Source: an uncultured Pelagibacteraceae bacterium (GTDB lineage Bacteria; Pseudomonadota; Alphaproteobacteria; Pelagibacterales; Pelagibacteraceae). Taken from it: a DNA stretch of 58,864 bases. The stretch covers positions 1 to 58,864 of the forward strand of contig CACIUF010000003.1 in the NCBI GenBank assembly GCA_902589765.1. The letters are read 5' to 3'. The notes below the pieces were generated by a model, which had not been told where the DNA came from, made no database searches, and saw only the letters and a program-made list of their open reading frames with translations. Both the position numbers and the translations under genes were made by a program. Shown one piece after another: positions 1 through 58,864 of this stretch (position 1 is its first letter; every line of letters starts with the position of its first letter).

Positions 1-783
1 TTTTCAGTTTCAAAAAGATCAAATAAATTACTTTTAGGAATGAAAAAAAATTTAAAAAGAAAAAAAGATATCGATTTTATGTGTATGTGGGGAAAAAATG
101 ACAGGAATTATTATTCTCATTTTTTGAAATCAAAATTTTTAGTTTCTGGATCAATTAGAAATAATTTATACGAAAAGCAGAAATTTAAATCAAACTCTAG
201 AGATATTGTTTTTATATCTCAATATAGAGATAATAAAAAATTTCTAAGTAAACATATCTATTACGCGAAGATATTACTTAGTAAAATACAGGAATATTGC
301 AATAGAAATGGCTCTAATTTTTATGTCTATGGTTGTAAAGATAATAATTTTAAATATAAAGAAATTAGTTGGTTTAATAAAATTTTATTAGATAAAAATT
401 ATATTTTTTTAGAAAATAAAAATACTGAAGATGATAGCTCATATAACATAAGTGAAAAATTTAATAAATTTGTTTGTTTTTCATCATCTCTTGGCTGGGA
501 ATTGGCTGCTAGGAATAATAAAGTTATATTTTTCACTGGAAAAAAATTTTTACCAAAAAAATTTATCTTTAATGAATCACCATTCTTAAAGGGCAATGGT
601 CCTATTTGGACAACTGAAATCGATCAAAAGAATATAGAAAAATTATTAGATTATTTGATCTATGAAAAAAAAAAAAATGTTTTGAAGTATAGAAAAAAAT
701 ATATTGACCCATATATAATTCATGATTTTAAAAATAAAGAGCTAAAAAAAAAATTGGAAAAAAGAAAAATCGATATTTTTTAA
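1..783 (+). CDS. Surface-carbohydrate biosynthesis protein, GT-B-like, 5' end outside window
   Basis: The reading frame is open from base 1, so the ATG at 40 is probably internal and the gene begins upstream. The visible 260 codons are Lys/Asn/Ile-rich. The C-terminal part has a Ser-rich stretch (FSSSLGWELAARNNKVIFF, around base 475-535) of the kind found in the donor-binding half of capsule and surface-carbohydrate GT-B-like proteins. No membrane segment or signal peptide is visible. It ends 15 bases before a NeuB-type gene and belongs to the polysaccharide island. The family assignment is tentative; a transferase role is inferred from context and this motif. Confidence 0.55.
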   Translation, partial: FSVSKRSNKLLLGMKKNLKRKKDIDFMCMWGKNDRNYYSHFLKSKFLVSGSIRNNLYEKQKFKSNSRDIVFISQYRDNKKFLSKHIYYAKILLSKIQEYCNRNGSNFYVYGCKDNNFKYKEISWFNKILLDKNYIFLENKNTEDDSSYNISEKFNKFVCFSSSLGWELAARNNKVIFFTGKKFLPKKFIFNESPFLKGNGPIWTTEIDQKNIEKLLDYLIYEKKKNVLKYRKKYIDPYIIHDFKNKELKKKLEKRKIDIF

Positions 784-798
784 TGAAAATTAATTTTT

Positions 799-1671
799 AT
801 GTACGAAAAAATGAGTAAAGATATTAAAATAATAGCTGAAATCTGTAGTAACCATAATAATGATATAAATAGGTGTTATAAATTAATTGATAAAGCGAAA
901 GAAATTGGTTGTTATGCAATAAAGTTTCAATTGTTTAAACTAGATCAGTTATTTCATTCAAGTTTTATAAAGAGTAATAAGTTAAACAAATTAAAAAAAA
1001 GAGAATTAAATTTAGATTATCTTCCTAAAATATCTAAACACTGTAAAAAAAAAAAAATTAAATTTGGTTGTACTCCATTCGATTTAGAGTCTGTCGATTT
1101 GCTTGCTCCATACGTTGATTTTTTTAAAATTTCTTCATATGAAATTTTATGGGAAAACTTATTAAAAAAAATAATTACAAAAAAAAAAGAAATTTTAATC
1201 TCAACTGGAATGAGTAACGAGAAAGAAGTAAACAATATAATTAAAATAATTAAAAAGGTAAATCATAAAACCAAGTTTAGTTTTTTACATTGTGTTTCAG
1301 CATATCCTGCTCAAATAAAAGAATGTAATTTAAATTCAATTCCATATTTAAAAAAAATTTCAAAAACTGATGTTGGATGGTCTGATCACACTGTAAATTC
1401 ATTGTTAATTTATAAATTATATAGGGATTTTAATGTAAGATTATTTGAGTTACATTTTGATCTCGATGGTAAGGGATGGGAATTTAAAGAAAGTGAACAT
1501 TGTTGGTTACCAAACCAAATAAGTGAATTGCTTTATTTTATCAAAAACGAGAGAATAATAGAGGGCAAATATCATAAAAAACCAAGTAAATCTGAACTTA
1601 AAGAAAAACTCTTTCGTGCAGACCCTGCAGATGGATTAAGACCTTTAAAAAAAGTAAGAGGATTTGAATAG
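799..1671 (+). CDS. NeuB-family sialic/nonulosonic acid synthase-like protein lacking the SAF domain
   Basis: This is a TIM-barrel NeuB/SpsE-type protein; the family condenses phosphoenolpyruvate with an N-acyl hexosamine-type sugar to make nine-carbon acids. The signatures are IIAEICSNHNND near the N-terminus, AIKFQLFK, ISTGMSNEKEV, FLHCVSAYPA, WSDHTVNS and a late ELHFDLDGKG. At 290 residues it is about 60 shorter than usual and stops where the C-terminal antifreeze-like (SAF) domain would begin. It ends in a RADPADGLRPLKKVRG tail, so it looks naturally short and not broken. An ATG at 811 is an alternative start. It overlaps the next gene by 8 bases. Confidence 0.8.
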   Translation: MYEKMSKDIKIIAEICSNHNNDINRCYKLIDKAKEIGCYAIKFQLFKLDQLFHSSFIKSNKLNKLKKRELNLDYLPKISKHCKKKKIKFGCTPFDLESVDLLAPYVDFFKISSYEILWENLLKKIITKKKEILISTGMSNEKEVNNIIKIIKKVNHKTKFSFLHCVSAYPAQIKECNLNSIPYLKKISKTDVGWSDHTVNSLLIYKLYRDFNVRLFELHFDLDGKGWEFKESEHCWLPNQISELLYFIKNERIIEGKYHKKPSKSELKEKLFRADPADGLRPLKKVRGFE

Positions 1672-2974
1672 CATTTACGTTATGTACAAAAAACTTTTTG
1701 ATAAAATAAAAAAAAAAAAATTTACAATTTCAGTTGTTGGACTAGGTTACATAGGTCTTCCATTGGCTCTATCTTTTGCTCAAAAAAATATTAAAGTTAT
1801 TGGAGTTGATAAAGATAGAAATAAAATTGAAAAAATAAAAAATTGTTCAAGTTATATAAACACTGTTGATAAAAGTCTTATAAAATCATGTTTAAAAAAA
1901 AAATTTTCTGTATCAACAAATTTTAGAGAATTAAGATTTTCAGATGTAATTATAATTTGTGTTCCCACTCCAATAAAAAAAAATAAGAAACCAGATATGA
2001 AATATGTTAGAGAAGCTGTAAAAAAAATTTCTGATATAATTGAAAAAGGCCATTTGATTATTCTTGAGTGTACGACCTATCCAGGAACAACAGAGGATTA
2101 TTTTTTACCTATAATTAAAAATAAAAAACTAAATATAGGTGAAAATGTTTTTCTAGGTTATTCTCCAGAAAGAGAAGATCCAGGAAACAAAAAATTTAGT
2201 ATTTTAAAGGGAAATATAAATAAAGTTATTAGTGGTCATAGTAAAAATTGTTTAAAATTAGTTGATAGTGTCTATAAGTTAATTATCACAAAAACTCATA
2301 AAGTTAGTAACATTAAAACAGCAGAATTTACAAAGTTGTTAGAAAATATATATAGATCAGTTAACATAGGTCTAGTGAATGAACTTTATAATTTATGTTC
2401 AAAATTAGATATTAATATTTATGAGACAATTAATGCAGCCAAATCCAAACCATTTGGTTATCATGCTTTTTATCCTGGACCTGGAGTCGGTGGTCATTGT
2501 ATACCAGTCGACCCATACTACCTTTCATGGATTGCTAAAAAAAAAGGTATTAATTTAAAATTTATACAATTAGCTGGAAATATTAATAGACAAAGACCAA
2601 CACAAGTTTCAAGTTTTATAGTTAAACAAAATGTAAAAAATATTTTGATACTAGGTTTGTCTTATAAAGATAATTCTGATGATTTACGGGATGCTCCATC
2701 AATAAAAATTTTCAAAAACCTGTTAGAAAAAGGAAAGAACATATATGTAAGTGATCCTAATGTAGATAGAAAAATAATAATGAAAAATTTTAAAGGTGCT
2801 AAAAATGTAACAACTCATAGTTTAAACAAAAAATTTTTATCAAATATAGACCTTGTTATTCTGTTGAATAAACACAAAACTATAAATTATAAATCTATAC
2901 AATCAAAATCGAAGTTAATTTTAGATTGTAAGAATATATATAAAAAGAAATATAAAAATGTTTTAACAGCTTAA
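1664..2974 (+). CDS. UDP-sugar 6-dehydrogenase, WecC/WbpA type
   Basis: It is an NAD-dependent nucleotide-sugar dehydrogenase that oxidises C6 of a UDP-hexose or UDP-HexNAc to the uronic acid. The Rossmann motif VVGLGYIGLPLAL lies at about residues 24-36, and the catalytic Cys is C279 within GPGVGGHCIPVDPYY. The C-terminal third has SYKDNSDDLRDAPS, typical of UDP-N-acetylglucosamine/mannosamine dehydrogenases. The length of 436 is normal for the family. Methionine 7 (base 1682) is an alternative start that avoids the overlap with the upstream gene. A run of 13 A (1708-1720) lies in the codons just before the Rossmann fold; the frame is intact. Confidence 0.88.
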   Translation: MNSIYVMYKKLFDKIKKKKFTISVVGLGYIGLPLALSFAQKNIKVIGVDKDRNKIEKIKNCSSYINTVDKSLIKSCLKKKFSVSTNFRELRFSDVIIICVPTPIKKNKKPDMKYVREAVKKISDIIEKGHLIILECTTYPGTTEDYFLPIIKNKKLNIGENVFLGYSPEREDPGNKKFSILKGNINKVISGHSKNCLKLVDSVYKLIITKTHKVSNIKTAEFTKLLENIYRSVNIGLVNELYNLCSKLDINIYETINAAKSKPFGYHAFYPGPGVGGHCIPVDPYYLSWIAKKKGINLKFIQLAGNINRQRPTQVSSFIVKQNVKNILILGLSYKDNSDDLRDAPSIKIFKNLLEKGKNIYVSDPNVDRKIIMKNFKGAKNVTTHSLNKKFLSNIDLVILLNKHKTINYKSIQSKSKLILDCKNIYKKKYKNVLTA

Positions 2975-2976
2975 TT

Positions 2977-3894
2977 ATGAATATACTTATTATTGGAAAC
3001 TCTGGTTTAATAGGAAATACACTTGTTCAAAAACTAGTTAAAAAACAAATAAGATTAATCTGTTATGACATTTGTAAGCCGAAATATAGCTCTAATATAT
3101 TATTTATAAAAGGCTCAATAGAGGATTTAGAAATTTTATTTAAAAAAACAAAAAATATAGAAATAGATGTAGTTGTACATCTAGCAGCGTTTCTTGGAGT
3201 TAAAAATACCGAGAAAGATAAACTAAAATGTTTGAACACTAATATTTTAGGAACAAAAAATGTTTTAGATTTTTGTGTAAAAAAAAAGGTTAAGAAAATA
3301 ATTTTTTCTTCTTCATCTGAAGTTTACGGAGAGGGAGGAAAGAATTTCTTGAAAGAGGACACTTTTCTAAAACCAAAATCGATCTATGGTATTACAAAAG
3401 TTGTAAATGAAGAGTATATCAAAGCATACTGCAGTAGATTTAAATTAAATTTTAATATATGCAGATTTTTTAATATTTATGGTCCTAATCAAAAGAATGA
3501 ATTTGTAATTCCAAATTTTATTAATAAAATTAAAAAAGATCAAACTATCAAAATTTATGGTAGTGGAAATCAGGTAAGATGCTTTTGTTACGTTGATGAT
3601 GCTGCAGATATTTTGATTAAGCTTATATTTAGTAAAATTAAAAATAGAACTTTCAATATTGGAAACAATAATGAACCAATAAAAATAATCGATTTAGCAA
3701 AACTGATTTACAAATTATCAAATAAAAAAATTCGTTTAAAAAAGGTAGATTTTCTAGAAAGTGACAGAAGTTCAAAAAGAGAGATTTATTTAAGAAAACC
3801 TAATATTTCAAAAGCAATTAAAGAATTGAATTATACGCCAAAAATAAATCTAATTGATGGTATCAGAAAAATTTTAAATGAAAAAAACATATAG
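2977..3894 (+). CDS. NAD-dependent sugar epimerase/dehydratase (extended SDR)
   Basis: This 305-residue extended short-chain dehydrogenase has the N-terminal cofactor motif GNSGLIGNTL, HLAAFLG, the catalytic Ser region FSSSSEVYG and the Tyr/Lys pair in SIYGITKVVNEE. The RFFNIYGPNQ and RCFCYVDDAADI segments match nucleotide-sugar 4-epimerases and 4,6-dehydratases. It starts two bases after the UDP-sugar dehydrogenase and overlaps the GH57-like gene by 17 bases. Its likely substrate is therefore a UDP-sugar made next door, but the sequence does not fix the substrate. Confidence 0.82.
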   Translation: MNILIIGNSGLIGNTLVQKLVKKQIRLICYDICKPKYSSNILFIKGSIEDLEILFKKTKNIEIDVVVHLAAFLGVKNTEKDKLKCLNTNILGTKNVLDFCVKKKVKKIIFSSSSEVYGEGGKNFLKEDTFLKPKSIYGITKVVNEEYIKAYCSRFKLNFNICRFFNIYGPNQKNEFVIPNFINKIKKDQTIKIYGSGNQVRCFCYVDDAADILIKLIFSKIKNRTFNIGNNNEPIKIIDLAKLIYKLSNKKIRLKKVDFLESDRSSKREIYLRKPNISKAIKELNYTPKINLIDGIRKILNEKNI

Positions 3895-5830
3895 CTTATT
3901 TCACATCAACACTTCTTTCTCTTCAATTGATCGTAGGAATTTGAGAAACGTAATATCCAAATGTTATTGGCCATTATTAGATTTGGTGGAATATAATAAT
4001 TATAAGATCTCAATCGAGGCTAGTGGTAAAAGTATTTTAGATATTAACAATATTGATCCTCAATGGGTTAAAAAACTAAAGAGCTTAATAAAAGACAAAA
4101 AATGCGAATTTATTGGTTCAGGATATTCTCAAATCATATCTCCCGGTATTCCCTATAAGATTAATTATAAAAATTTAGTTTATGGGAATGAAATTTATAA
4201 AAAATTTTTGAATTATCGACCACAAATCGCATTAATAAATGAGCAAGCATTCTCAAATTCTTTGATAAGAATTTATAAAAAATTCTTCAAAGCAATTATA
4301 ATTGACCATTTAAATCATCCATATTTTGAAAGTGATAATCAAGAGCCACAAATTTTAAAAGATAATTGCAACAACAAGATTCCTGTAATTTGGTCTAATT
4401 CTATTTCTTTTCAACGTTTTCAAAGATATATTTTTGGAGACATTAAGTTTGAAGATTATCTTGAGTATTTCAATAATTATAAAAAAATTTTTTTTTGTTT
4501 ATATTCTAGTGATGTTGAAATATTTGATTTTAGACCAAAGGGCTCAAAGTCAGAAAGACCATTATCTAATGGAGAATGGATAAAAATTAGAAATCTTTAT
4601 GAATATCTAATTCAGAATAAAAAAGTAAATTTTATATTTTTCCGAGACATTTTAAAAAAAATTAATAAAAAAAATATAATAAATGTTACTTCAATCGTAA
4701 ATCCTACAATAGTAAAAAAACAAAAAAAATATAATATTAACAGATGGTTAGTTGCTGGAAAAAATAACCTTGAATTAAATACTCTTTGTTTTAATGCATA
4801 TAATTCTATAAAAAATCAAAAAAAATCAAAAAAAAATTTAATTAGATTATGTGAATTGTGGGGCAGTGATTTTAGAACTTTTTCAACAATTTCAAAAATC
4901 AGATACTTTCATAGAAATATTAGAAAACTAATCAATTACAAAAAAATTAAGAATGAAAACAGCTTTTTTGAAATGAAAAATTTATTAAAAAAAAAACCGA
5001 ATAATCTTGTTGAAGATAACAATTATATTTCATTTAAAAATTCAATTTATTCGATAAAAATCAATAAAAAAAAAGGATTAACAATTGACTCTTTCTTGGA
5101 TTACTCGATAGGAAAACAAAAATTATTTGGTACCATTAAACAAGGAACTTTTAAAAAATCTTTATTTGAAAATGACTTTTTTTCTACTCATTATACGATA
5201 TTAGATAAGTCAACTCTTAAAAGGTATTCAGGTTTACATCAAAATAAAGTAAAAATATATTCTACTAAAAATCAAATTTGTTTTAGAAGTTCTCAAAAAA
5301 TTAAAAAAAAATCTATTTGTCATAAAGAAATTATCCTTAATACAAAAAAATCTGAATTGATTATAAATTACAGAATTAAAAATTTATCATCTATTTATAC
5401 AAGACTAAACTTTATTACTTTTGATCCCACATGTTTCAATAAACAAAACTTTTTTATTAGTTCTTATTTAGGTGATAAAATTCCTGAAATCTTTAATTTA
5501 ACAGATAAAAAATTTAATCATGGATCTTTTGTGGAAAATGTTGGAAGTTTGGTTACTTCAAATAATTCTATCCCTTCTTCTGATGGTAAGATAATTATAG
5601 GAGATGATCAAAAACAATTACATTTTAAAATTGATCAAAATTTATCAAGTTTAGTCCCATTTATTGAATATGAAAAGAAATCAAAATCTCATCTCTTAAG
5701 ATTATATTTTTCAGCTAAAGAAAGTGATGAAATTAGCTCTGACGGTTATTTTAAACAATTAAAGGCAAGTATAAAAATCAACGTTAAAAATAAATATGAA
5801 AAAAATAAAGTTCGCAACTCCATTAATTAA
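3878..5830 (+). CDS. Glycoside hydrolase family 57-like protein
   Basis: This 650-residue protein resembles GH57 enzymes (amylases, 4-alpha-glucanotransferases), which use a (beta/alpha)7 barrel with a Glu nucleophile and an Asp acid/base. The family landmarks occur in order: FHINTSF at residue 8, IEASGKSIL near 46, LINEQAFSN with E122, and YSSDVEIFDFRPKG with D212. E122 and D212 sit close to the positions usual in the family. The C-terminal half looks like the beta-sandwich domain of such enzymes. It has no signal peptide, so it should act in the cytoplasm. It overlaps both neighbours (17 and 35 bases), tying it to sugar synthesis; a glycan-trimming or transglycosylating role is inference. 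Confidence 0.7.
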   Translation: MKKTYSLFHINTSFSSIDRRNLRNVISKCYWPLLDLVEYNNYKISIEASGKSILDINNIDPQWVKKLKSLIKDKKCEFIGSGYSQIISPGIPYKINYKNLVYGNEIYKKFLNYRPQIALINEQAFSNSLIRIYKKFFKAIIIDHLNHPYFESDNQEPQILKDNCNNKIPVIWSNSISFQRFQRYIFGDIKFEDYLEYFNNYKKIFFCLYSSDVEIFDFRPKGSKSERPLSNGEWIKIRNLYEYLIQNKKVNFIFFRDILKKINKKNIINVTSIVNPTIVKKQKKYNINRWLVAGKNNLELNTLCFNAYNSIKNQKKSKKNLIRLCELWGSDFRTFSTISKIRYFHRNIRKLINYKKIKNENSFFEMKNLLKKKPNNLVEDNNYISFKNSIYSIKINKKKGLTIDSFLDYSIGKQKLFGTIKQGTFKKSLFENDFFSTHYTILDKSTLKRYSGLHQNKVKIYSTKNQICFRSSQKIKKKSICHKEIILNTKKSELIINYRIKNLSSIYTRLNFITFDPTCFNKQNFFISSYLGDKIPEIFNLTDKKFNHGSFVENVGSLVTSNNSIPSSDGKIIIGDDQKQLHFKIDQNLSSLVPFIEYEKKSKSHLLRLYFSAKESDEISSDGYFKQLKASIKINVKNKYEKNKVRNSIN

Positions 5831-6932
5831 CTTTAGAGAAAAAAAAGAAATTTTGAAGGTTTTAAGCAGTGGAATTTACACGCAGGCTAGCAAATGTAGA
5901 AAATTTGAAAAAGATTTTAGAAAACTTACTAAAGCAAAATATACAACTACAGTAAATTCTTGTACGAGTGGTATGCACTTATTTTATTATTCTATGGGTT
6001 TAAAAAAAGGAGATGAGGTTATTGTTCCAGCACAAACACATGTAGCAACTGCACATGCTATTGAGCTTACAGGGGCAAAGCCTGTTTTTGTTGACTCAAA
6101 TTTAGAAGATGGAAATGTGGACATTGAGAAACTAGAAAAAAGAATAAACAAAAAAACAAAAGCTATCTGCATTGTACATTTTCTTGGTTTTCCAGTTGAA
6201 ATGGATAAGTTAAAGAAGATAGCAAGAAAGAATAATGTTCTTCTGTTAGAAGATTGTGCACTATCATTAGGCGCAAAGTATAAAAAAATTCATACTGGTT
6301 TATGGGGTGATGCAGGGGTATTTTCTTTTTATCCAACAAAACAAATTACTTCTGGCGAAGGTGGAATGATAATTACAAATAATAAAAAGATTTATGATAA
6401 AATAAGAATTAAAAAATCTCTTGGTGTCAGCAAATCATTTTTGGAAAGAAAAGTTCCAGGTATTTACGACACGATTGACGTTGGATTTAATTATAGAATG
6501 AGTGAAATTCATGCTGTTATAGGATTAGAGCAGTTAAAAAAATTCCCATATTTTTTAAAAAGTAGACGTAAAAATTTTTTTTATTTAAAACAAAAAATTG
6601 AAAAAATAAAAAATATTAAAATATTATTTTCTAAACATAAAAACTCAATTAATGCATACTATTGCATGAATATTCTTCTTTTAAATAAAAATTTGAGAGA
6701 AAGAAACTTAATTATTACTAATTTAGAAAAAAAAAATATAGGCGTAAGTGTAAATTATCCTCAACCAGTGCCAAGAATGAAATATTACAAAAAAAAATAT
6801 GGTTATAAAAAAAATCAATTTAAAAACGCAGAATTCATTAGCGACAAATCTATTTCTTTACCACTAGGTCCTCATTTAACAAAAAAAAATTTAGATCATA
6901 TAGTGAATTCATTGAAAAAAATTTTAGACTAA
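5796..6932 (+). CDS. DegT/DnrJ/EryC1/StrS-family PLP sugar aminotransferase
   Basis: It has the fold and length (378 residues) of enzymes that aminate keto-sugar nucleotides. The internal-aldimine Lys is K182 in FYPTKQITSGEGG, and the cofactor-contacting aspartate is in LLLEDCALSLGA. Because the Lys is present, it should be a true aminotransferase and not a 3-dehydrase of the RfbH/ColD kind. Possible keto-sugar donors are the PseB-like dehydratase at 12604 or another dehydratase in the island. Its first 35 bases lie inside the GH57-like gene. Confidence 0.88.
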   Translation: MKKIKFATPLINFREKKEILKVLSSGIYTQASKCRKFEKDFRKLTKAKYTTTVNSCTSGMHLFYYSMGLKKGDEVIVPAQTHVATAHAIELTGAKPVFVDSNLEDGNVDIEKLEKRINKKTKAICIVHFLGFPVEMDKLKKIARKNNVLLLEDCALSLGAKYKKIHTGLWGDAGVFSFYPTKQITSGEGGMIITNNKKIYDKIRIKKSLGVSKSFLERKVPGIYDTIDVGFNYRMSEIHAVIGLEQLKKFPYFLKSRRKNFFYLKQKIEKIKNIKILFSKHKNSINAYYCMNILLLNKNLRERNLIITNLEKKNIGVSVNYPQPVPRMKYYKKKYGYKKNQFKNAEFISDKSISLPLGPHLTKKNLDHIVNSLKKILD

Positions 6933-6936
6933 ATAA

Positions 6937-8646
6937 ATGCCAATTTTTAAAATACTAGACTTACTTAATAAAAAACAAACTTTAATCTTTATATTATTTT
7001 TTGTTATATCGCTATTTGCAATGCTTCTTGAAACTATGAGTATTGGTTTATTAATACCTTTCGTTTCTACAATTGTATCTGATGGAATGAATAATAATTT
7101 TTATAAATTTTTTAAATTCTTAAATTTAGAAAATATGACTAGAGAAGAAATATTATTTTTCATTGCAGTATCTATATTTATTATTCAAAGCGCTAAAACT
7201 ATTTTTTTAACAATTTACTCATTTTTAGAACAAAAATTTTTGACTACTACTAGAGCGGAAATATCAAACAAACTATTTCAAATATATTTGAATCAACCGT
7301 TACAATTTTATTTAAATAATAACTCTTCAGAATTTGTAAGAAATATTCAAGATTCGGATATTATTAGAATGCTTTTAAGAAATATAATCTCATTGATGAA
7401 AGAGTGTATTCTATTCTTTGGTCTAATTTTATTTGTAATAATTTTTGAGCCGACAGGATCTGGTTTAGTCATATTGGCTCTTATTTTAATTGGTTATTTC
7501 TTTACAAAGTACATAAATAAAAAAGCAAAGATTTGGGGCAAAATAAGACAAAAAAATGTGGGTCTGTCAATTAAAACAAAAAATGAAGCGTTTAAACTTA
7601 TTAAAGAGATAAAAATTTATAAAAGAGTTAATTTTTTTGTAAAAAAATTTTTTAAATTAAATTCAAATATTCGTTATTCTGAATTTAGACAAAATTTCTT
7701 TAATTCTCTTCCAAGATTATGGCTTGAATGGCTGTTAATTTTGATCTTTTCAGTATTAATTTTTTATTACCTCCATATTGAGAGTTCTTTAGAAGATATA
7801 ATGGTTTCTCTGGTTATTTTTGCTGCTGTAGGGATTAAATTAATTCCTACGCTCTCTAAATTGATCTCTTCTATACAAATTTTAAGTTATTATAATTCTG
7901 TTGTCGATACAATATATCGATTATTCAAAATTAGAGACAAAAAATATGTTAAAAAAAGTAATGTGAATTTTGATATAAACGACATTAGATTAAAAGATTT
8001 AACTTTTTTTTATAAAGATAAAAAAAATCCAGTGTTGAGTAAAATAAATTTTAAATTTCAAAAGAATAAAATTTATGGAATTACTGGAGATAGTGGGGCC
8101 GGTAAAACAACTTTAATAAATATACTTTTAGGCTTACTTGAACCAAAAACTGGTGGTGTATACATAAATGGAAAATTCAATGTGCTTGATAAACTTGATT
8201 ATTGGCATAAAAAAATTGGTTATGTTCAGCAAAATTATTCTCTAATTGATGATACAATTCAGAATAATATTATTTTTGGGCAAAACAGATATGAAATAGA
8301 TAAAAAAAATTTTCAATATGCAATTAAAAATTCAAGAATTATGGATTTTCTTAAATCAAAAAAGGACATTAGCTTTCGTCGTGTTGGTGAAAATGGTGAT
8401 AATATTTCAGGAGGTCAAAAACAAAGGGTTTCTTTAGCAAGAGCACTTTATAATAAACCACGTATATTGATTTTAGATGAATTTACTAGCTCCTTAGACC
8501 CAGAAATAGAAAAAAAAATTATTAATGAAATTAGAAGATTCAAAAAAGATAAATTTATTTTTATTGTTTCTCATAAACTTTCTACACTGAAAGTATGTGA
8601 CAAACTTCTAAAGATTGATAAAAGAAAATTAAGTTTAATAAAATGA
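6937..8646 (+). CDS. ABC-type lipid-linked oligosaccharide flippase-like half transporter (PglK/MsbA type)
   Basis: The 569 residues form a membrane domain with about six hydrophobic segments, followed by an ATPase domain. The ATPase has Walker A GDSGAGKTT near residue 385, signature ISGGQKQR and Walker B ILILDEFTS, followed by the switch His in IVSHKLS. Length, layout and the N-terminal ETMSIGLLIPF region resemble the Campylobacter PglK flippase, which moves undecaprenyl-linked glycans across the inner membrane. It overlaps the next epimerase by 4 bases. Flipping a lipid-linked glycan is the likely role, since no Wzx or Wzm/Wzt transporter is visible here; lipid A or peptide export cannot be excluded. 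Confidence 0.82.
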   Translation: MPIFKILDLLNKKQTLIFILFFVISLFAMLLETMSIGLLIPFVSTIVSDGMNNNFYKFFKFLNLENMTREEILFFIAVSIFIIQSAKTIFLTIYSFLEQKFLTTTRAEISNKLFQIYLNQPLQFYLNNNSSEFVRNIQDSDIIRMLLRNIISLMKECILFFGLILFVIIFEPTGSGLVILALILIGYFFTKYINKKAKIWGKIRQKNVGLSIKTKNEAFKLIKEIKIYKRVNFFVKKFFKLNSNIRYSEFRQNFFNSLPRLWLEWLLILIFSVLIFYYLHIESSLEDIMVSLVIFAAVGIKLIPTLSKLISSIQILSYYNSVVDTIYRLFKIRDKKYVKKSNVNFDINDIRLKDLTFFYKDKKNPVLSKINFKFQKNKIYGITGDSGAGKTTLINILLGLLEPKTGGVYINGKFNVLDKLDYWHKKIGYVQQNYSLIDDTIQNNIIFGQNRYEIDKKNFQYAIKNSRIMDFLKSKKDISFRRVGENGDNISGGQKQRVSLARALYNKPRILILDEFTSSLDPEIEKKIINEIRRFKKDKFIFIVSHKLSTLKVCDKLLKIDKRKLSLIK

Positions 8647-9641
8647 TTAACAAAAAAAAAATTTTAGTCACAGGTGCAGCCGGTTTTATTGGATTTCACT
8701 TAGTTAAAAAAATGACATCAATGGGTTTCCAAGTTGTTGGAATTGATAATCTTAACCCAAACTATGATAAAAAAATCAAGAATGATAGAATTAAATTTTT
8801 AAACAAAATAACTAAAAAAAAATTATTTACTTTTATTAAGTGTAATATTGATAAAAAAAATGAACTTATGAAATTAAATAAATACAAATTTGTTTATATT
8901 ATTCATTTAGCTGCGCAACCAGGTGTTAGATATTCATTACTAAAGCCAGAAATAGTATTTGATAGTAATATAAGAGGTTTTTTTAATATATTGGAAATTG
9001 CCAAAAAGAATAATGTTAAACATTTCATGTATGCAAGCTCTAGTAGTGTTTATGGTGGTAATTCAAAGCTACCTTTTAGTGAGATTGATAATGTGGATAG
9101 TCCGTTAAATTTATATGCTGCTTCAAAAAAATGTAATGAACTTTTAGCATTTGCATTTAGTCATATAAATAAGATTAGGTCTACAGGTTTACGTTTTTTT
9201 TCTGTTTATGGTCCTTGGGGGAGACCAGATATGGCATATTATTTGTTTAGTAAAAGAATACTTCAAAATAAAGAAATAGATGTATTTAATAATGGAAACC
9301 ATAAAAGAGATTTTACATATATTGATGAGGTAATTCAGTCAATCGTCAAGATATTAAAATCTAATAAGTTTAATAAAAAAAAATTACATAATGTAATAAA
9401 TATTGGAAGAAATAAAAAAATTAAATTAATGCAACTAATTAAATATCTTGAATTTTATTTTGAAAAAAAGGCAAATATAAATTTTATCAAAAGACAGAAG
9501 GCAGATATGCTAGAAACATATGCAGATATTAAAATGTTAAAAAAGATTGATCCGAGTTTTAAGTCAACAGAATTTAAAGAGGGTATTAAAAAATTTATAC
9601 TATGGTTTAAGGAATATCATAAAAATGATTTTAATTTTTAG
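8643..9641 (+). CDS. UDP-glucuronate 4-epimerase-like NAD-dependent epimerase
   Basis: This extended SDR of 332 residues has GAAGFIGFHL at the N-terminus, AAQPGVRYSL, SSSSVYGGN and the catalytic YAASKK. The substrate loop RFFSVYGPWGRPDMAYY, followed by RDFTYIDE, is characteristic of the CapI/LpsL group that interconverts UDP-glucuronate and UDP-galacturonate. It is joined to the flippase gene by an ATGA overlap, and the next gene starts directly after its stop. Galacturonate fits an acidic surface glycan; the exact substrate is inferred from the family. Confidence 0.85.
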   Translation: MINKKKILVTGAAGFIGFHLVKKMTSMGFQVVGIDNLNPNYDKKIKNDRIKFLNKITKKKLFTFIKCNIDKKNELMKLNKYKFVYIIHLAAQPGVRYSLLKPEIVFDSNIRGFFNILEIAKKNNVKHFMYASSSSVYGGNSKLPFSEIDNVDSPLNLYAASKKCNELLAFAFSHINKIRSTGLRFFSVYGPWGRPDMAYYLFSKRILQNKEIDVFNNGNHKRDFTYIDEVIQSIVKILKSNKFNKKKLHNVINIGRNKKIKLMQLIKYLEFYFEKKANINFIKRQKADMLETYADIKMLKKIDPSFKSTEFKEGIKKFILWFKEYHKNDFNF

Positions 9642-10838
9642 ATGAAAAAAAAGATTATTTTTATTAAATCATTTATATGGCTAGACTCCCATTATAAATT
9701 ATATGAAATAGAAAAATTTAAAAAATATTATGATGTTGATTGTTATGATTTAACGTATTTGAAAAATAAAGATATAGATACTCATTATAAATATCTAAAG
9801 AATAAGTTTAAATATCTCAAATTTTATAAATTCTCCTCATTTAAGGAAAAAATTTTGGAATCATTAAAAAAATATGAAAATAATTTGATTATTTGCTTCT
9901 TACATTTTCCAACAACTTTTCTTGAATTATATATTTATTATTTATTGGTCAAAAAAAAAGGAAATATTTGTGTTTTTGATTTTACAAAGTTTCAACCATT
10001 TAGTATGCATAAAAAAATAGAACTAAAGAATCTAATTTCATATAAAATAACAAGAATTATTACTAGACCAAGACAAGTAATTAATCATAGAAAAATTTTG
10101 ATCATAAATTTAATCACTAAAAAGTTCTTAAATATTTTCTATCCTAAATATATTTTTGTTAATTCAAAAAAAAATTATTTTGAATATAAAAAAAAATTAA
10201 AAAATACGAAAGTTTTAAGATTACATGATTGGGATGGATCGAATTTTATAAAATTAAACAAAAGAAAAAAAAGTGGGAATTTGGCGACATACTTGAGTGC
10301 ATTTTCTTTAAATTCTGCTAGCGACTCTGCGCATTATAATACCAATAGACAAGAAAATTCAAAAAATATTTTAGAAAGTCTTGATCATTTTTTTTCATCA
10401 TTTGAAAAAAGATCTAATTTAAAAATACAAGTTGCTAAACATCCCAGAGAAGAAGAAAATTTTAAATCTCCAATTTATAAAAACAACAAACGTCTTGCTT
10501 CAAAATATTTAACTGGTGAATTAGTCAAAAGCTCAAAACTTGTTATAACAACAATGTCATCAGCAATTTCTTATGCAATATTGTTCAAAAAACCTATATT
10601 ATTTATCATAACCAACGAACATTTTAAGAATATATCATTGATAAATTCTACTAGAGCTATTTCAAAATATTTGAAAAGTGATTTAATTAATATTGATTCA
10701 AATAAGGATTATAAAATTAATTTAATAATTAAACATCAAACAAAAAAACGCTATAACTACATAACTAAAAATTATTTAATTTCTGAAAAATACAAAAATG
10801 AACCAAATCATAAAATTCTTTTAAATCTTTTTAGGTAA
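9642..10838 (+). CDS. Unrecognised surface-carbohydrate protein, possibly GT-B glycosyltransferase
   Basis: I do not recognise this 398-residue Lys-rich protein with confidence. The C-terminal half has QVAKHPREEE followed by KLVITTMSSAISYAILFKKPILFI, the arrangement seen in capsule-type GT-B-like proteins, where a Ser/Thr-rich turn and an alternating hydrophobic stretch line the donor pocket. No signal peptide or clear transmembrane helix is seen. It starts immediately after the UDP-glucuronate epimerase stop and is one base from neuB, so it is co-transcribed with sugar genes. A glycosyltransferase role is inference. Confidence 0.5.
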   Translation: MKKKIIFIKSFIWLDSHYKLYEIEKFKKYYDVDCYDLTYLKNKDIDTHYKYLKNKFKYLKFYKFSSFKEKILESLKKYENNLIICFLHFPTTFLELYIYYLLVKKKGNICVFDFTKFQPFSMHKKIELKNLISYKITRIITRPRQVINHRKILIINLITKKFLNIFYPKYIFVNSKKNYFEYKKKLKNTKVLRLHDWDGSNFIKLNKRKKSGNLATYLSAFSLNSASDSAHYNTNRQENSKNILESLDHFFSSFEKRSNLKIQVAKHPREEENFKSPIYKNNKRLASKYLTGELVKSSKLVITTMSSAISYAILFKKPILFIITNEHFKNISLINSTRAISKYLKSDLINIDSNKDYKINLIIKHQTKKRYNYITKNYLISEKYKNEPNHKILLNLFR

Positions 10839-10839
10839 A

Positions 10840-11907
10840 ATGAAAATAAAATTAGGAAAAAAGATTATTTCACAAAATTCTAAAACTTATTTCATTGCAG
10901 ATATTGCTGCCAATCATGACGGAAATCTTTCTAGGGCAAAAAAATTAATTAAACTTTGTGCGAAAGCGGGAGCAAACGCAGCTAAATTTCAACATTTTAA
11001 AGCTGAAACTATAGTCAGTGATTATGGTTTTAAAAAATTAGGTAAACTAACTCACCAAAAAAAATGGAAAGAAAGTGTTTTTGAAACATATAAAAAAGCA
11101 AGTATTAATCCTGATTGGACTCCCATTCTTTATAAAGAATGCAAAAAAAATAATATTGACTTTCTTACATCACCATATGACTTAAATTATGTGGATGAAG
11201 TAAATAAATTCATTCCGGCTTATAAAATTGGATCTGGTGATATAACTTGGAAAGAAATTATTATTAGAATATCAAAAAAGAAAAAACCTGTATTTTTAGC
11301 AACAGGAGCATCAGATTTAAACGAGGTAAAAAAAACCATTAAAGAGATATTAAAACACAATAAACAAGTTTGCGTTATGCAATGTAATACTAACTACACA
11401 AATAGTTATAAAAATTTTGAAAACTTAAATCTAAATGTAATAAAATCTTATAAAAAACTTTTCAAAGAAAATGTAATTCTTGGCCTTAGCGACCATACGC
11501 CTGGACATGTTAGTGTTATAGGTGCAGTTGCTTTAGGTGCTAAGGTGATTGAAAAACATTTTACGGATAATAATAATCGTTATGGACCAGATCACAAATT
11601 TTCAATGAATTTTTCATCATGGAAAGAAATGGTGGATCAAACTAGAATTTTAGAGAAGGCACTGGGTGATGGAAATAAAAAAGTTGAGAATAATGAAAAA
11701 CAATCTGTAATTGTTCAAAGAAGAGGAGCTTGGCTTAAAAAAGATGTAAAAAAAAATGAGTCTTTAACACTTAATAAAATTAACTTTCTAAGGCCTTGTC
11801 CTAAAAATTCAATTGATATTTTTGAAATTAATAGACTCATCGGAAAGAAATTTAAATTTAATATGAGCAGGAATTCATTAGTTACAAAAAAATGTCTGAT
11901 GAAATAA
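10840..11907 (+). CDS. neuB: N-acetylneuraminate/pseudaminate/legionaminate synthase family protein
   Basis: This full-length NeuB-type synthase (355 residues) condenses phosphoenolpyruvate with a 2,4-diacetamido or N-acetyl hexose to give a nonulosonic acid. The barrel motifs are IADIAANHDGN, AAKFQHFKAETI, FLTSPYD, KIGSGDITW, LATGASDLNEV, MQCNTNYT and LSDHTPGHV, with EKHFTDNN before the C-terminal domain. Residues from about 290 onward (VQRRGAWLKKDVKKNESL...) are the SAF domain. It overlaps the following glycosyltransferase by 16 bases. With the PseB-like enzyme at 12604 it suggests pseudaminic- or legionaminic-type acids, but the acetyltransferase, hydrolase and a clear CMP-transferase for that route are not in the window. 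Confidence 0.87.
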   Translation: MKIKLGKKIISQNSKTYFIADIAANHDGNLSRAKKLIKLCAKAGANAAKFQHFKAETIVSDYGFKKLGKLTHQKKWKESVFETYKKASINPDWTPILYKECKKNNIDFLTSPYDLNYVDEVNKFIPAYKIGSGDITWKEIIIRISKKKKPVFLATGASDLNEVKKTIKEILKHNKQVCVMQCNTNYTNSYKNFENLNLNVIKSYKKLFKENVILGLSDHTPGHVSVIGAVALGAKVIEKHFTDNNNRYGPDHKFSMNFSSWKEMVDQTRILEKALGDGNKKVENNEKQSVIVQRRGAWLKKDVKKNESLTLNKINFLRPCPKNSIDIFEINRLIGKKFKFNMSRNSLVTKKCLMK

Positions 11908-12527
11908 TTCTTATACCTGCTTTTAATGAATATAAAAGTTTAAAATATCTTTTAAAAAAAATATCATTTAAAGTTTTGATAATTAACGATGCTTCAACTG
12001 ATAAAACAAAAAAATTATCTAACAGAAGTAATGTTGAAATAGTTACAAATCGAAAAAATTTGGGATATGAAAAATCTTTGATTAAAGGTTTTAAATTTAT
12101 TAAAAAGAAATACCCAAAAACTAAAAGTGTTATCACATTTGATGCTGATGGAGAACATTATCCAAGTGATTTATCTAGATTGATAAGATTTCAAAAAAAA
12201 GTTAATGCAGATTTGGTAATATGCAATAGAAAAGATCTGAATAGATTTTTGGAAAAAATTTTAAATTATCTTTTTTTAATAAAAGTAAAAATTCGCGATC
12301 CTTTGAGTGGTTTTAAATTATATAAATTTAAATCATTAAAAAAAAATTTAGATTTTATCAAAACAGACCAGTATTTAACTGAAATAATTAATATTTATAA
12401 AATTAGAAATTATAAAATAGAAAACTTTCCTATTAAATGTAAAAAATTGAAAAATAGAGATCGAAGAGTAGGAAATTTTACACCTAATTATAAAATATTT
12501 AAATCAATTCTGAAGAACTTAATTTGA
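11892..12527 (+). CDS. Glycosyltransferase family 2, DPM1-like
   Basis: This short GT-A enzyme (211 residues) has ILIPAFNEYKSL at the N-terminus, LIINDASTDKT and the metal-binding FDADGEHYPSDL near residue 83. RDPLSGFKLYK is typical of polyprenol-phosphate glycosyltransferases. It lacks C-terminal membrane helices and so is a minimal cytoplasmic form that should act at the membrane surface. Its start lies inside neuB. The next gene is 76 bases away, one of the larger gaps of the island. Confidence 0.82.
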   Translation: MSDEIILIPAFNEYKSLKYLLKKISFKVLIINDASTDKTKKLSNRSNVEIVTNRKNLGYEKSLIKGFKFIKKKYPKTKSVITFDADGEHYPSDLSRLIRFQKKVNADLVICNRKDLNRFLEKILNYLFLIKVKIRDPLSGFKLYKFKSLKKNLDFIKTDQYLTEIINIYKIRNYKIENFPIKCKKLKNRDRRVGNFTPNYKIFKSILKNLI

Positions 12528-12569
12528 ACACAAAATTTCAATATTTAGTTTATTATCATATCAAGTTAA

Positions 12570-12575
12570 TATAAT
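12570..12575 (+). promoter_or_regulatory. Candidate -10 element before the PseB-like gene
   Basis: A perfect TATAAT lies 28 bases upstream of the ATG at 12604, within a 76-base gap in an otherwise overlapping gene series. The region 16-19 bases upstream (TTAGTT/TAGTTT) is a poor -35. This gap is a plausible internal promoter, but chance matches are frequent in such AT-rich sequence. Confidence 0.3.
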
Positions 12576-12603
12576 TGTGTTAATATTAATGGATTACTAA
12601 ACA

Positions 12604-13614
12604 ATGTTTCAAAATAAATCTATATTTGTTACTGGCGGTACAGGATCATTTGGTAAAGAATTTTGTATTTTTTTATTAAAAAAAAAAATACCTTTTCGCA
12701 AAATTGTTTTATTCAGTCGAGATGAATTTAAACAGAGCAATTTTTTTGATTTTTTAAAAATAAACTTTCCAAAAGATTTTACAAAAATAAGATTTGTTAT
12801 TGGTGACGTCAGAGATGGTGATCGCCTTAAATATGCACTTAATGATATCGATATTGTTATTCATGCAGCTGCATTAAAACAAGTGCCTGCAGCGGAATAT
12901 AATCCGATAGAGTTTGTTAAAACAAACATATTAGGTGCTCAAAATATAATTGAGGCTTGTTTTTCAAATAATATTGAAAAGGTTATCGCCTTATCTACAG
13001 ATAAAGCAGTTGCTCCAAAAAATTTATATGGCGCCACTAAACTTTGTTCAGATAAACTATTCATTTCAACAAATAATATAATTGGAAAAAGAAAAACGAA
13101 GTTTTCCGTAGTTCGTTATGGCAATGTAAATGGTTCAAGAGGTTCTGTCATACCACTTTTTAAACATTATGATAATATTGGTAAAACTTTACCAGTTACA
13201 GATTTGGAAATGACTAGATTTAGTATCACCATGAACGATGCAATTAATTTAGTTTTTACAGCGATGAAAAATAGTTTTGGAGGAGAAATTTTTATTCCAA
13301 AAATACCCTCTTATAAATTGTCCGACTTAGTGAAAGCTATTAACCCCAAAAAAGGCTTTAAAATAATTGGTGTAAGATATGGAGAGAAAATGCATGAGGA
13401 ACTAATTAATTTTGAGGAGTCAGAACATATTTATGATTTTGGAAAATATTACGTTCATTTCACTGATAATTTAATGTCAAAAAATATAAAAAATTCAATA
13501 AATAAAATTAAAAAATTTAGAGTTAAAAAGAAATTTTCATACAACTCAAAAAATAATACCTTTCTCTCAATTAGAGAATTAAAAAAAATACTTTTAGAAA
13601 TTTCTCTTTTCTAA
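12604..13614 (+). CDS. pseB: UDP-N-acetylglucosamine 4,6-dehydratase (PseB/FlaA1-type)
   Basis: The 336-residue dehydratase removes water from UDP-GlcNAc to give a 4-keto-6-deoxy sugar, the first step to pseudaminic acid and related amino sugars. Visible features are GGTGSFGKEF at residue 10, FSRDEFKQ, HAAALKQVPAAEYNP, the catalytic STDKAVAPKNLYGATK region, VRYGNVNGSRGS and RYGEKMHEEL. These match the soluble PseB/CapE-like group. The DegT aminotransferase at 5796 could act next. A likely promoter lies just upstream. The PseB name is the best family fit; CapE-like or FlmA-like function is possible. Confidence 0.82.
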   Translation: MFQNKSIFVTGGTGSFGKEFCIFLLKKKIPFRKIVLFSRDEFKQSNFFDFLKINFPKDFTKIRFVIGDVRDGDRLKYALNDIDIVIHAAALKQVPAAEYNPIEFVKTNILGAQNIIEACFSNNIEKVIALSTDKAVAPKNLYGATKLCSDKLFISTNNIIGKRKTKFSVVRYGNVNGSRGSVIPLFKHYDNIGKTLPVTDLEMTRFSITMNDAINLVFTAMKNSFGGEIFIPKIPSYKLSDLVKAINPKKGFKIIGVRYGEKMHEELINFEESEHIYDFGKYYVHFTDNLMSKNIKNSINKIKKFRVKKKFSYNSKNNTFLSIRELKKILLEISLF

Positions 13615-13617
13615 AAA

Positions 13618-14664
13618 ATGAAAAAAAAAATCGCAATTATTGGGTCAGGTTTTTTTGGAGTTACAACCGCTTTGATATTGTCGAAAAAACATAGCATAGA
13701 TCTATATGAAAAAAAAAATTCTATATTGAATGGAGCATCAAGAGCAAATCAAATGCGTTTTCATCAAGGTTATCATTATCCAAGATCAATCCAGACATTA
13801 AATGAAGTTAAAAAATTCAATAAAAGTTTTTTAGATTTTTATGGAAATGATGTTTTGGGCACAACTAATAATTACTATGCAATATCAAATATTAATTCAA
13901 AAACAAATTTTCAACAATTTATTAAATTTTTAAAAAAAAATAAACTTTATTATAGAATTACTAAAAATCAAAACTTTAGTAGTTTGGTTTCAAAACCAAT
14001 ATTGTCAGATGAAAAAAATTTAAATTATTTCAAGATTAAAAAAAAAATTTTAGCTAAATTGAAGGATTCAAAAGTAAATTTAAAACTTAATAAAAAGTTT
14101 CAAAAAAAAAATTTAGAAAATTATGATAAAGTTATAATTGCTTGTTACGATCAGAATAATCTAATTTTAAAAAATTTAGGTTTAAAACCAAAAAAAAAAT
14201 ATAAGTATGAGTTAGTAGAAAAAATTATTATCAAACTACCAAAAAAATTCAAAAAAGAGAGCTTTATGGTTTTGGATGGTAAGTTTGTTTCGCTTGATCC
14301 CTATTTAGGTTCTAATTATCATCTATTAAGTGATGTAAAAAACTCAAAATTGGAAATAACTGAAAATTACTATCCTAGCTTTAAAAGTTTTAAAAAAAAA
14401 TTTATTAATAGAGGAATTATTAAGAACAGGAAAGTCTCGAAATTTTTGAGCTTTATCAGAAATTGTCAAAATTATCTGCCATTTTTAAAAAGTGCAAAAT
14501 ATATAGGATCTTTTTTTGTAGTGAGAACTTTAGAAATGAATAAAGAAAAGACAGATGAAAGATTAAATCAAATTTCATATATAAATAAAAAAGTAATTAC
14601 AATTTTATCTGGTAAGTGGAATACTTCTGTTGGTTTAGCAAAAAAGTTAAACAAGATTTTATGA
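13618..14664 (+). CDS. FAD-dependent oxidoreductase (DAO-like)
   Basis: The N-terminal dinucleotide motif IAIIGSGFFGVTTALIL is followed by a LYEKK acidic strand end and GASRANQMRFHQGYHYPRS, a layout typical of DAO-type flavoenzymes that oxidise amines or hydroxy acids. The length of 348 fits. It overlaps a small Gfo/Idh-type gene by 4 bases, and a radical SAM gene follows, so it may oxidise a sugar or cyclitol intermediate. The substrate is unknown. Confidence 0.7.
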   Translation: MKKKIAIIGSGFFGVTTALILSKKHSIDLYEKKNSILNGASRANQMRFHQGYHYPRSIQTLNEVKKFNKSFLDFYGNDVLGTTNNYYAISNINSKTNFQQFIKFLKKNKLYYRITKNQNFSSLVSKPILSDEKNLNYFKIKKKILAKLKDSKVNLKLNKKFQKKNLENYDKVIIACYDQNNLILKNLGLKPKKKYKYELVEKIIIKLPKKFKKESFMVLDGKFVSLDPYLGSNYHLLSDVKNSKLEITENYYPSFKSFKKKFINRGIIKNRKVSKFLSFIRNCQNYLPFLKSAKYIGSFFVVRTLEMNKEKTDERLNQISYINKKVITILSGKWNTSVGLAKKLNKIL

Positions 14665-15389
14665 AAAAAAAAAACGTTGGTATAATTGGAAATGGCAAAT
14701 GGGCAAAAATTATGATCCCTAAAATAAAAAAATTTGCTAATATAAAATTCATTGCTAATACCAAAACTGGTTATAAAAAATTTAATTTATCTAAAATTTC
14801 TTGGATATTTGTACTTACAAATAATGCAACACATTATGATATTGTGAAATATTTTTTAAATAAAAAGAAAAAAGTATTTTGTGAAAAACCATTAACAATT
14901 CATTTAAAGAGTACAATAAAGCTATTCAATTTCGCAAGAAGAAAAAAAACTAATTTATATGTAAACGATGTCGAATTTTTTAAGAAAAAAAGATATAAAA
15001 TTAAGAGTCAAAATTTTATTTTGAGAAAAAAAAAATCTCAGACCTCTAAAGACTCGCTCTTACACAGATTTGCTTATCACGATTTTTATTTATTAAAAAA
15101 ACATATAAATTTAGAAGACTTAAAAGTGAAAAAGTATCAAGAGCAAAAAAATCATCTTTTAATTATTTTACTTACTGATAATAAAACCTTTAAATTTATT
15201 TATGATATAAATTCTAAAGATAAAAAACATAAAATAAATAACGTAAATATGATGTTATTTAAAAAAGATCCGATTGAAAAAATGATTAAGTATATTTTTA
15301 AAAATGATAACTTAGATTACAGAGAAAATATTTCTAACTCATTTTTTGCAGGGAAATTAATTTCGATTATAAATAATAAATATTGTTAA
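14661..15389 (+). CDS. Gfo/Idh/MocA-like NAD(P)-dependent oxidoreductase, short form
   Basis: I chose the ATG at 14661 over an in-frame ATG at 14616 because it forms an ATGA overlap with the preceding stop and puts the cofactor motif VGIIGNGKWAKIM right at the N-terminus. The Gfo/Idh hallmark EKP occurs in VFCEKPLTIHLKSTI. At 242 residues it is about 80-100 shorter than the family norm, so the C-terminal substrate domain is reduced. It lies between a flavoenzyme and a radical SAM gene. The substrate is unknown. Confidence 0.68.
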   Translation: MKKKNVGIIGNGKWAKIMIPKIKKFANIKFIANTKTGYKKFNLSKISWIFVLTNNATHYDIVKYFLNKKKKVFCEKPLTIHLKSTIKLFNFARRKKTNLYVNDVEFFKKKRYKIKSQNFILRKKKSQTSKDSLLHRFAYHDFYLLKKHINLEDLKVKKYQEQKNHLLIILLTDNKTFKFIYDINSKDKKHKINNVNMMLFKKDPIEKMIKYIFKNDNLDYRENISNSFFAGKLISIINNKYC

Positions 15390-15401
15390 AAGAAAAATTT
15401 T

Positions 15402-16898
15402 ATGAATGGTAGTAATATTTTGGCTAAAAAATTAGAGGAGATTATTCTTAAAAAATATCACAATATAAGTCTCGATCAGGTAAGAAATGATATTGACAGA
15501 ATAATTAATAGTTTCTCAAGAAGACCATGGGTATTACAAGAAAATATTTTTAATAAAATAAACCTTAAAAACAAAGAATATTTAATAGATCTTAATAAGA
15601 TAATAAGAGAAAGCGAAAAATTACAAATATTAATAACAAAAAATAGTGCTGCAAAAAAATATTGGAATACAATCTTACCATTCTCTCACAGAGTTAATGA
15701 TGTAATAAGAAATAATTATAAGTATCCCTTGAGAATTGCTATTTTTCCAGGAGTTTCTTGTATGTTTTTTTGTGGTTTCTGTGGAAGAAATCAAAAAGCA
15801 AAATATGAAAGCTCAATAATCGATGATGGAATTAATAAAATTAATAATATGATTTCTGAAGCAGATATAGGGACTAAAATCTCTATATCTGGAGGCTTAG
15901 AGCCTCTTACAAATCCGAAACTTGGAAGTATTATTAAGACAGGCTCAGATCGTGGATTTAAACTTCCACTTATTACAAATGCATACTCCCTAACAGATAG
16001 TTTTGTAAAAAAAAATCCAGAAATATGGCTTCTTGATTCTTTAAGAATTTCACTTTATGGACATGATGACCAATCCTACAAAGATATTACACAACTTGAT
16101 AAAAGTTTCAAGATGGTCAAAAAAAATGTAATAAATTTTTTAAAATCCAGAAATGATATAAATAAAAATTTAAAAGTTGGATTTAACTTTATAATTTTAC
16201 CAGAAAATTATAAAGATTTAAAGAATGTGCTATTGCTTATTAAGGAAATTAATTCTGAAGTAAAAAATGGTGAAGGTATAAATTTTTTAACTCTAAGAGA
16301 TGATTATCAAAGTGTCACTGGACAAGATGAAAATTATGATACAGAAAGAAAGTATAGATTGAACAATGGCATGACAGACCAAAATAGAGAGGATCTGTTA
16401 AAAATTATTGAAAACTTTGAGGAACTAAAAAGTGAATATTGTCCACGTTTACATGTAGATTACGGCTATTCATTAGAGTACTTATCTCAAAAAATATTTG
16501 ACAGAGGCCTTGTTAAAATAAAAGGAGAAGAAATTAGATCATTTGGTTTTTCCCAGCTATCCGTGGCTGTTGATCTACATGGAGATATTTTTTTATTTAG
16601 AGAGGCAGGTTTTTTGAATCGTCAAGGAAATAAAAAAGTTATAATTGGAAGACTTGGTAATGAAGTAAATTCGTTAGAAAATAATATAAAAAATTTTTTA
16701 AAAAGAAATGAACCGATTAAATTTGAAAAAAATGACTCAAGATTTCTAGACTCATTTGATCATGTACTAAATGCTTTAGTAAACCAAGCTGAGGAAGATG
16801 AAAAATTTGGAATACCATTAAGCTTTGGTCCAATTGCCTTTAAAAATTTTGATAATAAAGAGTCATTGGGGAACAATTGGTATTCGGATGACATTTAA
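15402..16898 (+). CDS. Radical SAM protein of unknown reaction
   Basis: This 498-residue protein has the cluster-binding CX3CX2C motif in PGVSCMFFCGFCGRN near residue 120, then ISISGGLEPLTNP (the GGE-like SAM-binding strand) and LRISLYGHDD, all typical of the radical SAM barrel. There is a long helical N-terminal part of about 110 residues and a C-terminal extension with VAVDLHGDIFLFREAG resembling the oxidised-product end of SPASM-like proteins, but without an obvious Cys cluster. The operon context suggests radical chemistry on a sugar or cyclitol; the reaction cannot be named from sequence. Confidence 0.8.
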   Translation: MNGSNILAKKLEEIILKKYHNISLDQVRNDIDRIINSFSRRPWVLQENIFNKINLKNKEYLIDLNKIIRESEKLQILITKNSAAKKYWNTILPFSHRVNDVIRNNYKYPLRIAIFPGVSCMFFCGFCGRNQKAKYESSIIDDGINKINNMISEADIGTKISISGGLEPLTNPKLGSIIKTGSDRGFKLPLITNAYSLTDSFVKKNPEIWLLDSLRISLYGHDDQSYKDITQLDKSFKMVKKNVINFLKSRNDINKNLKVGFNFIILPENYKDLKNVLLLIKEINSEVKNGEGINFLTLRDDYQSVTGQDENYDTERKYRLNNGMTDQNREDLLKIIENFEELKSEYCPRLHVDYGYSLEYLSQKIFDRGLVKIKGEEIRSFGFSQLSVAVDLHGDIFLFREAGFLNRQGNKKVIIGRLGNEVNSLENNIKNFLKRNEPIKFEKNDSRFLDSFDHVLNALVNQAEEDEKFGIPLSFGPIAFKNFDNKESLGNNWYSDDI

Positions 16899-17868
16899 AT
16901 TTGAAAAAAATTGTCACAAATTATTTTTAAAATCGAAATCAAAAAATTATTTGGTTAGTATTGCAATTGGACAAAAACATTATTTCGACTGGAAAAGATT
17001 TTCATCTAAATTGTGGCTTAAATATTGTAGAAACAATAATTTAGGTTTAATCATAATCTACAAGGACCTAATTTCAAAAGAAAGTTTAAATTGGAAGTCT
17101 CCTACTTGGCAAAGGTTGTTAGTGAGTCAATATCTAAGTTTGAACTTAAAAGATGTAAATAATATATGTCTGTTAGATACCGATATTTTTATCAATCCTT
17201 TAGCACCAAACATATTTTCTAAACATAAAAGAAACAAAATATCTGCCGTTAAAGCATATAAGGATATTCCTTTTTTAAAAAGTAATTTTAATTTAAGGAA
17301 AAAATTAGTGTTTTTAAGAAAAAATTTTCTTAGTAAAAATTACCCTTTAAATAGTTCCCTAACAGCAAGTCCTAAAGAAATTTTTAAATATTATAAATTT
17401 AAAAAAATTTTTAATAATTATTTTGTTGCAGGCGTTTTGGTTTTTAATATTGAAAAGTTTCATAAAATTCTATCAAATATTTATAAAAAATATTGCAGCA
17501 AAACATTAAATAAAAAATTTACTGGAGTTGAGGTTCCATTAAATAATGAATTGATGAGTTTAAATTTAGTAAATTGGATTGATTATAAGTTTCAAGCAAT
17601 ATGGTTACTTGAAATAGCTGATAAATATAATTTTTTATATTATAATAAATTTAAAGATAAGAAAATTTTAAAAATAGTTATTGAACAAATCTTAATTGAA
17701 AATTATTTCCTGCATTTTGCTGGAACTCTGTCTGATGCAAACAATGTATGGAAAATAAATAAAATTTTAGATGATAATAAAAAACTCGAATTGATTAAAA
17801 AATATCAAAATTTTGAAAAGAAAAAAATTAAAACAAAATTTCACAAAATAAAAATAAAGAATATTTAA
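16888..17868 (+). CDS. Glycosyltransferase-like protein with DTD motif
   Basis: The start at 16888 (MTFKFEK) was preferred over an in-frame ATG at 16825, which would add 21 residues of out-of-frame radical SAM sequence. The preferred start overlaps the previous gene by 11 bases. The 326-residue product has LLDTDIFINPLAPNIF near residue 100, a metal-binding DxD motif as in GT-A enzymes of the GT34/GT8 kind. It also has VAGVLVFNIEKFH, AIWLLEIADKY and a late HFAGTLSD. The specificity is unknown. Confidence 0.65.
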   Translation: MTFKFEKNCHKLFLKSKSKNYLVSIAIGQKHYFDWKRFSSKLWLKYCRNNNLGLIIIYKDLISKESLNWKSPTWQRLLVSQYLSLNLKDVNNICLLDTDIFINPLAPNIFSKHKRNKISAVKAYKDIPFLKSNFNLRKKLVFLRKNFLSKNYPLNSSLTASPKEIFKYYKFKKIFNNYFVAGVLVFNIEKFHKILSNIYKKYCSKTLNKKFTGVEVPLNNELMSLNLVNWIDYKFQAIWLLEIADKYNFLYYNKFKDKKILKIVIEQILIENYFLHFAGTLSDANNVWKINKILDDNKKLELIKKYQNFEKKKIKTKFHKIKIKNI

Positions 17869-17878
17869 GAAATTATTA

Positions 17879-18784
17879 ATGAATAAAAAGATTCTGATAA
17901 TTGGCGGAACTGGTTTTATTGGATTTCATTTAATAAATTTATTAAAAAAAAAAAATTTTGACATAGTAAGTGTTTCTAAAAATAAATTTTCTAGAAATAA
18001 AATTAGAAATATAAGATATATCTTTTTTGATTTTACAAAAAAAAAAAATTTTAGATTATTAGATAAATATAAATTTGATATTGTCATTAATCTTGGTGGA
18101 AATGTTGACCATTTTAATAAAACTTTAACAGTAGCTAGTCAGTTTTCTGCTGTAAAAAATCTAATAGACTATTTTAAAGATAAAAAATTGAAAATCTTCA
18201 TTCAAATTGGAAGTTGTGCAGAATATGGAGTTTCCGTTTCTCCTCATAAGGAACAGAACAAATGTCAACCAAAATTGATATATGCAAGAACAAAGTTAAG
18301 AGCAACTAAATATATTAAAAAATTTTGTAAAAAGAAAAAAATAAACGCAATTATTTTGCGTCTTTATCAGGTATATGGTCCAAATCAATCAAACAATAGA
18401 TTTATACCAATTGTAATAAAAAAATGTCTTATGAATCAATATTATGATTGCCATAATAGGGGAGTTTATCGAGACTTTCTTTACATTGATGATCTCTTAA
18501 ATCTTTTTATAAAAATTATAGGCAATGATAGCCTTAGTTCAATTTCAGGAAAAGTGTTTAACGTTGGATATGGTAAACCATTTGACTTATGTTTAGTCGC
18601 AAAAAAAATTAAAAGACTATGTAAGGGTGGTGCACAATCATCAAAAAAAATTAAATTAAGAATAGATGAACCAAGAGTAATTTACCCTAATACAAGTCTT
18701 GTGAAAAGAGTCTTTAATTGGAAACCAAGAGTAAAATTTACTAATGGATTAAAAAAAACAATCGATTTTTTTGATAATAAATAA
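17879..18784 (+). CDS. NAD(P)-dependent CDP-sugar reductase/epimerase-like SDR, copy 1
   Basis: This extended SDR of 301 residues has GGTGFIGFHLINLL at the N-terminus, QIGSCAEYG as the Ser site, IYARTKLRA as Tyr/Lys, RLYQVYGPNQ and RDFLYIDDLL. It is clearly paralogous to the protein at 26708-27607 (shared GGTGFIGFHL, QIGSC-EYG, VYGP, RVIP/RFIP and C-terminal LRK/LKKTI-FF). That copy sits directly downstream of the CDP-glucose genes, so both may reduce or epimerise CDP-4-keto-6-deoxyglucose-derived sugars. This is the last gene before a 147-base gap. Confidence 0.78.
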   Translation: MNKKILIIGGTGFIGFHLINLLKKKNFDIVSVSKNKFSRNKIRNIRYIFFDFTKKKNFRLLDKYKFDIVINLGGNVDHFNKTLTVASQFSAVKNLIDYFKDKKLKIFIQIGSCAEYGVSVSPHKEQNKCQPKLIYARTKLRATKYIKKFCKKKKINAIILRLYQVYGPNQSNNRFIPIVIKKCLMNQYYDCHNRGVYRDFLYIDDLLNLFIKIIGNDSLSSISGKVFNVGYGKPFDLCLVAKKIKRLCKGGAQSSKKIKLRIDEPRVIYPNTSLVKRVFNWKPRVKFTNGLKKTIDFFDNK

Positions 18785-18849
18785 ATCTCAAAAATAACAT
18801 GATTTACTTAGATACTAATTAACTTAAATAGATTATTATGTAAATTCAA

Positions 18850-18886
18850 TATAATGCTTTACTGTTCAACATCTGAACAATATAAA
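18850..18886 (+). promoter_or_regulatory. Candidate promoter region of the radical SAM / cyclase block
   Basis: In the 147-base gap 18785-18931, TTTACT (18858-18863) and TATAAA (18881-18886) are separated by exactly 17 bases, a sigma-70-like arrangement starting transcription near 18893. A second perfect TATAAT lies at 18850-18855. The gap holds no gene. The inverted repeat between the two -10 candidates makes regulated initiation plausible. Confidence 0.45.
18863..18879. repeat. Perfect inverted repeat TGTTCA-N5-TGAACA, operator-like
   Basis: Two perfect 6-base arms (18863-18868 and 18874-18879) are separated by ACATC. The repeat lies in the spacer of the candidate promoter and upstream of its expected start site, so a dimeric repressor site fits better than an RNA hairpin or terminator. 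The binding protein is not in the window. Confidence 0.5.
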
Positions 18887-18931
18887 GAATGAGGTATTTT
18901 TTTAAGAAAAAAAAACTATATATCTTATAAA

Positions 18932-19945
18932 ATGAAAAAATTTTACCCACCATATTTAAAAGATGAATTTGCTAAATCATTAAATTTAAGAAAAAAACTT
19001 ACATTTAAAGCTTCTGAAGATATTTATTCCTTAACTCCTCCTTTTCCAAGAGAGATCACATTAGATATTAACAATCGTTGCAATCATAAGTGTTATTTTT
19101 GTGCTAACCCAAAAATCAGGGAGTATGACTCTTTAGATTTAAAGTTAGCATTTAAATTGATGCAAGAAGCAAAAGAAAATGGTTCAACTGATCTTGCTTT
19201 ACAAGCAACCGGAGAACCTTTTATGGATAAAAGATTACCTGAATTTATAAAGGAAGGAAAAAGATTAGAGTTTGATTATATTTATATAAATACCAATGGT
19301 GCATTAGCAAACTCCAAACGAGCAAAACCAGTGATTGACGCAGGTTGTGATAGCATCAAGTTTTCGATCAATGCTCATAACAGAGAGGACTTTAAAAGAG
19401 TTCATGGTTATGATGATTTTGATAAAGTTATAGAAAATTTAAAATGGATTTTTAATTATAGAAATGAAAATAATATAAAAATGGGTATTTATGTTAGTAC
19501 AGTTAAAAATTCTAAAACAGATTTTGTAGCTGAAGACATAGAAAAAGTTATTAATGCAAATTGTGATAAGTTTGAGTTTAGAGAAATTAGCAATCAGGGT
19601 GGTGGGATGATGGAATTAAAAGATACAGAGGATATTAAGGAGGGAAACGTGCTAGGTAGTCTTAGAGACGACGATGTCATGTCTAGATGCGTTTATCCTT
19701 TTAATAGATTGGTTGTAAACCCACACGGCTTTGTGGTTGCATGTACAGCTGATTTTCATAAAAAACTTGAGATTGGAGATACAACAAAAAATACTTTAAC
19801 AGAAATTTGGAATGGTAAAAAATTTCAATACTTAAGAAAAAAACATCTTGATAAAAAATTAGACAATTTGTTTTGTAACAAGTGTATTAATAATATTGAA
19901 TGTAAAACAACAAATTTAAATGAAGCTTTTGAAAAAAATTTATAA
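18932..19945 (+). CDS. Radical SAM protein with C-terminal SPASM domain
   Basis: This 337-residue enzyme has the CX3CX2C cluster motif in DINNRCNHKCYFCANPK near residue 50, QATGEPFMDKRL as the SAM-binding strand, and IKFSINAHN. A C-terminal Cys cluster starts at CVYPFNRLVVNPHGFVVAC and ends CNKCINNIEC, marking a SPASM/twitch domain with auxiliary Fe-S clusters. Such enzymes modify peptides, sugars or cyclitols, including dehydrogenation of aminocyclitols. The next gene, four bases on, is a PLP aminotransferase. It is the first gene after the promoter/operator candidate. Confidence 0.83.
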   Translation: MKKFYPPYLKDEFAKSLNLRKKLTFKASEDIYSLTPPFPREITLDINNRCNHKCYFCANPKIREYDSLDLKLAFKLMQEAKENGSTDLALQATGEPFMDKRLPEFIKEGKRLEFDYIYINTNGALANSKRAKPVIDAGCDSIKFSINAHNREDFKRVHGYDDFDKVIENLKWIFNYRNENNIKMGIYVSTVKNSKTDFVAEDIEKVINANCDKFEFREISNQGGGMMELKDTEDIKEGNVLGSLRDDDVMSRCVYPFNRLVVNPHGFVVACTADFHKKLEIGDTTKNTLTEIWNGKKFQYLRKKHLDKKLDNLFCNKCINNIECKTTNLNEAFEKNL

Positions 19946-19948
19946 AAG

Positions 19949-21019
19949 ATGTTTAAACCTCATATACAAAAACTTGTAAGACTCCAAACATCTGAAAATC
20001 GTGATATAAAAAGAGGGATTCTTTTAGATAGAAATGAGAGAGTTGAAAATTATAATGAAATTACTTATAGAAAAATTGTAAGGTCTATTTCAAGATTTTC
20101 GATTAATGCAACTCCTGACATTCAAAATTTATATAAAAATTTATCTAAATTCTTTAAAATCAGCAAAGACAATATTTACATAGGTCAGGGTATTACAGAA
20201 CTTATGTCACAAATAATTTTTAGCCTTGTAAAAAAAAATGAGGAGGTTGTGATAATGGATCCAACTTATCCTATGTACGAAGTTTTATGCAAATTAAATC
20301 AGGTAAAAATAAAGAAATGGAAATTTAATAAGGAGTGGTTACTGGAATTTAATGATTTAAAAAAAATTATTACTAAAAAAACAAAAGTAATTTTTTTAGT
20401 CAATCCAAATTTACCAATAGAATTTGAATTTGATAAAAATTTAAAAAATAAGATCTATAAATTGTGTTTGAAAAAAAATATTATACTTGTATATGACGAA
20501 GCTTATTATCATTTCGGTTCTAAATCTGAAATTAAAAATTCTACTAAAAAAAAAAATTTAATTGTTATGCGAACATTCTCAAAAGCTTGGGGTTTACCAA
20601 GTATTAGACTGGGATTTTTAGTTACAAATAGGAAGTTGTGTGAATATATTTCAAAGTGTAGATCATTAGTAGAGACAAATGCATTATCTTATCAAATCGC
20701 TATGTGGGCGTTGAATAATAGAAAAATACTCGATAATCATGTTTCACAGATAAAAAAAGGATCTAAATATATTCAAAGAAGTCTCACAAAACTAAATGTC
20801 TTTTTCAAAGGTGGTAACGTTACAAATGCAGTTCTGATAAGATTGAGAAATAAAAAAGATACAGAAAATCTAAGATTATTTATGCGAAAAAGGAAAATTT
20901 ATATAAGAACAAATTTTAAAGATAAAATTGAAAATTGTATTAGAATAAGTTTAGGTCCAGTAGATAAAATGAAGATTTTTATTAACGAATTTAATAATTG
21001 GCTAAAAATTAGAAGATGA
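19949..21019 (+). CDS. HisC-like class I/II PLP aminotransferase
   Basis: The 356-residue fold-type I aminotransferase resembles histidinol-phosphate aminotransferase: DPTYPMYEV, FLVNPNLP, IILVYDEAYYHF with the cofactor Asp, and the Schiff-base Lys in RTFSKAWGLPSIRLGF. The family transfers amino groups to phosphorylated or cyclic keto compounds. Its tight spacing to the radical SAM gene and 4-base overlap with the next gene suggest it belongs to the island pathway and not to histidine synthesis. The substrate is unknown. Confidence 0.78.
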   Translation: MFKPHIQKLVRLQTSENRDIKRGILLDRNERVENYNEITYRKIVRSISRFSINATPDIQNLYKNLSKFFKISKDNIYIGQGITELMSQIIFSLVKKNEEVVIMDPTYPMYEVLCKLNQVKIKKWKFNKEWLLEFNDLKKIITKKTKVIFLVNPNLPIEFEFDKNLKNKIYKLCLKKNIILVYDEAYYHFGSKSEIKNSTKKKNLIVMRTFSKAWGLPSIRLGFLVTNRKLCEYISKCRSLVETNALSYQIAMWALNNRKILDNHVSQIKKGSKYIQRSLTKLNVFFKGGNVTNAVLIRLRNKKDTENLRLFMRKRKIYIRTNFKDKIENCIRISLGPVDKMKIFINEFNNWLKIRR

Positions 21020-22314
21020 ACAATGAAATAAATTATGTTCAATTATCTCTAATAAAAAAATCTCAAAAATATTTAAAAAATTGTGAAAGAAAAGGTATAA
21101 ATATTGCTTTGAGCCCATTTTGTGATTTAACAACATGGATAAATAGTCTCGGGTACCAAAAGCTTCATCTAATCAATAAAAATAAACTTCTTAGTTTAGG
21201 TTATATTAGATATTTTTTTTCAGAAATTATAAATATAGGTAGATTTAAATTTGATTACTATGTTTATAATGGTCTGCCAAATAAAAAAAAAATAAATATA
21301 ATTTATTCATATTCTTGGAAAAAAAATTTTAAAAAAGGTATTTTTTTTGATGATTATTTTAAGGTAAATTCAGAAGATAAAAATTTTTTTTTTATATTAA
21401 ATTCTGTCGATGGTTTTTTGCCCAAAAAAGCTAAAAACTGTATTATAATTACAAGAACCAAAACATTTTTTAATCCTATATTTATCTTTCATTATTTATC
21501 AAGAAAAATTTTTTACAAAAATTTTTTTCATGAATTTAATTCAACTAATATTTTTAATGAATTTGTTAATAAAGTTGTGCAAAATGAATTTCAAGACAAA
21601 AGAGTAAATATCTTGATTCCTTTTGAAAATAGACCTCATCAAAATGCTTTTATATTAGCTTCAAATAGTAAAAATAATAAAAACAGAATAATTTGCTATT
21701 TACATAATATGCCATGGCCATTCCAGTTAGATATGATTTATAAAAAAATAAAAATTGATAAATTACTTGTTTGTAGCGATATTCAAAAAAAAGTGTTTAT
21801 TAAAAATTATCTCTGGCCTAAAAAAATTGTCCAAACAATATCATCATTAAGATTTAAAACATTAAAAAACAGAAAAAAAACAATTTTTTTACCATTTGAT
21901 TTGACAGAGGATAATGAAAAACTATTAGATGGATTTAAAGTTTTAATTTCAAAAGTTTTTTTCGATTTAGATAATTATAAAATAAGTATTCATCCCTTAA
22001 AAGTATTTGCTAAAGATCATATCAATTTTAAAAAAAAATTATTAGAAATAGTAAAAAATTCAAAAAAAAAAAATTTTAAAACTAAAAACACAGACCCAAT
22101 TATTTTTTCACATCCAGGGGGGACAGCAACAGAGTGTTTGCAAGTTTGTAAATCTACTTACCATATTACTACTGATAAATTACATGTCTTTAGTAAAAAA
22201 ATTTGGAATTCAATCAAAATTTCAAGAATAGATAGAAACGTTTACAAGTATGTTTCAAAAAATACCAAATTTCTTATTTTGGACAAAAAAAATAGTATAA
22301 AAAACTTAATATGA
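21016..22314 (+). CDS. Unrecognised island protein, possibly GT-B-like
   Basis: I do not recognise this 432-residue protein. It has no signal peptide and no clear membrane helix. The second half has YLHNMPWPFQLDMI, SIHPLKVF, and SHPGGTATECLQVCKSTYHI near residue 365, where a Gly/Thr-rich turn followed by a helix resembles a nucleotide-sugar pocket of GT-B folds. It is locked into the block by 4-base overlaps on both sides (aminotransferase before, SDR after). A transferase or ligase role is conjecture. Confidence 0.5.
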   Translation: MNNEINYVQLSLIKKSQKYLKNCERKGINIALSPFCDLTTWINSLGYQKLHLINKNKLLSLGYIRYFFSEIINIGRFKFDYYVYNGLPNKKKINIIYSYSWKKNFKKGIFFDDYFKVNSEDKNFFFILNSVDGFLPKKAKNCIIITRTKTFFNPIFIFHYLSRKIFYKNFFHEFNSTNIFNEFVNKVVQNEFQDKRVNILIPFENRPHQNAFILASNSKNNKNRIICYLHNMPWPFQLDMIYKKIKIDKLLVCSDIQKKVFIKNYLWPKKIVQTISSLRFKTLKNRKKTIFLPFDLTEDNEKLLDGFKVLISKVFFDLDNYKISIHPLKVFAKDHINFKKKLLEIVKNSKKKNFKTKNTDPIIFSHPGGTATECLQVCKSTYHITTDKLHVFSKKIWNSIKISRIDRNVYKYVSKNTKFLILDKKNSIKNLI

Positions 22315-23051
22315 CAAAATTTTTAAAAAATGTATTAATTACTGGTGCTGGAAAAGGAATAGGTGAAGTTACAGTTAAACTTTTTTTGTCCAAAGGCTAT
22401 TTTGTATATGCACTTATTAAAGATAAAAAAGATAATTTTAAATTTAAAAATTATAAAAATATCTTAATATTTAATGGAGATGTAAAAGATATTAAATTGA
22501 TTAAAAAGATTATCTCAAAATCGAATAACAATAATAAAGTTATTACTGGTTTAGTAAATAATGCTGGAATAAGACATAGAAAAAAATTTCTTGATATTAG
22601 AAAAGATGATTTAGAAAATGTATTTCAAACAAATTTTTTTTCTATATTTCAACTAATGCAATTATTTTCAAAAAACTTAATAAAAAAAAAATTATCAGGT
22701 TCAATTGTAAATATTTCATCAATTGTAGGACAAACTGGTTTCGATGAACTGGCCTCTTACGGCTCCTCTAAAGGTGCATTAATTTCCTTAACAAAATGTT
22801 TTGCTGTTGAGATGGCAAAAAAAAACATTCGTTCTAATTCGATCAGTCCCGGGTTTACTAAAACAACTTTTTATAAGCCTTTTAAAAAAAATAAAAAGAA
22901 ATTGTATTCTTGGACTCTTAGCAGAATTCCTCAAAAAAGATGGGGAGAACCAAAAGAAATTTCAGAGCTAATTCATTTTTTAATCTCTGACAATTCAAAT
23001 TATATCACGGGAGAAAATATAAATATTGATGGAGGATGGTTAAGTGCCTAA
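22311..23051 (+). CDS. Classical short-chain dehydrogenase/reductase, FabG-like
   Basis: The 246-residue SDR has GAGKGIGEVT as cofactor motif, NNAGIR, the catalytic Ser in IVNISSIVGQ, YGSSKGALISL as Tyr/Lys, NSISPGFTKT and a late SNYITGENINIDGGW. It is of the size and type of 3-oxoacyl-ACP reductases and sugar or cyclitol dehydrogenases. Its position between an unknown protein and a KdsB-like transferase argues for oxidation or reduction of a sugar-like intermediate. It overlaps the next gene by 8 bases. Confidence 0.8.
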   Translation: MTKFLKNVLITGAGKGIGEVTVKLFLSKGYFVYALIKDKKDNFKFKNYKNILIFNGDVKDIKLIKKIISKSNNNNKVITGLVNNAGIRHRKKFLDIRKDDLENVFQTNFFSIFQLMQLFSKNLIKKKLSGSIVNISSIVGQTGFDELASYGSSKGALISLTKCFAVEMAKKNIRSNSISPGFTKTTFYKPFKKNKKKLYSWTLSRIPQKRWGEPKEISELIHFLISDNSNYITGENINIDGGWLSA

Positions 23052-23793
23052 AAAAGTTTTAGGTCTAATCCCCATTCGGTATAATTCAAAGCGATTACAT
23101 GGTAAAGCATTACTTTACATAGATCGTCTCCCAATGGTTGTTCATGTTTACAGAAGAACTAAAATGTCAAATTTACTAGACGATGTGATTGTTTGTTGTG
23201 AAAACAAAAAAGTTTATGAAGTTCTAAAAAAATATAATTGTAAATCAATTTTTACTTCAAAGAAACATAAAAATGGAACTGAGAGAATTGCAGAGGCATA
23301 TAAAAAAACAAAAAAAAAGTATGACTTGGTTATAGATATACAAGGAGATGAACCGTTAGTGGATCCTAAACAAATTGACAATGTAATCAAATTTCACTTA
23401 AAAAATTTTTCTTCAGACATTGTTGTTCCGTCATTAAAAATACCATTAAGTGAAGATCATAATATTGTGAAAATTGTCAAAGATAGAAATTTAAATGTTC
23501 TATATTTTTCAAGATTAAAAATCCCTTATGGATTTAAAAATAAAAACAAATATTTAAACAAACATTTATCAATAATATCATTTAGACCTAAAGCCCTTCT
23601 CCAATTTGCTAGTGCAAAACAAACTTATTTAGAAAAAATTGAAGGTATTGAGCTTCTAAGAGCTTTAGAGATAGGTATGAAAATTAAGTCTCCTAATTTA
23701 CTAGGTGACAGCTTTGCAGTTGAAGTTAAAAGAGACTATATAAGAGCAAAAAATTATATTAAATCTGATAAATTTTATAAATTTTATAAATAA
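23044..23793 (+). CDS. KdsB-like CMP-sugar synthetase (cytidylyltransferase), divergent
   Basis: It resembles 3-deoxy-manno-octulosonate cytidylyltransferase, which activates Kdo with CTP. Motifs are IPIRYNSKRLHGKAL (KdsB usually RLPGKPL), SKKHKNGTERIAEA, VIDIQGDEPLV and VLYFSRLKIPYG. The C-terminal stretch where KdsB carries the metal-binding VDTP-like motif reads FAVEVKRDY here, so a substrate different from Kdo is likely. The start is GTG at 23044, inside the SDR gene. Standard Kdo activation is presumably encoded elsewhere. Together with the AroB-like gene next door it may activate an unusual acid or cyclitol. Confidence 0.78.
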   Translation: MPKKVLGLIPIRYNSKRLHGKALLYIDRLPMVVHVYRRTKMSNLLDDVIVCCENKKVYEVLKKYNCKSIFTSKKHKNGTERIAEAYKKTKKKYDLVIDIQGDEPLVDPKQIDNVIKFHLKNFSSDIVVPSLKIPLSEDHNIVKIVKDRNLNVLYFSRLKIPYGFKNKNKYLNKHLSIISFRPKALLQFASAKQTYLEKIEGIELLRALEIGMKIKSPNLLGDSFAVEVKRDYIRAKNYIKSDKFYKFYK

Positions 23794-23798
23794 AAATA

Positions 23799-24938
23799 AT
23801 GAAAATTAATTACAAGATTGAAAACGAAAATTTTAAAGTAACATTTTGTCCAGACAAACAAAAATTAAGTATTAAAAATAAAAAAAATTCGTACATGCAA
23901 ATTTCAAAGGACCTAAAAAAACTTAACCATGATAATAAAATTTTATTAGTTATTGATAAGAATATAAATAATAAAATTATAAGATATATAATTAATGACT
24001 TAAAATTATCATTTCCTGATTTAAAAATTTTATATGTACTTGGAAGTAAAAAAAATAAAAATCTAAAGACATTTTTTAAAATAACGGATAGATTATTCAA
24101 AGAAAAATTCTCAAAAAATTCAGTATTAATCTCTTGTGGCGGTGGAGTAATAGGTGATGTTTCTGGATTAGCTGCTTCTTTATATTTAAGAGGGTTAAAT
24201 TATTACCATATCCCAACAACTATGACAGCTATAATTGATAGTTGTATTGGGGGTAAAAATGGAATTAACTTTAAAAATATTATCAATTCAATAGGAACCT
24301 ATTATCATCCGACAAATGTATATATATCAAAAACTATTATACATCATTTACCTAATAGAGAATATATCTCAGGCATTCCTGAAATAATCAAATGTGGATT
24401 GATAGATAAATCAGATTTACTTAATTACATAAAAATTAAAAATAAGATTATTCAAAGAGATTTTTCATTTATATCTAAAATAATCAAAAAAACTTTGGTA
24501 TCAAAAATTAAATTTTTTAAAAATGATGTAAAAGAAAAAAATAATAGATTAATGTTAAACTTTGGTCATACTTTTGCACATGCGATTGAGTCATCTTTAG
24601 ATAATAATCTTTCTAATAAAGCTGAAATCCTTAGACACGGCGAAGCAGTCGGTTTGGGATTGTTATGTGAAATTTATTATAAAAATGGAAAAAATAAAAT
24701 TTTTCACCAAATAAAAAACTTATTGGATTTATATTCATTACCAACAAATCTTAAATTTATAAAAATGAATAAAAGTTTATTAAAAAAGGAGATTTTTAAA
24801 TATATTTTTTTAGATAAAAAAAAAATTGGCAAATTCCCAAGATATATAGGTTTGAAAAATATTGGTCGTCCGAAAATATTAGAACTCTCAAATAATACAA
24901 AGATTAAAAATACTATATTAAATGTTTTATTCAGTTAA
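23799..24938 (+). CDS. Sugar-phosphate cyclase, 3-dehydroquinate synthase-like (AroB family)
   Basis: This 379-residue enzyme of the AroB/EEVS/DOIS superfamily cyclises phosphorylated sugars using NAD and a metal. Conserved features are GGGVIGDVSGLAAS, LRGLNYYHIPTTMTAIIDS, GGKNGIN, PEIIKCGLID (metal Glu and Lys), LNFGHTFAHAIE and LRHGEAVGLG (metal His residues). The stretch after GGK reads FKNIINSIG where AroB usually has a Gly-Lys-Asn, hinting at another substrate. Context (KdsB-like, SDR, aminotransferase, radical SAM) also argues against the shikimate pathway. It overlaps the next gene by 17 bases. Confidence 0.8.
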   Translation: MKINYKIENENFKVTFCPDKQKLSIKNKKNSYMQISKDLKKLNHDNKILLVIDKNINNKIIRYIINDLKLSFPDLKILYVLGSKKNKNLKTFFKITDRLFKEKFSKNSVLISCGGGVIGDVSGLAASLYLRGLNYYHIPTTMTAIIDSCIGGKNGINFKNIINSIGTYYHPTNVYISKTIIHHLPNREYISGIPEIIKCGLIDKSDLLNYIKIKNKIIQRDFSFISKIIKKTLVSKIKFFKNDVKEKNNRLMLNFGHTFAHAIESSLDNNLSNKAEILRHGEAVGLGLLCEIYYKNGKNKIFHQIKNLLDLYSLPTNLKFIKMNKSLLKKEIFKYIFLDKKKIGKFPRYIGLKNIGRPKILELSNNTKIKNTILNVLFS

Positions 24939-26022
24939 AAATTTTAAAGTTTTTAGAAATAAAACTGTAATTATAACTGGTCATACTGGATTCAAAGGCG
25001 CTTGGTTATCTTTTTGGTTAAAAATATTAGGAGCTAAAATAATCGGAATATCTCTAAATATACCAACAAAACCATCACTTTTTGAGATAATCATTGGTAA
25101 CAAACATATTAAGAGTTACAGATGCGATATAAAAAATTTCTTTAAAGTAAAAAAAATTATTTTAAAACACAAACCAGATTTTGTTTTTCATTTGGCTGCC
25201 CAAGCTTTGGTTAAAAAATCTTATATAAATCCTTTACTTACCTGGAACTCAAATTTGTTGGGAACAGTGAATTTATTAGAGAGTTTAAGACATTTAAAAA
25301 AAAATTGTATTGCGGTAATTATAACAAGCGATAAGAGTTATAGAAATTTAGAAATTAAAAAAGGATATAAGGAAGAAGATCAGTTAGGTGGACATGATCC
25401 ATATAGTGCATCAAAGGGGGCAGCAGAATTTGCAATAAGTTCATATATAAATTCTTATTTTCAAAAAAAAAGTAAGGTCAAAATTGGTATTGCTCGGGCA
25501 GGAAATGTGATTGGTGGTGGAGATTGGTCCGAGGATAGATTATTACCTGACTGCATAAAATCTTGGTCTAAGGGTAAAAAAGTGAATATTAGAAATCCAT
25601 ATTCTACCAGACCATGGCAACATGTTTTAGAGGCCGTTTCAGGCTATATTTTATTGGCAGTAAAACTGAAATTAGATACCAAAATTCATGGAGAAGCATT
25701 CAATTTTGGACCCAGGTTAAGTCACAATTATTCTGTTTTATCTTTGCTAAATAGGATAAAAAAAATTTGGCCAGCTGTTTTGTGGTCGACTACAAATAAT
25801 AGAAAAAAATTTAAAGAGTCGAATTTACTTAAATTAAATTGCAATAAAGCAAAAAAGTTTATGAATTGGGAAAGTATATTATCGTTTGATGAAAATATTA
25901 ACATGACTATTGATTGGTATAGAGCCTATTATAAAAATAAAGATTCAAAAAAAATGAAAATATTTTCACAAAATCAAATTATTCAATTTACGAATTTTAT
26001 CACAAAAAGATCAAAAAAATGA
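24922..26022 (+). CDS. rfbG: CDP-glucose 4,6-dehydratase
   Basis: It converts CDP-D-glucose to CDP-4-keto-6-deoxy-D-glucose with bound NAD. The 366-residue sequence shows ITGHTGFKGAWLSFWL, HLAAQALVKKSYINP, ITSDKSYRN, the catalytic DPYSASKGAAEF, GNVIGGGDWSEDRLLPD and RPWQHVLE, all diagnostic of RfbG. The gene that makes its substrate, rfbF, follows with a 4-base overlap, and a probable downstream reductase follows that. No RfbH-type 3-dehydrase is visible, so the product need not be a 3,6-dideoxyhexose. Confidence 0.93.
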   Translation: MFYSVKNFKVFRNKTVIITGHTGFKGAWLSFWLKILGAKIIGISLNIPTKPSLFEIIIGNKHIKSYRCDIKNFFKVKKIILKHKPDFVFHLAAQALVKKSYINPLLTWNSNLLGTVNLLESLRHLKKNCIAVIITSDKSYRNLEIKKGYKEEDQLGGHDPYSASKGAAEFAISSYINSYFQKKSKVKIGIARAGNVIGGGDWSEDRLLPDCIKSWSKGKKVNIRNPYSTRPWQHVLEAVSGYILLAVKLKLDTKIHGEAFNFGPRLSHNYSVLSLLNRIKKIWPAVLWSTTNNRKKFKESNLLKLNCNKAKKFMNWESILSFDENINMTIDWYRAYYKNKDSKKMKIFSQNQIIQFTNFITKRSKK

Positions 26023-26711
26023 AAGTAGTTATATTAGCTGGAGGGATGGGTACAAGAATCTCTGAATATACAAAATCATTAATCAAGCCAATCCCAAAAC
26101 CAATGATTAAAGTAAATGGCAAACCAATTATTCATAGAATAATTGATCATTACATTAAGTATGGCCATAGAGAGTTTATTATAGCCTTGGGCTATAAAGG
26201 AAAATTAATTAAAAAATATTTTAAAAAAAAAAAATTTAAAGTAAAAATCAATATTAAATTAGTTGATACAGGATTAAAAACAATGACAGGAGGTAGACTA
26301 AAAAGATTAAAAAAATATTTAGATCGAACTTTTTTAATGACTTACGGAGATGGCTTATCAAATGTAAATATATCTAAACTAGTTAACTTTCATAAATCAC
26401 AAAAAAAACTGTTTACTCTTACCGCAGTAAGGCCACCTGCTAGATTTGGTGCAATCAAAATAGTAAACAATAAGGTAAAATATTTTAAAGAAAAATCAAG
26501 TTTAGATGAAGGTTGGATAAATGGTGGTTTTTTTGTTATTGAGCCAGAAATTTTTAGATTTATAAAAAATGATAAGTCCTATCTCGAACGGACTCCTCTT
26601 GAAAAAATTGCTAGTATTGGTGAGTTGTCAGCTTTTAGGCACAATGGATTTTGGCAATGTATGGACACTTTAAGAGATAAAGAAATTTTAGAAAAGAAAT
26701 TAAAAACTTGA
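26019..26711 (+). CDS. rfbF: Glucose-1-phosphate cytidylyltransferase
   Basis: This nucleotidyltransferase joins CTP and glucose-1-phosphate to form CDP-glucose. The N-terminal loop VILAGGMGTRISEYT, the KPIPKPMIKVNGKPI segment, LMTYGDGLSNV, VRPPARFGAIK and NGGFFVIEPE identify the RfbF group. At 230 residues it is about 25 shorter than the usual length, with losses spread over the chain and motifs intact. A run of 12 A (26223-26234) lies in the coding sequence without breaking the frame. The next gene overlaps it by 4 bases and uses a TTG start. Confidence 0.93.
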   Translation: MKVVILAGGMGTRISEYTKSLIKPIPKPMIKVNGKPIIHRIIDHYIKYGHREFIIALGYKGKLIKKYFKKKKFKVKINIKLVDTGLKTMTGGRLKRLKKYLDRTFLMTYGDGLSNVNISKLVNFHKSQKKLFTLTAVRPPARFGAIKIVNNKVKYFKEKSSLDEGWINGGFFVIEPEIFRFIKNDKSYLERTPLEKIASIGELSAFRHNGFWQCMDTLRDKEILEKKLKT

Positions 26712-27607
26712 GTAAATCTATTTTAATCGCTGGTGGGACAGGATTTATAGGGTTTCATTTAGCAAAAAAATGTCTAAGTTTAAATTGGTCTGTAACAAGT
26801 TTGTCAACTAATAAACCAAAAAAAAATAGAAAACTCAAAAAAGTTAATTACAAAATTTGTGATGTGTCTAATTATAATCAAATAAATAAAAAAATTAAGC
26901 CTGATTATGATTATGTTGTTAACTTAGCAGGATATGTAGATCATACTAATAAGCCAAAAACTATGAAAAGTCATTATATTGGATGCAAAAATTTATCAAA
27001 TTTTTTTTTAAATTCAAAAATTAAAAAATTTGTGCAAATTGGATCATGTATTGAGTATGGAAAGATTGAGTCACCTCAAAAAGAAATTAAGCAAAATAAA
27101 AAGACTTTTTCAATTTATGGAAAAGCTAAATTATTAAGTACTATATTTTTGCAAAACTTTTACAAAAAATACAATTTTCCAGTAACAATTCTTAGATTGT
27201 ACCTAGTTTATGGACCCTTCCAAGATACAAATAGGGTGATACCAGTTACAATAATTAACGCTTTAAAAAACAAAAGTTTCAATTGTTCAAATGGCCAACA
27301 ACTTAGAGATTTTACTTATATTGATGATATTATAAGTGCAATAATAAAAACTTTAAAGAATTTAAAATCTTCTGGGGAAATAATAAATATTGGATCTGGT
27401 AAACCTATTGCAATAAAAAAAGTTATAATTAAAATTTGTAGGTTACTCAATTCTGGAAAACCTCTTTTCGGTAAAATTGATTTAAGAAAAGATGAAATGA
27501 TGAAACTTTACCCAAATATAAATAAAGCAAAAAAAATTCTTAGATGGAATTCTCGTACTCCATTGGAAGTAGGATTAAGAAAAACTATCAAATTTTTCAG
27601 TAAATGA
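26708..27607 (+). CDS. CDP-sugar reductase/epimerase-like SDR, copy 2
   Basis: This extended SDR of 299 residues, paralogous to the gene at 17879, has GGTGFIGFHLAKK, VVNLAGYVDH, QIGSCIEYG, YGKAKLLST as Tyr/Lys, RLYLVYGPFQ and RDFTYIDDII. The TTG start at 26708 overlaps the rfbF stop. Directly following rfbG-rfbF, it probably completes a CDP-6-deoxyhexose by 4-keto reduction, as abequose/paratose-synthase-like or CDP-6-deoxy-hexulose reductases do. The stereochemistry of the product cannot be read from sequence. Confidence 0.8.
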   Translation: MSKSILIAGGTGFIGFHLAKKCLSLNWSVTSLSTNKPKKNRKLKKVNYKICDVSNYNQINKKIKPDYDYVVNLAGYVDHTNKPKTMKSHYIGCKNLSNFFLNSKIKKFVQIGSCIEYGKIESPQKEIKQNKKTFSIYGKAKLLSTIFLQNFYKKYNFPVTILRLYLVYGPFQDTNRVIPVTIINALKNKSFNCSNGQQLRDFTYIDDIISAIIKTLKNLKSSGEIINIGSGKPIAIKKVIIKICRLLNSGKPLFGKIDLRKDEMMKLYPNINKAKKILRWNSRTPLEVGLRKTIKFFSK

Positions 27608-28491
27608 AAAAAATAAGTGTAATTGTAAATTGTTTTAATGGAGAAAAATATTTAGAAAAATGTTTGAAAAGTATAATTAATCAAAAGTATTCAAATTTTG
27701 AGATAATTTTTTTCGATAATTTATCAACAGATAATAGTAAAGATATCGTTAAAAATATTAAGGATGATAGAATTCGATTATTTTCAAGTCAAAAAAAATT
27801 ACCTCTCTATGAAGCAAGAAATGAAGCTATAAATAAATCCTCAGGAGATTTAATTGCTTTTTTAGATGTTGATGACTGGTGGGATCCAGATTACCTCAAT
27901 AGTCGAGAAAAAGATTTTGATAACACTCAATATCAAATTTTTTATAATAATGCTTTTATGTTTTATGAAAAAAATGGAAAATATAAAAAATATAAGAATT
28001 ATATTTTACCAAATGGAAAAATATATAACGATCTTGCTAAAGATTATTCAATTATAATAAGTGGTTTAATTATTCGTCGAGATGTTTTTGATATAATTGG
28101 AAAATTTAATTCTAAATTTAATATAATTGGAGATTTTGATTTAATTATGAGGGCATCAAGATCTTTTAATTTTCACGCATTTGATACACCTTTGATTTAT
28201 TACAGAATTCATCAAAATAACTTTTCTAAAGAAAATACAAATATTTTTTTTGAGGAATATCTCTACTGGTATCAAAGCCAACTAAACTCAGAAAATGCGG
28301 ATTTTAGAAAAAATAAAACGTTTTTTAAAAATAGGTTACTCTTTCTTGAAATAAACCATTTACTCTTAAATAAAAAAAAAAATTTTTTTTTAATAAAGAA
28401 AATATTTGAATATCCTAATACAATTCAAATGCTAAAATTTATTATTGGTTTTATGCTTCCAAAAAAAATCATCAAGTTATTAAAAAAATGA
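27604..28491 (+). CDS. Glycosyltransferase family 2
   Basis: This 295-residue GT-A enzyme has ISVIVNCFNGEKYL at the N-terminus, FFDNLSTDNS and FLDVDDWWDPDYL with the DxDD metal site at about residue 90. FNIIGDFDLIMRA later corresponds to the acceptor/base region. It is of the type that extends O-antigen or capsule repeats in the cytoplasm. It overlaps the CDP-sugar reductase by 4 bases and may transfer that sugar. Confidence 0.87.
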   Translation: MKKISVIVNCFNGEKYLEKCLKSIINQKYSNFEIIFFDNLSTDNSKDIVKNIKDDRIRLFSSQKKLPLYEARNEAINKSSGDLIAFLDVDDWWDPDYLNSREKDFDNTQYQIFYNNAFMFYEKNGKYKKYKNYILPNGKIYNDLAKDYSIIISGLIIRRDVFDIIGKFNSKFNIIGDFDLIMRASRSFNFHAFDTPLIYYRIHQNNFSKENTNIFFEEYLYWYQSQLNSENADFRKNKTFFKNRLLFLEINHLLLNKKKNFFLIKKIFEYPNTIQMLKFIIGFMLPKKIIKLLKK

Positions 28492-28526
28492 TTAAAGAGT
28501 ATTATTGTAAACTAAAGAAATTTTAG

Positions 28527-29828
28527 ATGATAGATTCAATTAAAAACAATTTTTTTTTATATTTGCTATTTCTTACACCCTTTATGTTAATTCCTGGAAT
28601 TGCTGTCATTGAGTTATCTGTATTATTTTTAACTTTATTTTTTTTTTACAAGAACAGAGATATAGATTATTTTAAAGATTTTAAGTTTTTATTTTTGATA
28701 TTATTTTCGTTCTATGTTGCTGTAAATGCATTTTTCCAAATAGATGATAATCTAAGATTTTCTTCATATGTATTTTTTAGATTTTGTTTACTCTCTTTAT
28801 CTATTTATTTTATATTAGATTTTTACAAAGATACTTCTGATAAAGATAAAAGAAATATTTTACTTTTAATTTTGGGGCTAAGTACTTTAATTTTTATTGA
28901 TAGTTATTTACAGTTTTTGAGTGGAAAAAATATATTTGGAATTGAAATTGTAGAAGCAACAATAACAAGCATTTTTGGCTTTGAGCAAATATTAGGCTCT
29001 TTTCTTATAAAATTGTTACCTTTTATTCTTTTTCTATTTTTCTACTCAAATATAAAAATAAACAAATATTTTCTTTTTTTAATATTTTTTCTTGGTTTTT
29101 ACTTCAGTGTCATTTTTATTGCTGGCGCACGAACACCCTTTTTTTTAATGTTAATATTTATTTTATTAGTAATTACATTGGTAAAAGAATTGAGAAATAT
29201 TTTTTATTTAAGCTCATTTTTTTTGATTATATTTATCCTTGTTGTGCATACATTTGAATTTGGAAAATTTAAACCAGGAAATAAAATATTCATCAAGACT
29301 TTTAATCAAATTACAAATAATTCTTTTTTAAATAAAACAGAACAAGTTCTTGAAGAAAAAAAAGATAAAAAAAAAAAGGAATTGAAAAAAGAAATTAAGA
29401 TTTTTTCATCTAATCATGAAGGACATTATATTCTTTCTTACGAATTATTTAAAAAAGATCCTGTTTGGGGAATAGGTCCAAAAGGTTTTAGACATTACTG
29501 TAGAAGTGTAGACTATAATCCTCCAAAAGGAGTGTGCTCAACTCATCCTCATAACTTTTTAATACAAATTATTTTAGAGACGGGTTTGATAGGCTTAATA
29601 TTTTATTTATTTGGTTTGATTTTTGTAATTTTTAAATTACTCAAAGTATATAATATAAATAATCCTGTTGTTAAAAAGAATTGCTTTTTAATAATTTCTG
29701 TAGGTTTAATTGTGAATTTTTTTCCTTTTGTTCCTAATGGAAACTTTTTTAATAATTGGATATCTATTACAAATTATTTTTATATTGGATTCTACATGTT
29801 CTCATATAAACAAGTTTTTAATTCATGA
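28527..29828 (+). CDS. O-antigen ligase/polymerase family membrane protein (WaaL/Wzy)
   Basis: The 433-residue protein has about ten to eleven hydrophobic segments and a large periplasmic loop (roughly residues 255-345). The loop contains a charged Glu/Lys helix, GPKGFRHYC and STHPHNFLIQIILETGLIG. The HPHN motif before a helix is the hallmark of the Wzy_C/WaaL family, which ligates undecaprenyl-linked glycan to lipid A core or polymerises repeats. It acts in the inner membrane facing the periplasm. Its end overlaps the WecA-like gene by 4 bases. Confidence 0.85.
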   Translation: MIDSIKNNFFLYLLFLTPFMLIPGIAVIELSVLFLTLFFFYKNRDIDYFKDFKFLFLILFSFYVAVNAFFQIDDNLRFSSYVFFRFCLLSLSIYFILDFYKDTSDKDKRNILLLILGLSTLIFIDSYLQFLSGKNIFGIEIVEATITSIFGFEQILGSFLIKLLPFILFLFFYSNIKINKYFLFLIFFLGFYFSVIFIAGARTPFFLMLIFILLVITLVKELRNIFYLSSFFLIIFILVVHTFEFGKFKPGNKIFIKTFNQITNNSFLNKTEQVLEEKKDKKKKELKKEIKIFSSNHEGHYILSYELFKKDPVWGIGPKGFRHYCRSVDYNPPKGVCSTHPHNFLIQIILETGLIGLIFYLFGLIFVIFKLLKVYNINNPVVKKNCFLIISVGLIVNFFPFVPNGNFFNNWISITNYFYIGFYMFSYKQVFNS

Positions 29829-30829
29829 TATTTATTTTTTTTTTACTAATATTGAATTTAATAATTTTAATAAATCTCAAGAAAATTTCCAAAATATTAA
29901 ATATTTATGATCATCCAGATGGAAAATTAAAAATCCACAAAGCAAAGGTACCTTTAATTGGTGGTTTAATTTTGATATTAAATTTCTCAACCATATTTTT
30001 TTATCAAATTTTTTTTCAAGAGAGATTCTTATCGCTCAATATAAATTATTTTAATAATTTAGAGTTATTTTCAATTTTGATTTTAATTTATAGTTACTTT
30101 TTTTTGGGTCTTTATGATGATAAATTTTATTTATCTCCTTTTAAAAAATTATTAATTTCAATATTAATTATATTTATAGTAATTTTTTTTAATGAAAATT
30201 TAATCATCTCAAATTTTAGTTTATCTTTTTTAGAAAAAAGAATTTTTTTGGGAAACGCATCAATTTTTTTTACAATCTTTTCTATTTTAATTTTAATTAA
30301 TGCATTAAATTTCTATGATGGCATCAATGGTCAATCATGTTTGATTTTTTTATTTTTTTTTTCCTATTTACTTATTAAAAGTGATGTAAATTTTTTTTAT
30401 TTAATTTGTATTATATTAATTTTGATGGTTATGATTCTTAATTTTAAAAATTTACTTTTTTTAGGTGATAGTGGAATTTATTTGTTAACTATTATTTTAT
30501 CAATATCCTTAATTTATGAATACAACGTTCAAAAAAATATTATTTATGCAGACGAAATTTTTTTCTTATTGTTATTCCCTGGTGTTGATTTGTTGAGACT
30601 AACAATCACTAGATCTTTAAATTCAAAAAATCCATTTTTGGGTGATAGAAATCATATTCATCACCTTTTGATAAATAGATTCTCTTTATTATTTTCTAAT
30701 ATAATCCTGATTTCTCTTACTATTTTACCAATTCTTTTATTTATAATTTTTAGACTGAACTCTTTTTTAATTTTTTCTTTATTCATTATAATTTACACTA
30801 TTTTTATTAAATTTTTAAAAATCAAATGA
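29825..30829 (+). CDS. WecA/MraY-type polyprenyl-phosphate sugar-1-phosphate transferase (GT4)
   Basis: This initiating transferase places a sugar-1-phosphate on undecaprenyl phosphate at the inner membrane. The 334 residues have about ten membrane segments and the family motifs HKAKVPLIGGLIL, GLYDDKF (Asp pair), NALNFYDGINGQ, LLFLGDSGIYLL and FLGDRNHIHHLL, the last being the His motif of the WecA group. It is the candidate first step of glycan assembly in this island and sits next to the ligase gene. Confidence 0.9.
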   Translation: MIFIFFLLILNLIILINLKKISKILNIYDHPDGKLKIHKAKVPLIGGLILILNFSTIFFYQIFFQERFLSLNINYFNNLELFSILILIYSYFFLGLYDDKFYLSPFKKLLISILIIFIVIFFNENLIISNFSLSFLEKRIFLGNASIFFTIFSILILINALNFYDGINGQSCLIFLFFFSYLLIKSDVNFFYLICIILILMVMILNFKNLLFLGDSGIYLLTIILSISLIYEYNVQKNIIYADEIFFLLLFPGVDLLRLTITRSLNSKNPFLGDRNHIHHLLINRFSLLFSNIILISLTILPILLFIIFRLNSFLIFSLFIIIYTIFIKFLKIK

Positions 30830-30842
30830 GAAATATTTTATT

Positions 30843-31853
30843 ATGATTAAAAATAAAAAAATTTTGATTGTTGGTGCTGGTGGCTTTATAGGTGGTCATT
30901 TAGTTAAAAGATTGTTAAGAGATGATAATTCTATTGTAGCAGTAGATATTAAACCAAAAGAATATTGGTTTCAGGATTACGATAATGTAAAAAATTATTA
31001 CTCGATGGATATGAAAGAGATTAATAATTGTAGAAAAGTTACAAAAAACATTGACTATGTTTTTAATATGGCATGCAACATGGGAGGTATGGGTTTTATA
31101 GAAAATAATAAAGCTGAATGTATGCAATCTGTTTTAATAAACACAAATTTACTTATTGCTTGCAAAGAAAACAAAATTCAAAGATATTTTTTTTCCTCAA
31201 GTGCTTGTGCATACAATAAAACTAAACAGCAAGATGTATTTATTGATGGATTAAAAGAAAACGATGCTTATCCAGCAGATCCAGAAGACGGTTATGGTTG
31301 GGAAAAATTGTTTAGTGAACGTATGTGTAGACATTTTATGGAGGATTATGGAATTGAGGTGAGGATTGCAAGATATCATAACATATACGGTCCCTATGGA
31401 ACTTATGATGGTGGTAGAGAAAAAGCCCCAGCAGCTTTATGTAGAAAGATTATTTATGCAAAAAAAAATGATCACGATGAAATTGAAGTTTGGGGGGATG
31501 GAAAACAAACAAGAAGTTTCTTATTCATCGATGATTGTGTTGAGGGAACTTTAAGATTATTCGAATCCGACTACTCTGAGCCTGTTAACATAGGTAGTGA
31601 TGAACAAGTATCAATCAACCAAATGATAGATTTAATTGAGGATATTTCAAATATAAAAAAACTAAAACGGGATTATCAGTTAGATAAACCAAAAGGAGTA
31701 AGAGGTAGATCTAGTAATAATGAACTTGTAAAAAAAGTTTTAAATTGGAGTTATAAAATAAAATTAAAAGATGGCCTAAAGAGAACTTATGATTGGATGA
31801 ATATTGAAATTAATAAACATGGTTCAAACATAAGTAGATTTACGAAATCTTAA
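30843..31853 (+). CDS. GDP-mannose 3,5-epimerase-like protein
   Basis: The 336-residue extended SDR converts GDP-D-mannose to GDP-L-galactose/gulose in its best-known (plant) relatives. It has VGAGGFIGGHL, NMACNMGGMGFIENN, SSSACAYN, EDGYGWEKLFSERM with the catalytic Tyr/Lys, RYHNIYGPYGTYDGGREKAP and WGDGKQTRSFLFIDD. The MACNMGGMG and YGPYGTYDGGREKAP segments are characteristic. GDP-mannose is also the substrate of the gmd gene at 32713. It starts 13 bases after the WecA-like gene. Confidence 0.85.
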   Translation: MIKNKKILIVGAGGFIGGHLVKRLLRDDNSIVAVDIKPKEYWFQDYDNVKNYYSMDMKEINNCRKVTKNIDYVFNMACNMGGMGFIENNKAECMQSVLINTNLLIACKENKIQRYFFSSSACAYNKTKQQDVFIDGLKENDAYPADPEDGYGWEKLFSERMCRHFMEDYGIEVRIARYHNIYGPYGTYDGGREKAPAALCRKIIYAKKNDHDEIEVWGDGKQTRSFLFIDDCVEGTLRLFESDYSEPVNIGSDEQVSINQMIDLIEDISNIKKLKRDYQLDKPKGVRGRSSNNELVKKVLNWSYKIKLKDGLKRTYDWMNIEINKHGSNISRFTKS

Positions 31854-31910
31854 ATATTTTTCAATTTAAAATTTATTATTGGTCTGATATTTTTGAATAA
31901 TTGATGAGAA

Positions 31911-32642
31911 ATGATTAAAAAAATAATTTTTAAAAACATCAAATTTTACAATATTAATACTAAAAATTTTGATAAATTTATTATCAGAAAAGGGCTGTTT
32001 GTTTTTCCTGCAGGCCCTGCATTAGCATCTATTGAGGAGTCGAGTAAATATTACAATTCCCTAAGAAAAGCTGACTATGCTTTTTTTGATAGTGGTTTTT
32101 TTGTATTATTATTAAAAGTCTTTAAAAACATAAGTGTATCAAAGTTTTCAGGTTATAAATTTTTAAATTTATTTTTTGATTATCTAAAAAAAAATAAAAA
32201 AAAATCAGTTTTTTGTATTGATCCAAATATTAAATTTTCAAAATCTAATAAGAATTTATTAAAAAGTTTTGGTGTAGAAAAAATACATAATTACCTTGCG
32301 CCTAAATATGATACAAAAAATATATCAGACAAAAAACTTTTGATAAAAATTCAAAAAGCTAAACCTGATTTTATACTCACAAACATAGGTGGGGGAAAAC
32401 AAGAAATTTTAGGACTATATTTGAAAAAAAATTTAAAGATTAAAAGCACAATACTATGCACTGGTGCAGCTATTTCTTTTTTCACAAAAGATCAAGCACC
32501 TATAAATATTTTGATAGATCAATTATATCTTGGATGGTTCGTAAGGTTGATATTTAATCCTTTGATTTTTTTAAAAAGGTATTTTCATAGTCTTAAATTA
32601 GTTCCAATGGTGATTTATAACAAAATTGTAATTATTAACTAA
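31911..32642 (+). CDS. WecG/TagA/CpsF-family glycosyltransferase (GT26)
   Basis: The 243-residue protein shows GPALASIEESSKYYNSL, KADYAFFDSGFFVLLL (with the family's Asp), a Gly-rich LTNIGGGKQEILGLY and LCTGAAISFFTKDQAP, as in enzymes adding the second sugar to undecaprenyl-linked primers, such as ManNAcA in enterobacterial common antigen. It likely acts after the WecA-like enzyme. It is flanked by 57- and 70-base gaps, so it may be expressed separately from its neighbours. Confidence 0.82.
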   Translation: MIKKIIFKNIKFYNINTKNFDKFIIRKGLFVFPAGPALASIEESSKYYNSLRKADYAFFDSGFFVLLLKVFKNISVSKFSGYKFLNLFFDYLKKNKKKSVFCIDPNIKFSKSNKNLLKSFGVEKIHNYLAPKYDTKNISDKKLLIKIQKAKPDFILTNIGGGKQEILGLYLKKNLKIKSTILCTGAAISFFTKDQAPINILIDQLYLGWFVRLIFNPLIFLKRYFHSLKLVPMVIYNKIVIIN

Positions 32643-32659
32643 ATTCTAGAATTAGGGTC

Positions 32660-32688
32660 TTGACTATACTATATACTTACAATTAATT
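32660..32688 (+). promoter_or_regulatory. Candidate promoter upstream of gmd
   Basis: TTGACT (32660-32665) is followed after 17 bases by TTAATT (32683-32688), 24 bases before the gmd start, in a 70-base gap. The -35 is good; the -10 is weak. Confidence 0.3.
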
Positions 32689-32712
32689 TTAATTATTAAT
32701 AAATAGATTTAA

Positions 32713-33756
32713 ATGAAAAAAACAGCATTGATATTTGGAGTCACTGGTCAAGACGGTGCTTATTTATCAAAATTTTTATTAAAAAAGAGATATAAAGTTT
32801 ATGGAGTAAAAAGACGATCCTCAATAATTAATACCCAAAGAATAGATGATATCTATAAGGACATAAATTATAAATCGAATTTTAAAATTTTTTATGGTGA
32901 TTTGACTGATGCATCATCAATATTGAACTTAATCAAAAATGTAAAACCAAATGAAATATATAATCTCGCTGCACAATCCCATGTAAAGGTTTCTTTTGAG
33001 GTTCCAGAATATTCTGCCGAAGTGAATGGCCTTGGCACTCTAAGAATATTAGAGGCAATAAGAAGTTTAAATTTAGAAAAAAAAATAAAATTTTATCAAG
33101 CTGGTACATCGGAAATGTTTGGTAGAACTAAAGGTAAATTTCAAAATGAAAAAACACCTTTTCATCCTGTAAGTCCATACGGGGTTTCAAAATGTTTTGC
33201 TCATTGGATTACAAAAAATTATAGAGAGGCATATGGTATTTTCGCTTGTAATGGTATTTTATTTAATCACGAAAGCCCTATTAGAGGAGAAACATTTGTA
33301 ACAAAAAAAATTATTCAAGCTTTAGTAAAAATCAAAAAGGGCAATCAAAAAAAACTTTTTTTAGGAAACTTATATTCAAAAAGAGATTGGGGTCATGCAA
33401 AAGACTATGTTGAGGCAATGTGGAAAATGTTACAACAAAATAAACCCAATGATTATGTAATTGGAACTGGTAAAACCTTTACAATTAAAGATTTTGTTAA
33501 TAGAGCTGCGAAGAAAATTGGATTTAAACTAGAATGGATTGGAAAAGGTATTAATGAAAAAGGGGTTAATACGGAAAATAAAAAAGTTATTGTTGAATGT
33601 AGAAAGAGATATTTTAGGCCATTAGAAGTTGACTACTTAAAAGGAAATGCATCAAAAGCTAAAAAATTACTTAATTGGTATCCAAAAATGACAATAGATG
33701 ATCTTATTGAAGAAATGGTTGTGTACGAAGAAGAAAATAATAATGATAAATATTAA
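32713..33756 (+). CDS. gmd: GDP-mannose 4,6-dehydratase
   Basis: It catalyses the first step from GDP-mannose to GDP-L-fucose and other 6-deoxyhexoses, forming GDP-4-keto-6-deoxymannose with NADP. Signatures across the 347 residues are GVTGQDGAYLSKFLL, VYGVKRRSS, NLAAQSHVKVSFE, QAGTSEMFG, the catalytic SPYGVSKCFAHW, LFNHESPIRGETFVTKKI and KRDWGHAKDYV. The length is normal. The next gene encodes the following enzyme of the same pathway and overlaps by 14 bases. Confidence 0.95.
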   Translation: MKKTALIFGVTGQDGAYLSKFLLKKRYKVYGVKRRSSIINTQRIDDIYKDINYKSNFKIFYGDLTDASSILNLIKNVKPNEIYNLAAQSHVKVSFEVPEYSAEVNGLGTLRILEAIRSLNLEKKIKFYQAGTSEMFGRTKGKFQNEKTPFHPVSPYGVSKCFAHWITKNYREAYGIFACNGILFNHESPIRGETFVTKKIIQALVKIKKGNQKKLFLGNLYSKRDWGHAKDYVEAMWKMLQQNKPNDYVIGTGKTFTIKDFVNRAAKKIGFKLEWIGKGINEKGVNTENKKVIVECRKRYFRPLEVDYLKGNASKAKKLLNWYPKMTIDDLIEEMVVYEEENNNDKY

Positions 33757-34681
33757 TAGTAAAATATTTATTGCTGGTCACAACGGAATGCTTGGGTCGG
33801 CTATATTAAGAGTATTAAAAAAAAAGGGTTATAAAAAATTAATTACAATTAATAAGAAAAAATTAGATCTTAGAGACCAAATAGGTGTAAAAAAATTTTT
33901 TAAAAAAAAAAAACCTCATGCAGTTATTATTGCGGCTGCAAAAGTTGGTGGCATTAAAGCTAATATTAAATATCCAGCAAATTTTTTAAGTGATAATTTG
34001 GAAATTCAAACAAACTTAATTTCTTCGAGTCATCTTTATAAGGTTAAAAAATTAATTTTATTCGGTTCCAGCTGTATCTATCCAAAAAATTTAAAAAAAC
34101 CAATTAAGGAAAGCCAAATTATGACTGGTAAATTAGAGGAAACTAATGAAAGTTATGCAATAGCTAAAATAGCAGGAATTAAAATGATCGAGTCTTTTAA
34201 TAAACAATACAAAACAGACTATATTTGTTTAATGCCGTGTAATTTGTTTGGTCCTAATGACAATTATAATTTAGAAAACTCACATTTTTTACCAGCTATA
34301 ATAAAAAAGATCCATCTTGCTAGTGAAAAAAAAGGTAAGAAAATTGTTAAATTATGGGGGACTGGTAAACCTTTAAGAGAGATTTTGTACGTTGATGAGT
34401 TAGCTGATGCTTGTGAATTTTTTTTGAAAAAAAAGATTAAAAAACCCTTAGTGAATATTGGTTCACCAGTGGAAATGACTATTAAAGATTATGCTAAATA
34501 TATTAGAAGTAAAATTGATCCAAATGTTATACTAAAATTCGACAACAATAAAAAATTAGATGGTGTAAAAAGAAAAAAATTAAATACTTCATTGGCGAAT
34601 CTATATGGGTGGAGATCAAAGATGAATTTTTCAAAAGCTCTTGATTATATAATTGAGGATTTTAAGAGATCTCATAAGTAA
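33743..34681 (+). CDS. fcl: GDP-L-fucose synthase
   Basis: This bifunctional 3,5-epimerase/4-reductase turns the Gmd product into GDP-L-fucose with NADPH. I chose the ATG at 33743, which places the cofactor motif FIAGHNGMLGSAI at residue 8 and gives 312 residues, the family length; an upstream in-frame ATG at 33698 only reads through gmd sequence. Other motifs are GSSCIYPKNLKKPI, ESYAIAKIAGIKM with Tyr/Lys, and MPCNLFGPNDNYNLENSHFLPA. A 12-A run (33902-33913) lies inside the gene. Confidence 0.94.
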   Translation: MININSKIFIAGHNGMLGSAILRVLKKKGYKKLITINKKKLDLRDQIGVKKFFKKKKPHAVIIAAAKVGGIKANIKYPANFLSDNLEIQTNLISSSHLYKVKKLILFGSSCIYPKNLKKPIKESQIMTGKLEETNESYAIAKIAGIKMIESFNKQYKTDYICLMPCNLFGPNDNYNLENSHFLPAIIKKIHLASEKKGKKIVKLWGTGKPLREILYVDELADACEFFLKKKIKKPLVNIGSPVEMTIKDYAKYIRSKIDPNVILKFDNNKKLDGVKRKKLNTSLANLYGWRSKMNFSKALDYIIEDFKRSHK

Positions 34682-34686
34682 AATTT

Positions 34687-36339
34687 ATGATTTTTTTTCA
34701 AATACTTATATTTATTGTAAGTATTGTTTTGATCTCAATTTCATTTTCTGGTTTTGGTAAACTTTTAAGCTCAAATTCAAATAAATATTTTTCTTTAAAC
34801 ATTTTTTTAGGTTATTTGATTATTTCCTCAATCATAACCCTTTTTCACTTCTTTTTTAAAATAAATCTATTTTTAAGTGTTATTATTTTTGCTCTAGGAT
34901 TGCTGTTATTTTTCTATAATAATAAAATCAACTTTTTTAGTTTTTTAAAGGTAAAAAATATTCACTATGTAGTGATAATTCTTTTACTAATACCGATATA
35001 TTTGTCTCAAAAATATCATGAAGATTTCGGATATTATCATCTTCCATATGCAATAGGTTTAATTGAAGAAAAAATAATCTTTGGATTTGCAAATATTGAT
35101 AAACCTTATGTATACAATTCTATTTGGTTAAATTTATATTCCATATTTTTCTTAAGTGATAAGAATTTTAATTTTTTGACTTTACCAACTTTTCTATTAT
35201 TTCTTAATTTCATAACATTTTCAGTTGGTCAGGTTATTTCAAAAAATAAAGTGGAAAATAGTGACTATTTTTTAATTATAACTTTATTTTATTTTATTTT
35301 AAAATTTACAAGAATTTCTGAATTTGGCTTTGATTTGCCTGCAATAATTTTTTCCATATTATCAATTTATTACTTTATCAAATTTTCAGAGGCAAATCTT
35401 TATGAAGAAAAAAAAGAATATTTTTTTCTGAACTCAGCATTTGCTATTTTTTCAATTTTGATAAAACTAAGCACATTACCTTTAATTTTACTTCCCATAT
35501 ATTTATTTTTTAAAAATTTTAAAAATTTAAATCCTTATGTATTTAATTTAAAATTTTGCTTTATTTATGTTTTTGTAATTATATTTTTGATACAACAATT
35601 TATTTATAGTGGGTGTCTTTTTTTCCCAACAAACTTTACATGTCTTAACGTAAGTTGGTTTAATGAAGAAAATTTAAAATTATCAAATGAGCTTCAATTA
35701 GTAAACAAGAGCTATTTTCATGTAGCAAAGGAAATTTATTCTCCAGATGAATATCTAAAAAATTTTAATTGGCTAATTTTTTGGTTAAAGAGAAATTTTA
35801 TTGAAATAACAGAACATCTCTTAACAATTGTTTTTCCAATAATTTTATTTTTTATTTTTTTAAAAAAAAAGAAAAAAAGTAGTTTTTTATTTAAAGAAAA
35901 ATTTATTCTATATTTTTTTTTAGTTATTGGTTTTTTATTTTGGTTAAATTTTTCTCCAGTATATCGTTTTGCAACTCATTTATTTGTAACTCTAGTTTTT
36001 GTTGTTTTGATAAGATATTTAATGAATAAAAAGTTTTCAAAAAAAATTTTCTTGTTTTTTATCATGATTTTCATTTTTTTTAATTTTTCAAAAAATATTT
36101 TAAGATTAGTTGAAACCGATGATATTTTTATTGGTATAAAAACAATAGAAAATAAATATGTATTAAATGAAAAAAATCAAAACCAAATAATAAAGATTTA
36201 TCGTCCTGATGTAAAAAAAAATTCAATAAATAGTTGGCAAGGTAGACTTTGTTGGAATACTCCCTTTATTTGTTCTTATTACAAGTTAGAAGTTAAGAAA
36301 AAAAATAGTTATTTAGTAATTAAAAAATTAAAAGAATAG
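34687..36339 (+). CDS. Multi-spanning membrane protein, possibly GT-C glycosyltransferase
   Basis: This 550-residue protein has about eleven to thirteen hydrophobic helices and a short soluble C-terminal tail. The first large loop has KYHEDFGYYHLPYAIGLIEE, an acidic/aromatic motif of the kind used by GT-C enzymes to bind polyprenyl-phosphate sugar donors. The following gene is a DPM1-like transferase that would make such a donor, which supports the idea. A Wzy-type polymerase is the main alternative. No soluble catalytic domain is present. Confidence 0.6.
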   Translation: MIFFQILIFIVSIVLISISFSGFGKLLSSNSNKYFSLNIFLGYLIISSIITLFHFFFKINLFLSVIIFALGLLLFFYNNKINFFSFLKVKNIHYVVIILLLIPIYLSQKYHEDFGYYHLPYAIGLIEEKIIFGFANIDKPYVYNSIWLNLYSIFFLSDKNFNFLTLPTFLLFLNFITFSVGQVISKNKVENSDYFLIITLFYFILKFTRISEFGFDLPAIIFSILSIYYFIKFSEANLYEEKKEYFFLNSAFAIFSILIKLSTLPLILLPIYLFFKNFKNLNPYVFNLKFCFIYVFVIIFLIQQFIYSGCLFFPTNFTCLNVSWFNEENLKLSNELQLVNKSYFHVAKEIYSPDEYLKNFNWLIFWLKRNFIEITEHLLTIVFPIILFFIFLKKKKKSSFLFKEKFILYFFLVIGFLFWLNFSPVYRFATHLFVTLVFVVLIRYLMNKKFSKKIFLFFIMIFIFFNFSKNILRLVETDDIFIGIKTIENKYVLNEKNQNQIIKIYRPDVKKNSINSWQGRLCWNTPFICSYYKLEVKKKNSYLVIKKLKE

Positions 36340-36341
36340 TA

Positions 36342-37064
36342 ATGAATAATAAAAAATCATTTAAATTATCTATTATAATTCCGTGTTTTAATGAAAAAAA
36401 AACATTAGTACACTTAGTAGATAAAGTTATATCAAGTTTAAAAAATTATGGTTATGATTTTTTTGAGTTAATAATAGTTGATGATTGCTCAACTGATGGT
36501 ACAAAAGAATTGATTAAAGAAAATTTTGTTTCAAAAAAAAATTTTCAAACCTTTTTTCATGATAAAAATATGGGAAAAGGAGCTGCTATTAAAACTGCAA
36601 AAAATTTTTTGTCTGGTGATATAATCATTATACAAGATGCAGATTTGGAATACGATCCTTATGATTATAATAAATTATTAGAGCCAATATTTAGTAATAA
36701 GGCTAAAGTTGTTTATGGATCTAGAGTATTAAATCAAAATAGATACGAAACTTCAGGATTTACATCGAAAATAAGAATTCTTGGAAATCATTCTTTAACC
36801 ATTATTTCAAATTTTTTAAATAATCAAAATCTTACAGATGCTCATACTTGTTATAAAGTATTTCATAAGGAAGTGTTTGACTTAATTGATTTAGAAGAAA
36901 ACGACTTTGCGTTTTGTCCAGAAGTTACTTCCAAGATCTCAAATTTAGGATATGAAATATTTGAAGTTCCAATAAGTTATAATGGAAGAAATTATGATGA
37001 AGGAAAAAAAATAAAGCTAATTGATGCATTTCGCGCACTGAAAACTCTCATAAAATTTAGATAA
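36342..37064 (+). CDS. Polyprenol-phosphate glycosyltransferase, DPM1-like GT2
   Basis: The 240-residue GT-A enzyme has SIIIPCFNEKKTLVHL, LIIVDDCSTDGT, IIQDADLEYDPYDY with the metal Asp residues near residue 97, and LTDAHTCYKVF, the segment typical of dolichol/undecaprenol-phosphate mannose or glucose synthases. It is the last gene of the polysaccharide island, starting three bases after the GT-C-like gene and ending 40 bases before 5S rRNA. It likely supplies the lipid-phosphate sugar used by a membrane GT-C enzyme. Confidence 0.87.
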   Translation: MNNKKSFKLSIIIPCFNEKKTLVHLVDKVISSLKNYGYDFFELIIVDDCSTDGTKELIKENFVSKKNFQTFFHDKNMGKGAAIKTAKNFLSGDIIIIQDADLEYDPYDYNKLLEPIFSNKAKVVYGSRVLNQNRYETSGFTSKIRILGNHSLTIISNFLNNQNLTDAHTCYKVFHKEVFDLIDLEENDFAFCPEVTSKISNLGYEIFEVPISYNGRNYDEGKKIKLIDAFRALKTLIKFR

Positions 37065-37070
37065 AATTAC

Positions 37071-37098
37071 TTGAAAAGATAATTAATGAATGTATAAG
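37071..37098 (+). promoter_or_regulatory. Candidate dedicated 5S rRNA promoter
   Basis: TTGAAA (37071-37076), a 16-base spacer and TATAAG (37093-37098) lie in the 40-base gap before 5S rRNA. Initiation six to seven bases after the -10 would fall at 37104-37105, exactly the mature 5S 5' end. This fits a 5S gene cut off from the rest of its operon by the island. Confidence 0.5.
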
Positions 37099-37104
37099 AA
37101 TTTC

Positions 37105-37220
37105 GCCTGGTGATTATAGCGAAGAGGTAATACCCGATCCCATTCCGAACTCGGAAGTCAAGCTTTTCAGCGCCGATGGTACTTTGTCTTAAGACATGGA
37201 AGAGTAGGACTTTGCCAGGC
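37105..37220 (+). rRNA. rrf: 5S ribosomal RNA
   Basis: About 116 bases match the 5S pattern: terminal helix GCCTGG...CCAGGC, the conserved loop GAGGTAATACCCGATCCCATTCC, CCGAACTCGGAAG, and GCGCCGATGGTACT followed by a hairpin and GAGAGTAGG-like 3' half (GAAGAGTAGGACTTTGCCAGGC). No 16S or 23S sequence is adjacent: the gene upstream is a glycosyltransferase, so this 5S is separated from its operon. rpmJ begins 16 bases downstream. The ends may be off by one or two bases. Confidence 0.95.
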
Positions 37221-37236
37221 TAAAATCTTAAAAATT

Positions 37237-37362
37237 ATGAAAATAAAAAGTTCATTAAAATCAATTAAGAAGAGAGATTTAAATTCAAAACTCGTGAGAA
37301 GAAGAGGAAGAGTTTACATTATAAATAAAACTAACCCAAAATTTAAAGCAAGACAAAAATAG
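37237..37362 (+). CDS. rpmJ: 50S ribosomal protein L36
   Basis: The 41-residue basic protein [14 protein letters not shown]... with [22 protein letters not shown] matches the long alphaproteobacterial/mitochondrial-type L36 that lacks the zinc-binding Cys residues of the classical form. It lies 16 bases after 5S rRNA, so it is probably transcribed from the same promoter, and six bases before the oxidase subunit IV gene. Confidence 0.92.
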
Positions 37363-37367
37363 TTTTT

Positions 37368-37478
37368 ATGGATAACGAAAACCATAAGAAGACGTGGAAT
37401 AATTTTACAAAATTTGTATTGTGGGGAACTATCGCGGTAGTATTGGTATTGATATTAATGGCTTTGTTCTTGCTGTAG
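37368..37478 (+). CDS. aa3-type cytochrome c oxidase subunit IV (single-helix microprotein)
   Basis: The 36-residue protein has a polar N-terminus (MDNENHKKTWNNFTKF) and one transmembrane helix (residues about 16-36, rich in Val/Leu/Ala), the form of the small bacterial aa3-oxidase subunit IV family. In many alphaproteobacteria this gene sits just upstream of pntA, as here (nine bases). It would sit in the inner membrane with the terminal oxidase. Length makes it easy to miss; the identification rests on family shape and position. Confidence 0.75.
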   Translation: MDNENHKKTWNNFTKFVLWGTIAVVLVLILMALFLL

Positions 37479-37487
37479 AGTTTTTTA

Positions 37488-38576
37488 ATGAAAATAGGAT
37501 CAATATTAGAAAATCAAAAAATTGAAAAAAGAATTGCAATAACCCCTGAAATTGCCAAAAAGTATATTTCACTGGGATTTGATGTTCAGTTATCTAAAAA
37601 TTATGGAACTCATTTAGGTATTACTGATGATGTATATGAAAAGATTGGTGTAAAATTTTTAAGTGATGATAAAGAAATAATAAACCTTTCAAATATTATT
37701 GTACAATTAGGATTATTGTCAGATGACAAAAGTTCGTTATTAAAAGAACATCAAACTCTAATTGGTGTTTTGAACCCTTATGATAACAAAGAAAAATTAG
37801 ATGTGTTAAAAGATAAAAAGATAAAACTTTTTTCTTTAGAGTTATTACCAAGAATAACAAGAGCTCAATCTATGGATATCTTATCCTCACAAGCCAACTT
37901 AGCTGGATATAAAGCAGTAATCGAGTCATTTGCTAATTTTGAGAAAGCTATACCTATGATGATGACAGCTGCAGGAACTGTTCCAGCTGCAAAGATTTTG
38001 GTTGTTGGCGCAGGTGTTGCTGGACTACAAGCAATTGCTACAGCAAAAAGAATGGGGGGTATAGTTTTTGCTACAGATGTGAGGATGGCTTCAAAGGAAC
38101 AAGTTGAGAGTTTAGGTGGAAAATTTTTGATGGTTGAGGGTGCTGAAAATTTAGAAACCGAAGGTGGTTATGCAAAAGAGGCCTCTGATGACTTTAAGAA
38201 AAAACAAGAGGATTTACTTTCTGAAACTTTAAAAAAGATTGATATTGTTATTTGCACAGCATTAATACCTGGAAAAAAAGCACCTATTATTATCAAAGAG
38301 GATATGATTACTAATATGCAAGCTGGTTCTGTTATTTATGATTTAGCTGCTATACAGGGTGGCAATACTGCATTTACTAAAACAGATGAAATTACTGAAA
38401 AAAACGGAGTTAAAATTATGGGTGAAAGTAATATTTTAAACAAACTACCAGTGTCTGCGTCTAGTTTATATGCAAAAAATATGTTTAATTTTGTTGAAAA
38501 TTTATTTGATAAAGAAAATAAAAAATTAAACATTAATTTAGAAGATGAAATAATTGAAAAAACGCTAATTAAATAA
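37488..38576 (+). CDS. pntA: NAD(P) transhydrogenase alpha subunit, NAD(H)-binding part
   Basis: Domain I of the proton-translocating transhydrogenase binds NAD(H) in the cytoplasm and passes hydride to domain III. The 362 residues begin with the Ala-dehydrogenase-like KIGSILENQKIEKRIAITPE, then the conserved RITRAQSMDILSSQANLAGY, the Rossmann motif VVGAGVAGLQAI and IPGKKAPIIIK. The membrane part is encoded separately downstream, as in Rhodospirillum. The three pnt genes follow within 3-4 bases or overlap. Confidence 0.94.
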   Translation: MKIGSILENQKIEKRIAITPEIAKKYISLGFDVQLSKNYGTHLGITDDVYEKIGVKFLSDDKEIINLSNIIVQLGLLSDDKSSLLKEHQTLIGVLNPYDNKEKLDVLKDKKIKLFSLELLPRITRAQSMDILSSQANLAGYKAVIESFANFEKAIPMMMTAAGTVPAAKILVVGAGVAGLQAIATAKRMGGIVFATDVRMASKEQVESLGGKFLMVEGAENLETEGGYAKEASDDFKKKQEDLLSETLKKIDIVICTALIPGKKAPIIIKEDMITNMQAGSVIYDLAAIQGGNTAFTKTDEITEKNGVKIMGESNILNKLPVSASSLYAKNMFNFVENLFDKENKKLNINLEDEIIEKTLIK

Positions 38577-38579
38577 AAT

Positions 38580-38891
38580 ATGGAAATTGATCCTTTAATA
38601 TTCAGACTAAGTATATTTATTCTCTCAATATTTGTAGGGTATTATGTTGTTTGGAGCGTTACTCCATCTTTACATACTCCTTTAATGTCTGTGACTAACG
38701 CAATTTCATCTGTAATAATCGTTGGGGCAATAATCGCAGGATTATCTGGTAATTCAGATAATGTTTTTAATACCTCTAGCATTTTTGGTTTTTTAGCTAT
38801 TGCATTGGCAGCGATTAATATTTTTGGTGGTTTTCTGGTAACTCAAAGAATGCTTGCAATGTATAAAAAAAAGAAAAAGGATAAAAAATGA
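38580..38891 (+). CDS. pntA2: NAD(P) transhydrogenase alpha subunit, membrane part
   Basis: The 103-residue protein carries the alpha-chain membrane helices (three to four hydrophobic stretches) with VWSVTPSLHTPLMSVTNAISS, the diagnostic motif of the PntA C-terminal domain. The second half continues ALAAINIFGGFLVTQRML and a Lys-rich tail. With PntB it forms the proton channel in the inner membrane. It starts three bases after pntA and overlaps pntB by 4 bases. Confidence 0.94.
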   Translation: MEIDPLIFRLSIFILSIFVGYYVVWSVTPSLHTPLMSVTNAISSVIIVGAIIAGLSGNSDNVFNTSSIFGFLAIALAAINIFGGFLVTQRMLAMYKKKKKDKK

Positions 38892-40285
38892 TATCAGCAA
38901 ACTTTTCAGCAATTTTTTACTTAGTTTCTGGTGTACTATTTATTTTAGCTTTAAGAGGCTTATCATCTCCAGAGACATCAAGACAAGGTAATTTCTTTGG
39001 TATTGTAGGAATGATTATTGCTGTAGCTGTAACTTTTTTATCTATTGGCAATTTTTCAAGTGGATTTATTTACGTTCTAATATTTATTTTAGTTGGTGGT
39101 TCAATAGGAGCTTTCATTGCATATAGAATACCAATGACAGCGATGCCAGAATTAGTTGCAGGTTTTCATAGTTTAGTAGGTTTGGCAGCGGTTTTTGTTG
39201 CAATTTCTGCTTTTTTAAATCCTGAAGCATTTAATCTTGGAAAACCAGGAAACATAAAGCTTGGTAGTTTAATTGAGATGTCAATTGGAGCCGCAGTTGG
39301 AGCTATTACATTTTCTGGCTCAGTAATTGCTTTCCTTAAACTACAAGGAATAATGTCAGGTTCACCTATCACATTTAAAGGTCAGCATCCATTAAACGCT
39401 ATAATCTTAATTTCAATAATAGTTTTAATCTATTTTTTATGTTCAACGCAGTCATCAAATTTGTTTTGGATATTATTAGCAGTCTCATTTTTAATTGGTT
39501 TTCTTCTAATTATTCCAATCGGTGGTGCTGATATGCCTGTGGTAATATCAATGTTGAATTCATACTCGGGATGGGCCGCAGCAGGAATTGGGTTCACTTT
39601 AGAGAATACAGCTTTAATAATAACTGGAGCGCTCGTTGGATCATCTGGAGCAATTTTATCATATATAATGTGTAAAGGTATGAACCGTTCTTTCTTCAAT
39701 GTTATCTTGGGTGGATGGGGAGCAACAGATGAAACATCTAAAAATGTCTCAAAAGAGCAAAGACCAGTCAAAAGTGGTAATGCAGATGATGCTGCTTTTT
39801 TAATGAAGAATGCTTCATCAGTAATAATTGTTCCTGGATATGGAATGGCAGTTGCTCAAGCTCAACATGCATTAAGAGAAATGGTAGATACTCTTAAGAA
39901 AAATGATATCAAAGTGTCTTATGCAATTCATCCTGTTGCAGGAAGAATGCCGGGTCACATGAATGTTTTATTAGCAGAAGCTAATGTACCCTATGATGAA
40001 GTTTTTGAATTGGAGGAGATAAATAACGATTTTGCAAACGCAGATGTAGCATTCGTAATAGGAGCTAATGATGTAACAAATCCTGTGGCAAAAACTGATC
40101 CTCAAAGTCCAATTTATGGAATGCCAGTTTTAGATGTCGAAAAATGTAAATCAGTATTATTTGTCAAAAGAAGTTTATCACCAGGATATGCTGGAATTGA
40201 CAATGATTTATTTTACAAAGAAAATACTCTTATGTTATTTGCTGACGCAAAAAAAATGACAGAGGAAATAACCAAAAACTTGTAG
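38888..40285 (+). CDS. pntB: NAD(P) transhydrogenase beta subunit
   Basis: The 465-residue protein has about nine membrane helices (residues 1-260) with FHSLVGLAAV and GGADMPVVISMLNSYSGWAAAG. A cytoplasmic NADP(H)-binding domain III follows, with IIVPGYGMAVAQAQH, HPVAGRMPGHMNVLLAEA, GANDVTNPVAKTDP and VKRSLSPGYAGIDN. The complex uses the proton gradient to reduce NADP with NADH, a main NADPH source in marine oligotrophs. It is the last gene of the operon; a 55-base gap follows. Confidence 0.96.
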   Translation: MISANFSAIFYLVSGVLFILALRGLSSPETSRQGNFFGIVGMIIAVAVTFLSIGNFSSGFIYVLIFILVGGSIGAFIAYRIPMTAMPELVAGFHSLVGLAAVFVAISAFLNPEAFNLGKPGNIKLGSLIEMSIGAAVGAITFSGSVIAFLKLQGIMSGSPITFKGQHPLNAIILISIIVLIYFLCSTQSSNLFWILLAVSFLIGFLLIIPIGGADMPVVISMLNSYSGWAAAGIGFTLENTALIITGALVGSSGAILSYIMCKGMNRSFFNVILGGWGATDETSKNVSKEQRPVKSGNADDAAFLMKNASSVIIVPGYGMAVAQAQHALREMVDTLKKNDIKVSYAIHPVAGRMPGHMNVLLAEANVPYDEVFELEEINNDFANADVAFVIGANDVTNPVAKTDPQSPIYGMPVLDVEKCKSVLFVKRSLSPGYAGIDNDLFYKENTLMLFADAKKMTEEITKNL

Positions 40286-40340
40286 TTTAATAGTAAAAAG
40301 TCAAATTTTAAAAAATTTAAGTTAATATATAATTTTTAGA

Positions 40341-41630
40341 ATGCCCAGTTTTGAAAAAAATAAATTAAATTATTTTTTGATATTAATAATACTTTTTAGT
40401 TATTTTTTTGGGTTTTATGTAAGAGAAATTTCCAATGGTGCTGGACACATAGATTTAGAGTTGCATATTTGGATAATAATTTTAGATTTTAAACAAAATT
40501 ATTTGGAAACTTTAAAAAACTATCAAAGTTATAGTGAGGCAACATTTCCATTTTTTCATAGTTTTCAATCATTTTTTAATCTGACAAGTAACAATTATTT
40601 ATATTGTTTAAATAATACAATTTTAAATTTATTTATTATTATAATTTTCTATCAATTTTTAAAATTGAAAAAAATTACATTTGATAATGAATTTTCAATC
40701 TTCTTAATACCTTTAATATTGTTAATTAGTCCATGGTTTAGATCATCCTCATATTGGGGTATGACCGAAAATTTTGCATTTTTTTTTCTAATACCATCGT
40801 TATTTTTATTAAACTTTTTGGTAAAAAAAAAAATAACATTTAATGAAAATCTTCTGTTAGTTGTTTTAATATCCTTAACCTTATATGCAAGACAACAATA
40901 TCTTTTTTTAGCAGTATTCCATATTTTAATTTTGTTAATTAATAATGATAAAAGAAATTTGATATTTTCAATTATCTTATATTTTTTTTTATCTTTGCCA
41001 GGTTTTTACACTTTATATTTATGGGGTGTTTTTAATGACTTATCCCAGAGCACTTCTGCATCAGGCAACCTAGATATTAAGAATATATTTTTGAATATAC
41101 CTAAAATATCTTCTTTATTATTCTTTTATTCTCTACCATTAATATTTATAAATTTTTCCAAATTTTCAAAAATTTTTTTTTCAAAAAAATATTTCTCCAT
41201 TTTAATCTCTATATTTCTTTTAAAATTGATACTTTTTAATGATCTTAATTATCCAGATAAGGGAGGAGGTTACATTGTAAAATTTACACAATTGTTTTTA
41301 TATAATAATACAATAATTTTGTTATTTATATCTTCAATAATTTTTACTTTTATAATATCAACTATTAGTCTGAGTAATTATCAATATTTTTTAATTGTAC
41401 CTTTAATTTATTTAAATTTCGGTTTTACTGAGTTTTTATACCAAGAGTGGTTTGATCCATTATATTTGATTTTCTTTTACATTTTCTTTTCTAAAGAACA
41501 AATACAAGATTTAAGATTAAATAAAAACTATACAATTAAAATTTTATTATTATGGGAAATATTTATTTTAGTAATAGCTTTTGCTTATTATCATGGAATA
41601 AAAAAATTACCTTTATTTTATTATTTTTAA
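40341..41630 (+). CDS. Multi-spanning membrane protein, GT-C-like
   Basis: The 429 residues include about ten to eleven hydrophobic helices. The first periplasmic-side loop has SNGAGHIDLELHIWII, an acidic motif like that of GT-C glycosyltransferases. I do not recognise a closer family. A TATAAT at 40328-40333 lies only eight bases before the start codon, so transcription from it would give a nearly leaderless message. Its composition is as A/T- and Phe-rich as the main island. It ends overlapping tail-to-tail with the opposite-strand epimerase. Confidence 0.55.
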   Translation: MPSFEKNKLNYFLILIILFSYFFGFYVREISNGAGHIDLELHIWIIILDFKQNYLETLKNYQSYSEATFPFFHSFQSFFNLTSNNYLYCLNNTILNLFIIIIFYQFLKLKKITFDNEFSIFLIPLILLISPWFRSSSYWGMTENFAFFFLIPSLFLLNFLVKKKITFNENLLLVVLISLTLYARQQYLFLAVFHILILLINNDKRNLIFSIILYFFLSLPGFYTLYLWGVFNDLSQSTSASGNLDIKNIFLNIPKISSLLFFYSLPLIFINFSKFSKIFFSKKYFSILISIFLLKLILFNDLNYPDKGGGYIVKFTQLFLYNNTIILLFISSIIFTFIISTISLSNYQYFLIVPLIYLNFGFTEFLYQEWFDPLYLIFFYIFFSKEQIQDLRLNKNYTIKILLLWEIFILVIAFAYYHGIKKLPLFYYF

Positions 41631-42622
41631 AGAATTAATTTTATTAATTTTAAAATACCAGGCCTAATTGGTTTTGTAATTTCAGTGTTAATTTCATTTA
41701 TCGCAGATTTGTTTTTATAATTTATTAGAGCTTCTAATATCATGTCACTTGTTTTGATCTGAGGTCTGACATTATAGTTTTTATATATTTTATCAGAGTT
41801 TAGAGTTAAGGAAAATTTCAACATATTTAAATGATAGATATTAAGTGGTGATAAATTTAATTTATTTAAGAAACTTAAAATTTTCGTAACACCAAAATCT
41901 TTAATTGAAAAAATCTTTGATTTAGAATTTACCCCAAGAATTAATTTTTCTATTAAATTTTTTAAAGAAATTTTCTCCTCACTACCCACGTTGTAAATAT
42001 TTTTCTCGTTAATATTTAATGATAAATAAACACAATTACTTAAGTCATCTGCGTGTAAAAATTGTAAAATATTTTTTCCTGAACCGAGCAAAGGAATCTT
42101 TTTATCAGATAGTATCAAATCAAATAATAAACTTAAAATACCTAGTCGTTCTTTAGAGACTATCATTGGAACCCTAAAAATTGTCCAATTAATCAAATTT
42201 GATGTTTTTATATCTTTTTCTGCTTGTACCTTTGAGCTTCCATAATTTTCAACTGGACAATATTCTTCATTTTCCTGTACAGATTTTTCATAGTCTTTAA
42301 CCCAAATAGCTGAGGTTGAGATATAAATATATTTTTGAATATTAAATTCTTCACAAGCTTTTATTAAATTTTGGTTTCCTGTCACATTTGTATCCCACAA
42401 CCTTTTTTTTGAATTACTTGTAGCTGGTTCACATGAACAATTAATAACCATCGTAATATTATTAATTTTTATAAATTTTTTAATCGACACCGGGTCTCTT
42501 ATGTCTAAAAAATTTTTTTTATTTAAAGAAATATCAGTGGGAATGAATTTTACTTTTTTTTTCAAAAATAGTTTTTGAAGTTGATTTCCAAAAAAACCAT
42601 TAGCTCCAATAATTAATATCAC
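41627..42622 (-). CDS. NAD-dependent sugar epimerase/dehydratase
   Basis: This extended SDR of 331 residues has LIIGANGFFGNQLQKLF, NCSCEPATSN, YISTSAIWVKD as the Ser site, ENYGSSKVQAEK as Tyr/Lys, and FLHADDLSNCV. It starts with GTG sharing a base with the stop of the GT2 gene before it. It is the last gene of the three-gene - strand carbohydrate set after tRNA-fMet. The substrate is unknown. Confidence 0.78.
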   Translation of the reverse strand: MILIIGANGFFGNQLQKLFLKKKVKFIPTDISLNKKNFLDIRDPVSIKKFIKINNITMVINCSCEPATSNSKKRLWDTNVTGNQNLIKACEEFNIQKYIYISTSAIWVKDYEKSVQENEEYCPVENYGSSKVQAEKDIKTSNLINWTIFRVPMIVSKERLGILSLLFDLILSDKKIPLLGSGKNILQFLHADDLSNCVYLSLNINEKNIYNVGSEEKISLKNLIEKLILGVNSKSKIFSIKDFGVTKILSFLNKLNLSPLNIYHLNMLKFSLTLNSDKIYKNYNVRPQIKTSDMILEALINYKNKSAINEINTEITKPIRPGILKLIKLIL

Positions 42623-43326
42623 TATCCGATTTCTTTTTTTAATTTTATGAGTCCAGTCAAATTATTATAAGCAACTTTAGGCAATTTGCCAAAAGTATAA
42701 ATTTTTGTATCACCTGAACTTCTTTTTCTATGATTGATTTTTATTTCACTAAATAAAAAATTGAGTTTATTCGCTCGAGCATTAAACTCCCAAAAAAAGC
42801 CATCTGGAAGATATGGTGTAAAATTATTTAAATTTGTATAGGTTTTCTTATTCATAAAAACAAATGCAAAGCTTGGATCTCTTAATGGAACTTTGAATAA
42901 AATGTTATAGATAAAATAAAAAATTTTTGAAATAAATTTTCTATATGCATAGTCATATCTTGGGGATCTATAACCACAAACTAAATCAGACTCATTCCTT
43001 TTATTCCAAAAGCTTTTAATATCTTTTGGATCACATTGACCATCGGAGTCCATTATTAATAGAAATTCTGATGTTGCTTTTTTTATTCCATCTAAGACTG
43101 CTAAGGAATAATATTTTCGTTTATCTTCTGAAATCAAAATCATGGGTAGTTCGTTTTTGAGGCTATTCAAAATTTTTTTTGTATCATCAGTGCTACCATC
43201 TTCTGTAATAATAAATTCAAAATCTATTTCATCTTTTAAAGCTTCATAAATATCTAAAAGAGTTTTTTTAATAGATAATCCCTCATTATGCACAGGTAGT
43301 AAAATTTGAAATTTTTTACTCATCAT
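42622..43326 (-). CDS. Glycosyltransferase family 2
   Basis: The 234-residue GT-A enzyme has ILLPVHNEGLSIKKTLL, FIITEDGSTDDT, LLIMDSDGQCDPKDI near residue 90 and VPLRDPSFAFVFMNKK, similar to DPM1-like enzymes. It has no membrane anchor. An ATG one codon downstream is an equally good start. It overlaps the FkbM gene by 11 bases and the epimerase by one. It probably adds or activates a sugar in the small satellite island. Confidence 0.83.
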   Translation of the reverse strand: MMSKKFQILLPVHNEGLSIKKTLLDIYEALKDEIDFEFIITEDGSTDDTKKILNSLKNELPMILISEDKRKYYSLAVLDGIKKATSEFLLIMDSDGQCDPKDIKSFWNKRNESDLVCGYRSPRYDYAYRKFISKIFYFIYNILFKVPLRDPSFAFVFMNKKTYTNLNNFTPYLPDGFFWEFNARANKLNFLFSEIKINHRKRSSGDTKIYTFGKLPKVAYNNLTGLIKLKKEIG

Positions 43327-44008
43327 TGAAGTTGTTGTACATTAAATGTTTTTTAACGTATAGCCTATCCTCGAAATGCATTAAAGGAAAAATAAAGGTT
43401 TTTAAAAGAACAAAATTGTTTTTTAAAAGATAATTATGGCATTTAACAAAATTGTTATTTTTAAAATTTTGTTTTTCTATTAAAATCATATTCATTTTCT
43501 GTAAGACTTTTTTTGATCCAAGTAACACATTTATTTCATAACCTTCAACATCAATTTTTAATAAACTTTTGATAATTTTTTTATTGGAAAAAAAACTATC
43601 CAAAGAAATTGTTTTAACAGGATATTTATACTCATAACTCTCACTTCTTAATAATAATTTTTTTAATTTATTATAAATCGAATTAGAAAAAATTGTTTCC
43701 TTAGACAATGTAGAAGTTTTTTTAAATTTATTTACATATAAAAAGTTTTTTTTATTATTTCTGCCAATAGCAAAATTCAATATTTTTATTTTATCATTCT
43801 TGAATTTTTTTTTTAAAAGATCATTGATTTCTCTTTGAGGTTCAAAAGCATAAATTTTTTTTGGATTTAGATATTTAAGTGAGTATTTAATAAACTCTCC
43901 TTTATAAGAACCCACATCAATTACCGTATCAAATTTATATTTATTAAGAAATTTAGCAATTCTGTGTAGTTGAAAAGTGTCTAGATTATCTATTAAAATT
44001 TTAATCAT
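43316..44008 (-). CDS. FkbM-family methyltransferase
   Basis: The 230-residue SAM-dependent methyltransferase has DTVIDVGSYKGEFIKYSL (SAM site), KIYAFEPQREIN, SLDSFFSNKKIIKSLLKIDVEGYEINVLLGS and MILIEKQN, the FkbM pattern. Such enzymes often O-methylate surface-glycan sugars. The start codon comes four bases after the CCA end of the tRNA-fMet gene on the same strand, so its message likely begins by tRNA 3' processing and has almost no leader. Confidence 0.85.
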   Translation of the reverse strand: MIKILIDNLDTFQLHRIAKFLNKYKFDTVIDVGSYKGEFIKYSLKYLNPKKIYAFEPQREINDLLKKKFKNDKIKILNFAIGRNNKKNFLYVNKFKKTSTLSKETIFSNSIYNKLKKLLLRSESYEYKYPVKTISLDSFFSNKKIIKSLLKIDVEGYEINVLLGSKKVLQKMNMILIEKQNFKNNNFVKCHNYLLKNNFVLLKTFIFPLMHFEDRLYVKKHLMYNNFNDE

Positions 44009-44012
44009 TGAT

Positions 44013-44089
<77 letters not shown>

Positions 44090-44095
44090 ATATAA

Positions 44096-44290
44096 TTAAA
44101 TTCTATTTTTTAATTTGTTAAGTTTTTTTACTCTTTTAATATTCTCTTGAAGAATCCTTTTTTTCTTTTCAGAGGGTTTCTCATAAGTATTTTTAAGTTT
44201 TATTACTTTGAAAAAACCATCTCTTTGGAGTTTTCTTTTTAAAACTCTAAGAGCTTGTTCAACATTATTATCTTTTACTTCTATTTTAAT
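44096..44290 (-). CDS. rpsU: 30S ribosomal protein S21, probable AUU start
   Basis: The basic protein has KIEVKDNNVEQALRVLKRKLQRDG followed by YEKPSEKKKR, the S21 pattern. In-frame start options are TTG (44302), GTG (44296) and ATT (44290); no ATG is available. A perfect Shine-Dalgarno GGAGG at 44300-44296 lies five bases before ATT. Starting there gives the canonical spacing to the DNNV motif (nine residues including Met, as in MQVLVRDNN-type S21) and 64 residues. The TTG start would extend to 44302 and put the Shine-Dalgarno inside the coding region. The ribosomal gene precedes tRNA-fMet. Confidence 0.85.
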   Translation of the reverse strand: MKIEVKDNNVEQALRVLKRKLQRDGFFKVIKLKNTYEKPSEKKKRILQENIKRVKKLNKLKNRI

Positions 44291-44295
44291 AACCA

Positions 44296-44300
44296 CCTCC
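44296..44300 (-). promoter_or_regulatory. Strong Shine-Dalgarno that decides the rpsU start
   Basis: GGAGG (read on the - strand) is placed five bases before ATT at 44290. It is a rare full-strength site in this window, and no usable ribosome-binding sequence stands before the TTG or GTG alternatives. Confidence 0.6.
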
Positions 44301-44363
44301 AAAAATTTGTGTAAATAACATTTTTATTTTTTTATGTCTATCTAATTTATTCATAATGAAGAA

Positions 44364-44933
44364 TTATATTGATTGTTTTTGTTTTTCTTTTTCTCTTTTT
44401 TCTCTTTTTATTCGTCTTTCAGCTTTTTCTAAAGCACTAACTAAATCTTTTTGAGTAAATAAGTTTAGAGCCACAGGATCTTTGGGGCTTAAGTTATTAT
44501 AATTCCAATAACTTTTATTTCTAATAGAAGTCACAGAATTTTTGGTGACTCCTACAAGTTTTGCAATTTGTGAGTCTTTTAAAATATTATGGTTTTTTAA
44601 AAGCCATAACGCAGAATCAGGCTTATCTTGTCTTTTTGACAATGGAACATATTTTTTAATTTTTTTTTCTGAATTAGATATCTCAATATCAATATTCTTT
44701 ATCTCCAGTGGTCTTGTATTATCTTTAGATGATAATTCAATTTCCTCTCTTGAAAGTTGTCCAGATATTATTGGATTATAAGCTTTTATTCCTTTTGCAA
44801 CTTCACCATCAGCAATTCCTTGGACTTCTACCTCATGCAAATCACAGAAATCTGCTATCTGTTTAAATGTGAGTGTAGTATTTTCGACTAGCCATACAGC
44901 AGTGGCCATTGGCATTAAAGGAGCATTAGACAT
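44364..44933 (-). CDS. trcR: DUF1013 family, TrcR-like cell-cycle transcriptional regulator
   Basis: This 189-residue alphaproteobacterial protein belongs to the DUF1013 group, which includes Caulobacter TrcR. Visible features are PLMPMATAVWLVENTTLTFKQIA, FCDLHEVEVQGIADGEVA, YNPIISGQLSREEIE, and a helix-turn-helix-like repeat PDSALWLLKNHNILKDSQIAKLVG with TKNSVTSIRNKSYWN. The C-terminus is a basic coiled coil. The two ALWLL/AVWLV segments suggest tandem HTH-like units. It begins at the rpmE stop (TAATG overlap). Confidence 0.85.
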   Translation of the reverse strand: MSNAPLMPMATAVWLVENTTLTFKQIADFCDLHEVEVQGIADGEVAKGIKAYNPIISGQLSREEIELSSKDNTRPLEIKNIDIEISNSEKKIKKYVPLSKRQDKPDSALWLLKNHNILKDSQIAKLVGVTKNSVTSIRNKSYWNYNNLSPKDPVALNLFTQKDLVSALEKAERRIKREKREKEKQKQSI

Positions 44934-45163
44934 TAATTTTTATTATCTGATCTAAAATTCTGAAACTTTTTGTTAAATTTACTTATTCGACCTTTATCTA
45001 ACAGCTTCTGCTTTCCTCCTGTCCAAGCTGAGTGCGATTTTGGATCTATTTCTAATTTAAGAACGTCACCTTCTGCACCCCAAGTTGACCTAGTATTAAA
45101 TTGAGTTCCATCAGTCATCTCAACTTTTATATTATGGTAATTAGGGTGTATTTTTTTTTTCAT
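44933..45163 (-). CDS. rpmE: 50S ribosomal protein L31
   Basis: The 76-residue protein has [46 protein letters not shown] and RISKFNKKF, as in type-A L31 but without the zinc-binding Cys set, the form common in alphaproteobacteria. I chose the ATG at 45163 over a GTG one codon upstream because L31 proteins begin MKK-IHP. It lies between suhB and trcR in the long - strand series. Confidence 0.93.
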
Positions 45164-45198
45164 CACGAAATTTATAGCAAAAGAAATTGTTAAAACAA

Positions 45199-45936
45199 TT
45201 AAAAGTTGACTAGTTTTTTACTAAATTTTGAGTAAATCTCCGCTGATGATGCCAAAACATTTATATTTTTAATATTTTTAAGATCAATATCATTTATTAT
45301 CCCACCAGCTTCTTTTACCAAAACTATACCTGCGGCTATATCCCATAAATTCAATTTATTTTGTACATATCCATCTAGTCTTCCCGAAGCAACATAAGCA
45401 ATATCGAGAGCAGCGCACCCAGACCTCCTATAAGTAAAATTAGGTTCATTTATTAATTTACCAACGGCAAACAAACATTCGTCTAAATTGTTTTTTTTAG
45501 AGACTCTTATACGTTGATTATTTAAAAAAGCCCCATTATTTTTTTCAGCATAAAACATTTCATCTTTAATTGGATCAAAAATTAAGCCAGATGATATTTC
45601 ATCATTTGATTTTAAAGCAATGGATATTGCAAAATGAGGTATTCCATGTAAAAAATTTATGGTTCCATCAATGGGATCAATTATCCAAGAATTAGACGTA
45701 TCTTTATTTTTTTCAACACCATTTTCTTCACTGATGATGGAATAGTTTGGTCTTGCTTTTTTAAGTTCCTCAATAATTATTTTTTCTGCTTTAATATCAG
45801 AATTTGTAACAAAGTCCTTAGGCCCTTTTTTTGATACTTGTAACTTCTCTAATTCTCCAAAATCCCGAATTAAAATTTTAGATGCTTTTTCGCATGCTTT
45901 TATCATCACGTTAAGATTTGCAGATATAGAATTCAT
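45199..45936 (-). CDS. suhB: Inositol monophosphatase family protein (SuhB-like)
   Basis: This Mg-dependent phosphatase has [30 protein letters not shown] (the metal-binding signature), [21 protein letters not shown] and [16 protein letters not shown]. The family hydrolyses inositol-1-phosphate and related sugar phosphates; SuhB in enterobacteria also acts in rRNA transcription. The ATG at 45936 follows the efp stop by two bases; a TTG at 45942 would overlap it. The length of 245 fits. It could dephosphorylate inositol or another polyol phosphate. Confidence 0.87.
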
Positions 45937-45938
45937 AA

Positions 45939-46499
45939 TCAAATTTTCTTGACGTATTCTAGACTCCTGCTGTCTATCACAATATTATCACCCGCTTCAA
46001 TAAAAGGCGGAACCTGAATGCTTAATCCATTTTCTAGAATTGCAGGTTTGTAGGATGATGACACTGTTTGACCTTTTAAAGCTGCATCTGTAGTTTCAAT
46101 TTTACAAGTTACTTGGTTAGGTAAATCTACAGAAATTGGATTATCATTATAAAAACTGATTGTTACCTCAAGGTTTTCAGTTAATAATTTACCTTTTTCA
46201 CCTATCAGACTTTTTTGAATTTCTGTTTGTTCAAAAGTTTTAGGATTTATAAAAAAGTATTTTTCCTGGTCTTCATATGAATATGTAAAATTAGTTTCCT
46301 CTAATGAAGCTTTTTCAACTGTCTCACTGGATCTAAATCTCTCATTAAGTTTGGTATTTTTGTTTACGCTTTTCATCTCCACTTGTGCAAACGCTCCACC
46401 TTTTCCAGGTTTAACGTGCTGTGTTTTCAGAACTTGCCACAAATCATTTTTATATTCTAACAACATACCCACTCTAATTTCACCTGCATTAATTTTCAT
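45939..46499 (-). CDS. efp: Translation elongation factor P
   Basis: The 186-residue protein has NAGEIRVGMLLEYKNDLWQVLKTQHVKPGKGGAFAQV, with the Lys in PGKGG that is post-translationally modified in many bacteria, and the C-terminal EP signature TCKIETTDAALKGQT plus VPPFIEAGD. EF-P relieves ribosome stalling at polyproline. Its ATG overlaps the stop of the thiE gene by 4 bases. Confidence 0.95.
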   Translation of the reverse strand: MKINAGEIRVGMLLEYKNDLWQVLKTQHVKPGKGGAFAQVEMKSVNKNTKLNERFRSSETVEKASLEETNFTYSYEDQEKYFFINPKTFEQTEIQKSLIGEKGKLLTENLEVTISFYNDNPISVDLPNQVTCKIETTDAALKGQTVSSSYKPAILENGLSIQVPPFIEAGDNIVIDSRSLEYVKKI

Positions 46500-47110
46500 A
46501 TTAATTTCTTAATTGCATTTTTAGGTTTTAGTTTTTTATTATTCCAAATGTAGCCTGAGATAGCTAAAAAGTTCGCCTTATTCAATAAAAGATTTTTATA
46601 ATTTTTAGAGTTGATGCCACCAATTACAACTATTGGTGTATTTGTGATTTTTCGAGCTTTTTTAAGTAAACTCATTGATGCTTTATATTTTACTTTTTTT
46701 GTTTTAGATGAATAAAAAGCTCCAAAAGCTAAATAGTCAGCTTTATTTTTTATCGCAGTTTTCGCAAGTTTAATTGAATTATGACATGTAATTCCAATTA
46801 TTTTTTTTCCAATTAATTTTCTCGCCTCTTTAATTTTCATATCGTTTTGACCAAGATGACACCCATCAGCATTTAATTTTTTTGCAAGAAATACGTCATC
46901 ATTAATCAAAAATTTTACTTTAAATTTTTTGCAGATCTTTTGAATTTTAAGTCCAACTTTGAATTTTTTTTTAAAACTATCTTTTTTAAGTCGTAGCTGA
47001 AAAAAACTTATTTTTTTCTGTTTAAACACTTCATTTAAACTTTGAAAAAAATTTCTTTCAATCTTAGGTGGAGATATTAGGTAGATAAATTTTTTTTTAT
47101 TATATTTCAA
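46496..47110 (-). CDS. thiE: Thiamine-phosphate synthase
   Basis: It joins HMP-pyrophosphate and thiazole phosphate into thiamine monophosphate. The 204-residue TIM barrel shows FFQLRLKK, FLINDDVFLAK, DGCHLGQNDM, IIGITCHNSI, YLAFGAFYSS and VVIGGINSKNY. A TTG start at 47110, overlapping the aldolase gene by 11 bases, gives the normal N-terminus; no ATG is suitably placed. SAR11 bacteria are known to need a pyrimidine precursor of thiamine but to keep ThiE, which fits. No TPP riboswitch is seen because the gene is internal to the operon. Confidence 0.88.
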   Translation of the reverse strand: MKYNKKKFIYLISPPKIERNFFQSLNEVFKQKKISFFQLRLKKDSFKKKFKVGLKIQKICKKFKVKFLINDDVFLAKKLNADGCHLGQNDMKIKEARKLIGKKIIGITCHNSIKLAKTAIKNKADYLAFGAFYSSKTKKVKYKASMSLLKKARKITNTPIVVIGGINSKNYKNLLLNKANFLAISGYIWNNKKLKPKNAIKKLI

Positions 47111-48107
47111 GATCCTTTGACCATTTTCCTTGAGCAGCTAATGTATTCATTTTAGCTCGATGGTTAAAAATCTGCTGAGTGCCTTTGATATCCTTTATAT
47201 TTTTTGACCAATACTTTAAGGCACCTTGTTGAAGAGCTCTTCCGTAAGAATAGCTCATTACAAAACCCGTATTATTGTGTTTATTAATTAAATTCAAATT
47301 TTCTGTTGCTTCTATTTCGGACTGACCTCCAGATAGGAAAGCTATACCTGGTACTTCTGAGGGTACTGAGGATTTTAAACATTTTAAAGTTAACTTTGCT
47401 ACTTCATCATTAGTAATTTTTTCTTTAGATCTGTTTCCTGCTAAAATCATATTAGGTTTGAGTATAATTCCCTTCAAATCTACTTTATGTATTATTAGTT
47501 CTTCAAAGCATTTTTTTATAACTTCAGAAGTTTTTTCTAAACACTCTTTAGCAGAATGATCCCCATCCATTAAAACCTCAGGCTCAACTATTGGAACCAT
47601 ATTGCACTCTTGAACTAGAGCAGAATATCTCGCTAATGCGTGTGCATTAGAGTGCATTGAGAGTTTGCTGGGATAATCTTTAGTTATATTATAAACACCT
47701 CTCCATTTAGTAAATTTTGCACCTAATTTGTAATATTCTTTTAATCTTTCCCTTAATCCATCAAGACCCTCAGTAATTTTTTCATCTGGGGAACTAGCTA
47801 AAATTTTTGCTCCTGTGTCTACTTTGATGCCTGGCAATGAGCCTGTGTCTAATATTAATTCTGGAATTGTATTTTTTTTTGATGATGTTTGTTTAATTGT
47901 TTCATCGTAAAGAATTACACCTCCAATACAATCTTTCATTAAGGATGAGCTAAAAAGTGTTTCTCTGAACAACAATCTGTTTTCTGGGGTTGAGGGAACA
48001 TTTACACTGTCCAATCTTTTAGTCATAGTTGCAGTGCTTTCATCCGCAGCTAAAATTCCTTTACCGTTTTCTAAAATTTTTAATGCTGTATTATTTAGTT
48101 CTGACAT
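47100..48107 (-). CDS. fba: Fructose-bisphosphate aldolase, class I
   Basis: This Schiff-base aldolase interconverts fructose-1,6-bisphosphate with dihydroxyacetone phosphate and glyceraldehyde-3-phosphate. The 335 residues resemble the animal/plant class I type: GKGILAADESTATMTKRL, VILYDETIKQ, KWRGVYNI, PIVEPEVLMDG, GIILKPNMI with the catalytic Lys at about K217, and FLSGGQSEIEAT. It follows pgk with a one-base gap. A class I enzyme without a visible phosphofructokinase partner fits use in gluconeogenesis. Confidence 0.93.
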   Translation of the reverse strand: MSELNNTALKILENGKGILAADESTATMTKRLDSVNVPSTPENRLLFRETLFSSSLMKDCIGGVILYDETIKQTSSKKNTIPELILDTGSLPGIKVDTGAKILASSPDEKITEGLDGLRERLKEYYKLGAKFTKWRGVYNITKDYPSKLSMHSNAHALARYSALVQECNMVPIVEPEVLMDGDHSAKECLEKTSEVIKKCFEELIIHKVDLKGIILKPNMILAGNRSKEKITNDEVAKLTLKCLKSSVPSEVPGIAFLSGGQSEIEATENLNLINKHNNTGFVMSYSYGRALQQGALKYWSKNIKDIKGTQQIFNHRAKMNTLAAQGKWSKDLEI

Positions 48108-48108
48108 T

Positions 48109-49287
48109 TTAGTTTAGGGCTTTTATACCAGGAAGTTCTTTTCCTTCAAGATATTCTAAAAAAGCACCACCAGCAGTTGAAACAAAATTAAAATCTTTAA
48201 TTGCATTTAATTGATTAACAACTGCCACAGTATCTCCTCCACCAACTACAGAATAAATCGAATTATCTTTATTTTTTTTAATGATTGTTTTTGCAATCTC
48301 AATGCTACCTTTTGCAAAATTGGGATTTTCAAAATAACCGGCAGGACCATTCCAAAGAACTGTTTTACTTTTTTCAATTATATTTTTAATTCTTTTTAGT
48401 GTTTTAGGTCCTACGTCTAAGATTAAATCATCATTTGCTATGTCCTTAAGATCTTTTATCTGAGCATCGTCATCTGCACTTTTACCTATTAAGACATCTT
48501 CTGGATAAGTAATTTCACAAAGCGTATTTTTTGAAATTTCAAAAATTTCTTTTATTATACTTTCACAATTTTTTTCACTAATCGATTTTCCAATTCTATT
48601 ACCTTTGAAGCTCAGAATATTATTAGCCATGCCTCCCACAAAGATTATATTATTAAATTTAGGTATTAAATTTTTGATTATATCTATTTTTGTGGAAATT
48701 TTTGATCCACCAATAATACAAGTAATTGGTTTTTTGATATCAATAGTAACTTTTTTTAAAGCATTTACTTCAGTCTCAAATTGTAATCCAGCAAATGATG
48801 GCAGAAATTCTGTAATTTTGCATACCGAAGCATGTGTTCTATGTGAGCAAGAAAAAGCATCATTTACGAACAAATCTGCAAAACTAGCTAAATGTTTTGA
48901 AAAATTTGATTCATTCTTTTCTTCTTCTGCATAAAATCTTATGTTTTCAAAAAAGACAACTTTCTCCTCAGGCTCTTTAAATAAATCATCTCTTTTGATT
49001 TTAAAAATGTCTTCACTTATAAAGTTGACTTTAGTTTTTATCTTTTTTTCTAAGCAATCACAAATTGGTTTAAGGGATAGATCTTTATTAAATTTGCCTT
49101 TAGGACGTCCAACATGAGAAATTATTAAAATTTTTGAATTTCTTTTAATTAAAAATTCAAGAACAGGTATAATTTTAATTATTCTGGTTTCATCGATAAT
49201 GTTACCATTTTTTAAAGGGACATTTAGGTCTAATCTTAATAAAACTCTCTTACTACCAAGATTTTCATAATCTTTAATATTGTTCAT
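48109..49287 (-). CDS. pgk: Phosphoglycerate kinase
   Basis: The 392-residue two-domain kinase has VLLRLDLNVPLKNG, ISHVGRPKG, FFENIRFYAEEE, NDAFSCSHRTHASV, IIGGSKISTKI, LWNGPAGYFE and the nucleotide-binding SVVGGGDTVA. It interconverts 1,3-bisphosphoglycerate and 3-phosphoglycerate in the cytoplasm. The ATG shares a base with the gap stop, so the two are translationally coupled. Confidence 0.96.
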   Translation of the reverse strand: MNNIKDYENLGSKRVLLRLDLNVPLKNGNIIDETRIIKIIPVLEFLIKRNSKILIISHVGRPKGKFNKDLSLKPICDCLEKKIKTKVNFISEDIFKIKRDDLFKEPEEKVVFFENIRFYAEEEKNESNFSKHLASFADLFVNDAFSCSHRTHASVCKITEFLPSFAGLQFETEVNALKKVTIDIKKPITCIIGGSKISTKIDIIKNLIPKFNNIIFVGGMANNILSFKGNRIGKSISEKNCESIIKEIFEISKNTLCEITYPEDVLIGKSADDDAQIKDLKDIANDDLILDVGPKTLKRIKNIIEKSKTVLWNGPAGYFENPNFAKGSIEIAKTIIKKNKDNSIYSVVGGGDTVAVVNQLNAIKDFNFVSTAGGAFLEYLEGKELPGIKALN

Positions 49288-50288
49288 TAAGAATTCTTAT
49301 GAAGATATTCTACAATATCACACATTCTATTTGAGAAACCCCATTCGTTATCATACCATGCTGAAATTTTACCCATATTTTTACTCACCACTTTTGTTAA
49401 ACTTTCGTCTACTATTGAAGAAGCAGGATTATGATTAAAGTCGATTGAAACAAGTTTTTCTTTTGTAGTTTCGAGAATTTTATTTTTTTTGCTAAAATTT
49501 TGAAATGCTAAATTAATCTTATCAATAGTGAGGTCTTTTTTTGTGCAAAAGACGAGTTCAATTAATGAAACATTTGGCGTAGGGACTCTCATAGCCACAC
49601 CTTCTAATTTACCTTTAAGCGAAGGTATAATCTCACCAATTGCTTTTGATGCACCTGTTGAGGTTGGCACAATAGACTGGCTTGCTGATCTAGCTCTTCT
49701 TGGATCTTTATGAGAATTATCTAATATTCTTTGGTCACTTGTAAAGGAATGAATTGTGGTCATAAACCCTTTTTCAATTTTGAAATTTTCGTTTAAAACA
49801 TGAGCCACAGGGGCAAGACAATTTGTTGTGCAAGAAGCAGCAGATATAATCTTATCCTCTTTTTTTAATTCAGCCTCGTTTACTCCATATACAATAGTTT
49901 TGTCAGCATCTTTACATGGAGCAGAGACAATAACTCTTTTTGCACCATTATTAATATGTGTTAGTAATTTTTCTTTTGAGTTAAATTTACCTGTACACTC
50001 TAAAACATAATCCACTCCATATCTTTTCCAATTAATATTATTTAAATTTGTTTCTTGGCCATATAAAATTTTATTTTTATTGATCATAATATGATTTTCA
50101 TCAGAATCTACTTGTGCATTAAATTTTCCGTGAATAGAGTCATATTTTAATAGAGATAAACATGTTTCAGAATTAGTTCTATTATTAATATATTTTATTT
50201 CTATATTTTTGTTTTTATTCTCTATTATTGATCGAACTATCATTCTTCCAATTCTACCCATTCCATTTATTCCAACTTTGACTGTCAT
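49287..50288 (-). CDS. gap: Glyceraldehyde-3-phosphate dehydrogenase, possibly NADP(H)-preferring
   Basis: The 333-residue enzyme has [12 protein letters not shown], the catalytic Cys C153 in [41 protein letters not shown] and [12 protein letters not shown]. After the second beta strand it reads YINNRTNSE where NAD-specific enzymes have IND-L: the ribose-binding Asp is Asn36, followed by Arg37. That pattern resembles NADP-using gluconeogenic GapB-type enzymes, so the cofactor preference is uncertain. It overlaps tkt by 4 bases and pgk by one. Confidence 0.94.
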
Positions 50289-52216
50289 AATCTTTTTTTA
50301 ATTTTTTTTACTATAATTTTCGAGCTTAATCCGAAGTGATTATATATATCTTTATAAGGCGCACTTTTTCCAAAATCATCAATTCCAAAATTAAGCCCTT
50401 TGCTGCCAGTATATTTTTTCCAATAACCAGTTTCAGAGGCCTCTATGGAAATTATAAGCTTAGTTTCATTTAAAATTTTATTTTTGTAGACTTCACTTTG
50501 TTGATCAAATAATTCATGGCAAGGCATTGATATTACTTTTGAGTAAATGCCATCTGTGGCTAATTTATGACTAACGTCTATTGCAAGACTAGTTTCGGAT
50601 CCTGTTGCTATAATAGTTGCACTTATTCTATTACCCGTTCTTAAAACTTCATAAGCACCAGCTAAGGACAAATTTTTTGATGATTTTTTTGTACGAACTG
50701 GATTTAAGCTTTGTCTCGTTAAGGCTATTACGCTCGGAGAACTTTTGCTATTTAATGCCAATTGCCAACACTCAAAAGTTTCTATTAAGTCAGAGGGTCT
50801 AAAAACATTTAAATTCGGTATTGATCTTAAACTTGTCAATTGTTCTATTGGTTGATGAGTTGGTCCATCTTCTCCAAGACCAATTGAGTCATGTGTAAAA
50901 ACATAAATAACTTTTTGTTTCATCATAGCTGCTAGTCTTATTGATGGTTTACAGTAATCGCTAAATATTAAAAAAGTTCCACCATAAGGAACAAGCTTAC
51001 TATGAAGTGAGATACCATTCATAATACCACACATCGCATGTTCTCTTACTCCAAAATGGATATAATTCCCGGAAAAATCATTTGATTGGATAATTTTATG
51101 ATTTTTGGTTTTGGTATTATTGGATCCTGCTAAATCTGCTGATCCACCAATTAAGTTTGGAAGTTTGGAGACAATTTCTAAAAATTTTTCTGAACATTTT
51201 CTAGTAGCTATTGGTTGTAATTTTTTTAAGTAGTCTGATTTTGCTTTGTCTATTTCTGCATTGATAGTATTATTATTAATTTTTAGTAAAAACTTTTTTT
51301 TATTCTTATTAGCTTTAATTGATGCTTTTTTACCGATTGATCTCCATTGATCCATTAATTTTTTTGGAATTTCAAAAGTATTGTGTGGCCAGTTCAATTT
51401 TTTTCTGACTAATCTTATTTCATCTTCACCTAATGGACTACCATGAGATGAGGCTTTACCACCCTTATTTGGGGACCCGTATCCAATCGTTGTTTTACAA
51501 GAGATTGCTATAGGTTTTTTTGATTTTTGTGCTTTTTGAAGAGCCTTTGTTATTTCTTTAAAATTATGTCCATTAATTTTTAAATAATTCCAGCCATAGC
51601 TTTTAAACCTTTTTTCATGATCATCAGATACTGCTAAGCTAGTTGGACCATCTATTGAAATTGAATTATTATCAAAAAGTAATATCAGGTTTTTAAGTTT
51701 TAGGTGTCCAGCAAGACTTAAAGCTTCATGACTTATTCCCTCCATCAAGCAGCCATCACCTGCTAAAACGTAAGTTTTATGATTGATAATTTTTTTTCCT
51801 AATCTTTTTTTTAAAATTTCTTCTGAGATTGCAAAACCAACTGCATTAGAAATTCCCTGTCCTAAAGGACCTGTTGTAGTTTCAATGCCAGTGCTTGGAT
51901 GATATTCTGGGTGACCTGCACATATTGAATTTAGTTGTCTAAATTTTTTAATTTCTCTTAAAGAAATACTTTTATAACCCGTCAGATAGAGGAGCGAGTA
52001 AAGTAGCATAGAACCATGTCCTGCTGAGAGAACAAATCTATCTCTATTAATCCAATCTGGATTTTTGGGATTAAATTTTAAGAAATCTTTAAAAAGAACA
52101 GTTGCTACATCAGCCATACCCATAGGCATACCTGGATGCCCAGAATTAGCTTTTTGGACAGCATCTATAGACAAAAATCTGATACAATTCGCTAATTCTT
52201 TATAAAGTTTACTCAA
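50285..52216 (-). CDS. tkt: Transketolase
   Basis: This thiamine-diphosphate enzyme of the non-oxidative pentose phosphate pathway has [46 protein letters not shown], the cofactor motif [14 protein letters not shown] ending in [17 protein letters not shown] and [18 protein letters not shown]. The length of 643 is normal. It starts with TTG at 52216; the sequence [16 protein letters not shown] follows and no nearby ATG serves. It is the first gene of the - strand series, divergent from the DUF4164 gene 55 bases away. Confidence 0.95.
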
Positions 52217-52271
52217 GTAATTATCCTGCCTAGACTAAGAAGATTCTATTTAATAATATAATTATATATAT

Positions 52272-52595
52272 ATGAATTCTGTGATCGAAAAAGAAAAAAA
52301 ACTAAATTTGGCTTTAGCAAAATTAAAAAATTTAAACTTAAAAAACCCTGACGTAAAAAAAAATATAGACAATTTAAGTAGTCAAAAAAATCAATTAGAA
52401 ATTGAAAAGCAAGAAATAGAGGAAAAATATAAAAGTTTAATTAATGATTATAATAATTTAAGTAAAAAATTATACGAATTACAAAATCAAGAAAAAGCCG
52501 AACAAAAAAGACAGATTGAGTTTTCTGAAAAAATTGATGAATTAAATCAAGAAACAGATATTTTGTTAGATGAGATAGATAAATGGCAAACGTAA
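52272..52595 (+). CDS. DUF4164-like small coiled-coil protein
   Basis: The 107 residues are almost entirely predicted coiled coil, rich in Lys, Glu, Asn and Leu heptads (for example KNIDNLSSQKNQLEIEKQEIEEK), with no membrane part. Its place directly before zapA, overlapping by 13 bases, matches the DUF4164-zapA pair of alphaproteobacteria. It may assist ZapA or Z-ring organisation; that is inference from position. The upstream gap 52217-52271 is AT-only-like and serves two divergent genes. Confidence 0.7.
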   Translation: MNSVIEKEKKLNLALAKLKNLNLKNPDVKKNIDNLSSQKNQLEIEKQEIEEKYKSLINDYNNLSKKLYELQNQEKAEQKRQIEFSEKIDELNQETDILLDEIDKWQT

Positions 52596-53029
52596 GTATT
52601 AAGTTTAATGGAAAAGAATTTTTGTTATCTTGTGAGGATGGTCAAGAAGAGCATCTTGAAGAATTATTAATTCAAATCAATCAGAAATTTAATAATCTTA
52701 AAAATGATCTTGGAAATCTCGGAGAGAATAAACTTCTATTAATTACAGCTGTTAAAGTAATGGATGAATATTATGAAACTAAAAAAAAAGTAGATCAAAA
52801 AAAGAATGAGTTGAGAGATCTTTCAAATAAATTTAAAGAGCTTAAAACCTTAATTTATGATTATAGAGATAAGAAAGAGTTAGAAATAAACTCACTTAAC
52901 AAAGACCACCTTAAATTAAAAAATGAAATTGAGATAAATCAAAAGAGTTACGAGAAGTTAATTGAAGAAGCTGCTGATGAAATTTCAAGTTTTGTTGATA
53001 AAGCAAATTTAGAAAATATTTCTAAGTAA
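52583..53029 (+). CDS. zapA: Cell division protein ZapA
   Basis: ZapA bundles FtsZ filaments at the division ring. The N-terminal globular part VSIKFNGKEFLLSCEDGQEEHLEELLIQIN is the ZapA fold, followed by NLGENKLLLITAVKVMDEYYE and a long coiled coil. The 148 residues are longer than E. coli ZapA because of the extended coil, as in other alphaproteobacteria. The fau gene follows seven bases later, leaving no room for the 6S RNA gene often found here. Confidence 0.83.
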   Translation: MANVSIKFNGKEFLLSCEDGQEEHLEELLIQINQKFNNLKNDLGNLGENKLLLITAVKVMDEYYETKKKVDQKKNELRDLSNKFKELKTLIYDYRDKKELEINSLNKDHLKLKNEIEINQKSYEKLIEEAADEISSFVDKANLENISK

Positions 53030-53036
53030 AATTCTA

Positions 53037-53579
53037 GTGAATAAATCTGAGATAAGAAAAAAATTATTAAAAGTCAGAAAACTAAATAACAATAAAAATT
53101 TAGTCATTAAATTAAATCATATTATGAAAATTTTAAAAAAAGAAAAAGTAAACAAAAAAATAATTGGCGGTTATTATCCATATAATCATGAAGTTGATCC
53201 AATTAAAATTCTCAATAAACTTGAAAAACTTGGTTATCAAATATCATTGCCAAAAATTAAAAAAAATAATCAAATGGATTTTTTATACTGGTCAACAAAA
53301 GAGCCTCTCTCAATAAATAAATATGGAATACCTGAACCTACATCAGATCAAATTGTCTACCCAAGTATTCTTTTAGTTCCACTTGTAGCTTTTGATAATC
53401 ATTTAAATAGAGTAGGTTATGGAGGAGGTTTTTATGATAGGTATATTAAAAAAGTAAAAAAAAACAAAAAAATTATATTAATTGGGTTAGCTTATTCTTT
53501 TCAAAAAGTAAAAAAAATACCAGCTAACAAATATGATATGAAACTGGATTTTATTGTAACAGATAAAAATTTTATATGA
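53037..53579 (+). CDS. fau: 5-formyltetrahydrofolate cyclo-ligase
   Basis: It converts 5-formyl-THF to 5,10-methenyl-THF with ATP, salvaging folate. The 180-residue protein has a basic N-terminus (KSEIRKKLLKVRK), GGYYPYNHEVDP, ISLPKI and the signature NRVGYGGGFYDRYI near residue 125. The start is GTG at 53037. The end overlaps the next gene by 4 bases. One-carbon metabolism is prominent in SAR11-type cells, which suits its retention. Confidence 0.9.
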   Translation: MNKSEIRKKLLKVRKLNNNKNLVIKLNHIMKILKKEKVNKKIIGGYYPYNHEVDPIKILNKLEKLGYQISLPKIKKNNQMDFLYWSTKEPLSINKYGIPEPTSDQIVYPSILLVPLVAFDNHLNRVGYGGGFYDRYIKKVKKNKKIILIGLAYSFQKVKKIPANKYDMKLDFIVTDKNFI

Positions 53580-54379
53580 GAATTTTATTTTTAGGAGATG
53601 TGGTAGGGAACTCAGGTTGTTCGAAAATTTTGAATAATCTTTTAAGCCAAAAAGAATTGAATAAGATTGATTTTGTAATCGTCAATGGAGAAAATGCAGC
53701 TGAGGTAGGAGTTGGATTAACAAAAGAAATCTGTGAGGATTTTTTTAAATGTGGTGTTGATGTCATCACCACTGGTAATCATGTTTGGGATCAAAAAGAT
53801 ATTATGAAGTTTATCGATAATGAAAATAGGTTACTTCGCCCAAAAAATTTATTTGAGCCATCACCGGGTAAAGGATTTGAAGTTTTTCAAAATGAAAAAA
53901 ATATAAAAATTGGTGTCTTAAATTTAATGGGCAATGTTTTTATGAAAAAATGTGATGATGTATTTGAGATTTCAGAAAAATTTTTAAAAGAGCACAAACT
54001 AAAAGAGGATTATGATTTTCTAGTTGTTGACTTTCATGGAGAAATTACTAGTGAAAAAAATGCCATAGGATATCTTTTTGATGGAAAAGCTACACTTGTT
54101 GTAGGAACACATACACACATTCCAACAAATGATGCAAGAATTTTGCAAAATGGGACAGCTTATCAAACTGATGCAGGTATGTGTGGTGATTATGACTCGG
54201 TTATTGGGATGAATAAAGACAACTCTTTAAAAAGATTTATGAAACAAGACTCAATAAAAAATCATCCAGCAACTGGTGATGCCACTTTAAGTGGAGTTAT
54301 TGTTGATTGTGATTTAGAAACTGGATTAGCAATTAAAATAGAAAATTATATTTTTGGCGGCCAGCTTAAAAATACTTGA
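53576..54379 (+). CDS. YmdB-family metallophosphoesterase
   Basis: The 267-residue enzyme has the dinuclear metal motifs LFLGDVVGNSG, VNGENAAEVGVGLT, TTGNHVWDQKDI, VDFHGEITSEK, VVGTHTHIPTNDARIL and QTDAGMCGDYDSVIG. The family contains Bacillus YmdB, a phosphodiesterase with activity on 2',3'-cyclic nucleotides. It overlaps fau by 4 bases; yebC follows seven bases after its stop. The cellular role in this organism is unknown. Confidence 0.88.
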   Translation: MRILFLGDVVGNSGCSKILNNLLSQKELNKIDFVIVNGENAAEVGVGLTKEICEDFFKCGVDVITTGNHVWDQKDIMKFIDNENRLLRPKNLFEPSPGKGFEVFQNEKNIKIGVLNLMGNVFMKKCDDVFEISEKFLKEHKLKEDYDFLVVDFHGEITSEKNAIGYLFDGKATLVVGTHTHIPTNDARILQNGTAYQTDAGMCGDYDSVIGMNKDNSLKRFMKQDSIKNHPATGDATLSGVIVDCDLETGLAIKIENYIFGGQLKNT

Positions 54380-54386
54380 TTATTTT

Positions 54387-55109
54387 ATGGCAGGACATTC
54401 TCATTGGGCAGGAATAAAACATAAAAAAGGTAAAGCCGATAAGCAAAGATCTAAAATTTTTTCAAAGTTGTCGAAAGAAATTACTGTTGCAGCAAAACTT
54501 GGGGATAAAGATCCAGCAATGAATCCAAGATTAAGATCTGCGATACAAGCCGCAAGATCAGCAAATATGCCCAAAGAAAATATAGAAAGAGCGATTGATA
54601 AATCTTCAGCTAGTACCGAGTCAAATTTTGAAAATTTAAGATATGAAGGATTTGGACCAGAAAAAGTAGCAGTAATAATAGAAGTATTAACAGATAATAA
54701 AAATAGAACAGCATCCAGTATTAGAACAATTTTTCAAAAAGCAGGTGGCAATTTGGGAACTCAAGGTTCCGCTTCTCATAATTTTAATCAATTAGGAATA
54801 ATAAAGATCGATAAAAAAGAGGTTTCTGATGATCAAATTTTTGAGCTAGCCACCAATGCTGGAGCTGATGAATGTAAATCGGAAAATGATTTTCACGAAA
54901 TACAATGTCCTGTAAGTGAAATTTATAATGTTAAAAAAGAATTAGAAAAAGAAATTACTAATTTTATCTCAACAGAAATTGAATGGGTGCCACTTAATAG
55001 TGTAAAAATTTCTAAAGAAAAAAATGAAGATTTAGTAAATTTCTTTGAATTACTTGAAGACAATGATGATGTACAAAATGTTTATTCTAATGCTGAATTT
55101 GTAAATTAA
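54387..55109 (+). CDS. yebC: YebC/PmpR-family DNA-binding regulator / translation factor
   Basis: The start at 54387 gives the canonical MAGHSHWAGIKHKKGKADKQR; an in-frame ATG at 54354 would add 11 residues from the previous gene. Further motifs are RLRSAIQAARSANMPKENIERAI, YEGFGPEKVAVIIEVLTDNKNRTA and GGNLGTQGSASHNF. The 240 residues are standard. YebC proteins act as regulators and, in recent work on relatives, relieve polyproline stalling. In most proteobacteria ruvC follows, and here a RuvC-like gene does. Confidence 0.94.
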   Translation: MAGHSHWAGIKHKKGKADKQRSKIFSKLSKEITVAAKLGDKDPAMNPRLRSAIQAARSANMPKENIERAIDKSSASTESNFENLRYEGFGPEKVAVIIEVLTDNKNRTASSIRTIFQKAGGNLGTQGSASHNFNQLGIIKIDKKEVSDDQIFELATNAGADECKSENDFHEIQCPVSEIYNVKKELEKEITNFISTEIEWVPLNSVKISKEKNEDLVNFFELLEDNDDVQNVYSNAEFVN

Positions 55110-55112
55110 ATT

Positions 55113-55607
55113 ATGTTAATAATAGGTATAGATCCTGGAATTTCTGGTTCAATTTGTTTTTTAGATAATGGAAAAATCCTAGACGTAATTGAAATGCCTA
55201 TAATGACAGATGGGAAAAAAAATAAAAAACAAGTAAATGGCTCGCAAGTTTATAATGAAATTAGCAAAAGAATTAAACAATTTGAAAAAAATCAAATTAG
55301 AGTTGTGATTGAACACGTTTCTGCAATGCCTGGTCAAGGTGTTACTAGTATGTTTAATTTTGGACAATCGTTTGGAATTTTAAAGGGTATTTGTACCGCG
55401 ATGCAACTACCCATGTACTTTGTAAGGCCCGCAAAATGGAAAAAATATTTTAATCTTTTAAATTCTGAGAAAGATGCCAGCAGGACAAGAGCAATAGAAA
55501 TATTTCCTTATTTTTCATCTCAATTATCAAGAAAGAAAGACTCAAATAAAGCTGATGCAATTTTGATAGCAAGTTTTTATCATGAAACTTACAAAATTGA
55601 CGAATAG
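55113..55607 (+). CDS. Phage-type RuvC-like Holliday junction resolvase
   Basis: The 164-residue RNase H-fold nuclease has IIGIDPGISGSICFL with D7, VVIEHVSAMPGQGVTSMFNFG with E67, and KKDSNKADAILIA with D143 and D148. The acidic pattern, with the first C-terminal Asp five rather than three residues before the second, and the AMPGQGV..MF.FG segment match the RuvC-family proteins common in phages and not the cellular RuvC. It holds the position of ruvC after yebC, yet ruvA, ruvB and ybgC are absent and tolQ follows. It presumably resolves branched DNA. Confidence 0.78.
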   Translation: MLIIGIDPGISGSICFLDNGKILDVIEMPIMTDGKKNKKQVNGSQVYNEISKRIKQFEKNQIRVVIEHVSAMPGQGVTSMFNFGQSFGILKGICTAMQLPMYFVRPAKWKKYFNLLNSEKDASRTRAIEIFPYFSSQLSRKKDSNKADAILIASFYHETYKIDE

Positions 55608-55657
55608 CTTTAAATATTCAGACAAAATCATGACACATTTAAGTGTGAGAAGACGAT

Positions 55658-56332
55658 ATGGAAGCTGATATCACGTCTCAAGCAGTTGGGCTAGCCTCAA
55701 GTGCTGATTTTTCTTTAATAAATTTATTTATTAGAGCTGACATAATTGTTAAGTCAGTTATCATAATGCTAATTGCTTGTTCTATATATTCATGGGCAGT
55801 AATAATTGAAAAATATAGATTGTTTAAAAAAATAAATCAATCTACCGAAGAGTTTGAAGCAAAGTTTTGGAATTCTAAATCTGCAGAAACTTTTTATAAT
55901 AATCTACCAGCAAACGTTCAAGACCCGATGGCTTTAATATTTAAAGATGCGATGCAAAACTTATTGAAGAGAAAATCTAGAACAGACTTAAACAATAGAA
56001 TGACCACAATGTTAGAGACGGGTATTGAAAAACAAATATCAAAAATCACTAAAGGTTTTACTTTTTTAGCAACAGTTGGATCAACAGCTCCATTCATAGG
56101 CCTATTCGGAACAGTTTGGGGAATTATGAACTCTTTTCAATCTATAGCAATTTCAAGAAATACGAGTTTGGCAATTGTTGCACCTGGAATAGCGGAAGCA
56201 TTATTCGCAACTGCGTTAGGTCTACTAGCAGCAATACCTGCGGTTGTTGCATATAATAAATTTAATAATGACTCAATAAAGTATTCCCAAAAATTAGAAA
56301 ATTTTTCAAAAAGATTTTTAACGATTATCTAA
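55658..56332 (+). CDS. tolQ: Tol-Pal system proton channel subunit TolQ
   Basis: This inner-membrane MotA/TolQ/ExbB-family protein of 224 residues has three hydrophobic segments: about 30-50, 130-155 and 165-195. The conserved parts are TVGSTAPFIGLFGTVWGIMNSF and VAPGIAEALFATALGLLAAIPAVVAYN. With TolR it uses the proton gradient to energise the Tol-Pal system for outer-membrane constriction. It is the first gene of a tight tolQRAB series; the 50-base gap upstream has a short near-palindrome (CACATTTAAGTGTG) and probably the promoter. Confidence 0.93.
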   Translation: MEADITSQAVGLASSADFSLINLFIRADIIVKSVIIMLIACSIYSWAVIIEKYRLFKKINQSTEEFEAKFWNSKSAETFYNNLPANVQDPMALIFKDAMQNLLKRKSRTDLNNRMTTMLETGIEKQISKITKGFTFLATVGSTAPFIGLFGTVWGIMNSFQSIAISRNTSLAIVAPGIAEALFATALGLLAAIPAVVAYNKFNNDSIKYSQKLENFSKRFLTII

Positions 56333-56333
56333 A

Positions 56334-56750
56334 ATGGCTTTTAAATTTAATCGTTCATCAAAAGAACCAATGAGTGAAATAAATGTAACACCATTTGTGG
56401 ATGTAATGTTGGTGCTATTAATTATTTTTATGGTTACTGCCCCTTTGTTAACTGTAGGGGTTCAGGTTGATTTACCAGAAAGTTCTGCTGACTCTCTTCC
56501 TGAGGAAGCTGAACCGCTGACTTTGACAATAAACTCTAAAGGTGAAATTTATATTCAAGAGTCAAAAGTTGAATATGAAAAAATAATAGCAAAAGTCTTA
56601 GCAGTTTCAAAAAATAGAACTGATACAAGAATTTATGTAAGGGGTGATAAAACAATTAATTATGGAAGAGTATTGGAAATTATGGGCTTACTGTCTGGGT
56701 CTGGTTTCACCAAAGTAGCACTTATATCTGAACCATATAAAGAAAGGTAA
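56334..56750 (+). CDS. tolR: Tol-Pal system protein TolR
   Basis: The 138-residue ExbD/TolR protein has a short cytoplasmic start, MSEINVTPFVDVMLVLLIIFMVTAPLL with the essential membrane Asp, and a periplasmic domain with VDLPES, LTLTINSKGEIYI and DKTINYGRVLEIMGLL. It forms the channel with TolQ. It is one base from tolQ and three bases from tolA. Confidence 0.94.
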   Translation: MAFKFNRSSKEPMSEINVTPFVDVMLVLLIIFMVTAPLLTVGVQVDLPESSADSLPEEAEPLTLTINSKGEIYIQESKVEYEKIIAKVLAVSKNRTDTRIYVRGDKTINYGRVLEIMGLLSGSGFTKVALISEPYKER

Positions 56751-56753
56751 GAA

Positions 56754-57563
56754 GTGAATAGAAGTATAATTATATCTTCTGTATCACATCTAGTTTTAAT
56801 AATGATTACAGCTTTTAGTTTACCTTTCTTAGCTAAAAAACCAATTGATCTTCCCCCGATAGTATCTGTAGAATTAATACAGATCACAGATAAAACCAAT
56901 ATTCCATACGCACCTAAGGCAAAAAAAATTATAGAAAAAATTAAAGAGAAAGAAAAAAAGTTGGTATCTGAACAAGCTCCCCCAAAAAAAGTAAAAAAAA
57001 TTAAACCAGATGCAGTTCCATTACCAGATGATAAGCCTAAAAAGGTTGAGAAAATAAAAGAAGATAAACAAAATCCAGAAAAAATTGACAATGAGGTTAA
57101 GCAAGTTTCTGAATTTGAAAAAAAAGAGTTATTCGATCCAAATAATATAGCAGCCTTAATTGATAAATCTAAAGTTGAAAGTGCTGAAACGATTAAAAAA
57201 AATAACAAAATTACACAAGATCAAAAAAAAAATGTTGAGAACGCAGGTTTATCTTTAAGTGAAGAGGATGCTTTAAAAGCTCAAATATTTGGTTGTTGGA
57301 GTATTCCTTTGGGACTGCCTTACAATGAAAATTTATTAGTGAGAATTAAACTTCAACTGAATCCAGATGGAACAATTCAAGAGTCAGAGATTTTGGATCA
57401 TGCAAGAATGAATAAACCTGGTCAAGGTTTTTATAAGGTTTTAGCGGAAAGTGCTTTAAGAGCAATAAAATTATGCCAGCCCTTAAGAGTTCCTACAACT
57501 GGTTATGAGAGATGGAAAGAATTACAATTAAATTTTGATGCAAGAGAAATGTTAGAGGGATAG
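56754..57563 (+). CDS. tolA: TolA-like inner-membrane linker protein
   Basis: The 269-residue protein begins with GTG at 56754 and has one N-terminal membrane anchor (about residues 6-24). A Lys/Pro/Glu-rich periplasmic stretch follows (about 50-170), which is shorter than the long helical domain II of E. coli TolA. The compact C-terminal domain is IFGCWSIPLGLPYNENLLVRIKLQLNPDGTI through LCQPLRVP. TolA spans the periplasm to contact Pal/TolB. Identification rests on that domain and on its place between tolR and tolB. Confidence 0.85.
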   Translation: MNRSIIISSVSHLVLIMITAFSLPFLAKKPIDLPPIVSVELIQITDKTNIPYAPKAKKIIEKIKEKEKKLVSEQAPPKKVKKIKPDAVPLPDDKPKKVEKIKEDKQNPEKIDNEVKQVSEFEKKELFDPNNIAALIDKSKVESAETIKKNNKITQDQKKNVENAGLSLSEEDALKAQIFGCWSIPLGLPYNENLLVRIKLQLNPDGTIQESEILDHARMNKPGQGFYKVLAESALRAIKLCQPLRVPTTGYERWKELQLNFDAREMLEG

Positions 57564-57572
57564 AATATTTTT

Positions 57573-58864
57573 ATGAGAAATCTAATTATTTTATTTTTAA
57601 TATTTATAGTACCTACTAATGCATTAGGTTTAATTGAGGTTGATATTACACGAGGAAATTTGAATCCACTCCCTATCGCAGTATCACCATTATCAATTGA
57701 TGATGAATCAAAAAAGAGTTTTGAGAAAACTTTAAAAAAAAAAGATATTGGATCAGAAATTTCCAAAGTTATCGAAAAAAATTTAAAAACTTCAGGTCTT
57801 TTTAATCCATTAGATAAAAATGCTTTCCTACAAGCGCCTGATATTGCTCATCTTAAACCGCGTTTCGAAGATTGGAATTTAATTAAAGCCCAAGCTTTAA
57901 TCACAGGTAAAGTAAAAAATGTTGATGATAAACTTAGAGTTGAATTTAGATTATGGGATGTGCTGGCTGGAAAAGAAATGATGGCTCTTGCATTTACGAC
58001 AGTTCCAAATAACTGGAGACGTGTTGGTCATATAATAACAGACAAAGTTTATGAGAGATTAACTGGAGAAAAAGGTTATTTTGATACTAGGATAATCTAT
58101 GTTGCTGAAGAGGGTCCAAAAACAAAAAGAATTAAAAAATTAGCCATCATGGACCAAGATGGTGCAAATAATAAATTTTTAACTTTAGGAAATGAACTTG
58201 TTTTGACACCAAGATTTAATCCTACAAGCCAAATGGTGACATATCTATCTTATTTTAGAAATTTACCTAGAGTTTATCTTCTTGATATAGAAACAGGTAT
58301 TCAAGAAGTGGTAGGAGATTTTCCAGGAATGACTTTTGCTCCTAGATTTTCTCCAGATGGAAAAAAAATTATAATGAGTTTTGCTAAGGATGGAAATTCA
58401 GATATTTATACAATGGATTTAGAAAATAGAATTGTAGAGAAAATTACCAATCATCCCTCAATAGATACTTCACCATCTTATTCTCCGGATGGGAAATTTA
58501 TTTGTTTTAACTCTGACAGAAGTGGGTACCAACAAATTTATGTCATGAAAAGTGACGGTAGCAATGTTAAAAGAATTTCTTTTGGAAATGGTTTATATGG
58601 TACCCCTGTTTGGTCTCCAAGAGGTGATTTAATCGCTTTTACAAAATTACATAAAGGTAAATTCTACATCGGCGTGATGAGAACCGATGGATCTGGTGAG
58701 AGATTATTGACAGAAAATTTTTATCAAGAAGCTCCTTCCTGGTCTCCTAATGGACGAGTTTTAATTTTTTATAGAGAGACTAAAACTGATGATAAAGGGG
58801 AGGGTTTTTCTGCTAAATTGTGGTCAATTGATTTAACAGGCTACAATGAAAGGCTTGTAGATAC
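57573..58864 (+). CDS. tolB: Tol-Pal system beta-propeller protein TolB, 3' end outside window
   Basis: The ATG at 57573 opens a frame that runs to the window edge (430 codons). A Sec signal peptide ([19 protein letters not shown]) precedes [20 protein letters not shown], the TolB N-terminal domain with [21 protein letters not shown]. Beta-propeller repeats with [28 protein letters not shown] and SWSPNGRV follow from about residue 200. The protein is periplasmic and binds Pal. Most of the expected length is present; only the C-terminal end is missing. Confidence 0.95.

Follow-up and report, generated by a model that had tools for sequence, protein, structure and literature searches.

The Locus and Its Genes

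The window, i.e., the whole stretch of 58,864 nucleotides that was analysed, carries six genes, here denoted A to F, which follow one another on the plus strand with intergenic spacings of +3 (A-B), -4 (B-C), -4 (C-D), -8 (D-E) and +5 (E-F) bases, and where E starts with a GTG codon. The original prediction had described them as six tightly packed or overlapping reading frames, which is how they are found, and the families that it had named agree with Pfam and NCBIfam: radical SAM with SPASM, HisC-like, no family for C, SDR, CTP_transf_3/KdsB-like and DHQ_synthase. The features are as follows.

18932-19945, plus strand: A, radical SAM/twitch protein similar to BtrN and putative alcohol dehydrogenase (optional module)
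19949-21019, plus strand: B, PLP aminotransferase of the HisC-like type that would aminate the ketone from A (optional)
21016-22314, plus strand: C, GT-B protein carrying an HP motif, a candidate CMP-dependent transferase
22311-23051, plus strand: D, core gene for an SDR oxidoreductase that would reduce the ketone from F
23044-23793, plus strand: E, core gene for a cytidylyltransferase similar to KdsB, which would attach CMP to an alpha-hydroxy/keto-acid carbon
23799-24938, plus strand: F, core gene for a cyclase similar to AroB, which would eliminate phosphate and form a carbocycle
24922-28491, plus strand: continuation of the operon with rfbG (CDP-glucose 4,6-dehydratase), an rfbF-like nucleotidyltransferase, an NAD epimerase and a GT2 gene (TIGR02622, Pfam)
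37106-37220, plus strand: 5S rRNA gene (Rfam RF00001, 92 bits), marking an edge of HVR2, a hypervariable island of SAR11

A gap of 147 bases precedes A, and the operon runs past F: rfbG (TIGR02622, 452.7 bits) overlaps F by 17 bases and is joined by 4-base overlaps to the rfbF, epimerase and GT2 genes, the families of which were assigned by Pfam. When the window is compared with the almost identical locus L034, the ratio of synonymous to non-synonymous codon differences is 17:5 for A, 33:5 for B, 34:31 for C, 11:4 for D, 11:5 for E and 28:5 for F. There is thus a synonymous excess in all six, barely so in C, and A to F are real genes. Two NeuB-like genes, at 799-1671 and 10840-11907, also lie within the window. 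The six-gene locus sits in a SAR11 island bounded by the 5S rRNA gene; according to PMC2217521, the HVR2 of HTCC1062 lies between 5S and 23S, and in SAR11 this island codes mostly for cell-surface genes.

Recurrence of the Gene Set

The F clade is represented by 30 loci, namely the window, L034-L059, L083, L023 and L026, when L015-L022, L024 and L025 are dropped as lying on the same contigs. L048 and L049 share an identical F, and several loci, e.g., L045, L048, L049, L054 and L083, are cut by contig ends. D, E and F are contiguous in 27 of these loci, and a D homologue lies within 6.5 kb of F in every one, while the full set from A to F occurs in seven, with rearranged order in L036. The gene neighbourhood therefore does recur in other genomes, as the original prediction had asked to be checked, but its six genes do not form one fixed pathway unit: D-E-F is the conserved core, and the surrounding genes vary. 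By comparison, neither D nor E adjoins a housekeeping AroB in any of 30 loci when flanks of 1.5 kb are considered.

Two of the three loci that lack a contiguous D-E-F, one from Ignavibacteria (L057) and one from SAR11 (L026), have PseF-like CMP-transferases in place of E. The best NCBIfam model for these is PseF, with 53.9 bits in L026 and with 65.4 and 55.6 bits in L057, and the same holds at 95.4 bits in L102, a locus from another AroB clade where an SDR-cyclase pair likewise adjoins a PseF-like CMP-transferase; all four scores are below the cut-off of 205.7. Judged from these family assignments, CMP activation is retained in the pathway when E is replaced.

An intact radical SAM gene is adjacent in 12 of the 30 loci. 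Matches occur in 14 loci overall, among which L050 has a remnant of 35 residues and L057 has matches at least 4.7 kb from F. The aminotransferase B is present in seven loci, each time with a radical SAM gene alongside, and in L040, L044 and L058 the radical SAM gene is instead accompanied by a second SDR gene, sdr2; the two partners never occur together. In L050, sdr2 comes after the radical SAM remnant. NeuB-like matches are found in the available stretches of 9/30 loci, including L083, the source of the query. An RfbG with at least 40% identity lies close to F in 17 loci, or in 18 when a 26% match in L055 is counted. As RfbG is present anyway in 43 of 99 genomes of the family, the CDP-glucose genes rfbF and rfbG were rejected as specific partners.

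The Cyclase F

F matches PF01761/PF24621, and its score of 253.9 for the AroB model TIGR01357 is below the cut-off of 305, which is passed by the F proteins of L026 (320.2) and L057 (321.8). F is a paralogue and not the only AroB of its genome, which had been named as part of what would refute the original prediction: a second AroB at C2:78638, 35% identical to F, passes the cut-off with 349.2, and the host also has its own KdsB and a HisC-like gene outside the locus. In a tree from which L034 was left out, and where the comparison consisted of 18 of 51 other genome loci and the viral L114, with L102 and five viral proteins as separate rows, the F clade is distinct from housekeeping AroB with support 100/99.

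The residues R131, D147, K153, N163, E195, K198, K236, E246, R250, N254, H257 and H280 are kept in all 28 cassette F proteins, H261 in 26 (Q in the other two) and K340/K341 in 27 (one gap). With the numbering and roles of the A. nidulans enzyme, we take these positions to be the catalytic, Zn-binding and carboxylate-binding sites of DHQ synthase. Compared with 29 usable canonical AroB proteins (L184 and L193, of 31, were set aside as unaligned), F departs at the near-invariant sites K162, Q170 and G260, and the window's own F is odd among cassette F proteins in having N154 for T. The predicted model of F (pLDDT 90.3) has a VIA Z of 44.0 to DHQS, 39.5 to EEVS and 39.1 to DOIS, so that F is closer to DHQS than to DOIS/EEVS in fold as well as in sequence. 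A cyclitol of the 2-deoxystreptamine or valiolone type is not supported as the product. Since residues and predicted fold are DHQ-synthase-like, F more probably acts on a substrate that has a 2-keto-carboxylate than on glucose-6-P or sedoheptulose-7-P. No match to F was found in plasmids at E 1e-40, and phage records gave 14 at E 1e-10, all of them distant (26-34% identical).

The Cytidylyltransferase E

E belongs to PF02348 and scores 139.6 bits against TIGR00466 (cut-off 155.2) and 216.8 against the broader NF003952 (cut-off 193). The CTP/Mg residues R12, R17, K21, R81, D102 and H174 are kept in 27/27 cassette E proteins, and D227 in 26. The exception is the window's own E, which has E227, so that the metal-site D is lost, and which also has H19 where others have P. 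Three invariants of the Kdo domain, each present in 31/31 canonical KdsB proteins, are changed in all 27 cassette E proteins (G176S, Y178I/V and Q204L), and E forms a clade apart from canonical KdsB with support 100/99. The description of the KdsB-like enzyme as divergent is thereby borne out at the predicted Kdo-binding positions.

Of 23 SAR11 genomes that have an E-type protein, 11 have it without F. In nine of these it lies near a HAD gene and in two beside C, and the latter two are nested within the F-linked E clade. The HAD neighbours of E2 were found in one case by Pfam (L228) and otherwise by tblastn or by eye. Since the E2 proteins mostly have the same altered pocket as E, this feature does not point specifically to a carbocycle. 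In L236 the arrangement is E2, HAD phosphatase, radical SAM gene and C, with F absent, a gene set that is consistent with F also serving for phosphate removal.

C and the Oxidoreductase and Aminotransferase Genes

C belongs to no Pfam or NCBIfam family. Its predicted model (pLDDT 86.9) matches GT-B structures, among them the polysialyltransferase 5wc6 (Z 9.8, rmsd 4.5, 250 aligned), which is outranked by UDP-GlcNAc 2-epimerases (Z 11.6), to which C may be related. In all 15 C homologues, E204 and H326-P327 are present with a spacing of 121-124 residues, and both the HP motif and the spacing are similar to E153/H278 of the NmB polysialyltransferase as given in PMC2169525. The D/E-D/E-G motif is replaced by Y/F-E-G/N/S, with Y or F at position 1 and E at position 2 in 15/15 and G at position 3 in 12/15; the window's own C reads F-E-N. 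Motif and modelled fold suggest that C is a GT-B enzyme dependent on CMP, and this strengthens the idea, already in the original prediction, that a KdsB-like enzyme activates the product for transfer to a glycan. When a counterpart of C was sought near F in the C-less loci L056, L055 and L051, the hhalign probabilities were 0.1, 10.6 and 0.9, i.e., nothing convincing.

D is an SDR (PF13561/PF00106) with the motifs YGSSK and TGAGKGIG, and FabG-like SDRs are its best solved relatives. B scores 200.3 bits against TIGR01141, below the cut-off of 276.55, and matches HisC in the PDB with E 4e-20. For A the best PDB match is BtrN (4m7s), with a whole-sequence E of 6e-13 distributed over two stretches, the core (E 3e-4) and the auxiliary domain (E 2e-5). 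A has CNHKCYFC at 50 (CX3CX2C) and the auxiliary-domain cysteines C253, C271, C315, C318 and C324. With both cysteine sets and similarity over two domains, A resembles BtrN-type enzymes, which oxidise an aminocyclitol hydroxyl by two electrons, and a dehydrogenase role is proposed for it; BtrN, according to PMC9012708, accounts for the radical SAM dehydrogenase reaction of butirosin. The notion of an aminocyclitol enzyme logic thus holds insofar as the closest solved relative of A is this butirosin enzyme, and is not supported insofar as A and B are optional and F is closer to DHQS.

A Proposed Pathway

For the substrates, the order of the steps and the glycan we infer the following, which we put forward tentatively as the preferred one of several readings: D-E-F is a cassette that makes an analogue of a 3-deoxy-2-ulosonic acid with a carbocyclic ring and activates it with CMP for use in a surface glycan of SAR11. 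As a paralogue of DHQ synthase, F would take a DAHP-like 2-keto-3-deoxy-ulosonate phosphate, oxidise it by its bound NAD, eliminate phosphate and then close a cyclohexane ring, so that the product would bear a C(OH)-COO- centre like the hemiketal carbon of an ulosonic acid. D would reduce the remaining ketone to give a quinate-like acid, E, with its remodelled acceptor pocket, would place CMP on the C(OH)-COO- centre, and C, being of the GT-B type and sharing the HP motif of CMP-sialyltransferases, would attach the activated acid. A and B in this genome would replace one OH by NH2, as happens in butirosin, and in related loci a second SDR would stand in for B. The original prediction offered a cyclitol or an unusual ulosonic acid as alternatives, and these may be one and the same thing, a carbocyclic ulosonic acid. 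That SAR11 surface glycans hold such a carba-ulosonic acid, quinate-type and sometimes aminated, as a CMP ester formed by a KdsB- or PseF-like enzyme, we regard as rather doubtful. On chemical grounds, a CMP-carbocycle makes a poor donor for glycosyl transfer: with no ring oxygen in such a CMP ester to stabilise this step, C would not act in a sialyltransferase-like manner unless the product is allylic or otherwise linked.

An alternative is an ordinary ulosonic acid with an oxygen in its ring: F would apply its NAD-dependent oxidation/elimination to a ulosonate phosphate and D would re-reduce this to an epimerised or deoxy form, before E activates and C transfers it in the conventional way. 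Both E and C, with its HP motif, suit a normal CMP-ulosonate donor, and a HAD phosphatase stands in F's place beside close relatives of E; yet F keeps the full DHQS set in 28 rows, apart from the Q at H261 in two and the gap at K340/K341 in one, and in DHQS chemistry elimination proceeds to ring closure, so that this reading is doubtful. An ordinary ulosonic acid could also reach E from elsewhere, e.g., from the two NeuB-like genes in the window, which count against the carbocyclic reading, and F and D would then supply, on a branch of their own, a cyclic acid or cyclitol that serves as substituent or acceptor. The NeuB-like matches in 9/30 loci and the existence of E without F agree with two such branches, but NeuB-like genes are not constant neighbours, E lies between D and F in the tightest conserved block, and the D/F pair is accompanied by CMP-transferases of two unlike kinds. 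We consider two branches unlikely.

An aminocyclitol like 2-deoxystreptamine, for which F would be a DOI or valiolone synthase on a hexose or heptose phosphate and A and B would add amino groups, is quite improbable. KdsB-family enzymes require an acidic acceptor, F resembles DHQS more closely than DOIS/EEVS and has retained the carboxylate-binding positions, and most cassettes are without A and B (radical SAM 12/30, aminotransferase 7/30), despite the fact that A is BtrN-like and that a cyclase, an aminotransferase and a radical SAM dehydrogenase make up the butirosin set (for the BtrN reaction, PMC9012708). It is very improbable, finally, that the island carries F and E as housekeeping duplicates, with F as a second DHQ synthase and E as a second CMP-Kdo synthetase to spare. 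The DHQS residues are intact in F, and the F proteins of L026 and L057 are above the AroB cut-off, but both canonical genes are already in the genome, D, E and F are linked, and the pocket of E is changed.

Relation to Known Systems

F shares its predicted fold and its Zn/NAD and substrate-site residues with 3-dehydroquinate synthase (AroB, TIGR01357), but is a second genome copy in a separate clade, below the cut-off and linked to an SDR and a CMP-transferase. E has the CTP/Mg residues of CMP-Kdo synthetase (KdsB, TIGR00466), but differs by G176S, Y178I/V and Q204L, its own clade and a score below cut-off. The butirosin 2-deoxystreptamine set, in which we take BtrC and BtrS to be the cyclase and the aminotransferase beside BtrN, is matched by the BtrN-like A and by the presence here of a cyclase and an aminotransferase; it is unlike the present set in that F is DHQS-like and A and B are optional, and we know of no CMP activation in the butirosin pathway. 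C has the predicted GT-B fold, the HP motif and the spacing of bacterial CMP-sialyltransferases (GT38/52/80), but has Y/F-E-G/N/S for D/E-D/E-G, and UDP-GlcNAc 2-epimerases rank higher in fold.

SAR11 are among the most abundant marine bacteria, and D-E-F predicts a new, testable monomer for their cell surface. If the carbocyclic reading is true, a shikimate-type ring closure feeds CMP-sugar chemistry, and the sugar phosphate cyclase family is extended, as is the CMP-ulosonate family. There would then be a new class of nucleotide-activated building blocks, branching from the shikimate intermediate DAHP and with a matching GT-B pseudo-glycosyltransferase. C, from a SAR11 protein family labelled as unknown, becomes a candidate CMP-dependent transferase. 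A literature search among open-licence PMC papers gave, in the matches listed, no paper on D-E-F or the six-gene set, and the cassette in the SAR11 variable cell-surface island seems to be previously undescribed. TIGR04425, an 'AroB-related putative sugar phosphate phospholyase (cyclizing)', is similar in that an SDR adjoins the AroB-like enzyme in viral loci, with glycan genes around. It is dissimilar in that F scores 195.9 against a cut-off of 400 and belongs to another clade, and TIGR04425 cassettes mostly have an aldolase or NeuB plus a ThDP enzyme in place of KdsB.

Gene content and genomic setting

The original prediction placed six genes at 18932-24938, and their open reading frames are present there, on the + strand, with the families that it named: A (radical SAM), B (HisC-like aminotransferase), C (an unknown protein in the prediction, GT-B by its model below), D (SDR), E (KdsB-like) and F (AroB-like cyclase), successive genes being spaced by +3, -4, -4, -8 and +5 bases. 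When the window is compared with the near-identical locus L034, each of the six genes has more synonymous than non-synonymous codon differences, with C as the fast one (34:31), and from this it follows that proteins A-F are kept by selection. The operon probably continues beyond F: rfbG shares 17 bases with F, and three further genes come after it with 4-base overlaps. RfbG is near F in 17 of the 30 loci described below.

The G+C content across the window is 21-33% (2-kb steps), and the following feature lies downstream of the six genes:

37106-37220, + strand, 5S rRNA gene

HVR2, a hypervariable region of SAR11 strain HTCC1062, is described as bounded by the 5S gene and the 23S gene and as coding chiefly for cell-surface functions (PMC2217521). 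The six genes sit in a SAR11 hypervariable island of the HVR2 type. A pntA sRNA (RF01810) is found right behind the 5S gene, at 37364-37425. A second radical SAM gene lies upstream within this island (15402-16898); it is DesII-related (318.6 bits, cut-off 450) and conserved in L034 and L041.

Among the refutations that the original prediction named was a cyclase that is the sole AroB of its genome and active on DAHP. The genome carries a separate AroB on its contig C2 (C2:78638; 35% identity to F; 349.2 bits, cut-off 305), and F itself scores 253.9 with the AroB model and 195.9 with TIGR04425, under both cut-offs. Also encoded apart from the six genes are a KdsB (C2:36317; 31% identity to E; 188.5 bits, which passes the TIGR00466 cut-off) and a HisC-like protein (C1:157755; 27% identity to B). 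With these separate copies present, F, E and B are very probably not the housekeeping genes.

Distribution of the D-E-F cassette

Of 297 family genomes, the window's own counted, 13 have a homologue of F at E <= 1e-60. Among the 78 loci that came from a scan of GTDB genomes, L034-L059 and L083 group with F; together with the window, L023 and L026, they make up 30 distinct places, and D, E and F are contiguous in 27 of these. The closest cyclases (identity of at least 44%; one 99% identical) in named loci come from Pelagibacteraceae or Pelagibacter records, which assigns the window to a Pelagibacteraceae (SAR11) genome; the exception is L036, where an A-B-C block stands between E and F. The L036 record (PABV01000032.1), a MAG contig with a Euryarchaeota label, has 25% G+C and cassette genes like those of SAR11, and is probably a mis-binned SAR11 contig. 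The cassette is also present in two single cells: L056, an unclassified alphaproteobacterium, and L083, a Prochlorococcus in which the contig end cuts F. Neither D nor E adjoins ordinary AroB (0 of 30 loci), and a weak SDR match adjoins ordinary KdsB in 2 of 30.

An SDR, a KdsB-like and an AroB-like gene are not described as a unit in the family models, papers or annotated records searched; the parts are of known kinds and their combination is undescribed. A carba-ulosonic product, only if demonstrated, would make the system categorically new.

The cyclase

In a maximum-likelihood tree of 83 proteins, 28 cassette F proteins and that of L057 form a single clade (100/99) that includes neither the 29 canonical AroBs nor the viral/TIGR04425 proteins; the viral L114, on a long branch, is adjacent to the F clade with weaker support (94/83). 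The AroB-invariant catalytic positions R131, D147, K153, N163, E195, K198, K236, E246, R250, N254, H257 and H280 are kept in 28 of 28 cassette F proteins, H261 in 26 and K340/K341 in 27. We take the kept positions to include the Zn ligands and the residues near the carboxylate (K250/R264 of the A. nidulans enzyme). Sites changed from AroB include K162 (I/T/V), F168Y, Q170H and G260A. The AlphaFold model of F (pLDDT 90.3) matches DHQS with a VIA Z of 44.0 (rmsd 2.2, 354 aligned), followed by EEVS (39.5), DOIS (39.1), DDGS (37.8) and glycerol dehydrogenase (27.6). Since bacterial DHQS entries score 34 to 42 against the model, overlapping the EEVS/DOIS range, the fold by itself is not decisive; residues, sequence scores and predicted fold jointly point to a DAHP-like substrate.

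The KdsB-like protein and probable CMP activation

E, the cassette's CYTIDYLYLTRANSFERASE, is KdsB-like; the comparison covers 27 cassette E proteins and 31 canonical KdsBs. The CTP/Mg positions are retained in cassette E with one exception: at the metal site, the window's own protein carries E227 in place of D. The C-terminal domain of KdsB is described as its Kdo-binding part (PMC3149649). Three positions of this domain that never vary among the 31 KdsBs differ in all 27 E proteins (G176S, Y178I/V, Q204L), and so does position 225, a G in 30 of the 31. The tree of KdsB and E-type proteins separates canonical KdsB from every E-type protein (100/99).

E-type matches at 1e-45 occur in 23 of 297 genomes, the window's own counted. 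Eleven of the 23 lack F and have, at 1e-3, a single 36-39% match, such as their ordinary AroB would give, or none (G217), so that a strict link between E and F is weakened. Nine of these 11 carry E2 types, KdsB-like proteins with a HAD gene near by. A HAD gene adjoins E2 in eight and lies 1.8 kb away in L225/L237; a tenth E2 entry, L233, belongs to the L058 locus, as its second KdsB. In the other two, L212 and L215, C follows E, and both E proteins are nested among F-linked ones in the tree. The E2 proteins mostly have the same altered pocket residues (8-10 of 10), and therefore the altered pocket marks a broader acceptor class, probably non-Kdo, and not a carbocycle as such.

PseF-like proteins stand where E would be beside D and F in L026 (SAR11) and L057 (an Ignavibacteria MAG), and one adjoins the SDR-cyclase pair also in L102 (Aminicenantes, TIGR04425-side clade). 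They score 53.9 to 95.4 bits, all under the PseF cut-off of 205.7, so their own substrate is not fixed by this likeness. Two unlike subfamilies of CMP-ulosonate transferase are thus found with the SDR-cyclase pair, and it is difficult to account for this without CMP activation of the product or of a partner within that pathway.

Several loci were noted in passing. An E2 KdsB-like and HAD-type pair forms a separate recurrent SAR11 unit (L224-L232, L236-L241). An E-C pair without cyclase occurs in L234 and L235, with neighbours that by eye resemble a MaoC-like protein and an acetyltransferase of the AAC(3) type, and in L234 also FkbH. A 462-kb uncultured phage (L112; LR756500.1 122143-138829) encodes a KdsB-like protein with 42% identity to E that retains the canonical G, Y and Q and has neither a D nor an F match adjoining.

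The GT-B protein

A distant relative, C', is in the neighbourhood in four loci beyond those with C, and three of the four were aligned (hhalign probability 96); counted together, C or C' lies close to F in 18 of the 30 loci. E204, Q209, N210, H230 and H326-P327 are kept across 15 C homologues. The model of C is GT-B (pLDDT 86.9), and since it matches UDP-GlcNAc 2-epimerases at a VIA Z of 11.6 and polysialyltransferase 5wc6 at 9.8, its donor is not identifiable by fold alone. In bacterial sialyltransferases, as described in PMC2169525, CMP and the carboxylate of the donor are bound by the histidine of HP, while catalysis falls to the second acidic residue of D/E-D/E-G; E153 and H278, 125 apart, fill these roles in the NmB polysialyltransferase. 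The acidic residue-HP spacing of C, 121-124, is like that of NmB, but Y or F takes the place of the first acidic residue (F-E-N in the window's own C).

An optional upstream module

Among solved structures A is closest to BtrN (E 6e-13), which it matches in both the core and the twitch domain, and A carries the CX3CX2C motif and auxiliary-domain cysteines. BtrN is described as oxidizing a hydroxyl of 2-deoxy-scyllo-inosamine (PMC9012708). Twelve of the 30 loci have an intact radical SAM gene next to the cassette; these genes are of three unlike kinds, and C is present in all 12. The partner of the radical SAM gene is an aminotransferase in seven loci and a second SDR in L040, L044 and L058, never both; L047 and L059 have neither. 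From this alternation of partners, the product of A may be a ketone that would then be aminated or re-reduced. Between F and the second SDR of L050, a remnant (11120-11224) encodes only the first 35 radical SAM residues; in L044, a close relative, the gene is complete at this place. This is a loss in progress.

Proposed pathway and alternatives

The original prediction offered a cytidylyl-activated cyclitol or unusual ulosonic acid. In a scheme in which we infer every substrate, F would remove phosphate from a DAHP-like ulosonate phosphate and close the ring, D would then reduce the product, A with B or the second SDR would optionally convert a hydroxyl to an amine or its epimer, E would form the CMP ester and C would transfer it. 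The gene order of L236, E2-HAD-radical SAM-C, fits this role of F: there a phosphatase, in the place of the cyclase, would free the acid, as F would do in the cassette. Chemically, the weakest point of the scheme is the donor, a role to which the CMP ester of a carbocycle is ill suited, and the strongest rival product is a modified oxygen-ring ulosonic acid. A third reading, tied to NeuB-like synthases, is kept alive by two such genes in the same window. These NeuB/PseI-like synthases (799-1671 and 10840-11907, same island) score under the family cut-offs. NeuB-like matches are present in 9 of the 30 loci.

Related cassettes

The cyclase alignment found 37 viral loci. In 36 of them (L115-L150, IMG/VR contigs) an SDR lies directly upstream of an AroB-like gene with an acetolactate-synthase-like ThDP gene; in the 37th, L114, F is at the contig end. 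The place before the SDR is taken by an HpcH-like aldolase in 31 and by a NeuB-like gene in four (L115, L116, L117, L126), and one viral neighbour gene tested is UvsX-like. We regard the set as an undescribed phage sugar-acid cassette of the TIGR04425 type. The same aldolase/AroB-like set occurs in bacteria of several phyla (L060-L111 minus L083), with an aldolase match in 42 and an RfbF match in 26 of 51 loci; it possibly leads to branched or carbocyclic CDP-sugars, for which bradyrhizose, as described in PMC4743980, is a candidate for comparison.
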